From: a virus
Reading direction: 5' to 3' (one strand)
Virus record (IMG/VR): IMGVR_UViG_3300009509_000017
Location: 1 to 64,000 of that record
DNA: 64,000 nucleotides
The notes under the pieces are model-generated. The model searched no databases. It was not told where the DNA came from and worked only from the letters and a program-made list of their open reading frames with translations. This document shows, in pieces, positions 1-64,000 of this stretch. The translations under genes and the position numbers were made by a program. Numbering within the stretch: the first letter of the stretch is position 1; every line of letters begins with the position of its first letter.

Positions 1-550
1 CGCCCGCACCGATGCGAGAGACCGCCACGGACGCACGCACCGCACCCGCCCGCCCGAATAGCGCCAAATGCGCCAGACCGCCACCAGATCCGCCGATGCG
101 CGAGACCCGGCGCCCACCCGGCGCAGCCTTGCCCACCCGGCGCAGCCTTGCCCGGCGCAGCCTTGCCAAGAGTAGAAACAAACACCCACCATACAGCCAT
201 ACACGCCCGGCGCCCTACTTGCACACTACACCACACACACAGAGAGACCAACCCGGCGCCCATCCTGCAGGCTGATGGCTGCAGGCTGATGGCTGCAGGC
301 TGATGGCCAGACCGGGTCAGAGACCAGACCGGGCGCCGCTTGCATTGTATAACACAAGATAAACCACGCAAGAGACCCGCAAGAGACCCGCCCGGCGCCG
401 GTTTTGACCATGATTAGAGTCTCAATTATCGGGCGCCGGGCGCCCGGGAGACGGCGCGATGCACCCTAACGCACAAAGTCAGCCGTCCCTGCCGATTTCC
501 TGTCTTTTCGCCTTTCTGTGCAAAGCGTAATGGGGTACCTATCCAAAAAG
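1..550. other. Noncoding GC-rich repeat region
   Basis: No convincing gene is present on either strand. The region holds three copies of a 15-nt unit CCCGGCGCAGCCTTG (117-131, 136-150, 151-165), three perfect tandem copies of CTGCAGGCTGATGG (265-306), several GAGACC repeats, and seven GGCGCC palindromes (109, 209, 255, 332, 394, 432, 439). It lies downstream of the leftward operon terminator. Such a patch could be an origin, packaging site or att region; nothing in the sequence decides between these. Confidence 0.6.
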
Positions 551-588
551 AAAAGGGTCCCATCTGGAGAGTGAGATGGGTCCCTTTT
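551..588 (-). terminator. Rho-independent terminator of the left leftward operon
   Basis: A perfect 15-bp inverted repeat (551-565 against 574-588) with an 8-nt loop contains GGGTCCCATCT and is followed on the minus strand by a T-rich run. It sits just past the stop of the last gene of the leftward operon (616). Confidence 0.85.
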
Positions 589-615
589 CCCGGGTTATAG
601 TTGGGACTCCTAGAG

Positions 616-1317
616 TCAGCGCTTCCTACTCTTCTTCACAGGTGTTCCTCTTACCCGGGCTTGAGAGTCGAACATAGCTGGCCAGTTGGGTTTTGCGAAC
701 CTTGGTTTACGGCTGCGCATGTCCACGTACCAGACCACGCCTTTTTCCACTCCATAGCGGAACAGGTCGCGGATCAGGGCTACGTCATCCCGGCAGTAGA
801 CGGCTACCTCTTTCCAGCGTCCCTCACGCAGCATGATGGGTGCTTTCTCGCCTGACATGCCGTCTGTTTTTCCTCTTCTGAGCGTACTTTCCCCGAGGTT
901 ATCCAGGCCGATGAAGCGTCCTGTTGCCTCTTTGAGGGTAGCCAGGGTGTCTATAGTATGGATATCTCCCCACTTCCCGTTGTTCCGATCTGGTTTCTCG
1001 TCACGCAGAGGGATCAGGTCGATGGGGATATATTCGACCCGGTTAAGGGCACCCCATAGGACTTTGTAGTCAAAGCGGAATAGGTTGTGGCCGACCACGA
1101 GTTTAGCGTTTGTCAGGTACTGGCACAGTGCGACTTCTTGGCCGGCTCGCCAGATGCGCCACTGTGTACCTTGTGGTTCATGTTCTCCGTAGGTTACTGC
1201 TACGCCCATTGTAAGCAGGTGGCAGTTTCCCCATCCTCCTACCTCAGCGGCCAGTTCGTTTGTCTCGATATCCAGGTAGACAACGGGTAGTTCGTACTTA
1301 CCGTCTTGTGTTTTCAT
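616..1317 (-). CDS. DEDDy-type 3'-5' exonuclease (RNase H fold)
   Basis: A 233-residue protein predicted to remove nucleotides from 3' ends of nucleic acid using two metal ions. The three exonuclease motifs are visible: Exo I with D16-x-E18 in YLDIET, Exo II with N78 and D83 in GHNLFRFD, and Exo III with Y174 and D178 in YCRDD. The Tyr in Exo III places it in the DEDDy class (DnaQ/PolB-exonuclease-like). The C terminus is basic and could help bind nucleic acid. It is the last gene of the leftward operon and has a purine-rich site upstream. There is no polymerase domain, so it acts as a stand-alone nuclease; its in vivo substrate cannot be told. Confidence 0.8.
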   Translation of the reverse strand: MKTQDGKYELPVVYLDIETNELAAEVGGWGNCHLLTMGVAVTYGEHEPQGTQWRIWRAGQEVALCQYLTNAKLVVGHNLFRFDYKVLWGALNRVEYIPIDLIPLRDEKPDRNNGKWGDIHTIDTLATLKEATGRFIGLDNLGESTLRRGKTDGMSGEKAPIMLREGRWKEVAVYCRDDVALIRDLFRYGVEKGVVWYVDMRSRKPRFAKPNWPAMFDSQARVRGTPVKKSRKR

Positions 1318-1339
1318 TCTCTGCCGTGTTCCTTTCTGT

Positions 1340-1633
1340 TTACAGTATCCTGATGACCAGGTCTATGTGAATGAATGGTCCCCACACATAGTCCTGCAGT
1401 AAATGTACTAGCAGCGATGAGAGCAAGGCCGCTGATAGTGAGGTAGTAAGGATGGAACACCCTACCACTATTAGCTGCGAGATAGCATATGACTGGTGCT
1501 GGAAACCCGCACGTTTGAAGAGGACCAACCAGGTGATCGCCGTCAGCCAGAAGGCTAACGCTCCCGCTATAGATGAGGACACAAAGTGTGAGCACCAGTC
1601 CGATACCCAGGATGATAAGTCTAGTGTAACCAT
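1340..1633 (-). CDS. Small two-pass membrane protein, unknown
   Basis: A 97-residue hydrophobic protein with two likely membrane segments (about residues 20-40 and 52-75) separated by a short loop with KRAGF. ATG is preceded by AGAGGAA at good spacing. An alternative frame, 1314-1637 with a GTG start, would also give a hydrophobic protein and overlaps the next gene by 4 bp in the ATGA style used elsewhere in this operon. The frame given here has clearly more G/C at third codon positions, as in the recognised genes, so it is preferred, but the choice is open. No function can be assigned. Confidence 0.5.
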   Translation of the reverse strand: MVTLDLSSWVSDWCSHFVSSSIAGALAFWLTAITWLVLFKRAGFQHQSYAISQLIVVGCSILTTSLSAALLSSLLVHLLQDYVWGPFIHIDLVIRIL

Positions 1634-1655
1634 TCACTTTCCTCTCCCTTTGTTG

Positions 1656-2051
1656 TTATGAGTTTAGTTGCCAGCAGAGCAGTTGAACATCGGTAGGGTC
1701 TTCTATCTGGATTGTGAGTTTTCCCTTACCGATCTTCACCTTGTGTGTTTCCAGGCCGAGCTTGGTTAGCAGGCGCAGTGTCGTATCGGACAGGTGGGCC
1801 ATCTGTTGCCACCAGCGCTCGTCAGCCTCTTTCTCTGCCTGCACTCGCTCTGCTCTCGCCGTCCATGGCTCGATCACCCGGTTGGCGCCCACCCACCGCA
1901 CCTTATCCTGGCGCATCCTGGTGAACTCCATCATGACCCCGGTGGGACCGTTGAGACTTGAGCGCTCGAACTCGAATGCCAGTGCAGGCTCGATCCCGCA
2001 ACCATAGCTCACGGCATAGAGGACGCCGAGTTTTATGTCAGCTAGTTTCAT
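1656..2051 (-). CDS. Unknown protein, paralogue of the gene at 2768-3205
   Basis: A 131-residue protein whose N terminus (MKLADIKLGVLYAV) and middle (EPW followed by an Arg/Glu-rich helix) match the protein at 2768-3205 in the same order. The pattern is a short beta-rich N domain with a conserved K-x-G-x-x-Y/L-Y-A entry, a charged helix, and a C-terminal domain of about 40 residues. It overlaps the next gene upstream by 4 bp (ATGA), suggesting translational coupling. Function unknown. Confidence 0.75.
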   Translation of the reverse strand: MKLADIKLGVLYAVSYGCGIEPALAFEFERSSLNGPTGVMMEFTRMRQDKVRWVGANRVIEPWTARAERVQAEKEADERWWQQMAHLSDTTLRLLTKLGLETHKVKIGKGKLTIQIEDPTDVQLLCWQLNS

Positions 2052-2257
2052 CGTTTTCCGCTCCCCAGGTCCATATCAACGATCTGCACCCTGCCCACCA
2101 CGTTGGCCTGATCGTCTCGCAGGATATGGTAGACTCCGTGCCTGGTCAGTGGCGCAGCGTTGGGCAGCATCTTGGCGAACCTGATCAGTGCGGCAGCCAC
2201 CATCGGGTTAGGGTCCCCTTTATCTGGTATTTCGATCTCGATATGCAGTACTTTCAT
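2048..2257 (-). CDS. Unknown small protein
   Basis: A 69-residue protein starting MKVLHIEIEIPDKGD. A longer reading from 2317 exists, but the start at 2257 has a well-spaced AGGAGA and overlaps the stop of the basic 32-residue ORF upstream (ATGA), so it is preferred. Alternating hydrophobic and charged residues at the N terminus suggest a beta strand. No family recognised. Confidence 0.65.
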   Translation of the reverse strand: MKVLHIEIEIPDKGDPNPMVAAALIRFAKMLPNAAPLTRHGVYHILRDDQANVVGRVQIVDMDLGSGKR

Positions 2258-2352
2258 TTTCGTCTCCTGTCCTTTCTGCATGGCCTGGCCTTTCGGCGCA
2301 TCCACCTGGCCAGCCAATTAGTGCGCTTCGGTCGTGGCTTTTTCTTGCTCAT
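2254..2352 (-). CDS. Very basic 32-residue peptide
   Basis: Encodes a 32-residue peptide beginning MSKKKPRPKR and ending RKDRRRK; roughly half the residues are Lys or Arg, with two Trp and a single Cys. ATG at 2352 follows AGAAAGGG at suitable distance, the ORF fills the gap between its neighbours, and its TGA overlaps the ATG of the next gene (ATGA). These context features argue it is translated. It may bind nucleic acid or membranes; no homologue is recognised. Confidence 0.55.
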   Translation of the reverse strand: MSKKKPRPKRTNWLARWMRRKARPCRKDRRRK

Positions 2353-2375
2353 TCTTTGCCCTTTCTGCGCAAAGT

Positions 2376-2771
2376 CTATGCTGGCACCAACCCAGGCTGT
2401 CTCTGTGGTTGGCGTACAGCCTCTTCTGGTGGATTGTCTACCACAATGCCTACCTTGTCAAGCAGGAAGCAGGCGAACTTTGCCTTGTCCTTGTCCACCA
2501 CGAACAGCAGGTACTCGTCTACCATCATGGGAAAGTGGGTGTGTACGCCTTTCTTGTTCAGGTACCAGGTGACATCAGCCGGCCTGTTTACCGGGTTCAT
2601 GTCCAGATCAACCATTAGCGTGTGGCCATTGGCCAGGATCTCCAGCCCGCTTTGTCCCAGTGGGCTAATCAAGTCCATTCCGGCGCCCATCTTGAGGAAC
2701 GTGTCGAGTGCAGATCCTGGCTCGTATTCTACCCCACCTACCTGGCCACCACCCTGCGGTTCCTGGCTCAT
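2376..2771 (-). CDS. Unknown protein
   Basis: A 131-residue protein with a Gly/Gln-rich N terminus (about 20 residues), a mixed alpha/beta core, and a Pro/Gln-rich tail, suggesting one folded domain with flexible ends. It overlaps the upstream gene by 4 bp (ATGA). No family recognised. Confidence 0.7.
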   Translation of the reverse strand: MSQEPQGGGQVGGVEYEPGSALDTFLKMGAGMDLISPLGQSGLEILANGHTLMVDLDMNPVNRPADVTWYLNKKGVHTHFPMMVDEYLLFVVDKDKAKFACFLLDKVGIVVDNPPEEAVRQPQRQPGLVPA

Positions 2772-3205
2772 TCCGTCAGCGTATCCTCTGCAGCCTTTTC
2801 CAGAACCTCACACAGTTGCTCGATTAGCTCTGGAGACGACAGCTTGATAGCCATATGGTTATGATACAGTGTAGTGCTCACATGCGATAGGCCGACACTG
2901 CAGAATGCCACCACCAGGCGTCCATGCAGTTCGTCCATTGCCTTGTAGGCCGCTTGCTGTCGGCTGGCTCTTTCCTGCCTGGCCCGCTCTTTGCGCTCGT
3001 AGTCCGCCCATGGCTCATCTATATAGTAGCCGGTCATGACCACAACCTGGCCATTGTCCAGGCGTAGCTCAACGCCTTTCTGGCCCTTCTTGCCATAGAC
3101 GAACTTTTCCCCCACAGACAGCACAAGACCCCTGTCACGCCGGGTCATAGATGACCAGCGATTGATTGCGTAGTACTCGCCAACCTTGACGTCTTTGGCT
3201 CTCAT
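2768..3205 (-). CDS. Unknown protein, paralogue of the gene at 1656-2051
   Basis: A 145-residue protein opening MRAKDVKVGEYYAI, a phage-style small beta domain, followed by DEPWADYERKERARQ, a charged helix, and a C-terminal domain ending in Glu-rich helix. The layout repeats that of the protein at 1656-2051, pointing to an old duplication inside the operon. It overlaps both neighbours by 4 bp. No biochemical role can be read from the sequence. Confidence 0.75.
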   Translation of the reverse strand: MRAKDVKVGEYYAINRWSSMTRRDRGLVLSVGEKFVYGKKGQKGVELRLDNGQVVVMTGYYIDEPWADYERKERARQERASRQQAAYKAMDELHGRLVVAFCSVGLSHVSTTLYHNHMAIKLSSPELIEQLCEVLEKAAEDTLTE

Positions 3206-3588
3206 TCTTCTTCCCCCTCTCTCTGGCCAACCATGGTGACGAACACGACTGCGGTGTTGGCCTTGCTGGCCAGCATAGGAACGTCTGAGTGGTGCATGAC
3301 GTCTACGATGAATGGCGCCGGCATCCCCTCAGCCAGGCGAAAGTCAGCAAAGGTCCAGTTCATGATCTCCCGCAGCATGGCCTGCTCGATAAGGATCTGG
3401 CCACTGAACTTTTCCAGTACAACCATGAACTTGTACTGCCATTTGCCTACTACCCTATCGGCCCTTACATCGGTGACGACAGGGTTGTACATGAACAAGT
3501 TAGAACGCATCCAGCGTTCGACTACATTGCCTAGCACTTCCAGGTCCATGCCGATGACTACCTTGGTATCGATCCGATCCTCACTCAT
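3202..3588 (-). CDS. Unknown protein
   Basis: A 128-residue soluble protein, alpha/beta by eye, with an acidic tail (REGEEE). It overlaps the downstream gene by 4 bp and the upstream gene by 8 bp, so it is part of the tightly coupled leftward operon. No motif recognised. Confidence 0.7.
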   Translation of the reverse strand: MSEDRIDTKVVIGMDLEVLGNVVERWMRSNLFMYNPVVTDVRADRVVGKWQYKFMVVLEKFSGQILIEQAMLREIMNWTFADFRLAEGMPAPFIVDVMHHSDVPMLASKANTAVVFVTMVGQREGEEE

Positions 3589-3892
3589 CCCCCACCCCCT
3601 CTGCCATCCGCAGCGCCTGCCTGGTCAGCTTGTACATTCCCGTTGCTACCCGGGCCAGGTCGCCGCTGTGCAGCATGCCCAGTACCTCTGCCGGCGCATC
3701 GAGCAAGAGGATGTCTGGCAGCCAGAACTCGAACACGGTATGGTGTTCTCGTTCCACCTTGCGGATCTGGAATTGCCCGGGTGGTGGCGCCATTGCCCTG
3801 CGCACCGATACTGGTGCCTGGCCTGGCTCGTCTCTCAGTATTTCCCTACCGTCTGCGTCTGTGATCACGACTGTTGGATCTCTCTGTGGCAT
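3581..3892 (-). CDS. Unknown protein
   Basis: A 103-residue protein with a start preceded by AGAAAGGGG. Its first 47 nt overlap the end of the upstream gene in another frame; both frames are kept because this gene has a strong ribosome site there. No motif recognised. Confidence 0.65.
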   Translation of the reverse strand: MPQRDPTVVITDADGREILRDEPGQAPVSVRRAMAPPPGQFQIRKVEREHHTVFEFWLPDILLLDAPAEVLGMLHSGDLARVATGMYKLTRQALRMAEGVGDE

Positions 3893-4277
3893 CTTCGTCC
3901 CCTTTCTGAAATGTGGTAGCTAACCCGTTGAACGTCCGCACTGCAGCAGTCATCTGCCAGAGTAGCCCGTTATGGCGCATCCCACGCTCGTAGGCGTGTA
4001 GCTGTAACCTGACCCTGGCCAGCAGGTTCATGCTGTCCTCAGTGGCATAGGCGGCAGAAGAGAGCGCATTTCTGATCTCTACGATTCTATCTACAATAGG
4101 CCAGTCTTCCGCCACTTCCGCCACTTCTTCTGCGCTGTCGGCCAGCGTTATACTTACAATGTCGTATAGGATTTCGCGTTGCCTGTCGTCCAGGCGTGCG
4201 TCAGGTCGGTTGAGCCAAGACCTGATGTGCTGCAGTGACTGGGTGACACTGTTGACAATGACAGGATCATCTGACAT
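3846..4277 (-). CDS. Unknown helical protein
   Basis: A 143-residue, mainly helical protein with an acidic middle and a very basic C terminus (SRDHRRRR). The basic tail is encoded in the 47-nt overlap with the next gene. The overlap with the upstream gene is 11 bp. A basic tail could contact nucleic acid, but this is a guess. Confidence 0.7.
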   Translation of the reverse strand: MSDDPVIVNSVTQSLQHIRSWLNRPDARLDDRQREILYDIVSITLADSAEEVAEVAEDWPIVDRIVEIRNALSSAAYATEDSMNLLARVRLQLHAYERGMRHNGLLWQMTAAVRTFNGLATTFQKGDEDATERSNSRDHRRRR

Positions 4278-4710
4278 TGGCGTCTAACCTCTTTTTCACG
4301 ACTGGGTCATTCCGATACCACCAGTCGTCAAGTGTGCCGTCCACAATGATTTCCTTGATCGGGTTGGTGGACAGCGTCACAACCACAGCCCAGTGCCCGC
4401 ATGGCATCGTGTCAAGCAGCGTGACCATGGCTACCGTATCCAGGTCGATCTCGCCGGCAGCGTTTACCCAGTGTCTTGGCGCATAAGCGTCCAGGGCACT
4501 GACCAGATCACGAGACGTCCATGGTGGTAGCTGAGGCTTGTGAATATCTGACCTTTCCCGCCATAGCATCACCCGTACAGCCCTGGGACTCCACCCTATC
4601 TGTCTTGCCCTGGCCTGCAGATCTAGCACTTGATCGCCTGTTTGTCCAGCGCTGCCTGCATTAGGGCTTTCATGTTCTCGCTGGTCCTCAGTTCCAGTTC
4701 CTGTAGCCAT
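4267..4710 (-). CDS. Unknown protein with a possible helix-turn-helix
   Basis: A 147-residue protein with a low-complexity N terminus (about 28 residues), then a helical stretch ARARQIGWSPRAVRVML that reads like a helix-turn-helix, then a domain with TMPCGHWAVVVTL. ATG at 4710 has GGGAGG upstream but overlaps the preceding gene by 88 bp; a GTG at 4629 would shorten the overlap to 7 bp but has a weak ribosome site. Function unknown; a regulator is possible. Confidence 0.6.
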   Translation of the reverse strand: MATGTGTEDQREHESPNAGSAGQTGDQVLDLQARARQIGWSPRAVRVMLWRERSDIHKPQLPPWTSRDLVSALDAYAPRHWVNAAGEIDLDTVAMVTLLDTMPCGHWAVVVTLSTNPIKEIIVDGTLDDWWYRNDPVVKKRLDANVR

Positions 4711-5006
4711 TCTATACCTACCTCCCTTCCCTTGTATTGGATGTCCAACAACGCTACGTTTCCTACCTCCATGGTCGTTTCTCCGCTGGCCAGTAGCAGG
4801 GTACCATCGCTGGCCGTGAGCACAAACCTAAACGTCACCTGCTGCAGCCCGTTTGGCCACAGTTCCATGTCCGGCACGATCTTGGTGATCTGTATCCCTA
4901 GCTTGCCATCGTACACAACGAGCGCCTTGTCTGGACCAGCAGAGATCACCCTTATTATCTGCCTGTCGCCAGCCGTCACGTCCAGTTCCCTCTTTTCACT
5001 GCTCAT
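4623..5006 (-). CDS. Unknown beta-rich protein
   Basis: A 127-residue protein beginning MSSEKRELDVTAGDRQ. A longer frame reaches 5165 but would run through the Cys-rich gene upstream; ATG at 5006 lies 1 bp after that gene's TAG and follows GGGGGATAGG, so it is chosen. The body alternates hydrophobic strands (VVYDGKLGIQITKIV, LLLASGETTMEV), suggesting a beta sandwich. Function unknown. Confidence 0.65.
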   Translation of the reverse strand: MSSEKRELDVTAGDRQIIRVISAGPDKALVVYDGKLGIQITKIVPDMELWPNGLQQVTFRFVLTASDGTLLLASGETTMEVGNVALLDIQYKGREVGIEWLQELELRTSENMKALMQAALDKQAIKC

Positions 5007-5007
5007 C

Positions 5008-5217
5008 CTATCCCCCAAACCGTAGTTTCCATCTGTCACAGGTGAAGGTCCATGCGTCTTCCGCCGGCCCATAGAAGACAGGACCGTTTGGTCGTATACA
5101 GTGGCCATGAGCACCCCTGGCGGCATCACCTTTCCTGCTATAGTAATTACATCGTGCGCACGCATGAATCTCTGAGCGCAGGCTTCGTGGAAAACGTGGT
5201 GGCTTTAATTTACCCAT
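5008..5217 (-). CDS. Small Cys-rich protein, probable metal-binding
   Basis: A 69-residue protein with a basic N terminus and the pattern C-x2-C-N-Y-Y ... G-x-C-I-x-P ... F-T-C-D-R-W. Four Cys in this order suggest a zinc or Fe-S site. The protein at 48218-48481 shows the same spacing logic (C-x2-C, G-x-C-I-x-P, later C-P), so the two may be related. It overlaps the upstream gene by 8 bp. Confidence 0.65.
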   Translation of the reverse strand: MGKLKPPRFPRSLRSEIHACARCNYYSRKGDAARGAHGHCIRPNGPVFYGPAEDAWTFTCDRWKLRFGG

Positions 5218-5932
5218 TTCTCATCCCCTTCATCTTTCTGGCCCAATTCCGGCCTGTACGTGCCGACACTCCGGCAACCTCAGCTATCTGTGTTCCGGTC
5301 CATGTGGCAGCGTCTGGATACTCTGCCAGCAACCTTTCCGGTGTCATCCGGTCAGTTCCGGCAAGTTTCTTGCCAGATCCGGCAACTTCCGGCAATGTTC
5401 CGGCAAGAGCCTTGGCTGCCCGAGCCTCTGCCCTGGCCTGAGCAGTCCGTTCCTTTTCCAGTTGCAGTTCGTGGGCAGCCCGGCGCTCTTCCGCTGCCAG
5501 TTCGTCTTCCTCCGCAGCCACCTTGATGCTATCCACCACCCCTGCCAGGACAGCGGTCATAATCGCTACGGTTGGTGCAGAAAGTCCAAGGACAACACTC
5601 TGTGCCCACTCCCAGGTGAAGACCTGTGCCGGCGAGTAGGTGGTGTAGTAGGCGATGTTGGCCACAGCGCTCAGGGTGCCCATCACCAGGGTTCCCATTA
5701 CAAGCAGGCGCAGGTACTTCCGTCCGCCACGTAGCTCGTGGGCCAGGAAGAATGCAAAGAGGGCAAAGCCAGCTTCGAGCGCCACGGCAGCCAGCACGGC
5801 ATCCCAGGACTGCAGGATCGTGCCCGGGCGACCTAGATGCCACATCACATCGGTGGCCTTGCGCACGTTGGCCACAATGGCCATGATCATCACTGTGGCG
5901 CTAGCCAACGAGGTAAGATGTCTGCTCGACAT
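5210..5932 (-). CDS. Membrane protein with coiled coil and C-terminal helix-turn-helix
   Basis: A 240-residue protein with about four membrane segments in its first 135 residues, then a Glu/Ala/Arg-rich helix that should form a coiled coil (about 140-180), then a C-terminal helix-turn-helix-like stretch WTGTQIAEVAGVSARTGRNW. The order (membrane bundle, linker, HTH) resembles that of actinobacterial DUF2637/SpdB-type proteins, but I cannot confirm homology. ATG 5932 has GGGGGTGAGC before it; a GTG at 5938 is an alternative. It could tether DNA or sense the membrane state. Confidence 0.7.
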   Translation of the reverse strand: MSSRHLTSLASATVMIMAIVANVRKATDVMWHLGRPGTILQSWDAVLAAVALEAGFALFAFFLAHELRGGRKYLRLLVMGTLVMGTLSAVANIAYYTTYSPAQVFTWEWAQSVVLGLSAPTVAIMTAVLAGVVDSIKVAAEEDELAAEERRAAHELQLEKERTAQARAEARAAKALAGTLPEVAGSGKKLAGTDRMTPERLLAEYPDAATWTGTQIAEVAGVSARTGRNWARKMKGMRNG

Positions 5933-6164
5933 GCTCACCCCCTGGACCGGGCGGAAGTTCTGCCCAGTGAGTCACGTACCCATCGTCCACCATGTGATTC
6001 TGGTCACCGATCCACCAGTCGCACTTGGTGGCGCTATAATCTCGCTCGTAGTTATGGATACCTAGCTTGTACCGTCTCCAGCCTTTGTGGTTCCAGGTGA
6101 GGACTCTTAGGCCAGGCTCTGGCAGCCTGTCTTTGACACTAATCCACTTTATTGGCGTGCTCAT
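5901..6164 (-). CDS. DUF551 domain protein
   Basis: An 87-residue protein carrying the DUF551 signature: WISVKDRLPEPGLRVL near the N terminus and VTHWAELPPGPG near the C terminus. DUF551 proteins are common in phages and prophages, with no known biochemical role. It overlaps the downstream gene by 32 bp and the upstream gene by 26 bp. Confidence 0.85.
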   Translation of the reverse strand: MSTPIKWISVKDRLPEPGLRVLTWNHKGWRRYKLGIHNYERDYSATKCDWWIGDQNHMVDDGYVTHWAELPPGPGGEHVEQTSYLVG

Positions 6165-6522
6165 CTTGCACCACCTTCCGCATTGTGTTTACCCAGGCGG
6201 CAATGTCCCCCTTGTAGGCCATTGCCTCTTCGTAGGAGATACTTCTGTCTGCGTAGGTCTCTTCTGTCACCTTAAACTTGACCTTGAGACGACCGGGCCA
6301 GTCGTTGATCGACCACCCGGCGCTCACAACACCCTCACATCCCTTGGCCATGATCTGCATGTTGTTCCTGTTCAGTGCAATCTTTACGCACCCTGAGCAT
6401 ATGCCGATCAACTGCCGGTTGCCGTATAACCAGACGACCTTGCACATCTTGCACTTGACCACCGGGCCACCTGCCCTGGCCTGCAGCTTCTGCTTCTGCC
6501 ATCGCATCTGCTTATCTGACAT
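6139..6522 (-). CDS. Zinc-ribbon protein, unknown
   Basis: A 127-residue protein starting MSDKQMRWQK. Two Cys pairs, CKMC and CSGC, about 20 residues apart form a likely zinc ribbon in the first half. The start at 6522 overlaps the upstream gene by 11 bp; a longer reading from 6552 is less likely. Function unknown. Confidence 0.65.
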   Translation of the reverse strand: MSDKQMRWQKQKLQARAGGPVVKCKMCKVVWLYGNRQLIGICSGCVKIALNRNNMQIMAKGCEGVVSAGWSINDWPGRLKVKFKVTEETYADRSISYEEAMAYKGDIAAWVNTMRKVVQDEHANKVD

Positions 6523-6766
6523 CGTTATCCGCCGCAGGGATGAACAGGGCAAAGCAGGCCAAGGTGGCTACGCCCAGGCCAAAGGCCGGCCAGAACCAGG
6601 TGATCTCTCCACCCCGATAGCTTTTGAGAGTGAAGAGGAACACGAGTACCCCACCGATAACGGTGTGTATCATGATCGTTGTGAATGGAAACTCTTTCCA
6701 CCAGCGACGATATCTGGCAAGGACAGAGCGATCACGTTCCCGCTTCCAGTTGCTCCACTCATTCAT
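6512..6766 (-). CDS. Small two-pass membrane protein
   Basis: An 84-residue protein with a basic N terminus (WKRERDRSVLARYRRWWK) and two membrane segments (about residues 28-46 and 55-77). Start chosen at 6766, after GGGAGAAACC, overlapping the upstream gene by 8 bp. The positive-inside rule places both ends in the cytoplasm. Confidence 0.65.
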   Translation of the reverse strand: MNEWSNWKRERDRSVLARYRRWWKEFPFTTIMIHTVIGGVLVFLFTLKSYRGGEITWFWPAFGLGVATLACFALFIPAADNDVR

Positions 6767-7190
6767 TGGTTTCTCCCATCTGCAAAACGTCCTGTAGTTC
6801 GACCAAGATGCCGTGCAATTCAGTTTCGATCCGCTCGATACCATCATGCATGCCTGGGTTCTTGCTTGCCGCCATAATCACGGTCTGCAGTAAATTTGTT
6901 ACCCTGATCAGTGACTCAGTCACACTCCGGTTCATTTGCTTGACCAGGTCCAGTGCAGAGCGCAGGGTTGCCACATCACCCTTGTTGAGTGGCAAGATCT
7001 CTCCGTTCAGTAGCGCCAATGTCTCCTGTGCCAGGCGTCCTGGCTCGTAGTGGTCGCCCACCTTTTTTGGCGGCTCGCCCATTGTGGCCACACAGTCGCC
7101 AGTGTCTATGTCCACGATCTTTACCACTGGCGGCAGGTCCTTGCGCATTCGCGCCTGTGACTGCCATAGCTTGATCTCGTATCGTGCCAT
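6759..7190 (-). CDS. Unknown helical protein
   Basis: A 143-residue protein: a short beta-rich start (MARYEIKLW) followed by long amphipathic helices in the second half (about 65-140). The helical half may form a coiled coil or bundle. The reading frame is well supported by its neighbours. No family recognised. Confidence 0.7.
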   Translation of the reverse strand: MARYEIKLWQSQARMRKDLPPVVKIVDIDTGDCVATMGEPPKKVGDHYEPGRLAQETLALLNGEILPLNKGDVATLRSALDLVKQMNRSVTESLIRVTNLLQTVIMAASKNPGMHDGIERIETELHGILVELQDVLQMGETNE

Positions 7191-7199
7191 TCTCCCCTC

Positions 7200-7748
7200 C
7201 TAATATGGTAGATACTGCCCGTTAAAAGCGTTGACCGGATCTACGGTCAGCGGGCCATCGCAGTACTCTGTGGCCCAGGCCAGCAACGGTGGTGGCTCAT
7301 CCCACCAGGTGCCAGTAGCCCGGCGCCACACCTTGATCTCTGCAGACCTTGTGTGAAAGTCCAGAGACTTAGCCATATGTAGCGGCATATCTATACCCAT
7401 CGGCCAGCCGCCACCCCGGTCATATCCCACACTGTCCCACACAGGATAGTGCAACATGCAGCCAGTATCCCACACTGGCACAGCCTCTATGCAGGTCCCA
7501 TCTGTGGCGCAGGCATAGACAAGATCGCCACAGTCCACATAACCACCAACTACCCACTCGATGGGCACGGCCACCCACCAATCGCCAAGGTTGTACTTAT
7601 GCCGGGTACACGCCAGGTCCGTGCCTACCCTTGCGGAGTACACCGTCATCCCGAGTACGGTGGTTGGTGGCACACGCGAGATCTCGTCGCCGCCATCGGC
7701 AACCACATTCATAATCGCAAGCGCTCCGACCAACAACGCCTTAGTCAC
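7200..7748 (-). CDS. Secreted protein, possibly RlpA/3D-like barrel
   Basis: A 182-residue protein with a GTG start that overlaps the upstream gene by 8 bp. The first 18 residues look like a signal peptide. The mature part has several Cys and the string AVPVWDTG followed later by GWPMGIDMPLHMAKSL, which recalls the VxDxG...IDLS..A pattern of double-psi barrel (RlpA or 3D) domains. That match is only partial. It would act outside the membrane, perhaps on the wall. Confidence 0.6.
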   Translation of the reverse strand: MTKALLVGALAIMNVVADGGDEISRVPPTTVLGMTVYSARVGTDLACTRHKYNLGDWWVAVPIEWVVGGYVDCGDLVYACATDGTCIEAVPVWDTGCMLHYPVWDSVGYDRGGGWPMGIDMPLHMAKSLDFHTRSAEIKVWRRATGTWWDEPPPLLAWATEYCDGPLTVDPVNAFNGQYLPY

Positions 7749-8313
7749 GTAGAAAATGCCTCTCCAAATCCTTGACCGTCATCTTGCCTTCTGCCAGGTC
7801 CTGCACGAACGACCTGCCACGCCTCAGTCCATCATCGTAGGCAGACGCCATCAGATCGCATGCGCATTCATAGACTTTCTGCAGTAACTTCAATGTGTGT
7901 TCGTCTCCACGCAGGATGTAGCGTGACTGGGAAATGCTATCTCTCACCGGCTCTTTCTTTGGGTAGCCGATTGCCCATGAGTGGCTTGTGCCCATGCGGT
8001 CATTGGGCACCCTGGATGCGCCGACAAGCTCTAGTAAGGCGTCACGAAACCTCTTCTTTGAGTCATTTTGGAGAGAGCCAGCCCGGTCTGCGGTGCCGGC
8101 AAAGTGGTACAGGTACCAGTACCAAGCAATGGGTGCCTCTATCATACCATCGGGCAGTGCGTCTCGCTTTTCCTCTGCCTGTGCCCATGCGTGACCACGT
8201 TTCCACTCACCCCGGCAATCGGCACAGATATAGTCCCAGTCGTAGGTATCGCTCTCTTTGCAGAGGACGCAGGGTTTTGCAGTTCTATGCCAGCGTTTTT
8301 TGGCCATGCTCAT
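7741..8313 (-). CDS. Zinc-ribbon protein, unknown
   Basis: A 190-residue protein with an N-terminal zinc ribbon (CVLC ... CADC, residues about 15-33), a Trp/Tyr-rich middle and a helical C-terminal half. It overlaps both neighbours by a few bases. The metal site suggests nucleic-acid or protein binding; no family recognised. Confidence 0.7.
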   Translation of the reverse strand: MSMAKKRWHRTAKPCVLCKESDTYDWDYICADCRGEWKRGHAWAQAEEKRDALPDGMIEAPIAWYWYLYHFAGTADRAGSLQNDSKKRFRDALLELVGASRVPNDRMGTSHSWAIGYPKKEPVRDSISQSRYILRGDEHTLKLLQKVYECACDLMASAYDDGLRRGRSFVQDLAEGKMTVKDLERHFLRD

Positions 8314-9467
8314 ACCTCTATCTGCGGGATATCGTCTTCGTGCACCAGGTTGTGCTTGCCCAGTATACGCAGGTAGGCCCGGTTGTCTTGAGCGGCAATA
8401 GCCCTCATCAACTGCTCGTCTATATCGGCCAGCGCAGGTATGTCTGGCCGACCACGCCGCAACATCTTGCAGGGGTACCCCATATGCTGTAGTTCCTTGA
8501 TGGCTAGCTTACCCTGCCCGATAGCGCAGATCGCAACAAAGGCTATGCCCAATTGCGTATCGGCGCCTGGATGGTTCCCACTCATAAACCATGGTTCAGC
8601 GTGAGACATCACAATGGCGATGCCGGCAGAGCGTATAGACTCCAGGGTCTCTTTCGGCGTCCGGTGGGTCTGCTGCCACTTGATGACATCACACTCAGCA
8701 CCACCCGCAAGCTCGTCAAGCATCTTCTTTCGAGCCATTCCAGCCTGCAGGGTGTGCTTGTCGATATCTCGTGCCAGTCCCTCTAGCCATTCTCTGATGT
8801 TCGGGTAGTTAATGATGTCTTGGCCAATTTCGATTGGCGTCTTAGATCCTGTCTCTTGCATATCATTCCACCTAACCCTTTTCAGCACGTGGGTAGTTAC
8901 ATCGCCATCAAGGTGAACAAGAAAGGCGCCGATGTCAAAGACGAGAGGTTCTAGCGGGTGCGACCATGATGGGAAAGCGGGATCTGTCAACCTGGTCGCC
9001 ACCAGGTAGCAGTGCTCACCCCTGACATGGATCTCGCCATACCCCGACTCTTCATGAATCCAGCACCTGCAATTCTCGTGACCGGCAGGGGGTCCAATAA
9101 TCTCGTACCTGCGCCTTTCCACAGGTCCAAGGTCCAGACCTTCCTCTTCCTCCAAGTCCAAATACTCACGGCGCTCGACAGGTGTACTGGCCGGTGCTCC
9201 CGCCCAGTGAGGCATTGGCGCCAGGTAGCCTTCTCTGTAACTACTGAGAAGCCTTTGCAGTAGCTGTTTCTCCATTTGCGCTACCATTGCCTTGGCTATT
9301 ACCTCTCTATCTTGCCTTGACATAGCGTTCTGTGGGAGTATGATTCGCACCGCACCTACCTCATCAGACATTCTTTTGAGCGTCCCTCTGGCCTGCTCTA
9401 ATAACGACTGCAGATTCTCTGGCACGTGTATGTGCATTCGGAACGTATAGTTCTGTTTCTCCGACAT
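8310..9467 (-). CDS. Unknown large early protein
   Basis: A 385-residue protein, the largest of this operon. The N-terminal 90 residues are helical; a Glu-rich linker (DLEEEEGLDLG) follows; the centre has Cys and His (NCRCW, EHCYLVATRL) and the C-terminal third is alpha/beta. It overlaps the upstream membrane-protein gene by 104 bp, the largest overlap here; the start has GGAG upstream. No enzyme motif is recognised. Confidence 0.65.
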   Translation of the reverse strand: MSEKQNYTFRMHIHVPENLQSLLEQARGTLKRMSDEVGAVRIILPQNAMSRQDREVIAKAMVAQMEKQLLQRLLSSYREGYLAPMPHWAGAPASTPVERREYLDLEEEEGLDLGPVERRRYEIIGPPAGHENCRCWIHEESGYGEIHVRGEHCYLVATRLTDPAFPSWSHPLEPLVFDIGAFLVHLDGDVTTHVLKRVRWNDMQETGSKTPIEIGQDIINYPNIREWLEGLARDIDKHTLQAGMARKKMLDELAGGAECDVIKWQQTHRTPKETLESIRSAGIAIVMSHAEPWFMSGNHPGADTQLGIAFVAICAIGQGKLAIKELQHMGYPCKMLRRGRPDIPALADIDEQLMRAIAAQDNRAYLRILGKHNLVHEDDIPQIEV

Positions 9468-9846
9468 AGAAACGATCTCCGTGACCCAGGCAGTATGCCT
9501 GGCTGGCTCTCAATTCTGCTTCATAGCGCCTTTGGTTGCGGTGATCCACATACAGAAACACCCCAACCACCATGGCAGCCACGATCAGCATCGCTATCAT
9601 TGGCACCACAAAGCCAGACATGGCTGTGGCCACCATCCCGATCTGTGCAGACCTGGCGTCCACCAGGTTGGCCTGGGCATTCACCTGAGCCGCATGCGCC
9701 CACGCCTGCTCTGCAGCGGCGGCCTTATAATCCGCAGCCTTGTCCAAAACCAGGCCGGCGCAGATGGCAAGCAGCGCCACGGCAGCCAGGACCCCTACCA
9801 GCACCAACAGGCCAGAACCCTGCCCACCATACGGTTGTTCATCCAT
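9364..9846 (-). CDS. Two-pass membrane protein
   Basis: A 160-residue protein with membrane segments at about 12-32 and 75-100, joined by an Ala/Gln-rich helix of about 40 residues, and a soluble tail. ATG follows AGGGGGTAGAGC. The topology (two segments, helical hairpin) could suit a membrane-remodelling or holin-like role, but the late-type lysis genes are elsewhere, so the role is open. Confidence 0.65.
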   Translation of the reverse strand: MDEQPYGGQGSGLLVLVGVLAAVALLAICAGLVLDKAADYKAAAAEQAWAHAAQVNAQANLVDARSAQIGMVATAMSGFVVPMIAMLIVAAMVVGVFLYVDHRNQRRYEAELRASQAYCLGHGDRFYVGETELYVPNAHTRARESAVVIRAGQRDAQKNV

Positions 9847-9856
9847 GCTCTACCCC

Positions 9857-10621
9857 CTATGAGATATTCTTGTAGATCTCTTCTGGATCTTTGTCGTAAC
9901 TCCACCCGGTATTCACTAACGGGGTACCCTTGGTATCGTAAGCATTCCACCTGGCCCACCCGGCATCTATCAGCGTGTTACGATAGTTCTGGTAGCGCTT
10001 GCGCCCAAGTATTGGTTCCCATACACGGCTAGCTGTGCCAATCTTTGGATCGCCAGATACCCTGACGAACCAGGCCATTGTCTGCTCATCTGGCCTGAAT
10101 GGGTAGTCAACGGCTATCTGGCCTGCCTCTGGCACATGCTCTGGATCTTCTTCTTCCTCATCGTCCAGGTCCCCATCGTTGGCCAGGGCTGCAGCAATCT
10201 TCCCGGCGATGTCACGACTGGTTGGCTGATCTCGCCTGCCCTTGATGATCGGCCTATCACCGATATCACCACTCCTGTCCAGATCCCGCCCAAGTTTATT
10301 CTCTAGCGCCATCCACAGCAGGCGCCACACGGCAGCGCTCGTGGCAAGATAGGCTACGATCACGGTGATCAAAAAGTACACGAGCCAGAGCGTCCAGAGA
10401 GAGGTCTTCGGATCGCCAAGCTGATTGAAGAGGACAATGCCGAGGGTAGCTACAACCAACCCCCACGTGATGGAGTGTGCTACTGGCACCACATAGTCAG
10501 ACACAAAGCCAGGCGGCCTGGTAGGCGTGCGCAAGGTCTGCTGTGGTACAGCACCACGCTCCATCAACGCCTGCTGATAAGTGCGCAGAACATCAAGCTG
10601 ACGGTCCTTTTTGCGGAACAT
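9857..10621 (-). CDS. Membrane-anchored protein with C-terminal winged-helix-like domain
   Basis: A 254-residue protein: cytoplasmic N terminus, two or three membrane segments (about 45-105), an acidic linker (DLDDEEEEDPEHVP), then a C-terminal domain with IGTASRVWEPILGRKRYQNY, which reads as a winged-helix or HTH unit. It is the second protein of this operon with membrane segments and a C-terminal DNA-binding-like domain. It could link DNA or a regulator to the membrane. Confidence 0.65.
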   Translation of the reverse strand: MFRKKDRQLDVLRTYQQALMERGAVPQQTLRTPTRPPGFVSDYVVPVAHSITWGLVVATLGIVLFNQLGDPKTSLWTLWLVYFLITVIVAYLATSAAVWRLLWMALENKLGRDLDRSGDIGDRPIIKGRRDQPTSRDIAGKIAAALANDGDLDDEEEEDPEHVPEAGQIAVDYPFRPDEQTMAWFVRVSGDPKIGTASRVWEPILGRKRYQNYRNTLIDAGWARWNAYDTKGTPLVNTGWSYDKDPEEIYKNIS

Positions 10622-10625
10622 CGGT

Positions 10626-11039
10626 CTACCTCAACAACGAGTTCATCGTATCCACCCACGTGCGCACATCGGACATACTGCGCACAGGAACGTAGATAGC
10701 AATGTTTCTCCCGTAATGACTGATCAGACCAGGGGTTGGCCTGGTCGCCACAAACAGGTAGATGTCCGTGGCGTTTCTGCGTAAGGTGGTCTGCGACCAG
10801 ATCGTTGGCACCCGAGGCATCACAGCCTCAGTGCTGGCAAAGGCATTCCTGGCCTTGATGGCCCACGTGAGCTTGACCCTCATTTCTGCGTCCGATGTCA
10901 ACCCCCCACATGGCCAGAGCAGCAAAACGGGCTGTTCGTGCCGTGCAATCACATATACCTTGTCAGGCTCAGACATCGTCAGATCCGTCACCTGCGCCCG
11001 CACATGCGAGGCCGGAACAACGGTAACCGTTTCTATCAT
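10626..11039 (-). CDS. First gene of the leftward operon, unknown
   Basis: A 137-residue alpha/beta protein, first to be translated from the consensus promoter at 11073-11101, with AAGGGGGG upstream of its ATG. As the promoter-proximal gene it is probably made early and in quantity. No family recognised. Confidence 0.7.
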   Translation of the reverse strand: MIETVTVVPASHVRAQVTDLTMSEPDKVYVIARHEQPVLLLWPCGGLTSDAEMRVKLTWAIKARNAFASTEAVMPRVPTIWSQTTLRRNATDIYLFVATRPTPGLISHYGRNIAIYVPVRSMSDVRTWVDTMNSLLR

Positions 11040-11072
11040 CTACATAGTACCCCCCTTCCATAGAATGTGCCA

Positions 11073-11101
11073 ATTATACCATATGCGTTGTACCATGTCA
11101 A
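11073..11101 (-). promoter_or_regulatory. Perfect sigma-70 promoter, leftward operon
   Basis: On the minus strand TTGACA (11101-11096) and TATAAT (11078-11073) are separated by exactly 17 bp: both hexamers are full consensus. It drives the genes from 11039 down to 616. A TTGCGCAA palindrome (11103-11110) abuts the -35 box and may be an operator shared with the divergent promoter. Confidence 0.9.
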
Positions 11102-11128
11102 ATTGCGCAACCCCAAGTTTTCTGGCAC

Positions 11129-11157
11129 TTGACAGACTATCGACTTTAGGTTAAAAT
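11129..11157 (+). promoter_or_regulatory. Sigma-70 promoter, late rightward operon
   Basis: TTGACA (11129-11134), 17-bp spacer, TAAAAT (11152-11157), upstream of the terminase genes. Its spacer and downstream leader (CTAATGAGGGGATTAGC) resemble those of the promoter at 23672, suggesting a shared late promoter type. Confidence 0.85.
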
Positions 11158-11175
11158 CCTAATGAGGGGATTAGC

Positions 11176-11925
11176 ATGGCCGATATCAAGTTAGACAAGG
11201 ACGGCACCAGGCTGCCTATCAGGCAGTGGACACCGTCAAAGTGGACCGTTATGGGACGGTCACAGCCTACGGTGGACCCCCTGCAGCTACCGTACTCCTG
11301 GGTTACAGAAGAGGTCTCCCTGGCGCTAGACCGTATTGTCATTGGGGATCTGACCAAGCGCAGGCGTACCATCATGATGATGGCTGACGCTGTTGCATCT
11401 GGCAATCGAGACATTGGCGACGTCATAGCTGACGAGACGACCGTGGGCCACTCAGTGTGGTACCAGGACATGAAGAGTGATCCAATCGTAGAGGAAGTCT
11501 ACGCATTGGCACTCAGTGTTGCCAGGCACTGGTACGATCAACTTGAGGGTCACAGGATGCTCAAGCGGGCCAGCGTGGTCGAGCAGGCCAGGGACAACCT
11601 GGTAGACCTAACTGGAATGGCCATTGACGTCATGGCCGACATGCTAGGCGATCCAGAAACCCCTGCCACTGTTAGGCGCCAGTTGATCGTGGACATTCTG
11701 GACCGTGCCGACGAGGAAACTGGTGTCAAGTCCACCCATGTGGTGCGATCCTCAAAAGAGCCAAGCATGAAGGAACTTGGCCTGCTGCGCAGGTCGCGGC
11801 CAGATCGGACCCTGGCTACCGGAGAGCCTAGCCCGAGGCTGGTTATATCTGGAGAGGAAGAGCCTGTGGAAGAGGAAGACTACATAGATGCAGAGGTAGG
11901 CACGGATGGAACAGTGGGAGATTGA
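11176..11925 (+). CDS. Putative terminase small subunit
   Basis: A 249-residue protein placed directly before the large terminase, whose start it overlaps by 20 bp. By position and length it is the likely DNA-recognition subunit of the packaging motor. The centre is helical (residues about 50-170) with a possible DNA-binding helix near KRRRTIMMMADAVASGNRD; the C-terminal 40 residues are acidic. ATG follows GAGGGG. No sequence signature of a named small-terminase family was recognised, so the call rests on context. Confidence 0.6.
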   Translation: MADIKLDKDGTRLPIRQWTPSKWTVMGRSQPTVDPLQLPYSWVTEEVSLALDRIVIGDLTKRRRTIMMMADAVASGNRDIGDVIADETTVGHSVWYQDMKSDPIVEEVYALALSVARHWYDQLEGHRMLKRASVVEQARDNLVDLTGMAIDVMADMLGDPETPATVRRQLIVDILDRADEETGVKSTHVVRSSKEPSMKELGLLRRSRPDRTLATGEPSPRLVISGEEEPVEEEDYIDAEVGTDGTVGD

Positions 11926-13669
11926 TCTGCTCGATCTACACCTGCATATGTGGTACGACGATGCCGGCGTTGAGCAGGTCTATGCCCAGGACATATCGGC
12001 CAGGCAGATGGCAGCGCAGATGGCCGTTCAGGACGCTGCCTTTTTCCTCAAGTATTATCTGCCGCACTACTTTAGTGATGAGTGGGCACTGTGTCACTGG
12101 GACCTGGTAGACGAGGTCCAGCAAGCCGTCACGAACAACTACCCTGATCGTCTCGCTCAGAGCCTGCCACGTGGTTTTGGTAAGTCCACCATTGTCTGTG
12201 TTGGGTTTACGCTTTGGTGCCTGGTTGGCAGGGACCCGTTCGGCGTGATGGGTAAGGATCGTACACCGACAAAGGGTTACATCATTCTTACCAAGGACTC
12301 TTTTGACCAGGCCAAGCTGGAGTTGCAATCTCTCAAGGAAGAGATCGAGCACAACGAGAAGCTGCAGGCTGACTGGGGTGACTTTGTCGGCCAGCCGTGG
12401 GGTGCCGCAGAGATCGTCACGAGCAACAACGTGCGTATCGAGGCATTGGGCACTGGCCAGAAGATCCGTGGTCGCCGCCATGGGCACATGCGCCCGCAAC
12501 TGATCGTCTTGGACGACCTGGAGAACGACAGCATGGTGCGCTCTCCCACTCAGCGGCAGAAAGCCAAAGAGTGGGTGACCAGGGCTGTCGAAAAGGCCGG
12601 CGATCCAAAATCGTGCGACTACGTCTACATCGGTACCCACCTGCACTATGACTGCATCCAGGCGTGGATGGTAAAGCGGCCTGGCGTGCGTGCCAGGGTT
12701 TACCGTGCCCTGTTGTCGCATGCTGATAGGCAGGATCTGTGGGACGAATGGCGTACCAAGCTCTTTGACCTTTTTGACCAAAATCGAGAGACCACAGCCA
12801 GGAACTTTTACCACGAGCATAAAGAGGAAATGCTGGAGGGCACCGAGGTATCTTGGCCACAGCGCTTTGACTATTACACCCTACAGTTGATGCTGGCCGG
12901 AGAGCAGGCCGACGCACAGGGCAGGCGTATACGGTCGTTTTCTGCAGAAATGCAGAATGAGCCTGTAGATGAGGATGACAGGCTCTTCAAACAGTTCCAC
13001 TGGTTTCACTATGAACGAGAGCGCAACTACACCTACCTGGTACCGAGTGACAGTGGCCATCGAGTGAACCTGGCTCAATGCCGCCTGTATGGCGCCTGTG
13101 ACCCGTCGCTGGGCGAGACACATCAAGGTGCATACACGGCATTGATAGACCTTCTCGTGGCACCCAACAACATGATGTTCGTGGTACACGCCCACATCGA
13201 GCGCCTGCATCCAGATAGGGTGATCGATTACATGGGCATGCGTATACGTTACTGGCTAGAGCGTGGTAAGCAATACAACGGCTATGCTGTCGAGACCGTG
13301 CAGTTCCAGAAGCTATTTGCCTCTCGTGCCGGCCAGGATCTACTCTCATCTGGATTCAGGTTGCCTATAGTTGAGGTTAGGTCTACTGCGAACAAGCAGG
13401 CCAGGATCGACTCGCTTCAACCAGACCTAACCAATGGCTACCTACGACTGTTCAAAGAGCCATCGGCGGCAGTACCAATCGAGCAATCATTGCTTTACGA
13501 TCAACTATGGCAGTATCCAATGGGCGACTTTGTGGATGGGCCAGATGCGCTCGAAATGGTCAGAACCCTGGCTGCACCCGGTGGTGTACCACGGACAGTG
13601 GAAGCTCCCCGGGCGGAGATGGTTACCAGTAGTGGGGCACATGTCGGCAAAGATCCATTTGCGTTTTAG
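11906..13669 (+). CDS. terL: Terminase large subunit
   Basis: A 587-residue packaging ATPase-nuclease that pumps DNA into the procapsid and cuts it. Visible motifs: Walker A-like LPRGFGKST (87-95), Walker B VLDD (201-204) followed by E206 as likely catalytic residue, and a C-terminal RNase H-like nuclease starting at CDPSLGE (D399) with further acidic residues. Length is normal for the family. It partners with the protein encoded just upstream and docks on the portal encoded 10 bp downstream. Confidence 0.93.
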   Translation: MEQWEIDLLDLHLHMWYDDAGVEQVYAQDISARQMAAQMAVQDAAFFLKYYLPHYFSDEWALCHWDLVDEVQQAVTNNYPDRLAQSLPRGFGKSTIVCVGFTLWCLVGRDPFGVMGKDRTPTKGYIILTKDSFDQAKLELQSLKEEIEHNEKLQADWGDFVGQPWGAAEIVTSNNVRIEALGTGQKIRGRRHGHMRPQLIVLDDLENDSMVRSPTQRQKAKEWVTRAVEKAGDPKSCDYVYIGTHLHYDCIQAWMVKRPGVRARVYRALLSHADRQDLWDEWRTKLFDLFDQNRETTARNFYHEHKEEMLEGTEVSWPQRFDYYTLQLMLAGEQADAQGRRIRSFSAEMQNEPVDEDDRLFKQFHWFHYERERNYTYLVPSDSGHRVNLAQCRLYGACDPSLGETHQGAYTALIDLLVAPNNMMFVVHAHIERLHPDRVIDYMGMRIRYWLERGKQYNGYAVETVQFQKLFASRAGQDLLSSGFRLPIVEVRSTANKQARIDSLQPDLTNGYLRLFKEPSAAVPIEQSLLYDQLWQYPMGDFVDGPDALEMVRTLAAPGGVPRTVEAPRAEMVTSSGAHVGKDPFAF

Positions 13670-13679
13670 GGGATAGAGT

Positions 13680-15806
13680 ATGTCAGACGAGCAGGTACCA
13701 CAGAGAGAGCCAATACCGCAGAAGATAGAGCACCCGAGTAGCAACGTCTTTATTGAGCGTGGCTGGTCCGGCCTAAACTTCATGAGCGGCATGATTATGG
13801 AAGAGCCGCTGCAGGAACTGCGTGGACAGCAGGGTGCAGAAGAGTTCGACACGATGCGTCGTACAGACTCTACTGTCAGTGGTGTCCTCATGGCCTTGAC
13901 GTTACCGATCCGTGAGGCTCAGTGGCGAGTCAACCCGGTCAGCGATCTAGCGACAGATCGTGAGGCTGCAGAGTTTGTGGAGTCATGCCTGCACGACATG
14001 TCTACGTCGCTGGATGACGTGCTCACCGAGGCCACCACGATGTTTGCCTTTGGTTGGTCGCTGATGGAATGGGTGTTAAAGCGACGGCTAGGCCGGCGTC
14101 CAGGCCGGAACCTACCTGAGTCTGCCCACAACGATGGCAGAATCGGGTTCAGGAAGATTGCATTACGCAAGCAGACGTCCCTATGGGAATGGGACATGAC
14201 AGAGGATGGTGGGATCAACGGGATGTGGCAAGAGCGCTTGGGCAGAGCGCCTGCATTCATTCCCCTGGAGAAATCGTTACTGTTCAGGACCACCAAAGAG
14301 GGGAACAACCCCGAGGGGTTCAGTGTATTACGCCCTGCTTACAGGGACTGGCGTTACAAGGTCGAGATTGAGCGCATAGAGGCTATTGGCCTGCAGCGTG
14401 CGCTGATGGGCACGCCAGTCGTCAACCTTGGCCAGGGTGCCACCACAAACACTGCGGACCCGATCAATAGCCACGAGAAGCGTGCCAGGCAGATTCTGTC
14501 GAGCATTCACAAGAATGACACAACGGGAGTTATTGAGGAAGGCGAGATTCTGACATTCAGGTTCGAGACACCAAAGATGACAGGTGTCACCGCAGACTCT
14601 GATCGGGTCATCCAGCGCAAGGATGAGGCTATAGCCCGGGCTGCGCTGGCGTCCTGGTTACTCCTGGGGACCAGGGAGAAAGGCAGTTATGCCCTGGCCC
14701 GCGAGTTGGGTGACATGTTTTTCATTGCTGTCACTGGCTTTCTCCAGACGATCAGCCAGGTCTTCACCAGGTGGGCAGTGCCTACGCTCTTCATGTACAA
14801 CCCGTTCCCGGGCATCACCGGGTATCCAGAGATCACCACGTCGATCAATCGCCGGGTGGACCTGGAGACCATATCTAAGGTCGTGAATGAACTGGCGGGC
14901 AGCCAGGTCATCACGGTGGATCTGGCACTTGAGCAGTACATTCGAGAGCTTGCCGGGCTACCACGCAGGGCTGTGGATATCACACCCGAGGGTGAGCCGG
15001 TTACGCCAGCACCAGCAGAAGAGGGTGAGGACGTGGTTGCCGGCCCGGGCATCCCTGAGCAGGAACAGGACGCCAGGACGCAGATAGAGCAGTTCGGCAG
15101 GCGCACCCTACTGGATCGATACAAGGCGGCTACCGATGCTTACAAGCAAGCGCTCACCGATCAGTACGAGTACTGGCTAGATGAAACGTCCGCCGAGTTC
15201 GCAGCCGTGGCGCCAGAGGACATTGGCGCCTGGTACGACAAGGAATGGCCAGAGAGGGTTGTGGCGTTGTCCCTGCTATTGAAAAAGCTGGCCTGGGAAT
15301 GGCTGCCACGTGGCTATGAACTTGGTTTCAAAAGTTCAGCGATTCCTCCTGAGCAGCGCAGAGAAATCGACTACGAGCTTGCGGCGAACGACGAGTGGAT
15401 GGACACCCACCTGGGTGTGGCAATCGAGCACAGGGTGAACCTGGCAGAGCTTGCCGAGCTATCCTTTGTGGCCGACAAGCTGGAAAAGCGAGACGCCTTT
15501 AGGGGACTACTGATCGGCAAGCGTGGGCACGTTGGCCAGTATGCTGGTGCATTCTGGCGGGCTATATGGGTGGGTGCTACAGCCTACCTCTTGCTAGGTG
15601 GCGACGTGCACAAGATCCGGTGGGTGACTGACCCATTGGCCAAACATTGTAAGGACTGCAATCTGTTTGGTGACATCACCTACGAAAACATGCGGACGCT
15701 GATGAGGCATACAGGCGGGATCTTGCCTGGCACTGGAACAGAGTGTGATGGGAACTGTAGGTGTCACTTACAAAAAGATGACAGCGGGACCCTTATTGTG
15801 GTATAA
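13680..15806 (+). CDS. Portal protein fused to Mu F-like minor head domain
   Basis: A 708-residue protein. Residues about 30-450 read as a DUF935/Mu gp29-type portal, which forms the dodecameric DNA channel. A Pro/Glu-rich linker (about 440-470) leads to a C-terminal region ending HCKDC ... CDGNCRCHL, the Cys-containing end typical of Mu F-like (MuF) minor head proteins. In most phages these are two genes, so this is a fusion. Strong purine-rich leader (GGGGATAG) precedes the ATG. Confidence 0.87.
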   Translation: MSDEQVPQREPIPQKIEHPSSNVFIERGWSGLNFMSGMIMEEPLQELRGQQGAEEFDTMRRTDSTVSGVLMALTLPIREAQWRVNPVSDLATDREAAEFVESCLHDMSTSLDDVLTEATTMFAFGWSLMEWVLKRRLGRRPGRNLPESAHNDGRIGFRKIALRKQTSLWEWDMTEDGGINGMWQERLGRAPAFIPLEKSLLFRTTKEGNNPEGFSVLRPAYRDWRYKVEIERIEAIGLQRALMGTPVVNLGQGATTNTADPINSHEKRARQILSSIHKNDTTGVIEEGEILTFRFETPKMTGVTADSDRVIQRKDEAIARAALASWLLLGTREKGSYALARELGDMFFIAVTGFLQTISQVFTRWAVPTLFMYNPFPGITGYPEITTSINRRVDLETISKVVNELAGSQVITVDLALEQYIRELAGLPRRAVDITPEGEPVTPAPAEEGEDVVAGPGIPEQEQDARTQIEQFGRRTLLDRYKAATDAYKQALTDQYEYWLDETSAEFAAVAPEDIGAWYDKEWPERVVALSLLLKKLAWEWLPRGYELGFKSSAIPPEQRREIDYELAANDEWMDTHLGVAIEHRVNLAELAELSFVADKLEKRDAFRGLLIGKRGHVGQYAGAFWRAIWVGATAYLLLGGDVHKIRWVTDPLAKHCKDCNLFGDITYENMRTLMRHTGGILPGTGTECDGNCRCHLQKDDSGTLIVV

Positions 15807-15807
15807 T
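15778..15807 (+). promoter_or_regulatory. Probable internal promoter
   Basis: ATGACA (15778-15783), 18-bp spacer, TATAAT (15802-15807), overlapping the portal stop codon. It could give extra transcription of the cassette that follows. Confidence 0.6.
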
Positions 15808-15833
15808 AGGGCATCACATTTAGGAGGCTTGAA

Positions 15834-16076
15834 ATGGCAAACGTAGCGCACCAGGTGGCGGACAAAGCAGAAGCTCTGCAGAGGCTTGAGGCTGCAGCCG
15901 GGCAGTCCTCATGGGAAAACATGGTCGAGTCTCACCCTGACATAGCCACAGCTATCGAGAACGCTGTGGCGGCTGGCGCAAGTTCGGATGACGTGTACCG
16001 CACGTTGCGATCTAACCACGATCCCGATTTCTGCCGGTGGTGTAGGACTGTGGCCAGGTTCTTGGAAACTCAATGA
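15834..16076 (+). CDS. Unknown small protein
   Basis: An 80-residue helical protein with FCRWCRTVARFLE near its C terminus; the CxxC may bind metal or form a disulfide. It follows a good AGGAGG ribosome site and lies between portal and the fibre-like cassette. Function unknown. Confidence 0.7.
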   Translation: MANVAHQVADKAEALQRLEAAAGQSSWENMVESHPDIATAIENAVAAGASSDDVYRTLRSNHDPDFCRWCRTVARFLETQ

Positions 16077-16088
16077 TGAGGGAGTCCA

Positions 16089-16337
16089 TTGCAAGATTGG
16101 TACAATTCATTAGTCGCCAGGGTCAGCGCCTTGCCAGAGCCGCTGAAAGCCTTTGGTATGCAACAGTGCGTGGATGCGTGGCAAACTTACGAGCAGTCAG
16201 GAGACTGGCGCATACCACATCAGTTAGAGGAAGAGGTTGTGAGTTTGGAGTTCGGACTATCACAGATGCAGGCAATGTCACCTGGACGGTTTCAGGAGGA
16301 ACTGGGCCGGGCCACTTTGTATTTGCAGATATTGTGA
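16089..16337 (+). CDS. Unknown small protein, TTG start
   Basis: An 82-residue protein starting with TTG after GAGGGAG. The codons look typical of this phage, whereas the competing frame 16073-16384 gives an odd Arg-rich composition in its first half. Predicted helical; function unknown. Confidence 0.6.
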   Translation: MQDWYNSLVARVSALPEPLKAFGMQQCVDAWQTYEQSGDWRIPHQLEEEVVSLEFGLSQMQAMSPGRFQEELGRATLYLQIL

Positions 16338-16409
16338 AGGACGAGCCACCAATATCCATAGCCAGGGTGTGGCTTGACGAGTAGTTAGACTAGCACTGAG
16401 GGGGTTAGC

Positions 16410-16877
16410 ATGGCTGCAGGTTTCACGAACAAGGGTCTGTTCACTGTATTGGGTTGGGCAGTGCGTGCCGACGCGATGCCTACCTATCTCTACGTTGCGC
16501 TGTGGACAAGCGCAACGGCACCGGATGCCGACACAAATACGATGTCGGACGGCACACAGATCGCCACTGGCAACGGGTACGCTGATGGTGGGTACCAGTT
16601 GACTCCCGGCGCCACTGATTTTGATGTGCACACCGAAGACGACACCAACGACTACGCTTTTGTGCAGATCAAGGACGTGGTGTGGACGGCATCGGGCGGG
16701 CCTATCCCATCATCGGGTGGTGGTGCACGGTATGCAGTGCTCACCGATGACAACGCTACAGTGGCCAACCGTCTCGTCATCTTCTACTGGGATCTGACGA
16801 GTGACCGTAGCGTGTCGGATGGGCAGGCGCTGACATTGCAGAACCTGGAAATGCAGTTGCGGCAGGCCGCTCCGTAG
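16410..16877 (+). CDS. Putative virion surface or fibre-associated protein
   Basis: A 155-residue beta-rich protein starting MAAGFTNKGLF, with short loops rich in Gly, Ser, Asp and Thr. N-terminal TNKGLFTVLGWA followed by LYVALWTS is seen in small phage structural proteins that open similarly. The leader GAGGGGGTTAGCATG is of the late type. No exact role can be given. Confidence 0.55.
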   Translation: MAAGFTNKGLFTVLGWAVRADAMPTYLYVALWTSATAPDADTNTMSDGTQIATGNGYADGGYQLTPGATDFDVHTEDDTNDYAFVQIKDVVWTASGGPIPSSGGGARYAVLTDDNATVANRLVIFYWDLTSDRSVSDGQALTLQNLEMQLRQAAP

Positions 16878-17005
16878 CCAGGCGGAGTGGGCCAGTCTCT
16901 TCTCCTTGCGGGCGGGATCGTGCAGTAGCGAACCTGGGTCCACCCAGTGGGTGCGGGCACCCTAGCGCTGCACGGTTCCGCCGAGGGAGGGAGGTAAGGA
17001 TCGGT

Positions 17006-17080
17006 TTGCCATACGGAGGACCGACAGGGATGCCTGTTCGGGTTGGTGTCCAGGGATCTAGACATGGATATTGTCGTTGA
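17006..17080 (+). CDS. Possible 24-residue leader peptide
   Basis: In the otherwise gene-free stretch 16878-17063, a TTG start at 17006 sits 6 nt after GAGGTAAGG and opens a 24-codon frame (PYGGPTGMPVRVGVQG core) that overlaps the next gene. It may couple translation of that gene. The rest of the stretch shows no gene. Confidence 0.25.
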   Translation: MPYGGPTGMPVRVGVQGSRHGYCR

Positions 17081-18365
17081 GTCGTACACAACCGCAACAG
17101 ACGCCAATGTAACCGAGATCGCATTCAATAAACCTTCTGGTGTCCAGAACGGAGACGTGCTGGTTGCGTCTTTCATGACTGCCCACAATGCCTCTGAGTC
17201 GTTCACCGCACCAAGCGACTGGGTGGTCATCAAGCAACAGTTCTACCAAAATAACTGGACAGCAGGGCATCAATACTACAAGGTTATCGCAAACGCAGCC
17301 GGAGAGCCGAGTTCGTATACCTGGAGTTGGACAACGTCTGTCGGCAATGTCCAAGGCGGAATAGCCAGGTGCTCTGGAGTAGACAACATTACCCCCATTG
17401 ACGTGGCTGCGAGTGCGGGCACTGGCGCCAGTACCACTCCAACCGCGCCTGGCATTACTACCCAATCTGACAACGCCTTGTTGATATGGGCGGCGAGCAG
17501 TCAGTTGAATCCACTTGGCATCACACAGCCATCTGGATTTACTGAGGAATGGGAGACTCAGCTTAACGAGTTCTCTTATTACGTCCAGGCAACTGCCGGA
17601 GATACTGGAAGTCAGCAGGGTACCTTTGGTACGTCACGCAGTTGGGTGGCAATTCTATCAGCACTTCGGCCAGCGTCAGTTCTACACAAACAAACGGTTG
17701 CGGTACAGACAGCAGGGTCGGCCACCGTGACGTATACGAACCTGGCAGTCGGGAGTGGTGTTGACCGCACCCTGGTTGCGTATGTCAGCATTGACGATGC
17801 AGGTTCTACTACAACGCACATTGACAGCGTTGTATTCAACACGTCAGAGTCGTTCACTTACCGTGCGGTAGCCGACAATGAGGTTGCTGGCGCAAACACG
17901 GTTCGGGTCGAGATTTGGACCCTCGACAACCCGAGCAACACAACAGCGAATGTTGTTGCTACAGCCAGCGAGGCAGCCAGTGGTCTGTCGATCATCATTA
18001 GCGAGTATTGGGGCGCCAATAATGGAGTTGGCGCGAGCGTTGGCAGTGCCACTGGCCTGGGGACCAATCCGAGTTGTACATTCAGTACGGGCAGCGCAAG
18101 AAGCCTGATCTGTGGCGGGGCCATTGTTCATCAAAACTCTGACCTTGCTTTCACTCCTGGGACTGGAACAACAGAAAGATATGAGGGTTACAATGGTACG
18201 GCAAGCCTAAACTATGTCGCTGGAGAGGAAGTTGCAACTGGCGGATCGGATACCATTGACTGGACAATCGGGACGACTTCATATTGGGCCATTTGTGCCA
18301 TCGAGTTGTTGGCCGCCGCAGAGGCAGCCGGCAATCCCTGGCAAGTCTATGCCCAACAACAGTAG
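17064..18365 (+). CDS. Putative adhesin or fibre protein with two similar domains
   Basis: A 433-residue protein rich in Thr, Ser, Ala and Gly, typical of exposed virion proteins. It seems to contain two related beta domains (about 1-205 and 215-420): both have V-x-Y/F-N type openings, a D-V/R-x-LVA-x strand and a SESFT motif. The start at 17064 (ATG) is preferred over a TTG at 17043; the ribosome site is weak. It probably decorates the head or contacts the host. Confidence 0.6.
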   Translation: MDIVVESYTTATDANVTEIAFNKPSGVQNGDVLVASFMTAHNASESFTAPSDWVVIKQQFYQNNWTAGHQYYKVIANAAGEPSSYTWSWTTSVGNVQGGIARCSGVDNITPIDVAASAGTGASTTPTAPGITTQSDNALLIWAASSQLNPLGITQPSGFTEEWETQLNEFSYYVQATAGDTGSQQGTFGTSRSWVAILSALRPASVLHKQTVAVQTAGSATVTYTNLAVGSGVDRTLVAYVSIDDAGSTTTHIDSVVFNTSESFTYRAVADNEVAGANTVRVEIWTLDNPSNTTANVVATASEAASGLSIIISEYWGANNGVGASVGSATGLGTNPSCTFSTGSARSLICGGAIVHQNSDLAFTPGTGTTERYEGYNGTASLNYVAGEEVATGGSDTIDWTIGTTSYWAICAIELLAAAEAAGNPWQVYAQQQ

Positions 18366-18379
18366 AGTGGGAGGCAACT

Positions 18380-19009
18380 ATGCCTGATATGTGGATGAAC
18401 GTAGACGCGGCCTTGGCGGAAGTCCCAGTCAACATTCTGCCATTGATCGATGATACCGATTTCAAGTCCAGAGAGACGGCGATAGTCTATAACCAGTCTG
18501 GTATGGACTTGGTGTGGAACTTTGTCACTGCTGCCGGCGCATTCACGCAGACCGCTGTAACGCCAACCACCAGCGGGGATTACGACTGGACGAACCAGGG
18601 GGATGGTATGTATACCATCGAGATCCCGGCGTCTGGTGGTGCATCGATCAACAATGACACGGAAGGCTATGGCTGGTTTACCGGGGTGTGTGATGGCGTC
18701 CTGCCGTGGAGAGGTCCTGTTATCGGGTTCAGGGTAGCGGGCCAGAACGATCTGACAACTGCCCTGTTCAACCGGATTGCCGATCATGTCTGGAGACGTG
18801 CTAACGGCAGTATTGAGGACTCATCTGATGGTGACACCTATGATGAGCAAAGCCCATATGGCATGGTCGCCTTTTTCACCAACAAGGTGTCGCCTAGTGG
18901 TGGAAACATCGACGTATATGAGGCAGACGGTGTCACGGTGTTTTATTACAGGACGCCGACGACAGATGCCGGCGCTAACCCGATAACGGGCATGAGCGAG
19001 GCAACGTAG
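18380..19009 (+). CDS. Structural protein of a phage fibre/baseplate-associated family
   Basis: A 209-residue protein with a well-conserved phage block: PLIDDTDFKSRETAIVY, GMDLVWNFVT, GDYDWTNQGDGMYTIEIPASGG and WRGPVIGFRV. The same block is seen in tail- or fibre-associated proteins of many siphophages. Start chosen at 18380 after GTGGGAGG. It is followed closely by two more virion-type genes. Confidence 0.7.
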   Translation: MPDMWMNVDAALAEVPVNILPLIDDTDFKSRETAIVYNQSGMDLVWNFVTAAGAFTQTAVTPTTSGDYDWTNQGDGMYTIEIPASGGASINNDTEGYGWFTGVCDGVLPWRGPVIGFRVAGQNDLTTALFNRIADHVWRRANGSIEDSSDGDTYDEQSPYGMVAFFTNKVSPSGGNIDVYEADGVTVFYYRTPTTDAGANPITGMSEAT

Positions 19010-19017
19010 GTGTTGCC

Positions 19018-19404
19018 ATGATCCACATCATCTATGGTGACGGCAGTGTATTTAGTGGAGAGTGGCATCAGGCACCGTGGTATGACGTCCAGATCGTCAT
19101 CTACTATGATCCCGATACCGGGTGGACTTTGCGGCATGGCGCAATGGGTCGTAGTCCGTGCGACTTTTATAGAATGGATGGCGACTGTGTTGTTGGGATG
19201 GACACAGCAGGGATGATTGGCTACGTTATTGAGGATCTACTAGGTCTGGCGACCTGGGATTGTGATTTGGTACACCTGATCAACGTGGCTGTGAGCAGCG
19301 GCCTGGTCAAGATGGGCAAGATGCTGCCGACTGCCGTATGGCAAGCGAGGCATCGGCAGGCTATAGAGTTTAGGAACAAACTGCTACGAGATGGGGCAAC
19401 CTAA
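19018..19404 (+). CDS. Small virion-associated protein
   Basis: A 128-residue protein opening IHIIYGDGSVFSGEW, with aPW-x-V-Q-I-V strand and a C-terminal helix. Short phage proteins of this build (DGS near the start, then a W/P-x-x-V-Q-x-I/V strand) are common beside fibre genes. It overlaps the repeat-protein gene by 14 bp. Confidence 0.55.
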   Translation: MIHIIYGDGSVFSGEWHQAPWYDVQIVIYYDPDTGWTLRHGAMGRSPCDFYRMDGDCVVGMDTAGMIGYVIEDLLGLATWDCDLVHLINVAVSSGLVKMGKMLPTAVWQARHRQAIEFRNKLLRDGAT

Positions 19405-21685
19405 TACTGCATGCACCGACTGGAGATTTGCCCAGGCAACTGACAGTCGGAACTGGATAGAGAATGCTCACGTAACCCTGTCTGATCCAGACAGTTGGAT
19501 CGACACGGTTATAACCATACGTTACTTGCTGTATAACTCCGGCGATAAGGTGGAGACAGACGGCTACCGTATGGAGCGGACCATTGATGGTGGCACTAAT
19601 TGGGTCGCCATCACCGGGTCTGACACGTATGTTCAGTCGGCGGATCACCCATACCGCACAAACGATCAAGCCACGTCCCAGGAATTGGGCAGCGGGACAT
19701 TTGATGAGGGTTACTGGATTGATGACGGCCAGTCACCTGAATATCAGTTTGCTAATGGCCAGGAGTCAGAGAACGAGTTTTCTTTTAAGTTCACGACAGC
19801 TTGCGCTGGAGAGACCGTCGAGATCCGCATAGCCTTTGATGATGGTACTCCCCTGGATGGCTATACCTATAGCAATCCAAGTCTTACCTTTTCACCTAAC
19901 GAGGTCATTGTCACACCCGCAGCCGGCTATGCCATCGGCTACGGGCTGGACCCAACGGTCATCCTGGGCAGCGTCACCGTCTCCCCTGCCAGCGGCTATG
20001 CCATCGGCTACGGGCTGGACCCAACGGTGGTGCTTGGCAGTATCACCCTGTCGCCTGCCAGCGGCTATGCCATCGGCTACGGGCTGGACCCAACGGTCAT
20101 CCTGGGCAGTATCACCGTCTCCCCGGCCAGTGGTTACGCAATCGGCTATGGGTTGGACCCAACGGTGGTGCTTGGCAGCATCACTGTCTCCCCGGCCAGC
20201 GGCTATGCCATCGGCTACGGGCTGGACCCAACAGTACTTGTTGGGGCTGGCGCCGACATTACTAGATTTCTTTGGATCGTAACCGCTGCGCCTGCGGGAG
20301 TCACCATATCGCCTGCGGCGGGCTACGCAATCGGCTATGGGTTGGACCCAACGGTCATCCTGGGCAGCATCACTGTCTCCCCTGCCAGTGGCTACGCCAT
20401 CGGCTACGGGCTGGACCCAACGGTGGTGCTTGGCAGCATCACCCTGTCGCCTGCCAGTGGTTACGCAATCGGCTATGGGCTGGACCCAACAGTCATCCTG
20501 GGCAGTATCACCGTCTCCCCGGCCAGTGGTTACGCAATTGGCTACGGGCTGGACCCAACGGTCATCCTGGGCAGTATCACCCTGTCGCCTGCCAGCGGCT
20601 ACGCAATCGGCTATGGGCTGGACCCAACAGTTATCCTGGGCAGTGTCACCGTCTCCCCGGCCAGTGGCTACGCCATCGGTTATGGTGTTGATCCCACGGT
20701 GGTTGCTGGCGGAGACGTTGTAGTTCAGCCTGCCAGTGGCTATGCCATCGGCTACGGGCTGGACCCAACGGTCATCCTGGGCAGCGTCACCGTCTCCCCG
20801 GCCAGTGGCTATGCCATCGGCTACGGGCTGGACCCAACAGTCGTCCTGGGCAGTATCACCGTCTCCCCGGCCAGTGGCTATGCCATCGGCTACGGGCTGG
20901 ACCCCACCGTCCTTGTTGGCGATATAATACTGCAGCCTGCAGCGGGCTATGCAATCGGCTACGGGCTGGACCCAACAGTTGTCCTGGGCAGTATCACCCT
21001 GTCGCCTGCCAGCGGCTACGCAATCGGCTATGGGTTGGACCCAACGGTGGTGCTTGGCAGTATCACCCTGTCGCCTGCCAGCGGCTACGCAATCGGCTAC
21101 GGGCTGGACCCCACCGTCCTTGTTGGCGATATAATACTGCAGCCTGCAGCGGGCTATGCAATCGGCTATGGGTTGGACCCAACGGTCATCCTGGGCAGTA
21201 TCACCGTCTCCCCGGCCAGTGGTTACGCAATCGGCTACGGGCTGGACCCAACAGTCGTCCTGGGCAGTATCACCGTCTCCCCGGCCAGTGGCTATGCCAT
21301 CGGCTACGGGCTGGACCCCACCGTTATTGTTGGCGATATAATACTGCAGCCTGCAGCGGGCTACGCAATCGGCTATGGGTTGGACCCAACGGTGGTGCTT
21401 GGCAGTATCACCCTGTCGCCTGCCAGCGGCTACGCCATCGGCTATGGGCTGGACCCATGGGTCATTCAGAGCAGTTTGGTGATCAGTCCCACCAGCGGTT
21501 ATGCCATCGGCTACGGACTGGACCCAACGGTGACCATTGGCTTTGCTATAGTGATCTCCCTAGATGCAGACAGTTATGTTTGCACGGAACTGGAGTCTGG
21601 CACAAGTCATGTCTATACAGAAGACGGATCTCCCAGTAGAGTGTGGTATGATCTGGCGATAGAATGTTACATATCGGGGGTGTAA
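19391..21685 (+). CDS. Giant-repeat surface protein with 23 copies of a 23-residue unit
   Basis: A 764-residue protein. Residues about 1-170 form a beta-rich N domain. Then come 23 copies of a unit of mostly 23 residues whose invariant core is GYAIGYGLDPTV, joined by short V/I-rich strands with Ser-Pro-Ala. One unit is followed by a longer insert (GAGADITRFLWIV). The last 40 residues form a separate cap. Such regular strand-turn units suggest a long beta-solenoid or fibrous rod. It sits among fibre-like genes, so it is likely exposed on the virion. Confidence 0.8.
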   Translation: MGQPNTACTDWRFAQATDSRNWIENAHVTLSDPDSWIDTVITIRYLLYNSGDKVETDGYRMERTIDGGTNWVAITGSDTYVQSADHPYRTNDQATSQELGSGTFDEGYWIDDGQSPEYQFANGQESENEFSFKFTTACAGETVEIRIAFDDGTPLDGYTYSNPSLTFSPNEVIVTPAAGYAIGYGLDPTVILGSVTVSPASGYAIGYGLDPTVVLGSITLSPASGYAIGYGLDPTVILGSITVSPASGYAIGYGLDPTVVLGSITVSPASGYAIGYGLDPTVLVGAGADITRFLWIVTAAPAGVTISPAAGYAIGYGLDPTVILGSITVSPASGYAIGYGLDPTVVLGSITLSPASGYAIGYGLDPTVILGSITVSPASGYAIGYGLDPTVILGSITLSPASGYAIGYGLDPTVILGSVTVSPASGYAIGYGVDPTVVAGGDVVVQPASGYAIGYGLDPTVILGSVTVSPASGYAIGYGLDPTVVLGSITVSPASGYAIGYGLDPTVLVGDIILQPAAGYAIGYGLDPTVVLGSITLSPASGYAIGYGLDPTVVLGSITLSPASGYAIGYGLDPTVLVGDIILQPAAGYAIGYGLDPTVILGSITVSPASGYAIGYGLDPTVVLGSITVSPASGYAIGYGLDPTVIVGDIILQPAAGYAIGYGLDPTVVLGSITLSPASGYAIGYGLDPWVIQSSLVISPTSGYAIGYGLDPTVTIGFAIVISLDADSYVCTELESGTSHVYTEDGSPSRVWYDLAIECYISGV
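19916..21538 (+). repeat. Tandem 69-bp coding repeat array
   Basis: The DNA repeats every 69 bp with very high identity, including third codon positions. Several blocks recur as multi-unit blocks (for example units ending in GTTGGCGATATAATACTGC occur three times), showing that the array grew by recombination of blocks, not only single units. One insert near 20250-20310 interrupts the period. Confidence 0.95.
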
Positions 21686-22003
21686 ATGGATACAGTAACT
21701 CCTGCCAAAGGTGATTGGGGTGCCATAGTAACCTTTACAATGTACAGGCAAGATGGCGCCATCTTGTCTCTTGAAACTGCCAGTGCTGTTAAATGTCACA
21801 TAACAAAGCCGGATGGAGAAACCACAATACTGGTCGGCTCAATAGTCGGGGACGGTACAGCCGGACAGTTTACAGTGACGATAGTCCAGGGGACATTCTC
21901 GCAAAGCGGCGAATATGTGGCAGAGCCAGAGGTAGAGTTTGCCAATGGCGAGTTTGTGGGAACCGTGTACAGGTTTGTGGTGAGACCGTCTGCGAGGTCA
22001 TAA
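21686..22003 (+). CDS. BppU-like or Ig-like baseplate/fibre domain protein
   Basis: A 105-residue beta protein: KGDWGAIVTFTMYRQDGAIL, then KPDGETTILVGSI and GEYVAEPEVEF. This strand order matches the N-terminal domain of BppU-type baseplate upper proteins and related Ig-like phage domains. It likely attaches neighbouring fibre proteins to the particle. Confidence 0.65.
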   Translation: MDTVTPAKGDWGAIVTFTMYRQDGAILSLETASAVKCHITKPDGETTILVGSIVGDGTAGQFTVTIVQGTFSQSGEYVAEPEVEFANGEFVGTVYRFVVRPSARS

Positions 22004-22004
22004 G

Positions 22005-22694
22005 ATGTGGCCAATCAAGGTGAAGAGTTTTGAGCAATTAACATCTGCTGGCGTCCTATCGAAACACATACGGCGCAACCTGGTACTGGACCTTATAAGC
22101 CGATGGCTTGTCGTTGCCGCAGTTGTAGGTGGTGTATATGCATATCTGGCCGGAGAAAACACTGCGGTTCAATACAGGCTGTACTGGGCTAGTGGGATTG
22201 CGCTTCTCTCATCGCTGGCAGTGATTCTCCTAAAGCGGGTGGATTACCGGGTCCGTGGCAGCGTGTTGTTGTTAGCCCTCTTTGTCGCCGGCTATATTAG
22301 CGAGGTGGACCCCAACTGTCTCTTCTACGGGAGATCGACCGTCTTTTTTGCCCTGCTGATTGTTATGGCGCCGATCACTGTGTCGCCGCATGCGTCGTTC
22401 GGCGTGTGGCTCGTGGTTCAGGCGGCAACGATCATCTATTGTGTTGGACATTGTGCAACATATCCGGTTTATACATCTGTGATCCTATTACTAGTTGCTT
22501 TTGTGTCCTGGGTGACGGTATCAAGGTTAGACCGTATAGTGGACACGCTGGAGGCAGAACGGCAAAGGGCACAGGGACGATTAGATGAGGTAACGAGTGC
22601 CATAGAGGTTATAGTGGACATGGAGCAAAAGTCTTTACGGCACGCGAGGATTTCATGGCAGCAGAGGGACACAACGATAGTATCACTAGACTGA
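22005..22694 (+). CDS. Multi-pass membrane protein resembling a sensor-kinase input domain
   Basis: A 229-residue protein with about six membrane segments (residues 30-175) and then a coiled coil (about 180-215, LEAERQRAQGRLDEV). YRLYWASGIALLSSL followed by YRVRGSVLLLALFVAGYIS resembles the membrane half of Chloroflexota-type histidine kinases that end in a DHp helix at this point. No kinase domain follows. It is out of place in a virion operon; it could be an acquired host fragment used as a membrane protein. Confidence 0.6.
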   Translation: MWPIKVKSFEQLTSAGVLSKHIRRNLVLDLISRWLVVAAVVGGVYAYLAGENTAVQYRLYWASGIALLSSLAVILLKRVDYRVRGSVLLLALFVAGYISEVDPNCLFYGRSTVFFALLIVMAPITVSPHASFGVWLVVQAATIIYCVGHCATYPVYTSVILLLVAFVSWVTVSRLDRIVDTLEAERQRAQGRLDEVTSAIEVIVDMEQKSLRHARISWQQRDTTIVSLD

Positions 22695-23011
22695 TTGAAG
22701 TCACCGAGCGCAAAGTCAGAGAGGAAGAACGTGTACGCCAACTGCTTGTTGGCATAGAGGGTGGACAGGTCACCTTACGTGACGATATCAGATCGTTATC
22801 TCAACAGGTCGAGACGCTGTCGCGGTGTGTCGGAGGTATCCAACAGATGGTCAGCCTGATGGCCCAATACATGGCCATTGTGGCCGGCAGAGACACTGAC
22901 CAGGTGGATGCGATCACCAGGGAACTACTGTCCAAAACAGGCATATCGTTCGGGGACAGTGCGCAGGTCGGTGTCGGCGGAGACATGGTTGGTGGAGACA
23001 AGGGGGGATAG
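22655..23011 (+). CDS. Coiled-coil protein ending in a GGDMVGGDK motif
   Basis: A 118-residue protein: a long helical part (about 1-75), then a C-terminal tail GDSAQVGVGGDMVGGDKGG. It overlaps the membrane gene by 40 bp and abuts the next gene by one base. The tail motif is repeated near the N terminus of the next protein and is seen in bacterial proteins with short Gly-Asp repeats; its role is not known. Confidence 0.6.
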   Translation: MAAEGHNDSITRLIEVTERKVREEERVRQLLVGIEGGQVTLRDDIRSLSQQVETLSRCVGGIQQMVSLMAQYMAIVAGRDTDQVDAITRELLSKTGISFGDSAQVGVGGDMVGGDKGG

Positions 23012-23328
23012 TGGGCATAGAGTTTGGAGACAAAGCGCAAGTAGAGATACACGGAGACATGGTCGGTGGCAGTAAAATCACCGTAACGCCTGATGCCTGG
23101 CGAGCGGCTGCATCCATAATCGCCAGTGGAAGAATGCCCTTGGGTGACAAGGAAGAGGCTACGATGTCCCTGTCTGCACTGCGGGCAGAACTTGAAAAAG
23201 ACGAGCCTAACGGACGCCTGGTACACATTCTTGCCGAGGGACTGAAAAGGTTGGCACCGGCAGCGTTTCAGGTGCTCGTGGCTGCAGCGCCAGAGCTTGT
23301 GAAGCTCATCCCCGCACTTGTATCATGA
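23011..23328 (+). CDS. Protein with N-terminal GDMVGGS motif, unknown
   Basis: A 105-residue protein (GTG start that shares its G with the TAG of the upstream gene). It begins IEFGDKAQVEIHGDMVGGSK, a near copy of the tail of the upstream protein, followed by a helical domain. The two may have arisen by duplication of the motif or bind each other through it. Confidence 0.6.
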   Translation: MGIEFGDKAQVEIHGDMVGGSKITVTPDAWRAAASIIASGRMPLGDKEEATMSLSALRAELEKDEPNGRLVHILAEGLKRLAPAAFQVLVAAAPELVKLIPALVS

Positions 23329-23675
23329 TGGATTTCACGGTGCCCAGGCCAGTCATCACGGTGATGAGTGGCGAGCGCAGGAGAGGCTTTGTCGGCGTCA
23401 ATGTGAGTGCCGCATCTAGTGACCAGGTAGACGTTGTGTACGCACGCCTAGAGAAACATGCCAGAAACCTGGCCAATAATGACGGCATAGATTGGGATGC
23501 CGGCAACATATTTATGTTGGGCATCGTTATGCCGTGCGGTTCTAGGTTCCTGTTCAGGCGAGCAGACGATATGCCGCGAGAGACGCTGCCGTGCAACTGT
23601 GGCGATCCGGACCATATCGTGGTCAAGATCTCAGTGGAAGCTACAGCAGGTATACGCCAGCCAGTTTGGCCTTGA
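23325..23675 (+). CDS. Unknown small protein
   Basis: A 116-residue alpha/beta protein with CNCGDPDH near its end, a possible metal site. Its ATG overlaps the previous stop codon (ATGATG; 23325 or 23328). It ends inside the -35 region of the next promoter. Confidence 0.65.
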   Translation: MMDFTVPRPVITVMSGERRRGFVGVNVSAASSDQVDVVYARLEKHARNLANNDGIDWDAGNIFMLGIVMPCGSRFLFRRADDMPRETLPCNCGDPDHIVVKISVEATAGIRQPVWP

Positions 23676-23700
23676 CAAAGTTTCGGTTTTGGTCTAAAAT
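23672..23700 (+). promoter_or_regulatory. Sigma-70 promoter, head/tail genes
   Basis: TTGACA (23672-23677), 17-bp spacer, TAAAAT (23695-23700). Like the promoter at 11129 it has CG and TTT/GGT in the spacer and a downstream CTATGGAGGGTTAGC leader. It should boost protease, capsid and tail expression. Confidence 0.85.
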
Positions 23701-23720
23701 GCTATGGAGGGTTAGCACAC

Positions 23721-25340
23721 ATGCCTTACGATAAGATCAAGGGGCACTCTGAATGCGGGCGGGAACAGATTGCCGTTGTCTCCCCAACAGGCGCAGTTCT
23801 TGGCTGTCATGACTCCGAAGAGAGCGCAAACAAGCAGATCGCTGCGCTGATGGCCCAAGAGGACAATTCCAGATGGGTAGATGAGTACTCTGCAGACAAG
23901 GTCTTGGCAGGCGAGCCTGTCATGCTCTTGCCTCTGATGCCCGGTGGTTACTACAGATGGGGTGCTGAGAGGGACCCGATCACCGAGGTTATCCTGCAGC
24001 AGATGCTCATGAACTTTGACAAGCGGGCGGAGATACCTGGTCTTGTCAAGAATCTGCCTCTCAACATTGAGCATGATGAGATAGCTGGCAAGATCGGCAG
24101 TATCATCAAGCTAGAGATAGGCGAAGGTGGGCTATATGCCTACTTTGATCTGTCCCCCAAGGGTACCGAGTTATTGCAGGCCGGCGCATTCGAGTACCTT
24201 TCTCCAGAGATCGTGTGGGATTTTGAGGACATCACAACCGGCATGGCAGTTGGTCCTACCCTGGTCGGCGCTGCAGTCACAAACTATCCATTCTTTGGTG
24301 AAGCTACTGCCATGTATAGTGACCGGGCTGCAGCCAGGATCGTAGAAACCTTCTCTATGCGACCAGCGGGCGACGAGGATCAAACCGGAGAGGTCCTAGA
24401 TCACGTGCAGGAAGCGTGGCACCTGGTGGAAGACCTGGGGTTTAGGGTCAGCGATTTAGCCGGGTTCGCAGAGCATCCAATAGGTCCTTTAGGGCAGATG
24501 TTCTTTGCCCTTGGAAAAGAGCGTCGAGTGCAGTTCTACCTTGCCTTGGCGCTATGTGAGGCACAAGAGGGGGATGACGGAAACGAGTACCCCAGGAGTG
24601 CCTATCTGGACACAGACAGTGAGCCGTGGCGATATCGTGTCAAATCCTATGGTGATGGCTACAAGCTGCAGTACGACAGGCGCCTGGTGCAGCAAGCCTA
24701 TATCGACATGGCAGAGCACGAGCCGGATCGCCTTAGTCGGCACATTGCGCTGTGGGAGTGGAATGTAGATCTCTATTCACAGGAGGGTACAAACATGCCG
24801 GGTAGTGAAGAGCAGACCGTGAGCATCGAGCAGTTCACGGCATTGCAGGAACAGCAGGAAGAGTTTGCCAGGCAGATCGGTGCCTTGACCGGGCAGGTGG
24901 CAGAGCGAGACGCCAGGATCGAACAGATGCGCCAAGAGCGTGTTGTCGAGCGTTTCAGCCATGAGGCAGAAGGCTACTCAGCACTAGGTGTTGAGATCAG
25001 CGAGTATGCCGAACACATGACCTGGCTGGTCGGTGTTGACCCTGACGGTGAGCACCTGGAGTGGTTCAGGACCACGCTTTCGACTGCCGACGCTGCCTTG
25101 GCTCAATCAGACGCTTTCCGTAGCAGGGGGACCAGTGAGCAGGCGCCCGCTGGACATGACCCGTTTGCACGGATTCAGGCACTGATGGATGTCAAGGCGA
25201 AGGAACGTGGGGTGGCGCTCAAGATTGGCACATCCACGTACAACGAGATCATGACTGAGGTCATGAATGAGAACCCTGCCCTGGTTGAGCAGTACCGGGT
25301 CGGGCTGATCTCTGGCAGCAGCGAGCCGCCAGCGGACTAG
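23721..25340 (+). CDS. Prohead protease-scaffold fusion (Mu I protein-like)
   Basis: A 539-residue protein. Residues about 60-210 match Mu-like gpI proteases: LPLNIEHDEIAGKIGSII, GLYAYFDLSPKGTELL and AFEYLSPEIVW, with H112 in IEH as likely catalytic His. The middle (about 225-350) is unusual and may be an insert. Residues about 370-420 form a Gln/Glu-rich coiled coil typical of scaffolds. The protease matures the procapsid and removes its own scaffold part. Confidence 0.8.
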   Translation: MPYDKIKGHSECGREQIAVVSPTGAVLGCHDSEESANKQIAALMAQEDNSRWVDEYSADKVLAGEPVMLLPLMPGGYYRWGAERDPITEVILQQMLMNFDKRAEIPGLVKNLPLNIEHDEIAGKIGSIIKLEIGEGGLYAYFDLSPKGTELLQAGAFEYLSPEIVWDFEDITTGMAVGPTLVGAAVTNYPFFGEATAMYSDRAAARIVETFSMRPAGDEDQTGEVLDHVQEAWHLVEDLGFRVSDLAGFAEHPIGPLGQMFFALGKERRVQFYLALALCEAQEGDDGNEYPRSAYLDTDSEPWRYRVKSYGDGYKLQYDRRLVQQAYIDMAEHEPDRLSRHIALWEWNVDLYSQEGTNMPGSEEQTVSIEQFTALQEQQEEFARQIGALTGQVAERDARIEQMRQERVVERFSHEAEGYSALGVEISEYAEHMTWLVGVDPDGEHLEWFRTTLSTADAALAQSDAFRSRGTSEQAPAGHDPFARIQALMDVKAKERGVALKIGTSTYNEIMTEVMNENPALVEQYRVGLISGSSEPPAD

Positions 25341-25390
25341 ATCTGGACAGCTACGGCTAGCCAGGTATACCATCAGAAGGAGTCTGAAAC

Positions 25391-25831
25391 ATGGCAGTAA
25401 AGGGAGCGTTTGACATCAGGCGTGGGATCATCACTGCCGCCGATCTCAGTGCTCACAAGTTCAAGGTTGTGGAACTGAGCAGTGGCGAGATTCGGGTGCC
25501 GCCCGCAGCTAGCGGGGATGGTGGAGAGGTCATCGGTGTGCTGCAGGATGCCGTTGGCGACAACCTGATGGGGGAAGTGGTCGTGTTCGGTTACTCCAAG
25601 GTTATTGCCGGGGAGGCCATCAGCATCGGTGACTATCTCGTTGCCGAGGGCAGCGATACCGCTGCAGAGGCTGGCCGGGTGTTGGCAGCCACTCTCAACG
25701 GTGACGAGACCGTAGCGGACGAGGTTGTCATTGGCCGGGCACTGTCTGCGGCATCGGCGGCCAATGAAATCATCGAAGCCTTTGTCTGGCCAGTCATGGG
25801 CAACCAGACCAACCGGACCTACACGCCCTAG
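25391..25831 (+). CDS. Head decoration protein-like (DUF2190-type)
   Basis: A 146-residue beta-rich protein between protease and capsid, the usual place for a decoration protein that caps capsid capsomers. GAFDIRRGIITAADLSAHKFKVV, then VIGVLQDAV and VVVFGYSKVIAGEAISIGDYL fit the DUF2190 barrel. Ribosome site AAGGAG. Confidence 0.75.
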   Translation: MAVKGAFDIRRGIITAADLSAHKFKVVELSSGEIRVPPAASGDGGEVIGVLQDAVGDNLMGEVVVFGYSKVIAGEAISIGDYLVAEGSDTAAEAGRVLAATLNGDETVADEVVIGRALSAASAANEIIEAFVWPVMGNQTNRTYTP

Positions 25832-25890
25832 TGGTGATGGGCAGGTTGTGATCTAGGCTTTTCTCAGAAACTCTATGGAGGGTTAGTACA

Positions 25891-26862
25891 ATGCCACAGC
25901 CAGGATATAACGACAAGCACGTTGACAGGCCGCTCACCAACATGAGCATTGCCTACATGAACGAGATGTACATTGCGTCTCGCATCTTTCCGGCAGTGCC
26001 TGTCAACGCACGCAGCGACATTGTGCCCAAGTACGACCAGTCACACTGGTTTCGGGCAGCGGCACATGAGCTAGCGCCGATGGAAGCACCACGACAGGCC
26101 GGCTACGAAGTCGATCTGACCGACACGTACTTCTGCCGCAAGTACGGTTTGGGTCACCCGATCCCTGACGAGAGCCGGGCCAACACCGATCAGCCATTCG
26201 ACGTGGACCGGGATGGCATGGAGTTCCTGGTAGACCGGATGGACGCTGCCAAGGAAACTCACTTTGTGTCCAGCTTCTGGACGACCAGCGTGTGGGGCAC
26301 GGACTGGGCTGGCGGCACCGACTTCACCAAGTGGTCCGACTATACCGATGGCACGCCCATCGTGGACCTGCGGACAGGCAAGCGCACGATCCGGCGCAAG
26401 ATTGCCCGCAATCCCAACTTGCTTGTGTTGGGCGACCTGACCTGGGATGCGCTCGCGGACCATCCTGACATGCTGACCCGTATCCAGTACGGGTCAAGCT
26501 CTGCATCGCCCGCCATCGTGACCCCCAACCTGGTGGCCCAACTGCTGGAACTGGGACGCATCGAGATCGGCACCAGCATCTACACCGACGATCCCGAGGG
26601 CACTGCCGAGGCCAGCGTGACCTACTCCGCCCACTGGGACGACGATGCGCTGCTGCTCTACCAGCCGCCACGACCGTCTTTGCGGACCCCTGCGGCTGGC
26701 TATCAGTTCGTCTGGAAGACCGTCTTTGGCACGAGCCGCTATATCCGCCGCAGGCGCGAGCCGCTGGCCGACATGGGCGACCTGCTGGAGATCATCGAGT
26801 ACTGGGACATGAAAGTCACGGCACCCAATGCCGGACTGTTCATGAGTGACGCTGCCGACTAG
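25891..26862 (+). CDS. Major capsid protein
   Basis: A 323-residue protein that builds the icosahedral shell. HVDRPLTNMSIAYMN and SRIFPAVPVNARSDIVPKY match a broad siphophage capsid family; the C-terminal part contains GTSRYIRRRREPL. It is preceded by the late leader CTATGGAGGGTTAGTACA. Codon use is more G/C-rich at third positions than in neighbours, as expected for the most highly expressed gene. Confidence 0.85.
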   Translation: MPQPGYNDKHVDRPLTNMSIAYMNEMYIASRIFPAVPVNARSDIVPKYDQSHWFRAAAHELAPMEAPRQAGYEVDLTDTYFCRKYGLGHPIPDESRANTDQPFDVDRDGMEFLVDRMDAAKETHFVSSFWTTSVWGTDWAGGTDFTKWSDYTDGTPIVDLRTGKRTIRRKIARNPNLLVLGDLTWDALADHPDMLTRIQYGSSSASPAIVTPNLVAQLLELGRIEIGTSIYTDDPEGTAEASVTYSAHWDDDALLLYQPPRPSLRTPAAGYQFVWKTVFGTSRYIRRRREPLADMGDLLEIIEYWDMKVTAPNAGLFMSDAAD

Positions 26863-26886
26863 GCTGCGTAGAAGAGGGGGTGCCCT

Positions 26887-27333
26887 GTGGCAACATCTTC
26901 CAAATCGGCCAAGGTGACTGAGGTCACCGAAAAGGCCGGCGATGACTTTGTCAAGGCGCTGTCCGAGTTTCAGTATCGGGATCTGCGCCTGAGCAGGCAG
27001 CAGGTGTTCCAACTGCAAGGTGGTCGGAACGACGAGAAACTGCTGCAGCTACGCTATATCATGCGTGTTCCCAAGGGCACCGCACTGCACCAATGTGCGG
27101 AGTGCGGTGCCCTATTCCAAAGCGAGCACTGGCTGGCCATGCACGGCGAGAAGTGGCACGAGTACCAGTGCGAGTGCGGCTGGAAACTGCAGCCTGGAAC
27201 CCTGGACCCGGCGACGGCAATGCGGCGTCATGGGCTAGACTGTCCGGTGGTGCAGGGCGCGAGAGAGGATGCGCACAAGGTGCACGTGGTAGAGGCAAAG
27301 AGGCTGCAGGAAGCGGGCCTAGTGGAAGAGTAG
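26887..27333 (+). CDS. Zinc-finger protein next to the capsid gene
   Basis: A 148-residue protein, GTG start after GAGGGGG. It carries a classical C2H2 finger: CAEC, 12 residues, H-x4-H (HQCAECGALFQSEHWLAMHG region), followed by a second Cys/His set (CEC ... RRHGLDC). Such fingers are rare in virion proteins; it may bind DNA in the head or a connector. Function is inferred from position only. Confidence 0.7.
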   Translation: MATSSKSAKVTEVTEKAGDDFVKALSEFQYRDLRLSRQQVFQLQGGRNDEKLLQLRYIMRVPKGTALHQCAECGALFQSEHWLAMHGEKWHEYQCECGWKLQPGTLDPATAMRRHGLDCPVVQGAREDAHKVHVVEAKRLQEAGLVEE

Positions 27334-27344
27334 AGGGGTAGCAC

Positions 27345-27860
27345 ATGGCGTCTATCACCAGGCGGCAGGTTGCCGCAACAGTCAGTCGCAAGCTAGGCCA
27401 GCTTGGTGGTCACATGACCTATACTGGCCAGGGTGATGAGCAGACAGAGGGTGACTACACTGACGCCATCGACTACGCACTCCGTGTCTGCCGCTTTGCC
27501 AGCATAGATGATGTCACGGACAGTGCCAGGGTCGAGGCTGTCCTGGCTGCCACCGAGTACTATGCGCTAGAGCAGATGCTGTACCACTGGACCGCAAAGC
27601 CTACACAGCAACAAGGTGCCGGCGCCAGCGGGCTACATCTGATGGTGCAGACAGAGAGCACCATAGCCTCTCTACGCATGACAGTCAAGGCCGCCAGGGA
27701 AAAGATGACGTCTGCGCTGGCAGCAATCGGTGTAAGGCTCGACAGCCAGGCAACGGCAGTTGCCAACATCGTACTAATCGACCATGAGGATGAGGACACG
27801 CAAGATCTGGTCCTGTCTCCTACTGCCCTGCCTTGGTGGGAAGAGATCTACTGGAAATGA
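27345..27860 (+). CDS. Head-tail connector-type protein
   Basis: A 171-residue, mainly helical protein after the capsid gene, where adaptor (gp15/gp6-like) proteins are found. Helices cover most of residues 5-135. No strong family signature, so the call is by position. It overlaps the next gene in ATGA style. Confidence 0.6.
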   Translation: MASITRRQVAATVSRKLGQLGGHMTYTGQGDEQTEGDYTDAIDYALRVCRFASIDDVTDSARVEAVLAATEYYALEQMLYHWTAKPTQQQGAGASGLHLMVQTESTIASLRMTVKAAREKMTSALAAIGVRLDSQATAVANIVLIDHEDEDTQDLVLSPTALPWWEEIYWK

Positions 27861-28390
27861 CAGCCATTACTGATTCTTTTGAGACGCTGGTAGAGAGTGC
27901 CCTGTTCGAGCGCCTTGGCGACCGGATGGGACCAGATGGTATTTATGCCGATCCTTTCTACCTGCAGATCAAGAGGTTCGTCAGGGTGGCGGGAGAGGTC
28001 ATACCAACCCTGCCTACCCAAGACATGCCCTTTGTCTGGCTGGAGTACATCGGTGGCATCGACCGTGGCATGGTGATTGGCTCGCCAGTAGGCTTTGCCA
28101 GGGAAGTATTCACCATCTATGCCTACTTGGTTTTCACACCAGAGATCTTGCAGTTAGCGAACAACGATGTTGACACTTTCTTGCAAAGTGCAAAGGCCAA
28201 TGCCGGCACCTTTGCCAGGCGACTGCGGATGTGTGTGATGGGCTGGACCCCATCGGTGGCCTGTCCGGTAACAGGGCAGAAGGTAATGAAAGCCAGGCCA
28301 AGCGCATACGGGTTGGCCGGAACCTACATCAATGACCTGCGACGTGAGTTCAGTGTCACCTTACGATGGGAGTTGGAGTTAGAACCATGA
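27857..28390 (+). CDS. Head-tail joining or tail terminator-type protein
   Basis: A 177-residue protein, start at 27857 overlapping the previous stop. Alpha/beta layout with FVWLEYIGGIDRG and a C-terminal strand FSVTLRWELEL fits neck or tail-terminator proteins that close the tail tube. Order within the operon supports this. Confidence 0.6.
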   Translation: MTAITDSFETLVESALFERLGDRMGPDGIYADPFYLQIKRFVRVAGEVIPTLPTQDMPFVWLEYIGGIDRGMVIGSPVGFAREVFTIYAYLVFTPEILQLANNDVDTFLQSAKANAGTFARRLRMCVMGWTPSVACPVTGQKVMKARPSAYGLAGTYINDLRREFSVTLRWELELEP

Positions 28391-28665
28391 AACGATTGTA
28401 CTATGTAGGCACTGGCATCGACTTCACCGATGGCCGCCTACCTGGCATGGTCCTCAACTATGGCAATGCCGTGGATGTGCACGACGACGAGCTTGTAGAG
28501 AAGTTGCTGGTTCTATCCCACTTTTCGGACAAGATTGTCAGCCCGAGACATGTAGAGGTAGAGGCTGTGCAAGAGGATGAGCCAGAAGAGGAATGGCTGG
28601 ACGTTGTCGAGGAAGTGCCAGACGATTCTGACCTGGAGGTAGACGATGACCACACCAACTGGTGA
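28387..28665 (+). CDS. Small acidic protein of the neck region
   Basis: A 92-residue protein with a beta-rich start and a strongly acidic C-terminal half (EDEPEEEWLDVVEEVPDD). Start at 28387 overlaps the previous TGA. It overlaps the tail tube gene by 20 bp. No family assigned. Confidence 0.65.
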   Translation: MKRLYYVGTGIDFTDGRLPGMVLNYGNAVDVHDDELVEKLLVLSHFSDKIVSPRHVEVEAVQEDEPEEEWLDVVEEVPDDSDLEVDDDHTNW

Positions 28666-30022
28666 TGAGGGCTATGTCGGGTTTGCCATTCAGACTGCAA
28701 AGGATACGGCTGCATCAGCATTCTTTGGCATCCTGCACACAGCATTCTCATGGGAACCACAGATTGTGCAAGACGAGGAACCGGAGGCAGAGATCGGCGC
28801 CAGTGGCATCGACGTGGCAAAGCCTGAGCGCTTTGGCCATGAGGGTGCCACATTTCGTGGCGAGCTACGCTGCCGCCCGGGCAATGCGGGGTTCATCTTA
28901 CGAGCCTTTGGCATGGCACCAACAGAGGGACCGTATGTCATCATTCCTACGGTGAATGACGTGATCTCCATCACTGACAGTGGCGGCGGGCCTATTGCCG
29001 TCAACCTGGTGACCGGGACTGGCGCCACCTTGTCGTACCTGACTGCATACACCGACACGCAGCTTACTGCCGGCATAAAGGCTGCGCTGGACGGTGACAC
29101 TACGCTCACGGGCACATATACCGTGACCTTTTCTACCAACAAGTTCTCCATTGCCATTGACTCCGGATCGTTCACCCTGCACTGGACGACCGAGCCGCTG
29201 ACAGCGGCCTGGTTGGGCTACGACTCTAGCGCTGACGACAGCGGAACCGGGCCTTTCGTAGGTGACTACGATGCCAACTGGCCAAATACACACATCTTCA
29301 AGCCGATTGACTCTGTGGCCAGTTTCCCCTGGATGACGATCTTGGACAAGTTCAATGCCAGTGCTGACCTGGACACGATCTTGATCAATGCTAGGGTGAA
29401 CAGTATCACGTTCACTGCAGACGCCAACGGGTTGGTGCGTATGTCCTACGAGGGTGTGGCGCTGTCGTTCCAAGACGCAGGTGGATCTGAGACGAGCACG
29501 GCTGACGCTGCCACCATCGGCACGCCTAACACCGGCAACGACGATGGTTATGTAGTCATGAACCAGGTGGCCTATTGGGCTGCCGGGTTCGAGACTACCC
29601 TGCAGTGGGAACAGGGTACATTGCCCAAACTCACGCAGTCTGGACCGGAAGAGATCACGGCTGCCAGGCGCCGGGTAAACGGCAACATGGACATCTACTT
29701 TGGCGCCGATGACGGTGCCATGTTCCGCAAGGCTTACTATGGTGGGGGTGCGGGAACGACATTCTCAACAACTATCGTGCAAGAGCCGTTGGCCATCAAG
29801 TTCTGTGCCGGGCAGAATACACCATCTGGTACTGATGCTGTGCTGCCATACGCCATCACTTTTGCTTACTACCACACCAACATCCTCACCTACCCCCTGG
29901 AGAAATCCGGTGGGGAACCTGTGGACGGTGGCATGACCTACATGGTCAGCCGTGACAGTATCGACTGGGCACTCCTGTTCACAAACGGGTATGACGCTGA
30001 TTACTACGACACGCCAACATAG
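28646..30022 (+). CDS. Tail tube protein with inserted domain
   Basis: A 458-residue protein expected to form the tail tube. The flanks (about 1-95 and 210-458) give the tube fold; residues about 100-205 look like an insert (TDTQLTAGIKAALDG, GTYTVTFSTNKFSIAI), a phage-common beta module likely exposed on the tail surface. Placed just before the tail chaperones, as usual. Confidence 0.75.
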   Translation: MTTPTGDEGYVGFAIQTAKDTAASAFFGILHTAFSWEPQIVQDEEPEAEIGASGIDVAKPERFGHEGATFRGELRCRPGNAGFILRAFGMAPTEGPYVIIPTVNDVISITDSGGGPIAVNLVTGTGATLSYLTAYTDTQLTAGIKAALDGDTTLTGTYTVTFSTNKFSIAIDSGSFTLHWTTEPLTAAWLGYDSSADDSGTGPFVGDYDANWPNTHIFKPIDSVASFPWMTILDKFNASADLDTILINARVNSITFTADANGLVRMSYEGVALSFQDAGGSETSTADAATIGTPNTGNDDGYVVMNQVAYWAAGFETTLQWEQGTLPKLTQSGPEEITAARRRVNGNMDIYFGADDGAMFRKAYYGGGAGTTFSTTIVQEPLAIKFCAGQNTPSGTDAVLPYAITFAYYHTNILTYPLEKSGGEPVDGGMTYMVSRDSIDWALLFTNGYDADYYDTPT

Positions 30023-30049
30023 ATCGTAGATTAAACTAGGGAGGGACCT

Positions 30050-30598
30050 GTGTCTGACCTTTTTACACGTGACGTTTATCGGCCACTTGGACTGGCAGCC
30101 TGGCAAAGGTTAGTCGAGCGGGCTAGCCAGTCCATGGCTGAGTCTGTGGAAGATGGCGCCGAAACGCCAAGAATCGAACAACAACAGGTACTGGATGCGC
30201 TGAAGGTCACAATCGTGTGCCACTCAGTAACCCGGCTTGAGGCTTTGGGCCGGGCCAGGGCACGTGATAAAGTGATCGAGCAAGCAGAAGAGCTAACGGG
30301 CATGTCGAGGGAAAGCCTGGATCTCACCAAGGCTGACTGGGAACATGCCTCTGTGATCATCACTCGCCTGCAAGCCGTAGACATTCTGTGCTGTATTGAT
30401 TTTGATGCCTGTAAGGGTATCGAGTTCGGTGACGATCCCCCTGAGTGGTTCGACCTGGACGCCGATCACTGGGTGGCGACCGACGATCCCACCGACTGGG
30501 AAAGGGCACGCGACTGGTTCTTTGAGGCATGCCTGGACGTTGCTCATCAGGCCAACCCACAGTTTGTCCTTGGTGGTGGCCAGGTCCCTTTCGGTTAA
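30050..30598 (+). CDS. Tail assembly chaperone, short form (G-like)
   Basis: A 182-residue protein with GTG start, encoded between tail tube and tape measure, the position of lambda gpG. It ends just after a slippery heptamer and is also made as a longer fusion by -1 frameshifting. Chaperones of this type coat the tape measure during tail assembly. Confidence 0.8.
   Translation: MSDLFTRDVYRPLGLAAWQRLVERASQSMAESVEDGAETPRIEQQQVLDALKVTIVCHSVTRLEALGRARARDKVIEQAEELTGMSRESLDLTKADWEHASVIITRLQAVDILCCIDFDACKGIEFGDDPPEWFDLDADHWVATDDPTDWERARDWFFEACLDVAHQANPQFVLGGGQVPFG
30586..30592 (+). other. -1 frameshift slippery heptamer CCCTTTC
   Basis: The zero-frame codons are C-CCT-TTC, an exact X-XXY-YYZ heptamer. 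Slipping back one base gives CCC-TTT and opens the second frame, which runs on without a stop to 30945. The zero-frame stop TAA is at 30596-30598. Position between the tail chaperone frames matches the known G/GT arrangement. Confidence 0.88.
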
Positions 30599-30945
30599 AG
30601 GCTAGGGCACACGACGACCTAGCCAGGCTAGACAAATTCATTGGACATTGGCTTGCGGATGAGGATGGCGACTCAGGAGAGTGGGACCCGCTAGATCCTG
30701 GGAACGTCCTGATCGACATAGATAGCTCGCTTGCGCAGTGGACTCTCTGCCAGGCGTTTCAATGGCGTCATCTACCTAAGCCAGGTGGTATCCTGGCCCA
30801 AGATGACGTCTTTTTGCATGACGCAGCCATAATCAGCAGGAGGCTGGGGTTACTGCGGGCGGCGAAGGAACGGAATAAAAAGCGCAGGGAAGAGGCAGAG
30901 AAGAGACTGGGGATTCTGCGCAAGCTGACAGGAAAGGGCAAGTAA
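30593..30945 (+). CDS. Tail assembly chaperone frameshift extension (T-like)
   Basis: This is the -1 frame part of the long chaperone: about 117 residues beyond the slip site (FRLKARAHDDLARL start), with a basic, coiled helical C terminus (AAKERNKKRREEAEKR). It has no ribosome site of its own, supporting frameshifted synthesis. In G/GT systems this part recruits the tail tube protein. Confidence 0.8.
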
Positions 30946-31577
30946 TGGCGTTTACATGGGGTTCTACATTTAGGCGATTCAACCAGACCATTGTCCGCAA
31001 GCAGGTTGCTGCTATTGTGCGGTTCAAGCCTGCGCTGGTATTGGTTAATCCTCCGGAAAGCTCTGCATGGCAAGAGCCTATTGAGCTTTCTTACGCCTTA
31101 GCATTCCTGAGCAGCGACCAGGTAGACACCATCATGGCGCCGATCCGTAGTGGTTTTGCATGGAACTTCATAACGGAAGGGTCCGCAGAGGGACCGTGGG
31201 ATGACCTGGCCGATGCAACAGTTGAGGAACGAGAGCAGTGGATGGAGCTTGGGCCGGAGTGGGGGATAGAGTTTGTGCCGGGGTTCAGTGGCACCAACCC
31301 TATTCTGCAGCGCACCGGAGAATACAAGATGTCATGGGTGGACAGTGGGCACCCAAAGCACGGCAGGGAAGATAGGCCACTAGGCATGGTCGGCAGAGAG
31401 ATACTGGAGGGCAGCGCAGATGAACCGAGGGCATACGAGCTATCCGTGGGGTTACCGGCGCAGAACCTGCCTGCCAGGCCGGTGGCGCCAGTTGATGAGC
31501 AATTCGAGACAGCCATGAAAGCCAGGATCGATGCGTTGCTCACAAAGTACGTTCAGCGTGTCCATCCACAGACATAG
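30945..31577 (+). CDS. Tail completion-like protein (gpG/HK97 gp10-type)
   Basis: A 210-residue protein whose ATG overlaps the chaperone stop (TAATG). SGTNPILQRTGEYKMSW is the typical NPxLxxTGxLxxS motif of phage virion morphogenesis proteins. Its place between chaperones and tape measure is unusual: such proteins are normally encoded before the tail tube. Confidence 0.65.
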   Translation: MAFTWGSTFRRFNQTIVRKQVAAIVRFKPALVLVNPPESSAWQEPIELSYALAFLSSDQVDTIMAPIRSGFAWNFITEGSAEGPWDDLADATVEEREQWMELGPEWGIEFVPGFSGTNPILQRTGEYKMSWVDSGHPKHGREDRPLGMVGREILEGSADEPRAYELSVGLPAQNLPARPVAPVDEQFETAMKARIDALLTKYVQRVHPQT

Positions 31578-31580
31578 GAA

Positions 31581-31667
31581 ATGGTGCTGATGCCGCTATG
31601 TTACTCCCATCCAATCATGCCGGCCAAGCACGACGCACGTCTGCGTCCAGGGACCGATGGTGTGTAA
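31581..31667 (+). CDS. Possible 28-residue peptide
   Basis: A short frame in the gap 31578-31771 with coding-like codons (core SHPIMPAKHDARLRPGTDG). The ribosome site is poor (AGGAA next to the first ATG; better spaced for the ATG at 31590). Might be a leader peptide or chance. Confidence 0.3.
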   Translation: MVLMPLCYSHPIMPAKHDARLRPGTDGV

Positions 31668-31710
31668 TGGGCGGTATCTCAGATCGTCACCACATCAGCA
31701 CCTATGGACT

Positions 31711-31739
31711 TTGTCACCAAAGCCTATGGATAGTATAGC
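31711..31739 (+). promoter_or_regulatory. Possible tape-measure promoter
   Basis: TTGTCA (31711-31716), 17-bp spacer, TATAGC (31734-31739). Weaker than the other promoters, but it lies in one of the few long gaps of the late operon. Confidence 0.4.
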
Positions 31740-31743
31740 ACAT

Positions 31744-31760
31744 TTGACCGTAACGGTCAA
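31744..31760 (+). promoter_or_regulatory. Perfect palindrome before the tape measure gene
   Basis: TTGACCGT-A-ACGGTCAA is an 8-bp perfect inverted repeat around one base, just 12 bp before the tape measure ATG and 4 bp after the possible -10. It could be an operator or a hairpin close to the ribosome site. Confidence 0.5.
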
Positions 31761-31771
31761 GAGAGGGTATC

Positions 31772-34700
31772 ATGCCAGGCAAGGCTGAATACTGGTATGT
31801 TCTGAAACTGGAGGGTGATGATGCGCTAAAGGAAGCGCAGAAATTCGCCCAGGCTGTCAAGAAAGAGCTTCAACAGATCCAGACCACGGCTGACGTTGTC
31901 CTCAAGGCTCGCATTGATACGAGTGGCACCCAAAAGGCTGCGCTTACTGATGCTCAGAAATTAGAGCAGGAATACAAAAAGGGGTTAGCCCGGGCACAGC
32001 GGGAATTTACTGCCACTGCCTCACGGTATGGCGCCAGGGAGTACACAGCGTCGTTCCGATCTATGTGGGAAGAGGGAACGATCAAGCCGTCTATGCAGGC
32101 TATTGCTAAGATCCGACAGGCGGAGGGGGCAATTACTGACCTTGGCAAAGTAGCCAAGAAGATGGGTGTGACTACGGACGACCTGGTCAACATGAGTGGG
32201 CTAGATCGGGCGATCACCTCTGTTCAGGCGATCCAGCGCAAGATATGGGGTCTACGGGGCCTTGGTTACCAGTTGGAGTCGTATGGTCGTGGCTTGACTA
32301 TGACGGCTACAGCCATGGGTGCTGCAGCGGCACTGGCCAGTCAAAAGTACCTGGCCTTTGCGCAGCCTCTTGGCAAGGCTGCACGAAACCTTGACCTAAA
32401 CGCAGAACTTACCGAGGTTTTGGATCGCAAGCTCACCACCCTTGCCGGAACCGTCTCGATGATGACGCCACAGGAGCAGGCCGAGGGTCTGTATCTGTGG
32501 GCTGCAGCCACTGGTGCCGTTGTCGATTCGGAGGAAGAGCTAAACGAGGTACTGAGGCAATCCGATCAGGTGCAGCGCCTGGCGTTACTGGGTAACGTCG
32601 AATACGGCACTGCGGTAGAGGCAGTGACCGACATTCTCTCCCAGTACCAGTTGAGCATGGATCAGACCGGCAGGGTGGTGAACACCCTGATCAAGGTGGC
32701 TGCCGTATCAAAGGCAGAGGTAAGCGACCTTGCCCAGGCTTTCAGCTTTGCTGGTGCCCGGGCGGACCAGGCCAACACGAGCTTTGAGGACACGGCTGCC
32801 ATTTTCCAGCTACTCAGTGCCTTTGGCCTGCGTGGTTCGCGGGCTGGTCGTGGTGTGGGTATGCTACTTGAGAACCTGATTGCACCTGCAGCCACAGCAA
32901 AGAAAGAGCTTGACGAGTTATTCACCGAGGTATTTGGTAGGACGGATGTACTCTCCACTGCAGAGGGACAGTTTGTAGGCACGGCAGAAGCCATCGGTAT
33001 ACTCGCGGATGCGACACAGAACTTGACAGAGGTTGAGCGGGCAGAGTTTGTGGCCAAGTTGACGAGTCAAAACGCTAGCCGTGCTCTTGTCCCTCTACTT
33101 GAGCTTGAGCGAGCGGCCAGGGAACGTGGGATCTCCGCAATCGAGACCACGAGTATTATGCTACGTGGTGCCGCAACCGACGCAGAGCGGGCACAGGTTC
33201 AGGCATTCCAGGGTATGATGAAGGCTCTGACTGGGTACACAGCAGACTCTACCAGCGCTTTGGATACAGCCAACAGGCAATGGGAAGAATACGCGAAACA
33301 TGTCTCTGGCCAGGCGGAGTACATCAAGGCGTCATTTGATGCATCCATTGTAGATATCGGCAGGGAAATGACCACCGTGCTCTTGCCGGTAATGCAGGAG
33401 GTTGCTGGCCTGGCCAAGGACTTAGCGGAGTATGTTGGCGAGCACCCTGGTGCGGCATCTACCATTGTATGGGGTGCTGTCATCACCGGGTTCTTGGGTG
33501 TGCTGACCACAGCAGTCGGTAAGGGTATTCGCCTGGTTGCTGACGTCAAGACCATGGCAATGGCAGCCAGTCTGAACAAGCAGGCCAAGGATGCGCTGAC
33601 TGCGGCGGCCACACATGTCGGTGCCGCAGAGCTTGAAATGCGGGCCGCTGGAATGCACATGGCGGCAGCAAACATAGAACTAAGGGCTGCCGGCATGGAA
33701 GCGGCGAGCGACACGGCAGAATCGTTGGCCGGTGGACTAGGCGTTGCCGGTGGCATTGCTGGAGGTCTAGGTGGCACAGCCGCTGCCGGCGCCGGGCTAG
33801 CCTCTCTACTGGGACCTATTGCCCTGGCGCTAGCTGGCGTTGCTGCACTTGGCACGTACATTGCTTACCTGCAGGCAAAGGAGAGATCTGAGCGTGAGAA
33901 TGCTGCCGTAGTCGCGGCCAGTGCTGACACATATGCCATTTACATACAAAGGCTAAAGGACGCCGGAGAAGAGAAGTATGCCCTCACTGAGGCTACCTAT
34001 GATCTGATTCAGGCCGAGCGTGGGGAAGGTGATGCTTTCTCGCAGCAAGAGGCAGAGGACTATGCCAAGGAATTGGCCAACGCTAGGCGTGAGCTAGAAG
34101 AATATATCAAGACTGATGCCCGCCTGAATATGGTACAGGGTTTGAGCTTTGAGGAACAAGCTCAGATGCTAGATGTTGCGCAGCAGTATGCCCAGGAACT
34201 GGCCCAGGAGTTCGTCAGGGGAGCGTCAGAGCAGCAGTTATTGCTAGCGCAGCAAGATGGCCTTGTGCAGCAAATTGTCGAGGGCATGAACATCGAGGCA
34301 CAATATGCCAAGATTGTGGCCGATGAGATTGCACGTGCTGCGTATGTAGCTGCAGTGGCGGCACGTGGAGAGGCAATTGGTGGGGGTGCACCAGAAGCTC
34401 TGGCTTACGAGTATCTGGCCACAGGCGCTGCGGAGGCAGGAGACGCCATACTAGATGCAGAAGATGCGCAGAATGAGCTAGCAAACGCTGTCAAGGAAAG
34501 CCTTACGCCGCTAGAACAATTTGTCCAGACCGCAGGCAGGCTGGATAGTGAGCTACAGTACGTGCGAAGCGGGCTACTTGATGTGGCACAGGCGCTGAGT
34601 ATCCTGGGTGACACTGGCGGCCTGGATATTATCGAGCGGGAATTGTCCAGGGTAGAGGGAGGGATGACCCTGCTCCGTGCCAGGGCAGTTGATCTTGGCA

Positions 34701-35818
34701 TCGAAGAGGGTGCCAAGAAGGGGAAACAGTCTCTCGAAGACCTGGCAGATGCTGTAGAGAGTGCCGCAGATGCCGGGTTCGACAAGTTCAAGGATCTGGC
34801 AGGGATGATGTCGGACGTACAGATCCTGGGCATGTACGACGACTACCTGGCCGAGATGGACACGGTTTACACCCAGGCTTCTATGATGGATGGACGGCAG
34901 GCGGAGTTGTTCATTCAGAGATGGGAAGACACCTGGCAGGCCAAGGTGGATGGGTACAAGGACGCAGAGGATGAGATCACAAAGAACGCAGAACAGGCGG
35001 CCAAGGACAGAGAGCGCTTTCTTGAGGATGCCGCAAAGGGGTTTAAGGGATTAGTAGAGGCAGCGCTAAAGCCCACCAGCGTCACTGGGCTGGACATGTT
35101 GCAGACTGACATAGGCGCCTACAAGGACAAGTGGGATGAGGCTGCCAGGCGCATGCGGGCAGCAATGGAAGACCCGGGCGGCGAATGGGGGTTCATGATC
35201 CCCGAGGATGTCAAGGCGCAGGGTCTCGACGCAGCCAAGGCATGGGGTGCAAATTGGATCGATCAGTTCTATGCCGGCATGCACCCTGACCAGATCGACT
35301 GGCCAGCATTCATAACATCATTCAAGCAAAGCCTAGAGAGAGAGGCTGCGAAGGGCAGACTGGTGGATATCGCCATAGGAAAGCTAGCAGAGGAAGGAAT
35401 CACTGCGACGAGCGATGAAGTGCTGGCTGCCCTTGGCCTGCAGAGTCCGCTGCAGCAAATGTTCCTGGGCGGGCTTAGTCCCACAGACGCCAGTAAGGGG
35501 TTGTCTAGCACGATGAGTTCTGTGGTGTCCGGAATCTCGATTGAGCAGGGCACGTTTGATACTGCTGCTGGAACAGTAAGCACTGCCTTTGTCGGCTCGC
35601 TAAACACTAACCTAGCCGAGTCGAATCTGCCGGTGACGCTGAACGCTATATGGATCAAGCAGATGAGCGATGCGCCAGATCCGATCATTGCTGTCGGTAG
35701 AGTGGCAGGTGGGCTATTCTGGCAAGGGTTTGAGGAAAGCGCAGAAGGATCTACGTTCGCAGATTACATCAGCGGACTTGTCCTTGCCGAGATACTGGAA
35801 GCAATGGGGGGTACATAG
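31772..35818 (+). CDS. Tail tape measure protein
   Basis: A 1348-residue protein, the longest gene of the window, setting tail length. A TP901-type core is seen at about residues 215-420 (MTPQEQAEGLYLWAA, VEAVTDILSQY, AFSFAGARADQANTS). Hydrophobic segments near 565-585 and 675-697 could insert in the host membrane during DNA entry. The rest is helical with Ala/Glu-rich coiled coils. The tail should be about 200 nm if the usual 0.15 nm per residue holds. Confidence 0.92.
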   Translation: MPGKAEYWYVLKLEGDDALKEAQKFAQAVKKELQQIQTTADVVLKARIDTSGTQKAALTDAQKLEQEYKKGLARAQREFTATASRYGAREYTASFRSMWEEGTIKPSMQAIAKIRQAEGAITDLGKVAKKMGVTTDDLVNMSGLDRAITSVQAIQRKIWGLRGLGYQLESYGRGLTMTATAMGAAAALASQKYLAFAQPLGKAARNLDLNAELTEVLDRKLTTLAGTVSMMTPQEQAEGLYLWAAATGAVVDSEEELNEVLRQSDQVQRLALLGNVEYGTAVEAVTDILSQYQLSMDQTGRVVNTLIKVAAVSKAEVSDLAQAFSFAGARADQANTSFEDTAAIFQLLSAFGLRGSRAGRGVGMLLENLIAPAATAKKELDELFTEVFGRTDVLSTAEGQFVGTAEAIGILADATQNLTEVERAEFVAKLTSQNASRALVPLLELERAARERGISAIETTSIMLRGAATDAERAQVQAFQGMMKALTGYTADSTSALDTANRQWEEYAKHVSGQAEYIKASFDASIVDIGREMTTVLLPVMQEVAGLAKDLAEYVGEHPGAASTIVWGAVITGFLGVLTTAVGKGIRLVADVKTMAMAASLNKQAKDALTAAATHVGAAELEMRAAGMHMAAANIELRAAGMEAASDTAESLAGGLGVAGGIAGGLGGTAAAGAGLASLLGPIALALAGVAALGTYIAYLQAKERSERENAAVVAASADTYAIYIQRLKDAGEEKYALTEATYDLIQAERGEGDAFSQQEAEDYAKELANARRELEEYIKTDARLNMVQGLSFEEQAQMLDVAQQYAQELAQEFVRGASEQQLLLAQQDGLVQQIVEGMNIEAQYAKIVADEIARAAYVAAVAARGEAIGGGAPEALAYEYLATGAAEAGDAILDAEDAQNELANAVKESLTPLEQFVQTAGRLDSELQYVRSGLLDVAQALSILGDTGGLDIIERELSRVEGGMTLLRARAVDLGIEEGAKKGKQSLEDLADAVESAADAGFDKFKDLAGMMSDVQILGMYDDYLAEMDTVYTQASMMDGRQAELFIQRWEDTWQAKVDGYKDAEDEITKNAEQAAKDRERFLEDAAKGFKGLVEAALKPTSVTGLDMLQTDIGAYKDKWDEAARRMRAAMEDPGGEWGFMIPEDVKAQGLDAAKAWGANWIDQFYAGMHPDQIDWPAFITSFKQSLEREAAKGRLVDIAIGKLAEEGITATSDEVLAALGLQSPLQQMFLGGLSPTDASKGLSSTMSSVVSGISIEQGTFDTAAGTVSTAFVGSLNTNLAESNLPVTLNAIWIKQMSDAPDPIIAVGRVAGGLFWQGFEESAEGSTFADYISGLVLAEILEAMGGT

Positions 35819-35827
35819 GAGGCCGGC

Positions 35828-36193
35828 ATGCCATTTGAAATCAATGGTGCTCCGCCGCCTACTGGCGGAATACCAGTAGGCAATGGGTACATTTTCAACC
35901 TTCCGGAACCAACAGGTGTAGACGGACAGGGGAATCCCTGTGGAATGGTTGGCTATCCGTCAGTAACCATCAGGTTCGAGCGCATGTCGCCAACGGTGTG
36001 GGACTGGTACAAGGATTGGACCGGATCTGATCCATATGAGTCTCTAACGTCCCTACAGGTATGGAACCCGTTTCTGGCTACTCCTGGGTGGACTACCTAT
36101 TCCACATCTGCGATCATGCATCGCCCAACCTACAGTAACATGTCTAACGGATATTACCTTGACGTGGAAATCAAGTTCACAAGGCTGAGTTGA
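35828..36193 (+). CDS. Minor tail protein
   Basis: A 121-residue beta-rich protein starting right after the tape measure, rich in Trp, Tyr and Pro (WDWYKDW, WNPFLATPGWTTYS). The position suggests a distal tail or tail-tip component. No family signature. Confidence 0.6.
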   Translation: MPFEINGAPPPTGGIPVGNGYIFNLPEPTGVDGQGNPCGMVGYPSVTIRFERMSPTVWDWYKDWTGSDPYESLTSLQVWNPFLATPGWTTYSTSAIMHRPTYSNMSNGYYLDVEIKFTRLS

Positions 36194-36196
36194 GCC

Positions 36197-39076
36197 ATGG
36201 CTACTACGGCAGACCAAAACGCGAGGACGGCAGCGGCCTGGACCGACTTTGAGCTACGCTTTTTCGTTGGTGCAGATCGCATGCTTGGAGACGTTAGCCT
36301 GACTGCGGGTGGGACCTACGATCCGTCAGCGTCTACTGTCACGACTGCAAAGATAGATGCCTGGGAATACGGCACGATCTACGTGTCTAGCACAAGCGGT
36401 TTCACAACAGGCTTTATCGTGGTTCACCCTTACACGAGTAACCAGGCATATGAGGTAATTGCTTATAGCGGCAAGACGTCCACCACCTTCACTGGGCTGA
36501 CAAGGTATGAGCCGATTGCAGCAAAGAGGGTGCACTCCAGCGGATCTACAGTGAGTGAGTGGATGGATGTCACGGAGTACCTTGTCGATACTATGACGTT
36601 GGACATGCACCAAGACGACGAGGTATCCGACTGGAAGGTGCAAATTAAGGGCCACTCTTATAGTTCGAGCCTGTTCCTGCCAGATAGAGCATTTTTGTGC
36701 ATGTGGAGGTTCAGGCCAAACTCTGGCAGTATGTCATCATGGACGAACTGGCTGGTTGCCTACATCGGTTTTCTGCAGGACATCAATGTCGATGGGGACT
36801 GGCAAGAGGGCAACATGTGGTCGGCCAGCGTTGTCTCGCTTGGTTACTATGTTGACAGGACCGACATTGAAAGCGGGATCACGTATGGAAAGATTGATCT
36901 TGCAGAGGGTAAGACGGTCGAGGTATCGAGTTACCTAGAGGATGCCTACCAAGAGGCTGACAGTGGGGAGTTTACTGGAGATCCAGATCTTGACGGACCA
37001 ATGGCAGTTGACGCCGATCTAAGCACGCTCTGGATAAGCGACGGCGAGCCGTCACCGACTGTAGAGACTCCAATCGCCAGTGCCGGTAATATCAATGAGG
37101 TCTATCTACGATCTGAGACATTTATGCCGGATGGACTGCAGTGGATCGAGCTATTCTGGAAGTCTGGCCAGGGGATGGCGCCAGCCGGCTTTGGTGGATG
37201 CGCTCTTTGTACCAGCACTACAACTTGGAAGTGGGCAAATTGGGACCCTGATGGAAGGGTGCCGCTAGACAACTACCTAGACTTGCCACAAACACCATGC
37301 ATAGAGATTGGTGACACCTGGTTCGGGATCTTCACTAATGACAAGGCTGCGTTTATGAGCTACTTTCCGCAGTGTGATGCAGATGTCTATGACTGGAGAG
37401 CATTTGAGGTCGGGACATTCACACTAGATCCAACTGGGGATCTGTTAGCCTTGCGTTGGTGGGGAGTCAACACGTGGGATATCGTGTGGTGGGATGGCGG
37501 GCGGGCGAGTTGGGCACTGTACGACTTCACAGGCGGCGGAAGTCATTACTATGCACTGGGTGGGACCAATTACTCAGGGTGGACAGGGAGTATGATTACC
37601 ACCCCTCCGGTCGGACACTCTTTCAGGTCTAACCCGACTGGGAACAAGGGTGGTACTACGGCATTCTACAAGCAGAACGAGGATCACCCTACGCCGGGCT
37701 ACTATATCACTGGAGAGCCAGAGTACATTATCATCGACCTTGGCACACTTGGTATATCTCTTTCTGCGGCACTTGCTCAGGGATACACAGTAAAGGCAGA
37801 GCTTACTGGGACCTTGGGGCTGACTGAGGGTGTGGGCTATGTCTCCATAGACACTGGTGGTACAGCAGAAGTGGTTAGATATACCACTATCGACAGGATC
37901 AACAACGAGATCTTGGGCTTAACCAGGGGCCAGGAAGGGACCAGCGATATCGCACATAGTGCCGGCGCCCAGGTAGATCAATATGAGGGTGGCGCTGCCA
38001 CAGACAGGCATCTTATTCAGACGCTGCGGTGGAAACGCAGGCCAGTACTGATTAGTGGTGTGTATGATGTCCCCTACCACTTTGATGTCTATAGCACCAT
38101 CTATGACAGTGGTTTTCCAAAGCCAGACGAGGATGCATGGGACGATGGCCTTGGAAGTGGTGGATGGGAGGACTACTTTGACCGTCTTGCCTCTGTGCGT
38201 TATTACAAGAGCACGTCATGGCAAAAGACGCTCACAACACCACTGCGGGCCAAGAAGGTCATGATCGCAACAAAAAAGATGCGAGCAGGCGGCAGGGTGA
38301 AGTTCAATAGCATAAACATCTTTGGGCCATCGTCCTATGTGTACACTGCAGGTGCAGAGACAGGTTACGTTGACACAGGATGGTCTAGTGGCATCATATC
38401 GCACTTGCTGCAAACGTGGCTCACAATAGATAAGGCCAACATTGACACGATAGCATACGGCAGGCAGGTGTACAAGCTGGACGTCACCAGGGACAGGGTG
38501 TCTAGGGCGATACGGGACCTATGCGGCTCTGCCGGCACGGTGGTGCGGTACAAGCTGGACAACACCATCGATCTGGACTGGAATACATTGCTAGGCATGG
38601 GCGGCTGGCCAGAAGTGCATTTCTACTGGACAAGGACAAACGCCAGATCTATAAAGTTTGGGCGCAAAACACAAACCAACGTGGCGCAGGTAATTGTCAG
38701 GCTAACCAATCCAGAAGAAGAGGAATTTTTCGAGGCTGCCTATCCTGGCACAGCATTCACCATAGGTGAGATTGTAGAGCATACTGACACACTGCTCGTT
38801 GGTGACGGTGACGATGCGGCGACGATAGCCGAGATGATTTTTCACAGCAGGAGACTGGCTGATACCGTGGATCTTGTTCCGGTAGGCATTGCAGAGTGGA
38901 TACTGCCCGGGCAGAGACATGTTGTGACCTTTGATGTGGATCTGGATGACACCTATGTCCAATCTGCCAATGTCGTGGTGATTGGTGTGACTCACAACAT
39001 CAGGTTTGGTGATGCATACGGAAATGGGAAGCAATGGACGACCGATTTGACTACCAGGAGAGTGGAATATGCCTAG
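36197..39076 (+). CDS. Large tail-tip protein
   Basis: A 959-residue protein, mostly beta. It probably builds the tail tip (distal tail or hub region). A segment near residues 294-330 (INEVYLRSE ... WIELFWKSG) resembles a lamin-tail-like beta domain. The N-terminal 200 residues carry the motif FMDVTEYLVDT-like tail-association strand (WMDVTEYLV). It overlaps the next gene by 8 bp. Confidence 0.65.
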   Translation: MATTADQNARTAAAWTDFELRFFVGADRMLGDVSLTAGGTYDPSASTVTTAKIDAWEYGTIYVSSTSGFTTGFIVVHPYTSNQAYEVIAYSGKTSTTFTGLTRYEPIAAKRVHSSGSTVSEWMDVTEYLVDTMTLDMHQDDEVSDWKVQIKGHSYSSSLFLPDRAFLCMWRFRPNSGSMSSWTNWLVAYIGFLQDINVDGDWQEGNMWSASVVSLGYYVDRTDIESGITYGKIDLAEGKTVEVSSYLEDAYQEADSGEFTGDPDLDGPMAVDADLSTLWISDGEPSPTVETPIASAGNINEVYLRSETFMPDGLQWIELFWKSGQGMAPAGFGGCALCTSTTTWKWANWDPDGRVPLDNYLDLPQTPCIEIGDTWFGIFTNDKAAFMSYFPQCDADVYDWRAFEVGTFTLDPTGDLLALRWWGVNTWDIVWWDGGRASWALYDFTGGGSHYYALGGTNYSGWTGSMITTPPVGHSFRSNPTGNKGGTTAFYKQNEDHPTPGYYITGEPEYIIIDLGTLGISLSAALAQGYTVKAELTGTLGLTEGVGYVSIDTGGTAEVVRYTTIDRINNEILGLTRGQEGTSDIAHSAGAQVDQYEGGAATDRHLIQTLRWKRRPVLISGVYDVPYHFDVYSTIYDSGFPKPDEDAWDDGLGSGGWEDYFDRLASVRYYKSTSWQKTLTTPLRAKKVMIATKKMRAGGRVKFNSINIFGPSSYVYTAGAETGYVDTGWSSGIISHLLQTWLTIDKANIDTIAYGRQVYKLDVTRDRVSRAIRDLCGSAGTVVRYKLDNTIDLDWNTLLGMGGWPEVHFYWTRTNARSIKFGRKTQTNVAQVIVRLTNPEEEEFFEAAYPGTAFTIGEIVEHTDTLLVGDGDDAATIAEMIFHSRRLADTVDLVPVGIAEWILPGQRHVVTFDVDLDDTYVQSANVVVIGVTHNIRFGDAYGNGKQWTTDLTTRRVEYA

Positions 39077-42000
39077 CAAGAAGCAGTTGGCCGGCGCCAT
39101 TGTCGCAAAGATGGGTGCCAAGTTCGAGAAAAAGAAGAGGGTATCAAGGGCAATTATCACATCTGTACAAACAGACTCTAGTGGCAGGGTCATTGGCGCC
39201 ATTGGAAATGTGGATGGGCTGGAAGCACAGCGGCTATACGTCGATCACGGCAGTAACCTGATCGTTGGTGATGTCCTAGAGGTTGTGAACAGGGGAGGCG
39301 CTGCTGCGCCGGCCTGGTATTCCCTACGCAGGCTAAACACCACGATCCCTGTCCCCACCCTGCCGTTTGGAGTTGTTTTACCAACCCCATTGAGCCTGGA
39401 ACTTGAAGCGGGTGCGCAAGAGCCTGTGCCGGGCAGTGGGTACGTTGGTTACATCAATGCCCAATGGCGCCGGATCGACGCTGTCTATGGAACAGTGAGC
39501 TATCAGATTGAATGTCGGCGTGATGGTGTAGATGAGGACCCACGCATCATTACTATTCCTGGGACAGGTGGCCTATCCACACTGCCGGTTATCTTGAACA
39601 TCAGTGCGACCACTGTGCCATACGGTGCGCAGGTTGCCGATTACTCATTCACAGACCATGGCATCATCAAGATCCACAAAGAGTGGATCTATTACGGCAA
39701 TATGACCAGGACAGGGGGATGCGACTTTGTCTATCCATACACGCTGGCCACTGGAGCGTTCTACCTCTTGGACTATGTCGAGGACGATTTTACCGACACT
39801 GACACCACCGACATTGTAGATCACACACCTGGCTACGACAGATATGCTGGTGGGTGGTACGCAATTCCTACATACGCAACAAATTGGGCGATATCCAGCA
39901 ACCAACTTGTTGCCTCTCCTGGCGGCTCATGGCCTTATGCTGCGGCATTGATCCAGGCGAACAATGACGATTGGACAAACTGCCGCATCAGCGCCAGGTG
40001 GAAATGGCCCACCACATCGGGGCACTACTTTGGCTACATCATAGACTATGTCAGTTCCTCAGACCTGACTTATGTGGTAGTCTACCAGGCAGCGCCGACG
40101 ATTCAATATCTTATGATATACGAGACAGCGAAACTGATCTGGTCACAGCAACTTCCGCCAGGGCTATTTGTGTCCAACAACTGGTACAAGATTGAGGTCA
40201 TGGCACTGGACAAGGACGTGCAGGTGCGATTCTACAATGACCAGGGAGACTCTATATACCTCATGCAGCTTGCCGGTGTGTTGTCCACCAGTATGGCGTC
40301 TGAGGTATACGGCATCTACTCCACTAAGGCCATCACAATAGACACCTTCCGCCTGGACGATGCCAGGTTCAAGGATCTTGGGGCGGGCGACGAGTGGATC
40401 AACTTTGCCTATTGTGTGTCTGGACAGGGTATCCGCACTGTTACAGACGATGGCTACAATCCGACACTGCATCGCTACGAGTTCCAGCTAGATCTAGATC
40501 CGAACTACAGTGGGGGATCGCTACAGCCGACATTCTACAACTGTGTCAGGGGATATGCAGACACGGATGCCGGTGCCCATGCAGAGGGAGCGGGCATATA
40601 CGGCATCACTATTGGCAGGACCATAGGGAACCTTGAGCCAGACGTGGATTACAGTGTCAGGGTTCGGGCCTACAAGACGGAGGAAGTCATGTCACCGTGG
40701 ACAGACTGGCACACTGTAAAGACCGATCCGGACCCAGGAGAACCGACTGCGCCAACATCGTTCGACGCTATCCCCACGACTGGTGGTGTGAATTTTATAT
40801 GGACTCCGGCATCTGATCCTGATGTTATCGGGTTCACCATATACATGGCGACAGATGAGGACGGCACAGGTGCGACCATTCTCTGTAATGTGCCTACCCC
40901 GCTGGATGGCTTTTTCTACCCGATGGAGTTTGGGACAGAGGGGTATTTCAACATCAAGTCATATAACGCCTTTGGCGATCTAAGTTCCTACACCCTGGCA
41001 ACAGGGTATTGGGTGTGGGGGATGGCGGGCACCCATGGTGCAGGGCAGGTCCTCACTAATGCAGATTGGGAAGTGGGAGACACCAGCACCGATACAATTC
41101 AGGATTGGGACTATTCAGAGACAGTGTTTAACCCAAGTTACCCGGCAACCATGGACTATAAAGCCACTGGCGGCTGGCTCAATAGTAAGTGTATCGAGTT
41201 TGAGGACATAGACACGTTGTACAACGGGCTGGTACAAGCACAATGGCCAGACCCGATCACTGTGATCAAGGTGCCAAGTATACCCGGCGCTACCTACTGT
41301 CTATCTGTATACGTGTATTCATCAGGTGGCACAACGTATTTGGATGGACTGGTTAAGGGGATCTTGGGGTCCCATGACGGATCATCGAACACCAATTTCC
41401 CCGCATATTCATCAGTGGCACCGAAAACTGGTCATGTCTCCCTTGGCAACAACTGGTACAGGAAATGGTGGTTGTGGCCAAGGGATACTACATACCCCTA
41501 TCTTGCCTGTAGGTTCAACGTGCACGAAATCGGAGTTTTCATTGCCGGCACATTCAGGCTAGACAGGCCAATGCTAGAGGTCGGTACAGCCATGACTGAA
41601 TGGGAACTGTACCAGATGGTGGCGGGCACAGATCCAGGCTTGCGGCTCGACACGACCGCAATCATTGGCGACAACTTCACACTGGACAATGAGGGATCGG
41701 TTGCAAGCGATCTATTGCCGGACGCAGACGATACAAGGGACCAGGGCAGCCCGACTAAGCAATGGAAGGACGTGTACATATCTGGCAGGGTCCAGGGACT
41801 CTACATGGCGTACCAGCACGTCATCGGCGCATTTCTTTCTATCCCCCTTGGGCTGCGTGCATTTTACCCGATGGGTCCCTTTGCCCGAGATCTTAGTGGC
41901 TATGGCAATGAAATGACCTATGTCGGCGGGGATTGGAGGTATGCGTCTGGTTGCGCAGTACCACATTATCGCTGCAACGGCACCAGCGGTCAATATCTGT

Positions 42001-42530
42001 ATTGCGCAACCACGATGGCCCATGAGATAACGGGCACCGAGAATCCGGTGGTATCCTACAATCGGGGAATGACAATCGGGGGCTGGTATAAGCCCGAGCG
42101 CATCACAAACGCGGAAGCCCTATTCAACAAGTGGGGCGCCAGCGGTAACTACTCCTATTCTTTATCGACACAGGGTGCCACTGCCGGCGATCCGATAGCA
42201 TTCACGATTAGCAATACCGGGACCGCATTTGACACTGTCTACAGCACGTCTGGATTTAGTGCTAATACGTGGTATTGGATGGTAGGACGGTACGCACCAG
42301 GGGATACAGATGAGGAACTGGCTGTCATGATAGACGACGAGATCACAAAGGATTCGTGCAGCTACACCTCCATCTATAATAGCACGGCCAGCCTGAACAT
42401 AGGGGCAAGTGTGAGTGGTAGTAATCCGTTTCTAGGCGGCATAGCCTTGCAATTTCTCTGTGCATCTGCGCTGGATGACAATGTGTTGGGGCTACTGTAT
42501 GATATTTCAAAGGACCTGTTCAACATTTGA
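39069..42530 (+). CDS. Receptor-binding/tail fibre protein with FN3 and LamG-like domains
   Basis: A 1153-residue protein. Approximate order: N-terminal tail-attachment region (1-130), beta domains (130-470) including a laminin-like segment near 240-430, a fibronectin III unit (about 555-645, with TAPTSFDAIPTTGGVNFIW), a carbohydrate-module-like region (660-860), the linker LLPDADDTRDQGSPTKQW typical of phage fibres (about 880-900), and a C-terminal concanavalin/LamG-like domain (930-1153). The C terminus is the likely sugar-binding head. Confidence 0.75.
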   Translation: MPSKKQLAGAIVAKMGAKFEKKKRVSRAIITSVQTDSSGRVIGAIGNVDGLEAQRLYVDHGSNLIVGDVLEVVNRGGAAAPAWYSLRRLNTTIPVPTLPFGVVLPTPLSLELEAGAQEPVPGSGYVGYINAQWRRIDAVYGTVSYQIECRRDGVDEDPRIITIPGTGGLSTLPVILNISATTVPYGAQVADYSFTDHGIIKIHKEWIYYGNMTRTGGCDFVYPYTLATGAFYLLDYVEDDFTDTDTTDIVDHTPGYDRYAGGWYAIPTYATNWAISSNQLVASPGGSWPYAAALIQANNDDWTNCRISARWKWPTTSGHYFGYIIDYVSSSDLTYVVVYQAAPTIQYLMIYETAKLIWSQQLPPGLFVSNNWYKIEVMALDKDVQVRFYNDQGDSIYLMQLAGVLSTSMASEVYGIYSTKAITIDTFRLDDARFKDLGAGDEWINFAYCVSGQGIRTVTDDGYNPTLHRYEFQLDLDPNYSGGSLQPTFYNCVRGYADTDAGAHAEGAGIYGITIGRTIGNLEPDVDYSVRVRAYKTEEVMSPWTDWHTVKTDPDPGEPTAPTSFDAIPTTGGVNFIWTPASDPDVIGFTIYMATDEDGTGATILCNVPTPLDGFFYPMEFGTEGYFNIKSYNAFGDLSSYTLATGYWVWGMAGTHGAGQVLTNADWEVGDTSTDTIQDWDYSETVFNPSYPATMDYKATGGWLNSKCIEFEDIDTLYNGLVQAQWPDPITVIKVPSIPGATYCLSVYVYSSGGTTYLDGLVKGILGSHDGSSNTNFPAYSSVAPKTGHVSLGNNWYRKWWLWPRDTTYPYLACRFNVHEIGVFIAGTFRLDRPMLEVGTAMTEWELYQMVAGTDPGLRLDTTAIIGDNFTLDNEGSVASDLLPDADDTRDQGSPTKQWKDVYISGRVQGLYMAYQHVIGAFLSIPLGLRAFYPMGPFARDLSGYGNEMTYVGGDWRYASGCAVPHYRCNGTSGQYLYCATTMAHEITGTENPVVSYNRGMTIGGWYKPERITNAEALFNKWGASGNYSYSLSTQGATAGDPIAFTISNTGTAFDTVYSTSGFSANTWYWMVGRYAPGDTDEELAVMIDDEITKDSCSYTSIYNSTASLNIGASVSGSNPFLGGIALQFLCASALDDNVLGLLYDISKDLFNI

Positions 42531-42556
42531 CAGATCCAGGGTGTCTGGTGTATACT
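42527..42556 (+). promoter_or_regulatory. Strong promoter for the lysis genes
   Basis: TTGACA (42527-42532, containing the TGA stop of the fibre gene), 18-bp spacer, TATACT (42551-42556). The region to 42672 has no gene, so it forms a leader of about 110 nt. Confidence 0.8.
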
Positions 42557-42672
42557 TAGTTTGCCAACCGTTGGTCTGGCCGGACGAGCGCCGATCTGGT
42601 GTCTCAAGGACGTGCCGGCTACACAGTTTGTCATGATGGGCTGTACCGTTCAAAACTGATGGAGGGGAGACC

Positions 42673-44829
42673 ATGAGATATCCACTGCCGATATCGTGGC
42701 ACGTGCAGGACTGGACTGATTCGAGGGTGGCGACCTATGTACAGAGGGTCCTGCCAGAGTTCGAGAGGGTTGGCTTTCCGTTTTGGATCAAAGGTGTAGA
42801 TCCCCCTGAGCAAAAGCCCATTTGGGTAACCGAACACGTCAACGTGCTTGGGCGCATGTATGAGGATGGCGTATACGGTGGGAACGGCAGCCATCTGGAA
42901 GACATGGCCGCTGGAGAAGACGGTGCCGAGAATTTCTTTGCCTTGCACTGGCCACACTGGAAAAAGAGACCATGGGTGCGCTGTTGGGGAATAGGAAACG
43001 AGCCTCATCCACCTGGTGATAGAGACTTTCTACGTGCACTCAACAGGTTTATGGTGCGCCTGGCCGATCTTATGCACGCAGCCGGACTGTTGTGTGCCGG
43101 CCCGAACCTTTCTGTTGGCTGGCCGGACATCGGTGATGCACGACTACTGGGCGAGGGCATTTGTGCCATGGACTACCTGTGCCTGAATGAGTACAGTGCG
43201 CCGGCAATGTGGACTACATCGCCATGGCACGTGGGCAGGTGGGAATTAACCATCAACGAGTTGATCGCTGCGGGCTACACAAACTTTGGTCCGGTGCTCA
43301 TAGGGGAGACAGGGATCGATGGGAACGTGGCGCCTGTGTACAGGCCAAAGACAGGGTGGAGAACCTGGGCGGCCAGTGAAGAGGAATATGTGCAGCAGTT
43401 GGTCTGGCAGGCCAAGAACCACCTAGATCACCTTGGTAGAGTAGAGAGCGCTTTCATTTTCACTGTTGCGCCACAGGGGTGGGGATGGGATAACTTTCTG
43501 CCAACCACAAAACTTTTCGACCTGCTGGCCGACGCTGTTGTGGCCGGCTATGAGGTAGAGGATGTGCCAGTTGTACCACCTGCGCCAGCATTCGATATCA
43601 TAAACGTGGCTGCAGAGCTACCGACGCACAGCACAAAGACCTACCGGGGACGAGCTATTACGGACATTGACAGGATCGTCATTCACCATTCAGGTTACAG
43701 TTACCCTCCGGACGCCAGTTACAAGCAGGTAAGAAGCCACCTGGACGTCATCGCCAGATACCACATCAACAAGAAAGATTGGCCTGGTATAGCCTACCAC
43801 TTTGTAGTGGATGGTGTGGGGCGTATATGGCAGACCAACAGCTTGGGAACCACGAGCTTTCACGCCGGAGTGGTGAACAAGCGATCTGTTGGGATCTGCA
43901 TGTTGGGCGCCTTTCACCTGGACACCGTGCCAACGGACGCACAGTTGCGTGCCGTAAATTGCCTGTGCCAGTGGATTGGCCTAAAGGTAGGCAATGACGC
44001 CATAACGATCATCCCACACAAAGAGGTATCGTCTACTGCCTGCCCGGGAAAGTGGAACCGTTGGAAGGACAAGATCGTAACCGAGGCCACAGGTTGTTTT
44101 GAAAACAAGGAGGATGGTGTGGAAGAGATCAGGATCGTAGATCAACTGGGAAACACGCTGGACATGACTTTTGAGGATGTTCAGAAGGGGTGGGGACTGG
44201 ACATTGTGCGTGCAAACCCACCTGTGGGCGCCACGGTGTGGAGGATTCGTACCCTGATATGGGACAAGTCCCCCAACACTGACTTTAGGATGTACTGCAT
44301 GGACGAGAATGGCGATCCGTTGCCTGGCATAGTGCCATTGCTTGGCATCAGCCGGGGACCGTGGTCGCTTGACCTGGCGTCAGAAGGGGCACCAAGGTTC
44401 TCAGAGGGAAACTGGGGGCAGCCCATAGATCCAGGGACTGGGCAGCCATACCCTAATGTCGTTCTGTATCACAAGGACGACAACGCCAAGAACATGACTA
44501 ACTCAGCGGGTTACGTGTCGCACTCGCTAGGCGCCGGCTCGAACTGTGTGCCGCCGAACCCTGTGTACCAGTACTCCTGGGTGATGCCTGGTGACAACCG
44601 AGACTATAGCGACTGGATACGTGGTGTCGGCGGGATGTGGGCGGATCACAACGGTGAGCACCAGATGTGGTGGGTGGGCTACACCAGGGAGACAGCAAAA
44701 GAGAACGGTGGCGGCGGACAACCTGGCAGTGGGAACTATCGTGTGGAAGTGCCAGAGTTCGAGATCACGATCCCGGTCGTCATCAGCATCCCATCCATGA
44801 TCATCAACGTGCAATCTGTAGAGGAATAG
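42673..44829 (+). CDS. Modular endolysin: glycosidase-like domain plus amidase
   Basis: A 718-residue lysis enzyme. Residues about 1-290 resemble a TIM-barrel glycosidase, with candidate acid/base E110 (WGIGNEP) and nucleophile E212 (LIGETGID). Residues about 330-470 are an N-acetylmuramoyl-L-alanine amidase (Amidase_2) with zinc ligands H338 (IHHSG), H449 and C457 (TACPG). The last 240 residues are of unknown type, perhaps wall binding. There is no signal peptide. A virion-bound role is possible, but the holin-like and M23 genes next door favour lysis. Confidence 0.85.
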   Translation: MRYPLPISWHVQDWTDSRVATYVQRVLPEFERVGFPFWIKGVDPPEQKPIWVTEHVNVLGRMYEDGVYGGNGSHLEDMAAGEDGAENFFALHWPHWKKRPWVRCWGIGNEPHPPGDRDFLRALNRFMVRLADLMHAAGLLCAGPNLSVGWPDIGDARLLGEGICAMDYLCLNEYSAPAMWTTSPWHVGRWELTINELIAAGYTNFGPVLIGETGIDGNVAPVYRPKTGWRTWAASEEEYVQQLVWQAKNHLDHLGRVESAFIFTVAPQGWGWDNFLPTTKLFDLLADAVVAGYEVEDVPVVPPAPAFDIINVAAELPTHSTKTYRGRAITDIDRIVIHHSGYSYPPDASYKQVRSHLDVIARYHINKKDWPGIAYHFVVDGVGRIWQTNSLGTTSFHAGVVNKRSVGICMLGAFHLDTVPTDAQLRAVNCLCQWIGLKVGNDAITIIPHKEVSSTACPGKWNRWKDKIVTEATGCFENKEDGVEEIRIVDQLGNTLDMTFEDVQKGWGLDIVRANPPVGATVWRIRTLIWDKSPNTDFRMYCMDENGDPLPGIVPLLGISRGPWSLDLASEGAPRFSEGNWGQPIDPGTGQPYPNVVLYHKDDNAKNMTNSAGYVSHSLGAGSNCVPPNPVYQYSWVMPGDNRDYSDWIRGVGGMWADHNGEHQMWWVGYTRETAKENGGGGQPGSGNYRVEVPEFEITIPVVISIPSMIINVQSVEE

Positions 44830-44876
44830 GGACAACACCGGCCAGGCCGGTAAATACAATAAAGGAGGATGTCCCG

Positions 44877-45278
44877 ATGAAAAGCATCTATGCACTGAGG
44901 ATTGTAGCACTCGCTTTGCTTCTCTGCCTGGGGGTGGTCACCGTTGCCCATGCCCAGGTGGAAGAAGAACTGCCCGGCAGCCTCAACGATCTGAGATTGC
45001 CTGCTGGCCTGGGTGTTGTGGTCGTGACGGCTGTCGGGCTACTAAAGCGAGCAGGCAAGGTTGGGGAGTGGATTAACTCGAACTCGCTGCATGGCTTTGC
45101 CGTAAGTCTCGCTGTGGCCGGCATTGTCCTGGCTGGAATACACCTGATCGAGTACTTTGATCTGTATGAGCTAGCACAGGGCTTTTGGGCCAACTTTGTG
45201 ATTGCATGGTCTGTTGCGCAGGCGCTGTACAACACCCAAAAGGTCGGCACCAAAGGCATCAGGCAAGCGCTGGCCTAA
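44877..45278 (+). CDS. Holin-like membrane protein with signal sequence
   Basis: A 133-residue protein: signal peptide (about 1-26, ending AHAQ) and three membrane segments (about 42-56, 71-91, 101-119). ATG at 44877 follows AAAGGAGG with 8-nt spacing, the best ribosome site in the window. Lying between endolysin and M23 peptidase genes, it is the main holin candidate. A 6-bp GC-rich hairpin (GGCC-type) precedes it. Confidence 0.7.
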   Translation: MKSIYALRIVALALLLCLGVVTVAHAQVEEELPGSLNDLRLPAGLGVVVVTAVGLLKRAGKVGEWINSNSLHGFAVSLAVAGIVLAGIHLIEYFDLYELAQGFWANFVIAWSVAQALYNTQKVGTKGIRQALA

Positions 45279-45280
45279 CC

Positions 45281-45664
45281 ATGCTGTCATGGCCGCTGCA
45301 TGACTCGCACCGCACTGTTACGTGCGACTATCAATGCCATTTGCACAGAAAGTCTAAGGCGCCTGGGCTGGATATTGTAGCACCGGAGTTCAGCCTGGTA
45401 CTGGCTGCGGCGGATGGCAAGGTTCTGCGTAGCAGGACAACAGGGCGTGCGGGACGCAGCCTTTGGGTCGATCATGGCCAGGGCACTAAGGGATTTTACA
45501 GTCACCTATCGGTGGTCCTGGCCTTGGAAGGTGAGTGGGTGAAACGTGGGCAGGTGATCGGCCTGGTTGGCACTACAGGCGAACACACAAGTGAACCACA
45601 CTTGCACTTCGGCCTAAAGTTCATGGGGGGATGGATAGATCCAGCGAGATTGGTGGCCGAATAG
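45281..45664 (+). CDS. M23-type peptidase (LytM-like), lysis cassette
   Basis: A 127-residue protein with the M23 core: GLD (D31), the H75 of YSHLS, KRGQVIGLVGTTG and the HLHF signature (H107, H109). The usual first zinc His four residues before D31 is not seen (Ala there); H20 or H22 may stand in, or activity may be changed. It would cut peptide cross-links beside the amidase. Last gene of the late operon. Confidence 0.75.
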   Translation: MLSWPLHDSHRTVTCDYQCHLHRKSKAPGLDIVAPEFSLVLAAADGKVLRSRTTGRAGRSLWVDHGQGTKGFYSHLSVVLALEGEWVKRGQVIGLVGTTGEHTSEPHLHFGLKFMGGWIDPARLVAE

Positions 45665-45680
45665 GCCGGGAGAAACAGGA

Positions 45681-45714
45681 AAAAGGGGACAGGCAGCGTT
45701 GCCTGTCCCCTTTT
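45681..45714. terminator. Bidirectional terminator between converging operons
   Basis: A perfect 15-bp inverted repeat (45681-45695 / 45700-45714) with GCGT loop and runs of T on both strands after the stem. It ends the rightward late operon and the leftward operon that starts beyond 64 kb. The first 15 bases before the loop share ACAGGAAAAAGGGGACA with the terminator at 59286. Confidence 0.93.
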
Positions 45715-45733
45715 GGTTTCCTGTCGCCTAGAC

Positions 45734-45922
45734 CTATCCCCGGCGAACCCTGGAGAACGACACAATCAGTGATGTGGCCGCCAGGGCACCAGCCAGGCCG
45801 CCTAGCACAGCGCCAAGGCCAGCGGCACAGAGCGTGTCGCCATCCCCTACCAGCACACTGATCAGCGCTATCAGCAAGGCCAGCATGGACAGTAGCAAGG
45901 CCACTCTATTCCTCTTTCGCAT
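45734..45922 (-). CDS. Small two-pass membrane protein, holin-like
   Basis: A 62-residue protein with a basic start (MRKRNR) and two membrane segments (about 7-26 and 32-55), ending in Arg-rich tail. Size and topology match class II holins, but it is in the opposite operon from the endolysin. Ribosome site AAAGGGGGAG. Confidence 0.6.
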   Translation of the reverse strand: MRKRNRVALLLSMLALLIALISVLVGDGDTLCAAGLGAVLGGLAGALAATSLIVSFSRVRRG

Positions 45923-46139
45923 TCTCTCCCCCTTTCTGGTCTTTTAGATCAACCTTGCCGGCAGCGATCAACAGTTTGTAGGCTGTGTCTATCATGCGAC
46001 CACGATCCGTCAACCCGGTGCCGTCATACAGGTCGTCTGGTACCTCTGGCATATCTATGGCAGGTATGTCGTTCTGCTCACAGATCAGGCGCATGATGAC
46101 AGCCACGTGTGCTTTCCATTTCTCTCGCATGCTAGCCAT
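45906..46139 (-). CDS. Unknown small protein
   Basis: A 77-residue helical acidic/basic protein with a Lys/Glu-rich tail; overlaps its neighbours by 17 and 8 bp. No family recognised. Confidence 0.65.
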   Translation of the reverse strand: MASMREKWKAHVAVIMRLICEQNDIPAIDMPEVPDDLYDGTGLTDRGRMIDTAYKLLIAAGKVDLKDQKGGENAKEE

Positions 46140-46470
46140 CAGTGTCCACCTTTCTGCCTGCCGTGTACACAGGGTTCATTTCCCCACGGACTAAGAACGT
46201 CTCTTCTTCCATCGTCGTAGGATTGCGCACGGTGACCTGTACCACTTCTCCGCCGATGCAGGTGTAGTCACCCTGGCTGTCCCACCATTCAGCGAACTTT
46301 TCTGCTGCCGTCCGTGCAGAGGACGCATAGACCGTATGACCATCCTCTGGACAGTCATCATCGTGCTCGCCGGAGAACCAGCAGAGCCAGGATGGTGGGC
46401 AGGTATGCCGTTTCCATGAAAAGATAGGCTCGCCGCAGGTCTTGCACCACCAGTTGTCTCTATCAGCCAT
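46132..46470 (-). CDS. Zinc-binding protein, unknown
   Basis: A 112-residue protein starting MADRDNWWCKTCGEP, with several Cys/His (CKTC, HTC, LCW, CPEDGH). Start at 46470, overlapping the methyltransferase gene by 8 bp; a much longer frame upstream runs antiparallel in code with that gene and is not used. The metal site may serve DNA binding. Confidence 0.65.
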   Translation of the reverse strand: MADRDNWWCKTCGEPIFSWKRHTCPPSWLCWFSGEHDDDCPEDGHTVYASSARTAAEKFAEWWDSQGDYTCIGGEVVQVTVRNPTTMEEETFLVRGEMNPVYTAGRKVDTDG

Positions 46471-47185
46471 TGTGCACCACCCATCCCCTTGGCTGCACCA
46501 GGACGCCAAGGCTGTACAGTGAGGTTGCCGGCAGCATCTGTACCCGGTGTTGCTCGAACCCCCACCCCACGACCATACTACCCATTGCCGGAGAGTTACC
46601 TGATTTCTTGTGCCAGCTAGACAGGTTGGCCTTTGCGCACGGATCACACACAGGCAGCGTGCCCTTACCCCACAGGTTGTGCGCATCTGCAAACCCCGGG
46701 TGTGCACCATCAAGGCTGGCGATCATGTCCAGACTTGGCCTGCGCCTTTTGGCCGTCGATGTGCCGCAGTGGGTGCATGGCAGCAGGAACTTGATCCTGC
46801 CCTTGAGGAACAGGACCCAGTCAGCCACGGCTACATCGTCGTGGAACCAGCCAGCATCTGTGCGTGACCCGAGCAGAGCTACGGTAGCCACACCCTTGTG
46901 CGCCTGCTCGACAGCCTGGGCAGTCCAGAGCGGCACAGCGCTGCCGTACTCAGGGTTCATCCAGGCATGTCTCATGACCGTATCGGCGGCAAAGCGTGTG
47001 GCCCAGTCTGTGGCCAGACCGTCTTCCTCTTTGGTGATAAAGTTGGCTGGCACCTTGGTGTTGTGCTCACTGGCGCAGACGTCCAGGCCGAACTGAAAGA
47101 CCCGATCCAGCGCATCAAACAGCGGCTGTGGCGTCTCGTAGTCTGCCCGGGTGGAACTCCAGAACCCACGGTTTACTCTTGCCAT
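46463..47185 (-). CDS. Phage DNA N-6-adenine methyltransferase with zinc insertion
   Basis: A 240-residue Dam-type methyltransferase of phage type. Landmarks: YETPQPLFDAL (16-26), the catalytic-loop position NPEY (77-80), TVALLGSRTDAGWFHD (101-116) and GRIKF (129-133). NPEY differs from the usual (D/N)PPY. Between GRIKF and the final strand (SPAMGSMVVGWG) about 60 residues are inserted, with CTHC (137-140) and CDPC (180-183), a likely zinc ribbon. It would methylate adenines of phage DNA, perhaps against restriction. Confidence 0.82.
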   Translation of the reverse strand: MARVNRGFWSSTRADYETPQPLFDALDRVFQFGLDVCASEHNTKVPANFITKEEDGLATDWATRFAADTVMRHAWMNPEYGSAVPLWTAQAVEQAHKGVATVALLGSRTDAGWFHDDVAVADWVLFLKGRIKFLLPCTHCGTSTAKRRRPSLDMIASLDGAHPGFADAHNLWGKGTLPVCDPCAKANLSSWHKKSGNSPAMGSMVVGWGFEQHRVQMLPATSLYSLGVLVQPRGWVVHNG

Positions 47186-47209
47186 AGTACATTCCCCTTT
47201 CTGTAGTAA

Positions 47210-47241
47210 GTGTAAAGGAATAAGGCGGCCAGGCCGCCTTA
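47210..47241 (-). repeat. Leader hairpin module (variant stem)
   Basis: First of a family seen through region 5. On the minus strand it is a hairpin (9-bp GGCC-type stem, 47222-47230 / 47232-47240) immediately after a gene's stop, followed by the conserved TTATTCC and then the next gene's ribosome site. This copy lies after the integrase stop and before the methyltransferase start. The loop is one base. Confidence 0.8.
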
Positions 47242-47244
47242 CCC

Positions 47245-48243
47245 CTACAGGTCTACCTTGCCGTGCATGCCCTGCATCTGCTTGAGCGCCAGCTTGGCAT
47301 ACACACGAGTGATACCAGGGTCAGAGTGACCCATCAGGTCTGCTGCAGCGCCGAGGCCGGCGCCTACATACACTGCAGTGCCGAACCGGTGCCGGAACTG
47401 GTGCGGAGTGATCTTCTTCACGCCAGCATCCTCACACAGGCCGGCCAGGGTGCGGCGTACAGACTCAGTGGTCATGGCCATGTTGAAGTCTTTGACTACG
47501 TGGTCGAGCCGGATGAACACCGGGCAGTCTTCCCTGCCGTCAGGGTGTTCTGCCATCCAGTCGGACAGCCAGAATTGTGCTGCATCGTCCAGAAAGACGT
47601 AACGCTCTTTCTCTCCCTTGCCTGCAGGGACCACGATATAGCCGTCAGCCAGGTGGACGTGCCCGAACCGCATATCTACCAGTTCTTGGACCCGCACGCC
47701 AGTCGAGCGCAGTACCTCTACGATAGCTGCGTCACGGCTCGCCGTCCAGATCTGCCTGTCAGTGCCATCGTACCTGGTGCGCTCGTGCGCCTTGGCGAGA
47801 ACCTTTTGCACCGCATCCTCATCAGGCAACTTGGGCAGTGGTGCAGGCCGCCTGCCGTTCGCGTACCTGACAGCCTCTACCGCACGGTCCAGGTCGTCAC
47901 TGGAAAAGTGTGCCCACTGGCGCAGGATCAGCCACTTGAGAAAGACCCGTACCATAGCCACGTAGGTCTTCTGCGTCTCGTACTTCAAGCCATCATCCTG
48001 CAGCGTTGTCTTGTAGTCGATCAGATCCTCTGCTCGCACGTCTTCCACGGTGAAAAGGATCTCTTCCTCATCGCCATCAGAAACCGGATCGGTCAGTTCC
48101 CCGAACAGCGCCAGAAACCTGTTGAGCGCACTACGCATGGTCTTGATCGTCCGTGGCGACTTGCTCTGGCTGGTCAGGTAGTACTCTACCACAGCGGCCA
48201 GAGGCTCTTTGCTGATATCAAGTTGTGTCGTTCGTCTTGCCAT
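47245..48243 (-). CDS. int: Tyrosine recombinase (integrase)
   Basis: A 332-residue site-specific recombinase. Catalytic residues: R184 (TGVRVQEL), K209 (AGKGEKER), H281 and R284 (HQFRHRF), H306 (MGHSDP) and nucleophile Y315 (RVYAKL). The N-terminal core-binding (SAM-like) domain covers about 1-140. It resembles XerC/D-type phage integrases. No att site is evident. It could integrate the phage or resolve genome multimers; a gene for a CI-type repressor was not seen. Confidence 0.92.
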   Translation of the reverse strand: MARRTTQLDISKEPLAAVVEYYLTSQSKSPRTIKTMRSALNRFLALFGELTDPVSDGDEEEILFTVEDVRAEDLIDYKTTLQDDGLKYETQKTYVAMVRVFLKWLILRQWAHFSSDDLDRAVEAVRYANGRRPAPLPKLPDEDAVQKVLAKAHERTRYDGTDRQIWTASRDAAIVEVLRSTGVRVQELVDMRFGHVHLADGYIVVPAGKGEKERYVFLDDAAQFWLSDWMAEHPDGREDCPVFIRLDHVVKDFNMAMTTESVRRTLAGLCEDAGVKKITPHQFRHRFGTAVYVGAGLGAAADLMGHSDPGITRVYAKLALKQMQGMHGKVDL

Positions 48244-48481
48244 CTTGCGTACCCCCTTTTGAGTATCGTTCTGCTATCTCTGTATCGTACTGCCACACGT
48301 ACTGTGGACAGCGACGGTTCGTTACCCCTGGCCCGATCACCGACATATCCAACACATGCTTACCAGGTTGCGGTGCTATACACCTACCTGTTCCTGGCCT
48401 TGTCTCAGGTAGTGGTTGTTGTCTGTACCAGCACGAGTCACACCAGTGCTTGTGCCACATTCTCACCCTGAACTTAGCCAC
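48218..48481 (-). CDS. Small Cys-rich protein, probable metal-binding
   Basis: An 87-residue protein with a GTG start after AAGGAG. Pattern C-x2-C (CDSC), then G-x-C-I-x-P (GRCIAP) and a later C-P-Q-Y, as in the protein at 5008-5217. It overlaps the integrase gene by 26 bp and its upstream neighbour by 8 bp. Confidence 0.6.
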   Translation of the reverse strand: MAKFRVRMWHKHWCDSCWYRQQPLPETRPGTGRCIAPQPGKHVLDMSVIGPGVTNRRCPQYVWQYDTEIAERYSKGGTQDGKTNDTT

Positions 48482-48974
48482 CTTTGATCTCCTTTAGCAC
48501 CTTGCCGAGTGTGGCCAGCCAGTCGCTGCCTGTGTAGTAGACGCTGCGCCCTAGCTCTAGTATTGCGTGCTGCGGGAACCACTCTTTGTCCTTGACCCGT
48601 ATGCTCACGATTGCGCACTCACTGCCCGGTGGTGACATTCCCCTTATTGCGTAAAGCTCATCGATCCACGCATCGTTCGGGAACACCACGCTCTGCATGC
48701 CGTCGATGATGCCCTTGACGGTGTTGTCCAGGTCCACGTTGTTGTAATTCAGAGCGCCTGTGAACACGGTTATGTGTACTGACAGGTGCTCGCCTGTCTC
48801 GTATGGCTCGTACTCACCTGCAGCCATTTGTTCTACCAGGTCGGCCCTTAGTGCAGCCCTGCTATCCAGGTAGGCTTGCCATCTTTTATCCACCCACTTC
48901 TGTTTCCTGGTCGTCCTGGTGTATGGATGTGGTCGGTGCTTGATAACAAAGGTCATATCCCATGTGTCGTTCAT
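48474..48974 (-). CDS. rusA: RusA-like Holliday junction resolvase
   Basis: A 166-residue endonuclease that resolves branched DNA. The RusA signature VDLDNTVKGIIDGM (D81, D83, N84, K87, D91) and a following N-D-x-W-I-D-E are present. Start taken at 48974; a longer frame to 49100 has no supporting ribosome site. Fits with the integrase and helicase genes. Confidence 0.88.
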   Translation of the reverse strand: MNDTWDMTFVIKHRPHPYTRTTRKQKWVDKRWQAYLDSRAALRADLVEQMAAGEYEPYETGEHLSVHITVFTGALNYNNVDLDNTVKGIIDGMQSVVFPNDAWIDELYAIRGMSPPGSECAIVSIRVKDKEWFPQHAILELGRSVYYTGSDWLATLGKVLKEIKGG

Positions 48975-49462
48975 GGTCCCCCCTCTTGCAAACCCACGGC
49001 GATCAGGTGATCGGCCAGTCCACACTTGGGTTTTTTCCTGCGTCCGTTGGCACCCATACCATCCCAACAGAACAGGGCCAGTGGGCAGATGCCCGGGCAC
49101 TTCCTGACGCCGTCACGTGCATGTGCCCGCAGCAGCGCCAACTGGGTGGTGGTGAGCTTGTATGACTTGCCTATCTCGACCATGTCCTGCCTGGTAGTCA
49201 GGCCCATCTGTGCCGCAGTCTTTTTGTAGGCGCCACCTTGCTTGCGCAGCTTGATGCCATGGGCATGCAGGATCAGCCTGCATGACTCGATGGTGATGTC
49301 TAGCTCTTCCGCCAGGCCGCGAGATCCGCCAGCCATGTCATAGGCTACCTGCATGGCATCTGAATCCAGCAGTGTGTCCCAATCGAGATCGCCACCCTTG
49401 CGCACTCGCAGGCGCAGAATGTACTCTACCTCTTCCTTTACTGTGCCGTGTTGTTTTGGCAT
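48971..49462 (-). CDS. HTH-type protein with C-terminal Cys cluster
   Basis: A 163-residue protein. The centre (about 45-110) reads as two helix-turn-helix-like units (GLAEELDITIESCRLIL; TAAQMGLTTRQDMVEIG). Near the C terminus is CPGICPLALFCWDG with a later KCG: four Cys that may hold zinc or an Fe-S cluster. Probably a DNA-binding regulator; no family recognised. Confidence 0.6.
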   Translation of the reverse strand: MPKQHGTVKEEVEYILRLRVRKGGDLDWDTLLDSDAMQVAYDMAGGSRGLAEELDITIESCRLILHAHGIKLRKQGGAYKKTAAQMGLTTRQDMVEIGKSYKLTTTQLALLRAHARDGVRKCPGICPLALFCWDGMGANGRRKKPKCGLADHLIAVGLQEGGP

Positions 49463-49488
49463 ACATTCCTCCCCATATAGTTGGCTTA

Positions 49489-49521
49489 TGGGAATAAGCG
49501 GCCCGGGTCACCCCAGGCCGC
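49489..49521 (-). repeat. Leader hairpin module (variant stem)
   Basis: GCGGCC (49498-49503) pairs with GGCCGC (49516-49521), with inner GGGT/ACCC. The minus strand then reads TTATTCCC and leads to a short leader with GGGGAGG for the gene at 49462. Confidence 0.75.
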
Positions 49522-49525
49522 TCAT

Positions 49526-49702
49526 CTACCGTTCTCGCAGGCGCTGCCCGAGTCCCCCACGCTCAGGCTTGTCATGCTGCTCAGTCTGGCCAAGCTCACG
49601 CAGGAATGCAGTAGCATCACTGCACCCCTCACCGTTGAACCCTTGCGCATCGTACACGATCTTGCCGTCTATGATCTTGAACTCGATCACCTTGTCGTTC
49701 AT
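49526..49702 (-). CDS. DUF2997 protein
   Basis: A 58-residue protein (starts MNDKVIEFKIIDGKIVYDA) not large enough for most gene callers. It carries the DUF2997 pattern: two N-terminal strands, then a G-x-x-G-x-x-C-x-x-x-T turn (GFNGEGCSDAT) and a helix FLRELG. Its ATG overlaps the TGA of the DUF1257 gene, and that pair sits next to a Ycf46-like ATPase, the conserved partner set. The C terminus is basic. Function unknown. Confidence 0.85.
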   Translation of the reverse strand: MNDKVIEFKIIDGKIVYDAQGFNGEGCSDATAFLRELGQTEQHDKPERGGLGQRLRER

Positions 49703-50157
49703 CTGCTCAACCCCTCTCTGGCCAGCGTTGCGCCCATCTGCGCAGGGATGATCTCACCTGTGACGTGCCCGGTGTTCCTGTCCAGTTCGTAGCTCATTGT
49801 GAATCCCCGAGGCAGCCCACGCTCTGCTAACTTGAAGGCGTAGAGGTTCTGAATAGACTGCCAGTTTGCAGGCGCATTGCCATGGGCGATGTCGATCTCC
49901 GCCCGGTAGGTGCCGTCTCCGTTGGACACAAAGGCTGTGTCTCCACAGTAGCGCCTGGGTGTGGTGTCCAGGCCGCCACTCAGGCGACCGATCACCACTG
50001 TGGCGTCACGTCCCCTTGCCTTGCCAGGCATCTGCCATTTGTGGTAGGCTAGCTTGCCGGCAGGATCGTAGACGTATCTCAGTCCCAGTTCGTCCAGCAC
50101 TGCACAGAGCAGTGCCATGTCATTGATCTCAGTCTGGACCGTTCCGTATACAGACAT
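49699..50157 (-). CDS. DUF1257 protein
   Basis: A 152-residue protein with the DUF1257 layout: MSVYGTVQTEINDMALLCAVLDELG at the N terminus (strand and helix), a middle GDTAFVSNGDGTY, and a C-terminal half with Y at LYAFKLAERG. DUF1257, DUF2997 and a Ycf46-type AAA protein commonly occur together in bacteria and chloroplast genomes' relatives; no biochemical role is established that I know of. Ribosome site AAAGGGGG. Confidence 0.8.
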   Translation of the reverse strand: MSVYGTVQTEINDMALLCAVLDELGLRYVYDPAGKLAYHKWQMPGKARGRDATVVIGRLSGGLDTTPRRYCGDTAFVSNGDGTYRAEIDIAHGNAPANWQSIQNLYAFKLAERGLPRGFTMSYELDRNTGHVTGEIIPAQMGATLAREGLSR

Positions 50158-50189
50158 CTTGCGTACCCCCTTTCGGTTAGTGTTGGTTA

Positions 50190-50227
50190 TAGGAATAACG
50201 GCTGGCAGTATGTATCACTGCCAGCCG
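50190..50227 (-). repeat. Leader hairpin module, class B
   Basis: CGGCTGGCAGT (50199-50209) pairs with ACTGCCAGCCG (50217-50227), 11 bp, 7-nt loop. The minus strand continues CGTTATTCCTATAA before the DUF1257 leader. Class B modules recur at 63131 and 63606. Confidence 0.85.
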
Positions 50228-50233
50228 CATTCG

Positions 50234-51952
50234 CTATAGTTCGATCTGGCCCGGGCCAGTTGCCTCATGGCCAACCGTGTCAGGCTGCGCTGACGATGCG
50301 GGCATTGCCCACTGCATTGCCTTTTCGCGCATCACGGCGATGTCATCACCTGCCTGGCGAGACATCTGCGACCGGACCACGATCTGGCTATGCAGTAGCT
50401 CGACCGTCAGGTCTTGCTCTGCACTCCATGCGATCCTGTGCGCAGCCTCTATTGCCTGCTCGATCCCCCGGGGATTGATTGACGACCGTACTGTCTCCGC
50501 TGCGACAGCGGGCAGCCCGGGGTCATCCACCAGGTGGCCCAGTCCCCTCTTGGTCAGGTGGATCTGGAAGACCTGCAGTGCCTCTGCCGTGTTCCTGGGC
50601 AGGTCTACCAGCCAGCGATCCTCAAACCGATCCCGCAGTGGTGCAGGCAGTCGGTCAGGGTGGTTGGTCGTAGCGACCACGATGCACTGCGACTTGCGTT
50701 CCTGCATCCAGGTGAGCAGTTGCTGCTGCATTTCCTTGGATACCTCATGCTGATCGCCGCTGTCACTAAAGACCAGGTCGATCTCGTCTACCCACAGCAC
50801 ACACAGGTTGATAGCGTCCGCTGCGTTCAGTACCGCACGGACGTTGGCGGCAGTGTTGCCCACCCACATGTTCTTGCTCTCTGCAGGTGACCACCGCAGG
50901 ATGGGCAGCAGGCCGCCACCCAGGCACTTGCAGGCCAGCGACTTGCCAGTGCCGGCAGGACCCATCATCAGGATTGCCCGGGGTGGTCGCACATTGGCCG
51001 CCCGGGCAGCCTGGGTCAGTAGCCTGGGATAGTCCCTTACCGCTGTCTTGAGCAGGTCCAGGCCGCCGATGTGATCCAGAGGTTCAGGTTCGATCAGTTC
51101 GATCCCCTGCTGTTGCTTGAGGATCTGAGCTTTCATGCCGCTGATGATAGGCCCGCACTTGTCAGCCGACAGTTCTTTGGCCATCACCATAGCCTGGCGG
51201 AGTACGAACCCTGCCTGTGTCCAGGTCAGAGCCGTCAGCGCCTGGGCCAGGACCTCAGCGCCACCGTTCTTGACGTCATCGCTGACAGGGATATTCACCC
51301 TGCTGGCTGTGGCCCTGACCATTGCCGTCAGTTCGTCTACGTCAGGCAGTGGCCAGCGGATAACCACGATCTCTGTGGTACTGTCGCCCAGTTGCGACAT
51401 GTCAGGTGCCGTGATGATGCAGGTTGACTTGGTGGGCAGCAGACCGTAGAACAGGTCGCGCATGGACCGGATGCTGGCAGGGTCACCCTTGCCCTCACCC
51501 CCACCCAGGAACCTGTGCAGGTCGTGCATGATCAGGACCGATGCCCGTTCACGCATCAGGTCTTCGTCCAGGCCGCCATCGTTCAGTTCTGCCCTTGCCC
51601 ACCTGCAGAAGTCCTGCGCTGCAGCGTAGGGCTGGTTGGTGTTCTTGTTCTTGCGTGCCGCGAGAAAGGCGTCAGCCTCATCGTAGCGCTTGGTCAGTGA
51701 GTCAGGGACATTCTGCAGGTCCCTGAACCGTGGTCGAACGAGCACCAGGCCGCCAGTGTGTGTCCACACGAAAACCAGCCGCTCGTCCATGGCGATCTTG
51801 CTCTCATCGGTCAGGCTGATCATAGGGAAGTCAGTCATGCGCCTGACGTACTCCACGATCCGTGCCTCTTCCGTGGTCTCGATACCGATCAAGGGAACCC
51901 TTGCCCGTATCGCCGTCTCCAGTGCTGCCAGTGCTGCCTCAGTTGCTTTCAT
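50234..51952 (-). CDS. Ycf46-like AAA ATPase
   Basis: A 572-residue AAA protein. The first 30 residues (RVPLIGIETTEEARIVEYVRRM) match the Ycf46 N-terminal start. Walker A GPAGTGKS (331-338), Walker B with D389/E390 (LWVDEID), and a later TTNHPDRLP with Arg finger region (DRFED) are clear. It likely remodels a substrate by ATP hydrolysis together with the DUF1257 and DUF2997 proteins. Substrate unknown. Confidence 0.87.
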   Translation of the reverse strand: MKATEAALAALETAIRARVPLIGIETTEEARIVEYVRRMTDFPMISLTDESKIAMDERLVFVWTHTGGLVLVRPRFRDLQNVPDSLTKRYDEADAFLAARKNKNTNQPYAAAQDFCRWARAELNDGGLDEDLMRERASVLIMHDLHRFLGGGEGKGDPASIRSMRDLFYGLLPTKSTCIITAPDMSQLGDSTTEIVVIRWPLPDVDELTAMVRATASRVNIPVSDDVKNGGAEVLAQALTALTWTQAGFVLRQAMVMAKELSADKCGPIISGMKAQILKQQQGIELIEPEPLDHIGGLDLLKTAVRDYPRLLTQAARAANVRPPRAILMMGPAGTGKSLACKCLGGGLLPILRWSPAESKNMWVGNTAANVRAVLNAADAINLCVLWVDEIDLVFSDSGDQHEVSKEMQQQLLTWMQERKSQCIVVATTNHPDRLPAPLRDRFEDRWLVDLPRNTAEALQVFQIHLTKRGLGHLVDDPGLPAVAAETVRSSINPRGIEQAIEAAHRIAWSAEQDLTVELLHSQIVVRSQMSRQAGDDIAVMREKAMQWAMPASSAQPDTVGHEATGPGQIEL

Positions 51953-51991
51953 CGCTCTCCCCCTTTGTGAGATAGTAAGGTTTGTTTGTCA

Positions 51992-52030
51992 TAGGAATAA
52001 CGCCTGCCACAGTGGATCTGTGACAGGCGT
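51992..52030 (-). repeat. Leader hairpin module, class A
   Basis: CGCCTGCCACAG (52001-52012), loop TGGAT, CTGTGACAGGCG (52018-52029). The one mismatch is C-A on the + strand but a U-G wobble in minus-strand RNA, so the element acts as minus-strand RNA. Conserved CGTTATTCCTATG follows. Confidence 0.88.
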
Positions 52031-52041
52031 ATCCTAGACTT

Positions 52042-52500
52042 TCATAACTCGATATCCCACGGTTGTGGCACGTCATGCTCACCGACGAACCTTGGTGGCT
52101 GTACATCGTCCAGGTGTCCAAAGAACTCTGCCGTTATCTCAGAGAAACTAGGGACTTCTACTGAGAGCGAGAACCCTGCGGTCATCACGTAGCCCGAGAC
52201 GCAGCCGCACTTGTATATGAACATGACAGGCACGTGGTTCTCGTTTGGCGTGTTTGCCTGCAGGTGTTGTATCAGTTCCACCATACCATCGCTCTCAGTG
52301 ATGCCGTCGAGTGGCAGGTAGCCTGCAGACGATCTGATCTCCGGCGCATAGATAACCACGCCCGGGCCATGTGCTGCCACTCCATCCATGTAGGTGTCAT
52401 AGATGCCAGGAAAGAGTGACAGCACGTTCTTGGTTTCCAGTGTGTGTTGTTCTGGACCGTGGGTGTGCTGCTCGTGCAAGGTCAGTACCGTGTTAGCCAT
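52042..52500 (-). CDS. Unknown protein beside the AAA gene
   Basis: A 152-residue alpha/beta protein with CGC (YKCGCVSG) near its centre. It lies between the AAA gene and the large coiled-coil gene. It might belong to the same functional set, but no family is recognised. Confidence 0.65.
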   Translation of the reverse strand: MANTVLTLHEQHTHGPEQHTLETKNVLSLFPGIYDTYMDGVAAHGPGVVIYAPEIRSSAGYLPLDGITESDGMVELIQHLQANTPNENHVPVMFIYKCGCVSGYVMTAGFSLSVEVPSFSEITAEFFGHLDDVQPPRFVGEHDVPQPWDIEL

Positions 52501-52510
52501 GGTGCACCCC

Positions 52511-53806
52511 CTATATGTCCATCATCGTCATAGCGTCGATCTCCAGGTTGGCTGCGACGTCTGCGGCATCGGACAGGGCAGTGCCGATAGCCTGGCGGAT
52601 ATTGGACAGCACAGCGTCAGCGTCGTACTTGCCGCCGCCAGTGTCTACGGACTGCAGGCTGTCAGCCAGAGCCTGCAGGCGCTGTTCCATTTCTGTATCG
52701 CTGGTGATGTTCATGAGCTTGAACCACTCGTGCAGCGACCGGATAGCGTTTGCCTCTTTGCCGTGCACCCATCCCCTGCGGGTGATGTTGGTCTGCAGTC
52801 CGGAGAGTGTGGCGTAGATGCGCTGCCTATTGTCCTCTACGATCTGCAGCAGAGGGTTGACCGTGTCTTTCACGACCTCTCTTGCGATCTCGATCTGCGC
52901 CTGGCGGATTGCCCTGATCTCTTCCTCTGCCTGGAACTTGGCTATCCGCTCACGCTCTGCAGCCTCTATCTCCGCAGCCTTGGCCAGGTCGCCGGCAGCA
53001 CGTGCCTCAGCCTCTGCCTTTTCCGCCCGGGCCTTGTTCTGCCGTGCCCACATGTCATGTTCCAGCCGCTCTTTCTCGTACTCATCCCTGCGCTGGCTGG
53101 CCAGTCGCTGCGCCTTGAGCAGTTCCGCCTGGTACTCGCTCTCAAGCAGGAAAGTGGCAGGCGGCTTGATGCTGATCTGTAGGTCGCTCTCGATGCGAGA
53201 CTTGCTAGGAAAGTGACTCAGTGCGTCAGCCACGACCAGGTCCACGAACGCTTGCTGCTCGTACTTGGCCTGGATAGCAGGTGTGGCAGCATAGGTGTCG
53301 CGGGCATGCTTGCGGTAGTCCGCCCGGCAGTCCGCTTTCAGCGTGTTGTAGTTCTCGATGATCCACGCCTTGTAGTCTGCCCACTCTTTCATCAGTTCCT
53401 GGTGCCGTTCCCACCAGGTGAGAAAGGCAGAGTAGGGCACGTAGCGATAGCCAGGGAACACTGCGATGGCCTGGCTGTAGCGCAGCAGGTTGTCGCGGAT
53501 ACGCTGCGCCACGCTCGCTAGCCTGGTGTCGGGCAGCAGGTTCTTGCGCCCGATGCGCAAGCGCTTGGTGACCCTGCGGGCATCACGAGAACTTACCCCC
53601 AGGTCCAGTTGCCAGGACGTGCGAGCCTCAAACATCGTCAGCCCGTTGATGTCCAGGTCCAGCAACATGCCCGCATCACGTAGAGACTTTACGTTTGCGT
53701 GCAAAACTTCAACCTCTCCACCATCGAAACCCATGGCGACCAGGTTGGCCAGCGCTTGGCGCCGGACTGTGTCAGCGGCATTGGTAGCCAGCAGTTCGTC
53801 AGTCAT
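52511..53806 (-). CDS. Large coiled-coil protein of the AAA neighbourhood
   Basis: A 431-residue protein. Residues about 1-140 form a globular helical domain; about 235-310 are a long Glu/Arg/Ala-rich coiled coil; the C-terminal domain ends near 431. The N-terminal layout (LDINGLTMFEA, RKNLLPDTRLASV) is loosely like DUF3150-type proteins, but I cannot confirm. It may be a scaffold or partner of the AAA protein encoded downstream. Confidence 0.6.
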   Translation of the reverse strand: MTDELLATNAADTVRRQALANLVAMGFDGGEVEVLHANVKSLRDAGMLLDLDINGLTMFEARTSWQLDLGVSSRDARRVTKRLRIGRKNLLPDTRLASVAQRIRDNLLRYSQAIAVFPGYRYVPYSAFLTWWERHQELMKEWADYKAWIIENYNTLKADCRADYRKHARDTYAATPAIQAKYEQQAFVDLVVADALSHFPSKSRIESDLQISIKPPATFLLESEYQAELLKAQRLASQRRDEYEKERLEHDMWARQNKARAEKAEAEARAAGDLAKAAEIEAAERERIAKFQAEEEIRAIRQAQIEIAREVVKDTVNPLLQIVEDNRQRIYATLSGLQTNITRRGWVHGKEANAIRSLHEWFKLMNITSDTEMEQRLQALADSLQSVDTGGGKYDADAVLSNIRQAIGTALSDAADVAANLEIDAMTMMDI

Positions 53807-53822
53807 CGTGCATTCCCCCTTT

Positions 53823-53899
53823 CGTTTTTCCTAAAAAGTGATTAGTTGTTGTCTATAGGAAAAACGCCTGCAGCGCTGGATCTGTGACAGCGCTGCAGG
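53823..53899 (-). repeat. Leader hairpin module plus 11-bp inverted repeat
   Basis: A hairpin CCTGCAGCGCTG / CAGCGCTGCAGG (53867-53878 / 53888-53899) keeps the GATC-TGTGA loop of class A but has a new stem. In minus RNA it is followed by CGTTTTTCCTA, which is also inverted 23 nt later (53823-53833), just before the ribosome site. The T5 run suits termination. Confidence 0.8.
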
Positions 53900-53904
53900 T
53901 GGAT

Positions 53905-54480
53905 TTACAATGACTCCCGCTGGTACTTGTGCGGATACTTGACTGACCAATCCATCATTGCCATGGCAAGTTGTGCCATGGCGTTGAGGCGGCGACCCCA
54001 CCACTCTTCAAAGAGTTTGTCTGCGTTGGCTCGAAATCGCTTGGTATACTCATCGTCGTTCAGCAGTCCACCGAACACCATTTCTTTCTGCGTCTCTGCG
54101 ATTGCCCGGTTGGCCAGATCTGCGCTGTTGTCCAGATCGATCAACTGTGGGCTGGCTATCCCACGCCTGTACAGGGAAAGGGATAGCGTTGCAGAGTAGC
54201 CGCCATGTGATATACGACCGAGCCAGATGACGATCCGGTCAGCGAACAGTTCTAGCGCAGAGGTTAATTCTAGCGGCAGTGCGATGTAGACAGCGTACCC
54301 TAGCATTTGGTGGTGCATCGGTGCAATGTTCAGATCCTCTGCAGCGATGGCGCATTCACGCAGCCAGATAGATGGCTGCGTACCATCACCATGGACACCC
54401 ATGACGGCGCCGTGTTCTAGTCGCCAGTGGCTGCCGCATCCATGGAGTAGCCCGAGATTGTCAAGTTCAAGATCTGGCAT
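53905..54480 (-). CDS. Unknown protein
   Basis: A 191-residue protein beginning MPDLELDNLGLLHGC. Start at 54480 overlaps the upstream gene by 14 bp; an extended frame to 54645 is a shadow of that gene. Helical C-terminal half with a Trp-rich tail. No family recognised. Confidence 0.65.
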   Translation of the reverse strand: MPDLELDNLGLLHGCGSHWRLEHGAVMGVHGDGTQPSIWLRECAIAAEDLNIAPMHHQMLGYAVYIALPLELTSALELFADRIVIWLGRISHGGYSATLSLSLYRRGIASPQLIDLDNSADLANRAIAETQKEMVFGGLLNDDEYTKRFRANADKLFEEWWGRRLNAMAQLAMAMMDWSVKYPHKYQRESL

Positions 54481-54802
54481 TGCCCGCATCCTCTGGCGGC
54501 TCTTTGTACAGGTCAGGGAACTTTTTACACACCCGGTGGTAGTTCCGGCTGACCGTCTTGTAGTTCGGCACACCCTTGCGCTTGCCACCGATGATGTCCA
54601 GCACAACCTCAACCTGTCCGTTCTCGATAAGCTGGCCCAGTCCATGAAACTCGTCCCAAACCTTGGCCACTACGGCGCCTACATGACCCCGCAGGTCAGG
54701 GTTGGTCTCCAGCACGAACCTGACCTGTGCAAACGTGCCACTGATGATGGGCACGTCTTTGTCCAGGCCAAACATACCAAGCTGTTTAGCTGTTCCCGCC
54801 AT
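54467..54802 (-). CDS. Unknown protein with HTH-like C-terminal part
   Basis: A 111-residue protein, ATG at 54802 after AAAGGGGGAC and overlapping the radical SAM gene by 17 bp. The C-terminal part (RKGVPNYKTVSRNYHRVCKK) may be a helix-turn-helix. Possibly a small regulator; otherwise unknown. Confidence 0.6.
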   Translation of the reverse strand: MAGTAKQLGMFGLDKDVPIISGTFAQVRFVLETNPDLRGHVGAVVAKVWDEFHGLGQLIENGQVEVVLDIIGGKRKGVPNYKTVSRNYHRVCKKFPDLYKEPPEDAGNARS

Positions 54803-55502
54803 TTCCGTCTGTCCCCCTTTCGCTTTCTCCACACCGTGGCGTGGGAATCTGTTTGCCCGCCAGGTTCAAAAGGGCATCTTCCATCCATCCCTTGGCGGCT
54901 GTGATAGCGCCATCTGTGATGGTGATCATGCCGTTGGTTGTCCAGTCCAGTAGGACCAGGTCACTTGCGGGCATTGGCGCGAGCAGGCTGCCCGCATTGT
55001 CCAGGGTTGACTCCACGTCGATGACCCGCTGGTTGGCAGACCCCACATACTGCATATGGTCGTTGTCCAGTTCCCACATGTAGGGACCATCCACCAGCAC
55101 CCTGATATGGAACAGGATCAGGCGACGGTAGCGCCACCCGATGGTTGTTCTGTTCACCAGTCGTTCCCACTTGTACCCGGTGTAGACGATGATGTGCGCC
55201 GACTGATCCAGTGCCCTTATGGCAGTGACCAGCATCAGTAGTTCCTCTGCCTGATCGAAAGGTTCACCACCAGTGATGGTGTATCGGTGCGAGCCACCAC
55301 CCAGGTCCTTGTTCCACTCTACCATCTGTCCTGCGAGTCTCATAGGGTCACCAGCCATGCCACCCCACTTGTCCCACAGTTCCTTGTTCTGGCAGCGCCC
55401 ACAGTGGATACTGCAGCCCTGGAACCAGATGACTGTGCGGACACCCGGGCCATCTACGGTGCTTGCCGCTCTCATGCCAGCGTATCTAAGTACTAGGCTC
55501 AT
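54786..55502 (-). CDS. nrdG: Anaerobic ribonucleotide reductase activating protein (radical SAM)
   Basis: A 238-residue radical SAM enzyme. It has a C-x3-C-x2-C cluster motif (C30, C34, C37 in GCSIHCGRC), a TGGEPF motif and the NrdG-like DGPGVRTVIWFQGC lead. NrdG makes the glycyl radical of the class III reductase, NrdD, which gives dNTPs in anaerobes. No nrdD gene is present in the window. Confidence 0.85.
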   Translation of the reverse strand: MSLVLRYAGMRAASTVDGPGVRTVIWFQGCSIHCGRCQNKELWDKWGGMAGDPMRLAGQMVEWNKDLGGGSHRYTITGGEPFDQAEELLMLVTAIRALDQSAHIIVYTGYKWERLVNRTTIGWRYRRLILFHIRVLVDGPYMWELDNDHMQYVGSANQRVIDVESTLDNAGSLLAPMPASDLVLLDWTTNGMITITDGAITAAKGWMEDALLNLAGKQIPTPRCGESERGTDGNGGNS

Positions 55503-55528
55503 CTTGCCTCACCCCCTTTGTGTTGTGC

Positions 55529-55562
55529 AGTAATAACGTATTGGCCAATGGATCTGTGACAG
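55529..55562 (-). repeat. Degenerate leader hairpin module
   Basis: Keeps the GGATCTGTGACAG half of class A, but the partner arm is replaced by the palindrome ATTGGCCAAT (55538-55548). The minus strand ends with ACGTTATTAC, then the nrdG leader. It lies right after the helicase stop. Confidence 0.6.
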
Positions 55563-55567
55563 CGAGC

Positions 55568-56941
55568 CTACAATTCATCCAGCGGCATGCGTATCTGCAG
55601 CCCGCCATCTTTCTTGATGATCCTGGTGCCCACCACCTGGTTGCACCAGGGGCGCATGTACAGGAACACGGTACCAATCGGCCCATTACGGTTCTTGCCA
55701 ACGATCCACTCCATCCTGCCCTTGGCTGTGGTATCCTCTGGCTCGTACAGTTCCTGCCTATAGAGAAAGACCACTACATCAGCATCCTGCTCTAGTGCGC
55801 CAGACTCTCTCAGGTCAGAGAGGATAGGCCGCTTGTCCTGACGCTGCTCGACACCACGAGATAGCTGTGCATTGGCGACGACAGGGATATTAAGATCCTT
55901 GGCCAGCAACTTTAGCGCACGAGATATAGCGTCTACCTGCTCTCGACGGTTGAACCCATCGCTGGACGTCATAAGCTGCACGTAGTCGATGGCCAGCAGG
56001 TCTAGCCCGTACTCCGCCATGTGCTTGCGGGCAGTTGCCCGTAGCTCTGCAGGATCTTTGGTGCCACTCCACACCACGTGCATGGGCAAGTCTGTCAGCC
56101 TGGACATCGCATCCATCAGGCGCAGGAACTCACCGTCAGCGAACTGCCCACGTCGCACGCTCTTGGTGTTCAGCCCTGCCTCTATGCAGCCCATGCGCTG
56201 CGCTAGTTGGTCAGCGCTCATTTCCAGACTGATGAGCAGGGTGCGCTTGCCGGCCTTAGACGCATTCATGCATAGGTTCAGCAGGGTAGCCGTCTTGCCC
56301 ACCGATGGCCTGGCGGCCAGGATGGTCAGGTCACCCTTGTGCAGCCCGCCTACCAGGTCGTCCACATCGTGCCATCCAGTTGGCACGCCCATGACCCCCT
56401 GTCGCTGCATCGCACTCTCTACCTGGTCATACAATCCGCTCATCAGTTGGGCTGCAGACAGCTTGGAGTCGTCCACCATATCTGCTGTAGCCTCAAAATA
56501 TAAGCGATCCGCATCGGCCAGGACATCGGTCAGGTCCCGGCTCTTGTCATAGGCAGCCTGCGCTACCCTGGCGGCCATGTCCACCATCTTGCGTCTCTTG
56601 GACAGTGACCGCACGATGTTAGCGTAGTGTTCTACGTGTAGGCTGGTTGGAGTTTCCAAAGAAAGTTCAGTGAGGTAGGTAGGTCCACCGCACTTGTCGA
56701 GATAACCCTGGTTGTCCAGAAAGTCTGACGTAGTCAGCAGGTCGATCTCGACCTGGCTCTGGTGCAAGCGTAACATGGCAGCGTAGATCCACTGGTGCCT
56801 GTCACGCCAAAAGTCGCCCGGTGCCAGCTTGTCGCTGATCCTGACAATTGCGTGTGGATCGATCAGCAGCGCACCAAGTACTCCCTGCTCTGCCTCTATA
56901 GAGGACAGAGGTTCTGGCTTGCTAGTCTTCCGTGTTGCCAT
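55568..56941 (-). CDS. dnaB: Replicative DNA helicase (DnaB family)
   Basis: A 457-residue hexameric helicase. N-terminal domain about 10-130, then RecA-fold with Walker A ARPSVGKT (210-217), H1a SLEMS (238-242), Walker B in AIDYVQLM, and an arginine-finger region near the C terminus. Normal length. It overlaps the loader gene by 20 bp. Confidence 0.95.
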   Translation of the reverse strand: MATRKTSKPEPLSSIEAEQGVLGALLIDPHAIVRISDKLAPGDFWRDRHQWIYAAMLRLHQSQVEIDLLTTSDFLDNQGYLDKCGGPTYLTELSLETPTSLHVEHYANIVRSLSKRRKMVDMAARVAQAAYDKSRDLTDVLADADRLYFEATADMVDDSKLSAAQLMSGLYDQVESAMQRQGVMGVPTGWHDVDDLVGGLHKGDLTILAARPSVGKTATLLNLCMNASKAGKRTLLISLEMSADQLAQRMGCIEAGLNTKSVRRGQFADGEFLRLMDAMSRLTDLPMHVVWSGTKDPAELRATARKHMAEYGLDLLAIDYVQLMTSSDGFNRREQVDAISRALKLLAKDLNIPVVANAQLSRGVEQRQDKRPILSDLRESGALEQDADVVVFLYRQELYEPEDTTAKGRMEWIVGKNRNGPIGTVFLYMRPWCNQVVGTRIIKKDGGLQIRMPLDEL

Positions 56942-57488
56942 CCATCCCCCTTTCGAGTAGGGCAGCGACTGTGCCCGGTGTTAGTTGCCATGTTGCCACT
57001 CTCTGCCAATTCTCCACCATGGCAGGGTAGATCTGCTTGAGCCAGTGTGCCCGGTCTGTTGGTATGTTATCACTGGCAGACAGGTACTTGACACCACCGA
57101 TGGCGTCCACTGCCAATTCCACCACGTGGTGCGACCACTTGATAGGCCCATAGCCGCCGCCAGGCAGTGGCATGCCACGTGTGCCGTACTCCATGATATT
57201 GTGCCTGACCTCAGCCCAGGCATCCTCTGCACTTGGCAGACCCAGGTGCTCTGCTACCTCTGCCAGTGTAGCCTTGCGCACCACGGCTGGTGGTGGCATT
57301 ATGGTCGCCATATCCCATGTGCGCAGAATGCGCAACACCCCTGCTTGTATGGCATTGATCGGCAAGCCGTCCAGTACCAGGGCATATGCCTGGATATTGC
57401 GGAGATTCAACCCAGGTGCTTGTGGCAGCCCATCATTCAGCACCCGCAGTGTCTTGCCCAGTTCTACTAGCCGCTCTTGGGATATCAT
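56922..57488 (-). CDS. Putative helicase loader
   Basis: A 188-residue helical protein next to the helicase gene. The start (residues about 5-80) with a PPPAVVRKATL turn near 65-75 recalls G39P-like loader/inhibitor proteins (Px-P-aeiR pattern). No ATPase motif. It overlaps the helicase by 20 bp and the initiator gene by 4 bp. Confidence 0.65.
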   Translation of the reverse strand: MISQERLVELGKTLRVLNDGLPQAPGLNLRNIQAYALVLDGLPINAIQAGVLRILRTWDMATIMPPPAVVRKATLAEVAEHLGLPSAEDAWAEVRHNIMEYGTRGMPLPGGGYGPIKWSHHVVELAVDAIGGVKYLSASDNIPTDRAHWLKQIYPAMVENWQRVATWQLTPGTVAALLERGMDGNTED

Positions 57489-58702
57489 GCTGGCACCCCC
57501 AGTTCTAGCGCACCCTCTAGCTGCAGGATGGCTTGCTCTGTCATGTCCGATCCACTCGTCGCCGGCCTTTTCTTGCCTGGCCTACTGGCGTAGTACAGAT
57601 CGATCCGTGCCTCATCCGGCAACACATCTGATACAGCCATGTCCGCCTGCATCTTTCGCAGGTCGCCTGCGATGACACGTAGTGTGTTGCTGGTCGAGAT
57701 AGGTGACACGATGTCAAAGGTCCAGTCCTGGTTCAGTGTCCGCCTGTAATGCAGTAGCTGGAGACCCCATCTGGCATTCCGCACAACAGCTTGCCTTGCC
57801 GGAGTCTGGCCAGCCATACGCATGTCATCTGCAAAGGCTATGAACGTCTCGACTATGCCACGTCGCCACTGGGTGATCGTGGTCTTGACTGACGGTGTGG
57901 CGATGTCAAACAGTGTGCTAAACAGGCAGGCATACTCGTAGACGTCCACCCAGGACACCTTGAACGGGAATGTCACTCTACGGTTGGTGTTATACCACGC
58001 AGCCTGCACCAGGTCCATGTTCTGCCTGGCCTGGCCAGATCCAGGCGTGGCTATCTGTGCCTTTTCGTCATCGGTCAGATCGGCCATGTCGCCATTCAGG
58101 ATCACGCTACTTTTGTGCTCGTTGCGCTCGCCAAAGACTTCATCCAGCACCTGGCCAGAAGGCGACGGCTCGCCGTCGCTTTTCTTGTGAGTATTCTCTT
58201 GTGTAGTCTGTGTAGTACTCTCTGGAATAGATTGCTGGTTTTCCGCATTCTGGTCTGCGGGTTCTGCGGGTTTAGTTTGCGGGTTTCCTGCATCCTTGTC
58301 TGCGGGTTTCCTGCAATCTGGAGTCTGGCAATCCTGCAGCCAGGCCATGAGGATCTTGGTGAGCTTGGCAAAGTGAATGCGGAAATAGAGCCTTGCTGGC
58401 ACGTCCATCAGTTTCTCGCTCAGGACCCCGAGCTTGATCAGTTTGCGCCTGACTCTCTCTTGCTGCGACCTGGTCAGTGCCGTCTCGTTGTAGATCTCTC
58501 CCTGTGTCTTGGCCACCCACCCAGGTTTCCAGGTACCTTTGTCGTGCCAGTACATAATCTGTGCCAGGAACAGGGCTGCAGGTATGTCGTTGCTCAGTGC
58601 CTTGGCCAGGGCAGGGTGGTAGGCGACCGGACGGTCACCCAGGATAGACCACACTGCCAGGGCTGCGTCACCCCACGGTGTTGTACGCTGTTCATCTGCC
58701 AT
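57485..58702 (-). CDS. Replication initiator-like protein
   Basis: A 405-residue protein. The N-terminal domain (about 20-125) has a winged-helix layout (ALFLAQIMYWHDKG, TQGEIYNETALTRSQQERVRRKLIKLGVL) as in phage replication proteins that feed DnaB. A Gln/Glu/Thr-rich linker follows (about 130-180), then a helical C-terminal domain (210-405). Start 58702 overlaps the upstream gene by 11 bp. Confidence 0.75.
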   Translation of the reverse strand: MADEQRTTPWGDAALAVWSILGDRPVAYHPALAKALSNDIPAALFLAQIMYWHDKGTWKPGWVAKTQGEIYNETALTRSQQERVRRKLIKLGVLSEKLMDVPARLYFRIHFAKLTKILMAWLQDCQTPDCRKPADKDAGNPQTKPAEPADQNAENQQSIPESTTQTTQENTHKKSDGEPSPSGQVLDEVFGERNEHKSSVILNGDMADLTDDEKAQIATPGSGQARQNMDLVQAAWYNTNRRVTFPFKVSWVDVYEYACLFSTLFDIATPSVKTTITQWRRGIVETFIAFADDMRMAGQTPARQAVVRNARWGLQLLHYRRTLNQDWTFDIVSPISTSNTLRVIAGDLRKMQADMAVSDVLPDEARIDLYYASRPGKKRPATSGSDMTEQAILQLEGALELGVPA

Positions 58703-59069
58703 GGCTGTAGTCTCCAGGTGACACTGCGTCCACAAAGATATCGTCTCCTGCGGCAGGTGTGCAGTCGGTGGTACCGAACCGTGGCGGCTGTCCATCTAGT
58801 GTGGCCAGCCTGTACCCCACTGGCACACCGTCACGGACGACAGGGATCAGTCTGCCCAGGTCGCCATCGATCCGGCGCCCATCTGCAAAGATGGCCACCC
58901 CGCTTGCCATCAGGTAGCCAGTGTCTTCATCTACCCATTGCCGCTCGATCTGTAGCTCAGTCACCCTTGGTAGTGTAGCGTACTCAGTGGGGACCTCTGC
59001 CTGTAGGGACTTGCCCAGTGCGTCCAGTAGCGCTTGCTTTGCTTTCTCGAACTCTTCTGCTGTTGGCAT
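58692..59069 (-). CDS. First gene of the replication operon, unknown
   Basis: A 125-residue protein with a helical N terminus and a beta-rich middle (YLMASGVAIFADGRRIDGD). It is the first gene after the structured RNA and promoter at 59.1-59.25 kb, with AGGGAAAGGA before its ATG. No family recognised. Confidence 0.65.
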   Translation of the reverse strand: MPTAEEFEKAKQALLDALGKSLQAEVPTEYATLPRVTELQIERQWVDEDTGYLMASGVAIFADGRRIDGDLGRLIPVVRDGVPVGYRLATLDGQPPRFGTTDCTPAAGDDIFVDAVSPGDYSHGR

Positions 59070-59093
59070 AGTCTATCCTTTCCCTAAGATAGA

Positions 59094-59184
59094 ACAGAGG
59101 ACGTGGAGTCTGACCCGATGCGTAGTGCATCTTGGGTGGATCGCCCGGCATCTATAGCACCGGGCCAGACTGCACGTCCTCTGT
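59094..59184 (-). ncRNA. Structured three-way-junction RNA in the replication leader
   Basis: In minus RNA a 12-bp outer stem (59184-59173 / 59105-59094), a C-C mismatch and a 6-bp stem (AGTCTG/CAGACT) close a three-way junction. Arm one is GCCCGG/CCGGGC with 11-nt loop; arm two is ACCC/GGGT plus GATGC/GCATC with ACTAC loop; the only junction linker is GATCC. Thirty-three pairs are Watson-Crick. It sits 24 nt before the next gene's start and about 35 nt after the predicted transcript start. No known family (hammerhead, twister, tRNA) matches; it may be a riboswitch, attenuator or independent RNA. Confidence 0.75.
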
Positions 59185-59226
59185 AGTAGGCTACCTTGCA
59201 CTTTGTGGCCAGGCGATCCGGTAGCC

Positions 59227-59255
59227 ATTATAGCATAATGTCCGCCAGGGTGCAA
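59227..59255 (-). promoter_or_regulatory. Extended -10 promoter of the replication operon
   Basis: On the minus strand TTGCAC (59255-59250), 17-bp spacer, TGC-TATAAT (59232-59227). The full TATAAT with TGn extension compensates the weak -35. Two 9-bp direct repeats GCGATCCGG (59213-59221, 59260-59268) flank it and are placed like operators. Confidence 0.8.
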
Positions 59256-59285
59256 GTTTGCGATCCGGCAGATCAACAGGAAAAA

Positions 59286-59316
59286 GGGGACACGGCACCC
59301 CCCATGCCGTGTCCCC
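59286..59316 (-). terminator. Rho-independent terminator
   Basis: GGGGACACGGCA / TGCCGTGTCCCC (59286-59297 / 59305-59316), 7-nt loop, followed on the minus strand by TTTTTCC. It ends transcription of the upstream small genes before the replication promoter. Confidence 0.9.
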
Positions 59317-59320
59317 TGGT

Positions 59321-59692
59321 CTATCGTAGCGCACCGACAGACCCTAGTAGTCCGATCTCACGAAAGCCAACGTCATCGACCTCAAAGCAGCAACCACCTG
59401 GTGTCACGATGACGTCACCGATAGCCATGCTGGTGTGAAACACTCCGCGCCTGGCCAGCAGTGGGCGTGCCTGCCCACGTGGTGACCACATTTCCCCTTG
59501 CATCAGGGTGTACACCATGTTGAGCAGTGAGACATGATCCTGTTCGAGTGCACTGGTCTGCTCGACGTAGCAGATGTACACATGGGTATCCTGCAGGTTA
59601 TCACCAGTCAGGTTAGGATCGGACCTGAAAGTAGGGTCCCTGCGGTACCAGACCTCATAGAACCGTCTTGCTGTGGCAGTTTCCTCTTCCAT
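59321..59692 (-). CDS. YodL-like protein, unknown
   Basis: A 123-residue protein starting at 59692 after AAAGGGGG. FYEVWYRRDPTF, then FHTSMAIGDVIV and CFEVDDVGFREI, give the layout of YodL-type proteins (YxVxY start, SLSxGDV, GF near end), found on mobile elements. Role unknown. Confidence 0.65.
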   Translation of the reverse strand: MEEETATARRFYEVWYRRDPTFRSDPNLTGDNLQDTHVYICYVEQTSALEQDHVSLLNMVYTLMQGEMWSPRGQARPLLARRGVFHTSMAIGDVIVTPGGCCFEVDDVGFREIGLLGSVGALR

Positions 59693-59830
59693 GCTTTCCC
59701 CCTTTTGTATGCGTTGGGCCAGGCCGGCCACCGCACGATGGGTGGTGGCAGTGGCCCATTATGATGTTGGCGTGCACCCACATAGACCGTGGTGCCGTGT
59801 CTACAGGAAAAACGCCAGAGACAGCAGTCA

Positions 59831-59896
59831 CGCCCGGTGGGATTCGAACCCCCAAAGTGCGGTGTGACAGTCGCACTCCGCCACCGTGCCCGGGTA
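59831..59896 (-). tRNA. tRNA-like element, possible tRNA-Asp(GTC)
   Basis: The minus strand has a near-normal T arm (GGGGG-TTCGAAT-CCCAC) and an anticodon-type loop CTGTCAC, which would give anticodon GTC (Asp). The 5' and 3' ends pair by only 5 bp (CCCGG/CCGGG) and the D arm is not clear, so a standard cloverleaf cannot be drawn. The element is flanked by GCCAGAG / CTCTGGC and follows the AAAAACG leader motif, so it seems placed inside a hairpin module. It may be a degenerate tRNA or a mimic. No CCA is encoded. Confidence 0.4.
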
Positions 59897-59910
59897 CTGG
59901 CTCTGGCAAT

Positions 59911-59946
59911 GGAAAAACGCCACCAGGTGCACCTGGCAGCGTTTCC
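59911..59946 (-). repeat. Leader hairpin module (variant stem)
   Basis: AAACGC/GCGTTT enclosing the palindrome CCAGGTGCACCTGG (59922-59935). The minus strand ends GCGTTTTTCC, a terminator-like form. It lies next to the tRNA-like element, with no gene directly downstream. Confidence 0.7.
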
Positions 59947-59949
59947 TTT

Positions 59950-60330
59950 CGGCCTGCAGCCCAGTCTGTGACCCGGCCTTTCCCACCCCGCAGGCATCGC
60001 AGGTCTTTCGTGGGCGTCAGCGTCCAGCGCTGACCTTTCCAAAGCCACAGGTTCTAGTGCACCCCTGTGCACCAGGGCATTCTATACCCATGGGTCACCC
60101 CCCCCCTTGCATGTGTGAATTAAGTGCCGGCCCGGTAGGCAGGCCAGCGCACCCGCAGCCCGGGCCGGCAACAGGTCGCGATGTCCGTGGCGACCTTACG
60201 TGTCACCCCCTCTCTCTGTGCAAGCTGTGATGGTATTGGTAGGGACGGTTGTGTCTTCTCACCACGCCATTTGGTGCACCCGACAGCAGTCAAAGTTTGT
60301 GTTTGGTGTGTCGTCGTGCTCCGTCCCTAT
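59950..60330. other. Gene-free stretch with structured segments
   Basis: I see no gene here. An 11-bp inverted repeat (60125-60135 / 60160-60170, TGCCGGCCCGG type) and a second structure closed by TAGGGACGG (60240-60248) / CCGTCCCTA (60321-60329) are present. Inside the latter are CACCA/TGGTG and CGACA/TGTCG hairpins, giving another possible three-way layout. Confidence 0.5.
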
Positions 60331-60331
60331 C

Positions 60332-60371
60332 ATAGGAATAACGCCTGCCACAGTGGATCTGTGACAGGCAT
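60332..60371 (-). repeat. Leader hairpin module, class A
   Basis: Stem 60342-60353 with 60359-60370, identical in core to the copy at 51992, followed by CGTTATTCCTATG on the minus strand. It is placed after the stop of the gene at 60376. Confidence 0.85.
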
Positions 60372-60375
60372 GTAC

Positions 60376-60639
60376 CTATCCACCTTGTGCGATGGCCCGG
60401 CGCTGTTCTGGAGTGAGCAGGATCGGCGTGCCATCCTCTGTGCGTGCCCAGTCCGCGATGTAGCACTCAGCCTTTGCCCGTATGCCAACCTGGCTGCGCA
60501 CCAGGCGCAGGATGCCGGACTTGGTACCCTTGTCCAAGACCTCTAGCACGGTCCCTGTTTCGGTCACGATCTTGGTGCCGGGCTTGATGTCGTGTGCAAA
60601 GATGTGGTGGCAGTGGGCCATTTTGTCGTTGTCGCTCAT
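60376..60639 (-). CDS. Unknown protein
   Basis: An 87-residue protein with a beta-rich middle (GTKIVTETGTVLEVLDKG) that resembles a small barrel, and a helical tail. ATG follows GGGGGTGTGATATA. Function unknown. Confidence 0.7.
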   Translation of the reverse strand: MSDNDKMAHCHHIFAHDIKPGTKIVTETGTVLEVLDKGTKSGILRLVRSQVGIRAKAECYIADWARTEDGTPILLTPEQRRAIAQGG

Positions 60640-60658
60640 TATATCACACCCCCTTTCA

Positions 60659-60780
60659 GATGAAAAACGCCTGCCCTATAGGTGTGGTGGGACCAGGCAC
60701 CCTGCCAGAGGTACCTGGTCCCATCCACTGAGAGGGTTAGCATAGGAAAAACGCCTGCCACGGTGGATCTGTGACAGGCG
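60659..60780 (-). repeat. Double hairpin leader
   Basis: Contains a class A module (60752-60763 / 60769-60780, with TTTTTCC end on the minus strand), then a 10-bp hairpin TGGGACCAGG / CCTGGTCCCA, then a second AAAAACGCCTG half-module. The three sit in the 148-bp gap before the gene at 60639. It reads as a terminator followed by a structured leader. Confidence 0.75.
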
Positions 60781-60787
60781 TAGTATC

Positions 60788-61072
60788 CTAGTCATTGTCA
60801 TGTTCGTGCCGCTCGCGGACGATATCGTAGATCAGGTGTGCCGTTTCGATATTGGCACCGTATGACTGTTCTGACAGCAGTGTGCTCTCCAGCCGGACAG
60901 CAAAGTCACGCAGTGCATTAGCTGCAGCATCGTCGCCCGCAGCGAAAGCGCTGCCAGCCTGCCTGCGCATCTGCTGCGCCACCCCACGCTTGACCTGATC
61001 CTCTACGATCAGGCGTACAGAACTGTCGTACTCATCGAGCAGTACAGCAGTCGTTCGTTCATCTGCGTTCAT
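60788..61072 (-). CDS. Unknown helical protein
   Basis: A 94-residue helical protein, acidic at both ends, start after AAAGGATTG. No family recognised. Confidence 0.7.
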   Translation of the reverse strand: MNADERTTAVLLDEYDSSVRLIVEDQVKRGVAQQMRRQAGSAFAAGDDAAANALRDFAVRLESTLLSEQSYGANIETAHLIYDIVRERHEHDND

Positions 61073-61090
61073 CGGTCAATCCTTTCTGGC

Positions 61091-61489
61091 CTAGTCGGCC
61101 ATTGCCTTGCGGACAGCGGCAGGGATCTTCTCGTGCCGCAGTGCCTGGTAGACCTGATCAGTCACGGTCTTGTTGATCAATGCCTCACGTTCCATGTCCC
61201 AGGTGAACCCTGCCTGCTCTGCGAGCTTGCCCAGTTCGACAGCGAACGAGATCGCTTGCCGCCTGGTGTGCAGTGCCACCCCATAGTTTACCACGAACCC
61301 GCTGTGGTGAAAGACCGTCCAGAGTGTAGACGGTTCGTCGTCCTGGCCGAGCTTGGCCAGGCGTGCCACGATCAGGCCAGCGGGTATCTGCCCGCCAGTG
61401 TAGCCTGACCAGGTCACAGTGTAGTACTCGTCTCCGCCAGGCGCCTGTCCCTTGCGCAGGTGCTGGTACTCGAACTCTGTCTTGTCCAT
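61091..61489 (-). CDS. Unknown protein
   Basis: A 132-residue alpha/beta protein (EYYTVTWSGYTGGQIPAGLIV strand region, helical C terminus). It has the standard leader with GAGGGGGTG before the ATG. No family recognised. Confidence 0.7.
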   Translation of the reverse strand: MDKTEFEYQHLRKGQAPGGDEYYTVTWSGYTGGQIPAGLIVARLAKLGQDDEPSTLWTVFHHSGFVVNYGVALHTRRQAISFAVELGKLAEQAGFTWDMEREALINKTVTDQVYQALRHEKIPAAVRKAMAD

Positions 61490-61520
61490 CCTGCCACCCC
61501 CTCATTGTGATGTCTTGCAA

Positions 61521-61556
61521 AGGAATAACGCCCGCCACAATGGATCTGTGACAGGC
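61521..61556 (-). repeat. Leader hairpin module, class A variant
   Basis: CGCCCGCCACA-A-TGGAT-CTGTGACAGGC: weaker stem than other copies but the same loop and CGTTATTCC flank. It lies before the gene at 61489; the stretch 61557-61628 has GCCAGC/GCTGGC inverted repeats and no gene. Confidence 0.75.
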
Positions 61557-61628
61557 TATCCCTCTCAGTGCCAGCTATGTAACCCGCAAGCGGTAAGCCT
61601 ATGGCTGGCGGCTTTGCCACGACGCTGG

Positions 61629-62021
61629 TTACCCCTTGGGTGTGTAGGGGACAGGCAGCATGGGTGTGGTGAGGATGCGCATGACCACATAGTGACCGTG
61701 CGTCTCCACATCAGGCACCGAGTGCTGGCGGCAGTCGCTGTTGCACATCATGCAGTGCTCGCCATGCGTCTCAGTTCCGTGTACACCCTCTGCAGACATG
61801 CGCCACCAGATGCCACCGGCGATGCCTGACAGCGTGCCATCCTCTGCCCGGGTGATCTCAGGTTCTATGCCCAGGTCCCTGTGATATTCCAGGGTTGTCA
61901 TTGATTCCTGGTGCAGTGCGACCGCACAGTGCGTGCACAGAAACCCTGCAGCGGTAAAGCCAATCACCCGGCGCTCAGACCCTTGAGGTTTCCAGGGCAG
62001 TGACTTGAAGTCTACGCCCAT
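61629..62021 (-). CDS. Unknown protein with Cys/His sites
   Basis: A 130-residue protein starting MGVDFKSLPWKPQG, with CTHC and CMMCNSDC as possible metal ligands. Start at 62021 is chosen because the extended frame runs into the hairpin module; no ribosome site is visible, so the start is uncertain. It shares a -x-FK-x-x-PW- opening with the protein at 63360-63575. Confidence 0.55.
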   Translation of the reverse strand: MGVDFKSLPWKPQGSERRVIGFTAAGFLCTHCAVALHQESMTTLEYHRDLGIEPEITRAEDGTLSGIAGGIWWRMSAEGVHGTETHGEHCMMCNSDCRQHSVPDVETHGHYVVMRILTTPMLPVPYTPKG

Positions 62022-62030
62022 GGTTTGCTC

Positions 62031-62069
62031 ATAGGAATAACGCCTGTCACAGTGGATCTGTGACAGGCG
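62031..62069 (-). repeat. Leader hairpin module, class A, partly coding
   Basis: Stem CGCCTGTCACAG / CTGTGACAGGCG (62041-62052 / 62058-62069), perfect. The left half on the minus strand also encodes the last residues (TPVTDPL) and stop of the upstream gene. CGTTATTCCTATGAGC follows, without the usual ribosome site. Confidence 0.88.
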
Positions 62070-62238
62070 TCTCATCCAGCAGTGCAAGCTCGTGTGTATC
62101 GTAGGCCCACACTACCCAGTCCGGCAGGCGTGCAGTCAGCATGGCCAGCAGGCGCAGCGCCCGCTGCTTACAGTCCGTGTCGAACACGACCACGTAGTCA
62201 TTCAGTGGATTGTTGCGTGCCCGTATCTCGTAGCGCAT
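62047..62238 (-). CDS. Unknown small protein
   Basis: A 63-residue protein whose C-terminal TPVTDPL is encoded by the hairpin module. N-terminal part basic with an RYEIRA strand, then a helix QRALRLLAML. No family recognised. It is 3 bp from the next gene. Confidence 0.6.
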   Translation of the reverse strand: MRYEIRARNNPLNDYVVVFDTDCKQRALRLLAMLTARLPDWVVWAYDTHELALLDETPVTDPL

Positions 62239-62241
62239 GGC

Positions 62242-62751
62242 TCAGTCCACCACGTCTATAGGCCCATGCTCTAGCAGGTCGGCCAGAGGATAGTCAGGTG
62301 CCAGGCCGCGAGCCTGCCGTGCCTGGTCGTGCTGCACTTGCTCGTTCTCGACCTCAAACCAGATACCACAGGCGTGGCATTCCCCCATCACGGTCTCACA
62401 CTCAGTGACCGTGATGGTATCAGTGCTGCCGCAGTCAGGACAGATGGTCAGCCAGCCCAGTTTGTACTGGCGCAGGACCTCAGTAGCCACCCACTTGGCA
62501 GCAGTGACCCAGGTGCGGGTGCCGCAGGTCGTCTCGACCAGAGCCTTGGGCTTGCCCACAGCGTTGCGATCCAGCATCGCACGTGCCGTGTCACTGGCAG
62601 GTCTGTCGCCGCCAGAAAAGCACAGGGCGCCCGGCAGGTCGTTGCCGACAGCCAGGACCTTGATCAGGCGACCATCCTGCACGTCTCGATAAGGGTGATC
62701 GTTGCACCCATGGTAGGTCTTGCCTACCAGCCAGTTGTAGTTATTGGCCAT
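62242..62751 (-). CDS. Zinc-ribbon protein, unknown
   Basis: A 169-residue protein with a C-terminal zinc ribbon: CPDC, then CHAC 23 residues later (about 104-130). The N-terminal part holds CNDHPYRD and a possible alpha/beta domain. ATG follows AAGGGGGTG. Likely binds DNA or RNA; family unknown. Confidence 0.7.
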   Translation of the reverse strand: MANNYNWLVGKTYHGCNDHPYRDVQDGRLIKVLAVGNDLPGALCFSGGDRPASDTARAMLDRNAVGKPKALVETTCGTRTWVTAAKWVATEVLRQYKLGWLTICPDCGSTDTITVTECETVMGECHACGIWFEVENEQVQHDQARQARGLAPDYPLADLLEHGPIDVVD

Positions 62752-62781
62752 GTTACACCCCCTTACAGTGATGTGTGTTGC

Positions 62782-62820
62782 ATAGGAATAACGCCTGCCA
62801 CAGTGGATCTGTGACAGGCG
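62782..62820 (-). repeat. Leader hairpin module, class A
   Basis: Stem 62792-62803 / 62809-62820, same as the 51992 copy. After CGTTATTCCTATGCAA the minus strand reads CACACATCA, as in the next copies, then AAGGGGGTG. Confidence 0.88.
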
Positions 62821-62827
62821 TGTTATC

Positions 62828-63100
62828 CTAGTTCACGAGCGCCTTGGCATCCTCTACCAGGTAGGGCAGGGCATCGGCCAGGCCGCTGCAGTCCCCCATG
62901 ATTGCCAAGTTGTCATAGAACATGAGCGCTGCAGTAGGCTCATCCTCAGTAAAGGTCACGCTGCCGATCTCTATCTCGACACCGTCACCTGCACTGGAGT
63001 CATACATCTGCAGGTGCTCGCCCAGTTCCACACGTTCATCCTCATCATCGACCACTACCAGTTCAAAGGCGACCCAGGCTTTCAGTTTCAGTCTAGCCAT
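62828..63100 (-). CDS. Unknown acidic protein
   Basis: A 90-residue protein beginning MARLKLKAWVAFEL with an acidic middle. Start chosen at 63100, after GAGGGGGTGCAAG. It may form a beta sheet followed by a helix. No family recognised. Confidence 0.7.
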   Translation of the reverse strand: MARLKLKAWVAFELVVVDDEDERVELGEHLQMYDSSAGDGVEIEIGSVTFTEDEPTAALMFYDNLAIMGDCSGLADALPYLVEDAKALVN

Positions 63101-63130
63101 CTTGCACCCCCTCATGTGATGTGTCTTGCA

Positions 63131-63168
63131 CAGGAATAACGGCTGGCAGCGTGTATCACTGCCAGCCG
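63131..63168 (-). repeat. Leader hairpin module, class B
   Basis: CGGCTGGCAG (63140-63149) / CTGCCAGCCG (63159-63168), then CGTTATTCCTGTGCAAGACACATCA on the minus strand. The flank equals that of the class A copies although the stem differs. Confidence 0.88.
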
Positions 63169-63177
63169 TGTCATGAA

Positions 63178-63363
63178 CTACTCGAACACATACAGGACCT
63201 CAAGCCCTACTCGTTCCGCCTTGCGCTTTGCGTCCTGCTTGCTGGTCGCCTGGATCTCTACGGCAGTGACCCCATTTGCGTAGTAGGCATGCCAGCCCAC
63301 GATCTCTGCGGTGGACACCATGCCACCCTTGACATTCACTGTGTACACAGTTTCGCCTTTCAT
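63178..63363 (-). CDS. Unknown small protein
   Basis: A 61-residue protein beginning MKGETVYTVNVKGG with a VEIQATSKQDAKRKAERVG stretch that fits a small nucleic-acid-binding-like fold (beta hairpin and helix). ATG overlaps the upstream stop by 4 bp. Function unknown. Confidence 0.65.
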   Translation of the reverse strand: MKGETVYTVNVKGGMVSTAEIVGWHAYYANGVTAVEIQATSKQDAKRKAERVGLEVLYVFE

Positions 63364-63575
63364 GCTCTCACCTTTCTCGTGTGGCCAGTGGGGATGACCT
63401 TGGTGTTGACACCCACGTATGCTGTCTCACGTCCCCTTGATCCCACCTTGATCGCATTGTAGTACTGCCCAGGTGCCTTGTAGTAGGTACCGGGCAGCCA
63501 GCCGCTAGAATTGCCACCACTGCGCCAGGGCACGATCTTGAACTCTGCGCCCATGGCTAGCTCTCCGAACGTCAT
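63360..63575 (-). CDS. Unknown small beta-barrel-like protein
   Basis: A 71-residue protein, MTFGELAMGAEFKIVPW, a common phage opening for a small barrel (xxFxELxxGxxFxxxPW). Start at 63575 after GAGGGGGTGCACT. Function unknown. Confidence 0.7.
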   Translation of the reverse strand: MTFGELAMGAEFKIVPWRSGGNSSGWLPGTYYKAPGQYYNAIKVGSRGRETAYVGVNTKVIPTGHTRKVRA

Positions 63576-63605
63576 AGTGCACCCCCTCATGTGATGTGTC
63601 TTGCA

Positions 63606-63643
63606 CAGGAATAACGGCTGGCAGCGTGTATCACTGCCAGCCG
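63606..63643 (-). repeat. Leader hairpin module, class B
   Basis: CGGCTGGCAG (63615-63624) / CTGCCAGCCG (63634-63643). Flank and leader are the same as at 63131, down to GACACATCACATGAGGGGGTG. Confidence 0.88.
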
Positions 63644-63650
63644 TCCTGTA

Positions 63651-63965
63651 TCACAGTCTGTCCAGGTAGCGTTCTGTACCCCACTCTGTGCGGGTAGCCC
63701 GGGCGGCGTACCTGACTGTTATCGACCCTTTGATGTTGAAGTAGACATTCTGTCCGATGTCAGCCCGTAGTGAGTGTCTTTTCTTGTCCCAGTAGATAAC
63801 CTTGCGTTGTATTCTGGTTCGCAGGCCAGGTGTGCATGCCGGGCAGTTGGCTATATGGTAGCCATTGAACCCATCCCCCAGGTCTTTACGCCACCCGCAG
63901 GCACATTCTACATATCCACCCTTATAGTTGAGATCGACTGTCTTGACCAGTTCTGCGGTGTCCAT
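63651..63965 (-). CDS. Zinc-binding protein, unknown
   Basis: A 104-residue protein starting MDTAELVKTVDLN with two Cys pairs, CACG and CPAC, about 20 residues apart (about 22-44), a likely zinc ribbon. Start at 63965 after GAGGGGGTGCAAG. The window ends in the first bases of another leader module (63993-64000). Confidence 0.7.
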   Translation of the reverse strand: MDTAELVKTVDLNYKGGYVECACGWRKDLGDGFNGYHIANCPACTPGLRTRIQRKVIYWDKKRHSLRADIGQNVYFNIKGSITVRYAARATRTEWGTERYLDRL

Positions 63966-64000
63966 CTTGCACCCCCTCAGTGATGTGTCTTGCATAGGAA

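Follow-up and report, generated by a model that had tools for sequence, protein, structure and literature searches.

A phage gene cassette combining a tandem AAA+ ATPase, DUF1257- and DUF2997-type proteins and a NrdG-like radical SAM enzyme

The AAA gene ycf46, the DUF1257 gene ycf35 and the DUF2997 gene persist in the genomes of cyanobacteria and plastids, but no mechanism has been attached to them, and among open-licence PMC papers DUF2997 is mentioned in only two. What does such a set do in a phage? The question is raised by a window of 64,000 nucleotides, which is the whole stretch analysed here (positions 1 to 64,000 of virus record IMGVR_UViG_3300009509_000017). A first-pass annotation, made from the letters alone, had noticed the set there and suggested a five-gene phage machine that also included the neighbouring genes 52042 and 52511. 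The genes discussed below are listed in Table 1.

Table 1. Genes of the cassette and its surroundings, in window coordinates
Feature	Position	Strand	Length	Remarks
DUF2997 protein	49526..49702	(-)	58 aa	PF11211 match
Distant DUF1257 (Ycf35-type) protein	49699..50157	(-)	152 aa	profile-profile match
Tandem AAA+ ATPase	50234..51952	(-)	572 aa	degenerate N-terminal AAA, intact C-terminal AAA
Unknown phage-specific protein	52042..52500	(-)	152 aa	in operon; system membership putative
Helical/coiled partner ("coil")	52511..53806	(-)	431 aa	upstream of AAA; possibly DUF3150-like
Phage gene between radical SAM and coil	53905..54480	(-)		listed ORF 53905-54645; start ~54480 inferred from L001
Phage gene between radical SAM and coil	54467..54832	(-)	121 aa	
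NrdG-like radical SAM enzyme	54786..55502	(-)	238 aa	CxxxCxxC and GGEP motifs intact
Replication block	55568..58795	(-)		
DnaB helicase	55568-56941	(-)		
P-like loader	56922-57488	(-)		weak
O-like initiator	57485-58795	(-)		

The AAA, DUF1257 and DUF2997 genes

All three ORFs of the set are present and lie on the same strand, and the DUF1257 and DUF2997 genes overlap by four bases, which bears out the ATGA coupling that had been described. GGGG-rich stretches resembling ribosome sites are found 5' of the DUF2997, DUF1257, AAA, 52042, 52511 and 54786 genes. Because a related virus contig (L001) keeps the gene order and dN/dS over the six genes is approximately 0.16-0.43 (with dS near saturation), the six behave as real genes.

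The AAA product matches PF00004 (1.3e-27; 97.3 bits against a cut-off of 21.2) and phrog_8638 (1.2e-65), and lies below the curated cut-off for FtsH (64 vs 600 bits). Comparison of its N-terminal with its C-terminal half gave 41% (E 2.8e-4). The Walker A (GPAGTGKS), Walker B (DE), sensor 1 and Arg residues are aligned in 11 of 11 rows.

Of the two DUF families for which HMM searches had been proposed as a check, DUF2997 is matched directly, the 58-aa protein scoring over the PF11211 cut-off (28.9 vs 24.1 bits), while DUF1257 is missed by Pfam and recovered by profile comparison. The 152-aa protein has no Pfam match at E<=1, and PF06868 is absent from the record. The window+L001 profile was aligned with ten DUF1257 rows (Pfam-accepted, annotated as DUF1257, or close kin of these) at an hhalign probability of 95.6% (E 1.1e-8), against at most 0.66% for 11 control families, and an HMM of the ten rows placed the protein top among the window ORFs (E 1.6e-6). 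It is concluded from the hhalign result and the lack of a PF06868 match that this is a distant DUF1257 relative, and not a member at the Pfam cut-off. It is the most conserved of the 12 genes compared (73% identity to L001). When its predicted structure (pLDDT 81) was compared with PDB and BFVD by Foldseek, nothing matched at E<=1e-3; the best VIA Z was 6.3.

In DUF2997, Gly13, Gly24 and Cys27 are invariant in all 38 rows of the conservation table, which were taken out of 62 located. The predicted structure (pLDDT 65) is beta-beta-alpha with Cys27 at the start of the helix, and a VIA search with it gave no match. The protein was considered as a TSCPD domain, which was rejected (profile only 0.1%), and as a possible miniature NifU/IscU: PDB profile matches were weak (0.29-0.32), and the NifU/IscU profile gave 15% (score 21.5 against a best shuffle of 14.5), a level nearly reached by the radical SAM control (14%).

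Gene-neighbourhood comparison showed that the trio recurs in phages, both DUF genes being carried by five of seven phage records with tandem AAA. Among 80 viral-contig AAA loci, both are found at 30, while 39 have no other member of the set; in all 35 cases DUF2997 shares the strand of AAA. The set is a real feature of this phage, but not special to it. With DUF2997 as the anchor, an AAA gene is nearby at 12 of 13 loci; the remaining one is a weak sub-cut-off match. The description of the set as widely conserved in bacteria was too strong, since its distribution is patchy, with DUF2997 matched in 9/199 Acidobacteriota and 3/296 Actinomycetota genomes. Matches of the local HMMs (A1-A4) in the window and loci L001-L010 occur by construction, as the models were made from these sequences. 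Viral-contig scans with a single protein as query found no contigs for AAA and one for DUF1257, and tblastn of phages and plasmids with the DUF1257 or coil query gave no credible match.

The helical gene and the radical SAM gene

Of the further genes in the proposed five-gene machine, 52511 is supported and 52042 is not, and the radical SAM gene at 54786 had been overlooked. The 52511 protein matches the gene upstream of AAA in an Acidobacterial operon (profile 99.5%, E 8.5e-23), and blastp finds it at 16 loci besides L001/L091 (1e-36 to 1e-7). Homologues are located upstream of AAA at 15 bacterial genome loci and 14/80 viral AAA loci. The viral count excludes three of 17 coil matches (L230, L233, L267), which are weak, cover a short length and lie downstream of AAA; it includes L239 and L246, which are apparent near-copies, L196, which is the L001 contig, and L207, which is the L092 contig. 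From these sequence relatives, the 52511 gene can be regarded as a true partner of the AAA set.

The 52511 protein has no match to PF11348 (DUF3150) at E<=1, and its comparison with a DUF3150 profile gave 55.8% with the full alignment (18 usable rows from 24 places, the rest having stops, being empty or left out) and 3-6% with subsets. A P-loop ORF lies beside 15/24 DUF3150 genes, compared to 1/25 and 1/25 in controls. As in the phage, a partner gene there adjoins an AAA-like gene, although the AAA type differs, being MoxR/CobS-like.

The sole relative seen for the 52042 protein is the same-place gene in L001 (29-30% identity). It does not match the WGR-like gene that bacteria have at the corresponding place, and an identification with that gene was rejected (profile only 0.09%). 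The 980 bases between the coil and radical SAM genes hold two unrelated genes. The product of 53905..54480 has 27% identity to L001 2656-3192 and no family match; that of 54467..54832 has 56-58% identity to L001 and no Pfam match.

The radical SAM protein matches PF13353 (Fer4_12 domain, 1.8e-28), and the cysteines of its cluster motif (Cys30, Cys34, Cys37) are invariant in five rows. The enzyme recurs with the AAA set in bacteria, plasmids and viruses, and the order radical SAM-coil-AAA-DUF1257-DUF2997 is found in five viral contigs beyond the window. Among its 80 closest bacterial relatives, 45 are beside AAA and/or DUF2997, and 40 beside both. NrdD is near the radical SAM gene in 0/42 AAA-positive loci, compared to 20/38 other loci. 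In a tree made without loci L117 and above and without L091 (the contig of L001), the phage enzyme groups with set-linked radical SAM proteins, in a clade of five rows with support 99/96 (window, L001, L092, L014, L011). All five have DUF1257 and/or DUF2997 nearby, and none is labelled NrdD. The AAA-linked enzymes do not form one clade (8 changes in the tree; deep fork support 60/94).

The radical SAM enzyme is not obligatory to the set, because it is missing from 71/80 viral AAA loci, from phages SM1, RHph_I4, RcKickapoo and Dylan and the Trichormus plasmid (by HMM), and from JP1, L338C and other phages within the stretches read.

Related gene sets in bacteria and plastids

The cyanobacterial and plastid genes ycf46, ycf35 and DUF2997 represent the three families also found in the phage. 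On Trichormus plasmid A the arrangement is DUF1257-DUF2997-84 aa-AAA, with no coil gene seen, and its AAA protein matches that of the phage at 2.6e-46 with 28% identity. On the cyanobacterial chromosome, unlike the phage, the ferredoxin gene fed7 adjoins duf2997-ycf35 (PMC4284462). The ycf46 operon is reported to respond to iron and sulphur deficiency (PMC7496141), and both ycf35 and ycf46 tend to be missing from freshwater red-algal plastids (PMC5940233). These reports point to an Fe-S leaning of the set.

Plasmid and Actinobacterial cassettes in Rhodococcus and Paenarthrobacter have the order AAA, DUF1257-like, DUF2997, HhH protein, 4Fe-4S radical SAM. The AAA, DUF2997 and radical SAM proteins are of the same subfamilies as in the phage, but a helix-hairpin-helix protein of approximately 280 aa replaces the coil gene. 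The Acidobacterial operon reads ERF-E2_D-JAB-ThiF-DUF2958-coil-x-AAA-DUF1257-DUF2997-rSAM. Its coil is homologous to that of the phage and the order coil, AAA, DUF1257, DUF2997 is identical, whereas the radical SAM gene (rSAM) is at the opposite end and the E1/E2/JAB genes of a PRTRC-like cassette are added.

A possible remodelling complex, and the alternatives

The reading that we tentatively prefer, while giving it somewhat less than an even chance, is that this mobile-element cassette encodes an AAA+ complex that remodels proteins at the expense of ATP and is linked to radical or Fe-S chemistry. The gene content, the conserved linkage and order, and the catalytic residues of the AAA and radical SAM proteins are as described above. 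From these we infer a complex in which the AAA protein, a candidate Ycf46 orthologue whose N-terminal AAA domain is dead and C-terminal one live, would be a hexameric motor. The 52511 and DUF1257 proteins would act as its adaptors, and the small DUF2997 protein, with its cysteine, would be a further subunit. The radical SAM enzyme may modify a protein bound in this complex or place a radical on it, the first candidate target being the invariant Gly24/Cys27 of DUF2997. The operon continues from genes for an O-like initiator (phrog_9773, 1.2e-34), a putative P-like loader (phrog_109, 0.003) and DnaB (DnaB_C, 4.7e-84), for which reason DNA replication proteins would be the most likely targets in the phage. 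In Rhizobium phage L338C, an O-like gene and then DnaB lie downstream of the trio. The first-pass annotation had raised an effect on host proteins or on replication, and for the latter these neighbours lend circumstantial support.

A related scheme is a machine that activates or repairs a radical or Fe-S enzyme: the AAA ring would pull apart a damaged cofactor-bearing protein, which would then be recharged by the radical SAM enzyme. Rubisco and diol-dehydratase activases are analogues. The combination of AAA, radical SAM or ferredoxin, and a small cysteine-bearing protein would suit it, as would the iron/sulphur stress links above. Neighbour clustering, however, gave no large client enzyme common to the loci, and DUF2997 resembles NifU no better than it resembles the radical SAM protein. 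We consider this scheme unlikely.

It is less likely still that the radical SAM enzyme is an ordinary NrdG, which activates the host anaerobic ribonucleotide reductase and is merely near an independent AAA/DUF1257/DUF2997/coil set. Its best NCBIfam and PHROG names are indeed NrdG (TIGR02491, 1e-29; phrog_626, 9e-30), it has the CxxxCxxC core and Fer4_12 domain of NrdG/glycyl-radical activases, and many phages and plasmids have the set without it. Unlike NrdG, it scores below the TIGR02491 equivalog cut-off (103.5 vs 126.1 bits) and has no NrdD (PF13597) in the 70,268-base phage record. Its clade, with DUF1257 or DUF2997 near every member, and the 40 relatives beside both AAA and DUF2997 also argue against chance proximity.

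The Acidobacterial operon suggests instead a ubiquitin-like pathway, in which E1/E2/JAB proteins tag targets, a p97-like AAA module removes these targets from mobile DNA as it replicates, and phages keep only the motor half. In the operon ThiF and Prok-E2_D are matched, and Prok-JAB weakly; E2_D is within 7 kb of 7/10 DUF2997 places, in five genomes; viruses L112 and L247 have ThiF close to the set; and among solved structures the AAA profile is nearest to Cdc48/VAT. The E1/E2/JAB set is, on the other hand, seen in Acidobacteria only, E2_D (PF14460) is absent from this phage record and three viral relatives (0/4), and window Pfam scans have no ThiF or JAB. A Prok_Ub search had no match, and is uninformative because its control also matched nowhere. 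We consider this pathway very unlikely. A composite has a slightly smaller chance again: the radical SAM enzyme would charge the Gly/Cys protein DUF2997 and the AAA unfoldase would then act on replication proteins, with the Acidobacterial motor as the p97-like arm of a ubiquitin-like system on mobile DNA.

The most improbable reading is an IetAS-like module for defence or counter-defence, since IetA models match the ATPase domain at 1e-15 but at 47.1 bits against a cut-off of 510, the subtilase family is absent among the listed matches of the window Pfam scans, and PADLOC gave only IetA-type matches, to the ATPase.

To return to the remodelling complex, a set known only by co-occurrence gains a concrete and testable make-up. 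The phage version, in which genes for a radical SAM enzyme and a helical partner join the set in a recurring order, indicates which products should be purified jointly, and the reaction that it suggests is radical or Fe-S chemistry on a protein held by the AAA motor. If functional, the Acidobacterial link to E1/E2/JAB would tie the AAA motor to bacterial ubiquitin-like tagging.

Identity of the AAA, DUF1257 and DUF2997 proteins

The presence in this phage of the AAA, DUF1257 and DUF2997 set, as proposed in the first-pass annotation, is sound. The AAA and DUF2997 proteins pass the Pfam cut-offs; the DUF1257-like protein has no Pfam match at E ≤ 1, but comparison with the DUF1257 profile gave 95.6% (E 1.1e-8; 11 control families at most 0.66%), and an HMM made from the other DUF1257 rows alone ranked it first in the window. 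The 152-aa protein at 49699-50157 is thus settled by profile comparison as a distant DUF1257 relative. Gly, Gly and Cys of DUF2997 are invariant in 38/38 rows. Fold searches with DUF1257 and DUF2997 gave no name for either.

The N-terminal half of the AAA protein matches its own C-terminal AAA domain (41%, E 2.8e-4, against ≤0.4% for six control families and ≤1.3% for 20 shuffles) and is missing Walker A, while the C-terminal motifs are kept in 11/11 rows. The protein is a tandem AAA.

Gene layout and viral relatives

Genes of the cassette region in order of transcription, followed by two downstream genes
Feature	Position	Strand	Remark
O-like replication initiator	58795-57485	-	phrog_9773, 1.2e-34; first
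P-like loader	57488-56922	-	weak
DnaB	56941-55568	-	
NrdG-like radical SAM	55502-54786	-	
Two small phage genes	between radical SAM and helical genes	-	
Helical (coil) gene	53806-52511	-	
152-aa gene (52042)	52500-52042	-	
AAA	51952-50234	-	
DUF1257-like	50157-49699	-	
DUF2997	49702-49526	-	last of cassette
Tyrosine integrase	47245-48243		downstream
Dam methylase	46463-47185		downstream

The DUF1257 stop and DUF2997 start overlap as ATGA, as first annotated, and GGGG ribosome-site-like stretches precede six genes (DUF2997, DUF1257, AAA, 52042, coil and radical SAM). RusA, integrase and Dam methylase come after DUF2997; given the last two, the phage is possibly temperate. Elsewhere in the window, the portal protein (13680-15806) is like those of Mu and P23-45.

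The nearest IMG/VR contig, L001, has the same gene order, with identities to the window of 73% (DUF1257), 63% (AAA and coil), 53% (DUF2997), 48% (radical SAM) and 30% (52042). Of the best 80 viral AAA loci, 30 carry the two DUFs together and 36 carry one or both; a coil gene lies upstream in 14, and nine include a radical SAM gene. DUF2997 shares the AAA strand in 35/35. The order radical SAM, coil, AAA, DUF1257, DUF2997 is found in five contigs besides the window, two being those of L001 and L092.

Eleven isolated-phage records with AAA matches were inspected. Seven have tandem AAA, of which five carry both DUFs (SM1, RHph_I4, L338C, RcKickapoo and JP1); Dylan and Javan368 do not carry the pair, nor does any of the four short-AAA records. 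In Mycobacterium phage Dylan (Corndog-type), whose record has no DUF2997 match, the tandem AAA lies close to ParB-like and Ku genes. In Paenibacillus phage Yyerffej, an S8 peptidase gene comes after a short AAA gene; the two resemble an IetAS pair, and a gene annotated as toxin lies farther along.

In 15 genome loci, each from an Acidobacteria-type genome, a coil homologue (profile match 99.5%) is found upstream of AAA. Comparison of coil with DUF3150 gave 55.8% (E 1.1e-4; controls at most 0.42%) with the full alignment, and 6.4% and 2.8% with sub-alignments. A P-loop ORF adjoins the DUF3150 gene in 15/24 loci (controls 1/25 and 1/25). These results are suggestive of a possible remote relationship between coil and DUF3150.

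Linkage to the radical SAM gene

The window radical SAM protein and four relatives were used as query, and the best 80 genome loci were taken. In 45 of these, AAA, DUF2997 or both lie within 7 kb; 40 have both. NrdD-like sequence is present in 0/42 AAA-positive vs 20/38 AAA-negative loci, and PF13597 (NrdD) was not found in the phage record. With DUF2997 as anchor, AAA is nearby in 12/13 loci (the exception being a weak sub-cut-off match), and radical SAM within about 3.1 kb in 7/13. A scan of viral contigs with radical SAM gave 26 loci, four with an AAA gene.

In the radical SAM tree, one clade (99/96) unites the window, L001, L092, L014 and L011, and holds 0/29 NrdD-linked rows; in the last three loci DUF1257 and/or DUF2997 is close to radical SAM. 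On this tree the AAA label requires eight changes and support for the deep fork is weak (60/94); the set-linked proteins therefore do not form one clean clade. In a Treponema plasmid (pTRESU01) and a Spirochaetes locus, the radical SAM and AAA genes adjoin phage baseplate V or GPD tail-hub genes, a hint that this pair also occurs in a contractile-tail setting.

Bacterial neighbourhood and proposed function

The Acidobacterial operon runs ERF, Prok-E2_D, JAB (slightly below its cut-off), ThiF, DUF2958, coil, small gene, AAA, DUF1257, DUF2997, radical SAM. E2_D lies within 7 kb of 7/10 DUF2997 places in five Acidobacterial genomes, including all three set copies of one genome (G005; L121, L126 and L138). 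In contrast, E2_D was not found in the window's phage, nor were E1 or JAB by Pfam. Virus contigs L112 (2964-8507) and L247 have ThiF (E1-like) near AAA, DUF1257, DUF2997 and radical SAM. DUF2997 matches occur in 9/199 Acidobacteriota and 3/296 Actinomycetota genomes (one of the three over cut-off). Because the family is so patchy, it behaves as an accessory, probably mobile cassette.

The first-pass annotation suggested a five-gene machine of the set, coil and 52042. This was partly right, but left the radical SAM member uncounted; a conserved cassette that includes it is the better description. The AAA motor and radical SAM core have intact motifs, and the order and linkage of the genes recur. 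The proteins would assemble into one complex, in which radical SAM might act on DUF2997 or on a held client; clients could be replication proteins. Outside hints of an Fe-S leaning come from passages on the duf2997-ycf35-fed7 cluster (PMC4284462), on the response of the ycf46 operon to iron and sulphur stress (PMC7496141, which also cites lowered carbonic anhydrase activity in a ycf46-operon mutant) and on red algae, where loss of ycf35 and ycf46 is tied to habitat (PMC5940233). Since most phage versions are without radical SAM, the core may be AAA-DUF1257-DUF2997, on which radical SAM, ferredoxin or HhH proteins may be exchangeable extras.

Follow-up and report, generated by a model that had tools for sequence, protein, structure and literature searches.

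What does a highly structured RNA do when it lies between the promoter of a phage replication operon and the first gene of that operon? The question is raised by a 64,000-nucleotide stretch of viral DNA (positions 1 to 64,000 of the IMG/VR record IMGVR_UViG_3300009509_000017; hereafter the window), in which the initial annotation described a 91-nt three-way-junction RNA. The element is a conserved switch-like leader RNA that forms a new sequence family, it most likely controls the replication operon by means of RNA pairings that compete with one another, and the leader RNA probably decides whether the phage begins replication.

The element itself is real. Its minus-strand minimum free energy (MFE) is −57.7 kcal/mol, compared with −28.5 ± 3.3 kcal/mol in shuffled sequences (z = −8.8; 0/200 shuffles reach it), and it is the most stable minus-strand 91-mer of the 70,268-bp record, none of 14,036 others being as low. 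The 18-bp closing stem with its single mismatch (12 bp, a C·C mismatch and 6 bp), arm 1, the GATCC linker and arm 2, all part of the original description, are present in the window sequence. With RNA parameters the MFE fold is a straight rod of 12 bp, the C·C mismatch and 15 bp with a ragged tip, and the three-way-junction fold lies above it at −54.1 kcal/mol; with DNA parameters the minimum is a three-way-junction fold. Both folds have the closing stem in common and differ in the partner of the segment S1, which is S2 (arm 1) in the junction and S4 in the rod. The parts of the element are as follows.

59094–59184, minus strand: leader RNA element, 91 nt, defined by fold, homologue and compensatory changes
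59173–59184, minus strand: lower stem, 5′ strand, pairing with 59094–59105
59094–59105, minus strand: lower stem, 3′ strand, pairing with 59173–59184
59157–59171, minus strand: middle and upper stem, 5′ strand, including S1 (GCCCGGUG, 59158–59165); 15 bp here and 14 bp in the relative described below
59143–59150, minus strand: S2, the 3′ strand of arm 1, pairing with S1
59138–59149, minus strand: seqB, GCCGGGCGAUCC, comprising most of S2 and the GATCC linker
59113–59137, minus strand: arm 2 of the proposed three-way junction
59107–59121, minus strand: middle and upper stem, 3′ strand (S4), from the helix listing and the alignment

Consistent with its description as unclassified, the element has no covariance-model match in Rfam at the gathering cut-off, and only chance matches to miRNA and long-RNA families at E = 10; a BLASTN search with leader and element gave no match among phages. 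A tRNA or tmRNA was rejected, none being detected, as was a mobile repeat, since no second copy exists in the record. A coding region was likewise rejected: no conserved open reading frame (ORF) spans the element, as first claimed, and the indels relative to its homologue are not multiples of three.

This homologue was reached through the capsid protein of the window phage, which is 81% identical in IMGVR_UViG_3300022220_000004 (G001; hereafter the relative). The two phages are syntenic over the replication block, their O-like proteins are about 51% identical, and the relative carries in the same slot an 89-nt element that is identical at 62 of 87 aligned positions. The initial annotation had proposed a search for compensatory changes in homologues; in this one sequence pair, which comprises the only two homologues found, such changes occur in the lower stem (three) and in arm 1 (two). 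All 12 pairs of the lower stem are kept through three two-sided changes (C-G to G-C, A-U to G-C and G-C to U-G; permutation p = 0.004), and all 8 pairs of arm 1 through two G-C to A-U changes (permutation p = 0.004), while the upper rod keeps 8 of 9 pairs with two G-U to A-U changes. Compensation in the closing stem and arm 1 indicates selection for RNA structure on the minus strand, which was the strand originally assigned and is also favoured by the G-U pairs of arm 1 and the rod, as these would be C-A on the opposite strand. The three-way junction fares less well as a whole: its closing stem and arm 1 are maintained, but arm 2 is lost in the alignment with the relative, the 27-bp rod is computed to be more stable than the junction in both phages, and the arm-1 form of the relative lies 11 kcal/mol above the rod. 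Rather than a static Y, the data favour a molecule whose pairings compete (rod, arm 1 and the transcript 5′ end), the three-way junction being no more than one of its transient states. A covariance model built from both leaders found no third member among 23 records, and a degenerate palindrome scan of genome contigs gave 9 matches, about the chance level, in which the apex is not conserved.

The surroundings of the element agree with its placement in the 5′ leader of the replication (DnaB) operon, the minus-strand order being terminator, promoter, leader, element, Shine-Dalgarno, 125-aa gene, O-like, P-like and DnaB genes.

59285–59317, minus strand: strong intrinsic terminator, 14 bp with a TTTTTCC tail, ending the upstream gene block; the relative has a counterpart with the same TTTTTCCTGTTG tail
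59256–59266, minus strand: GGATCGCAAAC, a copy of the GATC[G/A]C motif that immediately precedes the −35 box and is not transcribed; GATCAC in the relative
59227–59255, minus strand: promoter TTGCAC-17-TATAAT with an extended −10 (TGC before TATAAT); TTGACA-18-TATAAT in the relative
59208–59219, minus strand: seqA-like transcript 5′ end, GGAUCGCCUGGC, complementary to seqB
59076–59093, minus strand: UCUAUCUU, pairing over 8 bp with the Shine-Dalgarno region AGGGAAAGGAUAGA; a different 8 bp in the relative, UCUUUUCU:GGAAAGGA
58692–59069, minus strand: first gene of the operon, 125 aa, of no family, homologous to the first gene of the relative
57485–58795, minus strand: O-like replication initiator
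56922–57488, minus strand: P-like helicase loader, by a weak family match
55568–56941, minus strand: DnaB replicative helicase, by family match

The terminator insulates the leader; an identical 18-nt sequence, CCCCTTTTTCCTGTT, occurs in two strong terminator tails of the window (45674–45691 and 59275–59292), and the tail is also found in the relative. The promoter had been called strong, a description that rests on its TATAAT box with the extended −10, since the −35 box matches the consensus at 3/6 positions. Further along, the replication operon encodes an anaerobic ribonucleotide reductase activating protein of the radical SAM type (54786–55502), hinting at an anaerobic host.

A long inverted repeat adjoining replication genes might also be a replication origin or a DNA cruciform. 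This is most improbable: lambda-like iterons (GGTTTCCTGCA and GCGGGTT, about 58230–58320) occur within the O-like gene of both phages in nearly identical form and mark a lambda-like origin there rather than at the element, and the G-U pairs favour a minus-strand RNA.

The leader has a third pairing, which the initial annotation had missed. When all helices of both leaders are listed, the leading set consists of the upper rod, the lower rod, a 5′-end helix and then arm 1, and the 5′-end helix joins the first nucleotides of the transcript (seqA) to S2 and the GATCC linker (seqB). It comprises 12 bp here (GGAUCGCCUGGC:GCCGGGCGAUCC) and 15 bp in the relative (GUGGAUCACCUGACA:UGUCGGGUGAUCCGC), and an equally long helix with the element arises in 26/5000 shuffled upstream sequences for the window and 0/5000 for the relative. 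The helix is maintained by two double compensatory changes (permutation p = 0.0016), a test that overlaps that of arm 1, as the same two seqB changes enter both and each draws on a single sequence pair. Each of these changes has its counterpart in S1 as well as in the 5′ segment, showing one strand kept complementary to two rival partners. By duplex energy, seqA falls outside the top 10 genome-wide partners of the apical region in the window phage and ranks about seventh in the scanned stretch of the relative. In folds of the growing transcript from both phages, the seqA:seqB helix is the MFE structure at about 90–120 nt and is replaced by the rod at about 120–130 nt.

The GATC[G/A]C motifs change together between the phages, so that they may be read as DNA operators: the GGATC[G/A]C copies upstream of the −35 box, at +1 and in the element would bind a phage regulator that roadblocks transcription, and the hairpin would be a separate matter. 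All three sites are GATCGC here and GATCAC in the relative, sites 1 and 2 keep a GATC-to-GATC spacing of 47 bp in both, and the seqA/seqB motif could equally be an operator. We consider this unlikely, because site 1 matches over only 6–7 bp, a search for the regulator found none, no such array occurs elsewhere (11 copies of GGATCGCC in 70 kb, 2 of them in this leader), and operators leave unexplained that two compensations also tie seqB to S1 within the hairpin.

The mutually exclusive stages given by prefix folding would also suit a cis-acting attenuator, in which the rod conditionally terminates the transcript that contains it, the seqA:seqB helix or a bound factor delays its folding and no RNA acts in trans. 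A more distant relative (G004), with a 46% identical capsid protein, has a sequence-unrelated 86-nt hairpin of up to 23 bp in the slot bounded by a TTGACA/TATAAT promoter and its O-like gene; the hairpin is followed by a strong terminator tail, TTTTTTGTTG (T score 5.0). This suggests that a long leader hairpin recurs in the slot and can be a terminator; the leader-apex (seqA-type) complementarity there is no better than in shuffles (1429/3000), and L059, which is related to the G004 initiator, is preceded by different small hairpins. In the window, however, the T score of the rod tail is weak (1.9) and in the relative moderate (2.9), compared with 4.1 for the upstream terminator, the rod is not among the terminators called by the scan, and seqA pairing has no direct unwinding effect on the closing stem. 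With its poor U tract the rod is a candidate site of termination only, and attenuation in cis is possible but rather unlikely.

RNase III sites are a feature of lambda and T7 leaders, and the rod, a near-perfect duplex of about 27 bp with one mismatch at a fixed place and a position right before the Shine-Dalgarno, might be such a site; the duplex would be cut, or would protect the operon mRNA as a 5′ stabilising hairpin, with no switch involved. Cutting of the rod by RNase III is compatible with all models, but as a full account it is improbable, for it leaves the conserved apical sequence, the arm 1 compensation and the seqA:seqB complementarity unexplained.

Control of the replication operon by an RNA of the type of the satellite phage P4 CI RNA is the plausible, if tentative, reading that we prefer. 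Transcription of the untranslated leader, of which the element is the core, would start about 35 nt upstream of the element. The first ~15 nt of the transcript, seqA-like, are complementary to seqB, a segment close to the hairpin tip that can pair with either S1 (arm 1) or seqA; S1 in turn can pair with seqB or, in the full rod, S4. The rod, excised or accumulating as a stable RNA, may bind the seqA of new leaders through seqB, and this would favour premature termination or block expression. In a lysogen the rod RNA would keep replication off, whereas on first entry, with no RNA accumulated, the leader would be read through. We infer the trans action, termination, processing and immunity of the leader RNA, and lysogeny of the window phage is a presumed part of this P4-type scheme. 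Each of the two phages has a tyrosine integrase gene. Searches of their records revealed no HTH_3 or S24-type repressor, a weak observation as the records are possibly incomplete; together these findings are as expected for a phage that uses RNA immunity. A broader proposal, possible rather than likely, is that of a new RNA immunity switch family in repressor-less temperate tailed phages: a leader hairpin would hold the replication operon off, its tip segment would be contested by its own stem and by the transcript 5′ end, and immunity groups would shift specificity through covarying segments.

Smaller repeats are abundant elsewhere in the record. An intergenic hairpin, CGCCTGTCACAGATCCACTGTGGCAGGCGTTATTCCTATG with variants whose stems differ but remain complementary, recurs about 24 times on the minus strand between 50180 and 70214 (for example 51982–52026, 60323–60367, 62773–62817 and 63596–63640), often followed by GAGGGGGTGCAA and ATG. 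The family of the relative has a different first half, CTGACAGTTTTACA, and the same second half, GTTATTCCTATG. The hairpin resembles a promoter, terminator or stoperator that is particular to each phage and whose specificity half can vary. Copies at 53846–53890, 55518–55562 and 70000–70268 of the record (L002 12001–12269) keep CTGTCACAGATCCA and a CGTT-type second half without the full 3′ arm, suggesting that recognition involves the sequence as such and not the hairpin alone; those at the record end adjoin GGCGCCCGATGCGACC repeats. The GTGGATC common to the element and the small hairpins was taken as a coincidence, because the small hairpins of the relative lack it. About 20 tandem 69-bp (23-aa) repeats occupy 19839–21572, inside a 764-aa ORF (19391–21685).

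As a structured RNA directly after an early promoter, ahead of an operon with further hairpins, the element recalls the put RNA of phage HK022, and might similarly modify RNA polymerase so that transcription continues past the hairpins between the operon's genes. But put RNA, of about 70 nt, consists of two separate stem-loops (PMC9378689) and has neither a long rod nor flank complementarity. The window element is one long rod, its homologue has no second stem, and no such element was found for the upstream operon despite its many more intergenic hairpins, making a put-like role very unlikely.

Other leader RNAs invite comparison too. The C4 RNA of P1 and P7 is an antisense RNA, small and structured, that originates in an operon leader, as the element would, and its covariance model (RF01695) gives no match to the element even at E = 10. 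To our knowledge, RNA-based control of lysogeny is known from very few systems (P4 and P1). The Gifsy-1 prophage leader RNAs IsrK and STnc1160, which their authors likened to P4 seqA/CI (PMC4825925), differ in host, genes and sequence. As described in PMC4825925, P4 CI RNA is processed from an untranslated leader and pairs with seqA and seqC, leading to premature termination that keeps the replication genes off.

The same helix search run on P4 (NC_001609) as a control yielded a 17-bp stem (8502 to 8425) whose tip, GGCAGCCTCC, forms 10 bp with GGAGGCTGCC in the Shine-Dalgarno region of the following gene; these helices we take to be the CI stem, seqB and seqC. Unlike P4 CI, to which the element has no sequence similarity, the window seqB also pairs inside the hairpin (arm 1), and no conserved downstream counterpart of seqC was found in either phage (7 bp over the start region of the relative and about 4 bp here). 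The operon is moreover of the O/P/DnaB type in a phage of about 70 kb that is not a satellite, so the likeness is one of layout and membership in the P4 CI type is not claimed. That layout comprises an untranslated leader between promoter and replication operon, a long closing stem with seqB near its tip complementary to the flanking leader, here an upstream seqA, and specificity segments that change together between relatives. A P4-like leader RNA in an unrelated lineage, absent from Rfam, would suggest more than one origin for such RNAs, which would be overlooked because their sequence is not conserved, and the seqA/seqB change between the two phages provides a directly testable specificity code.
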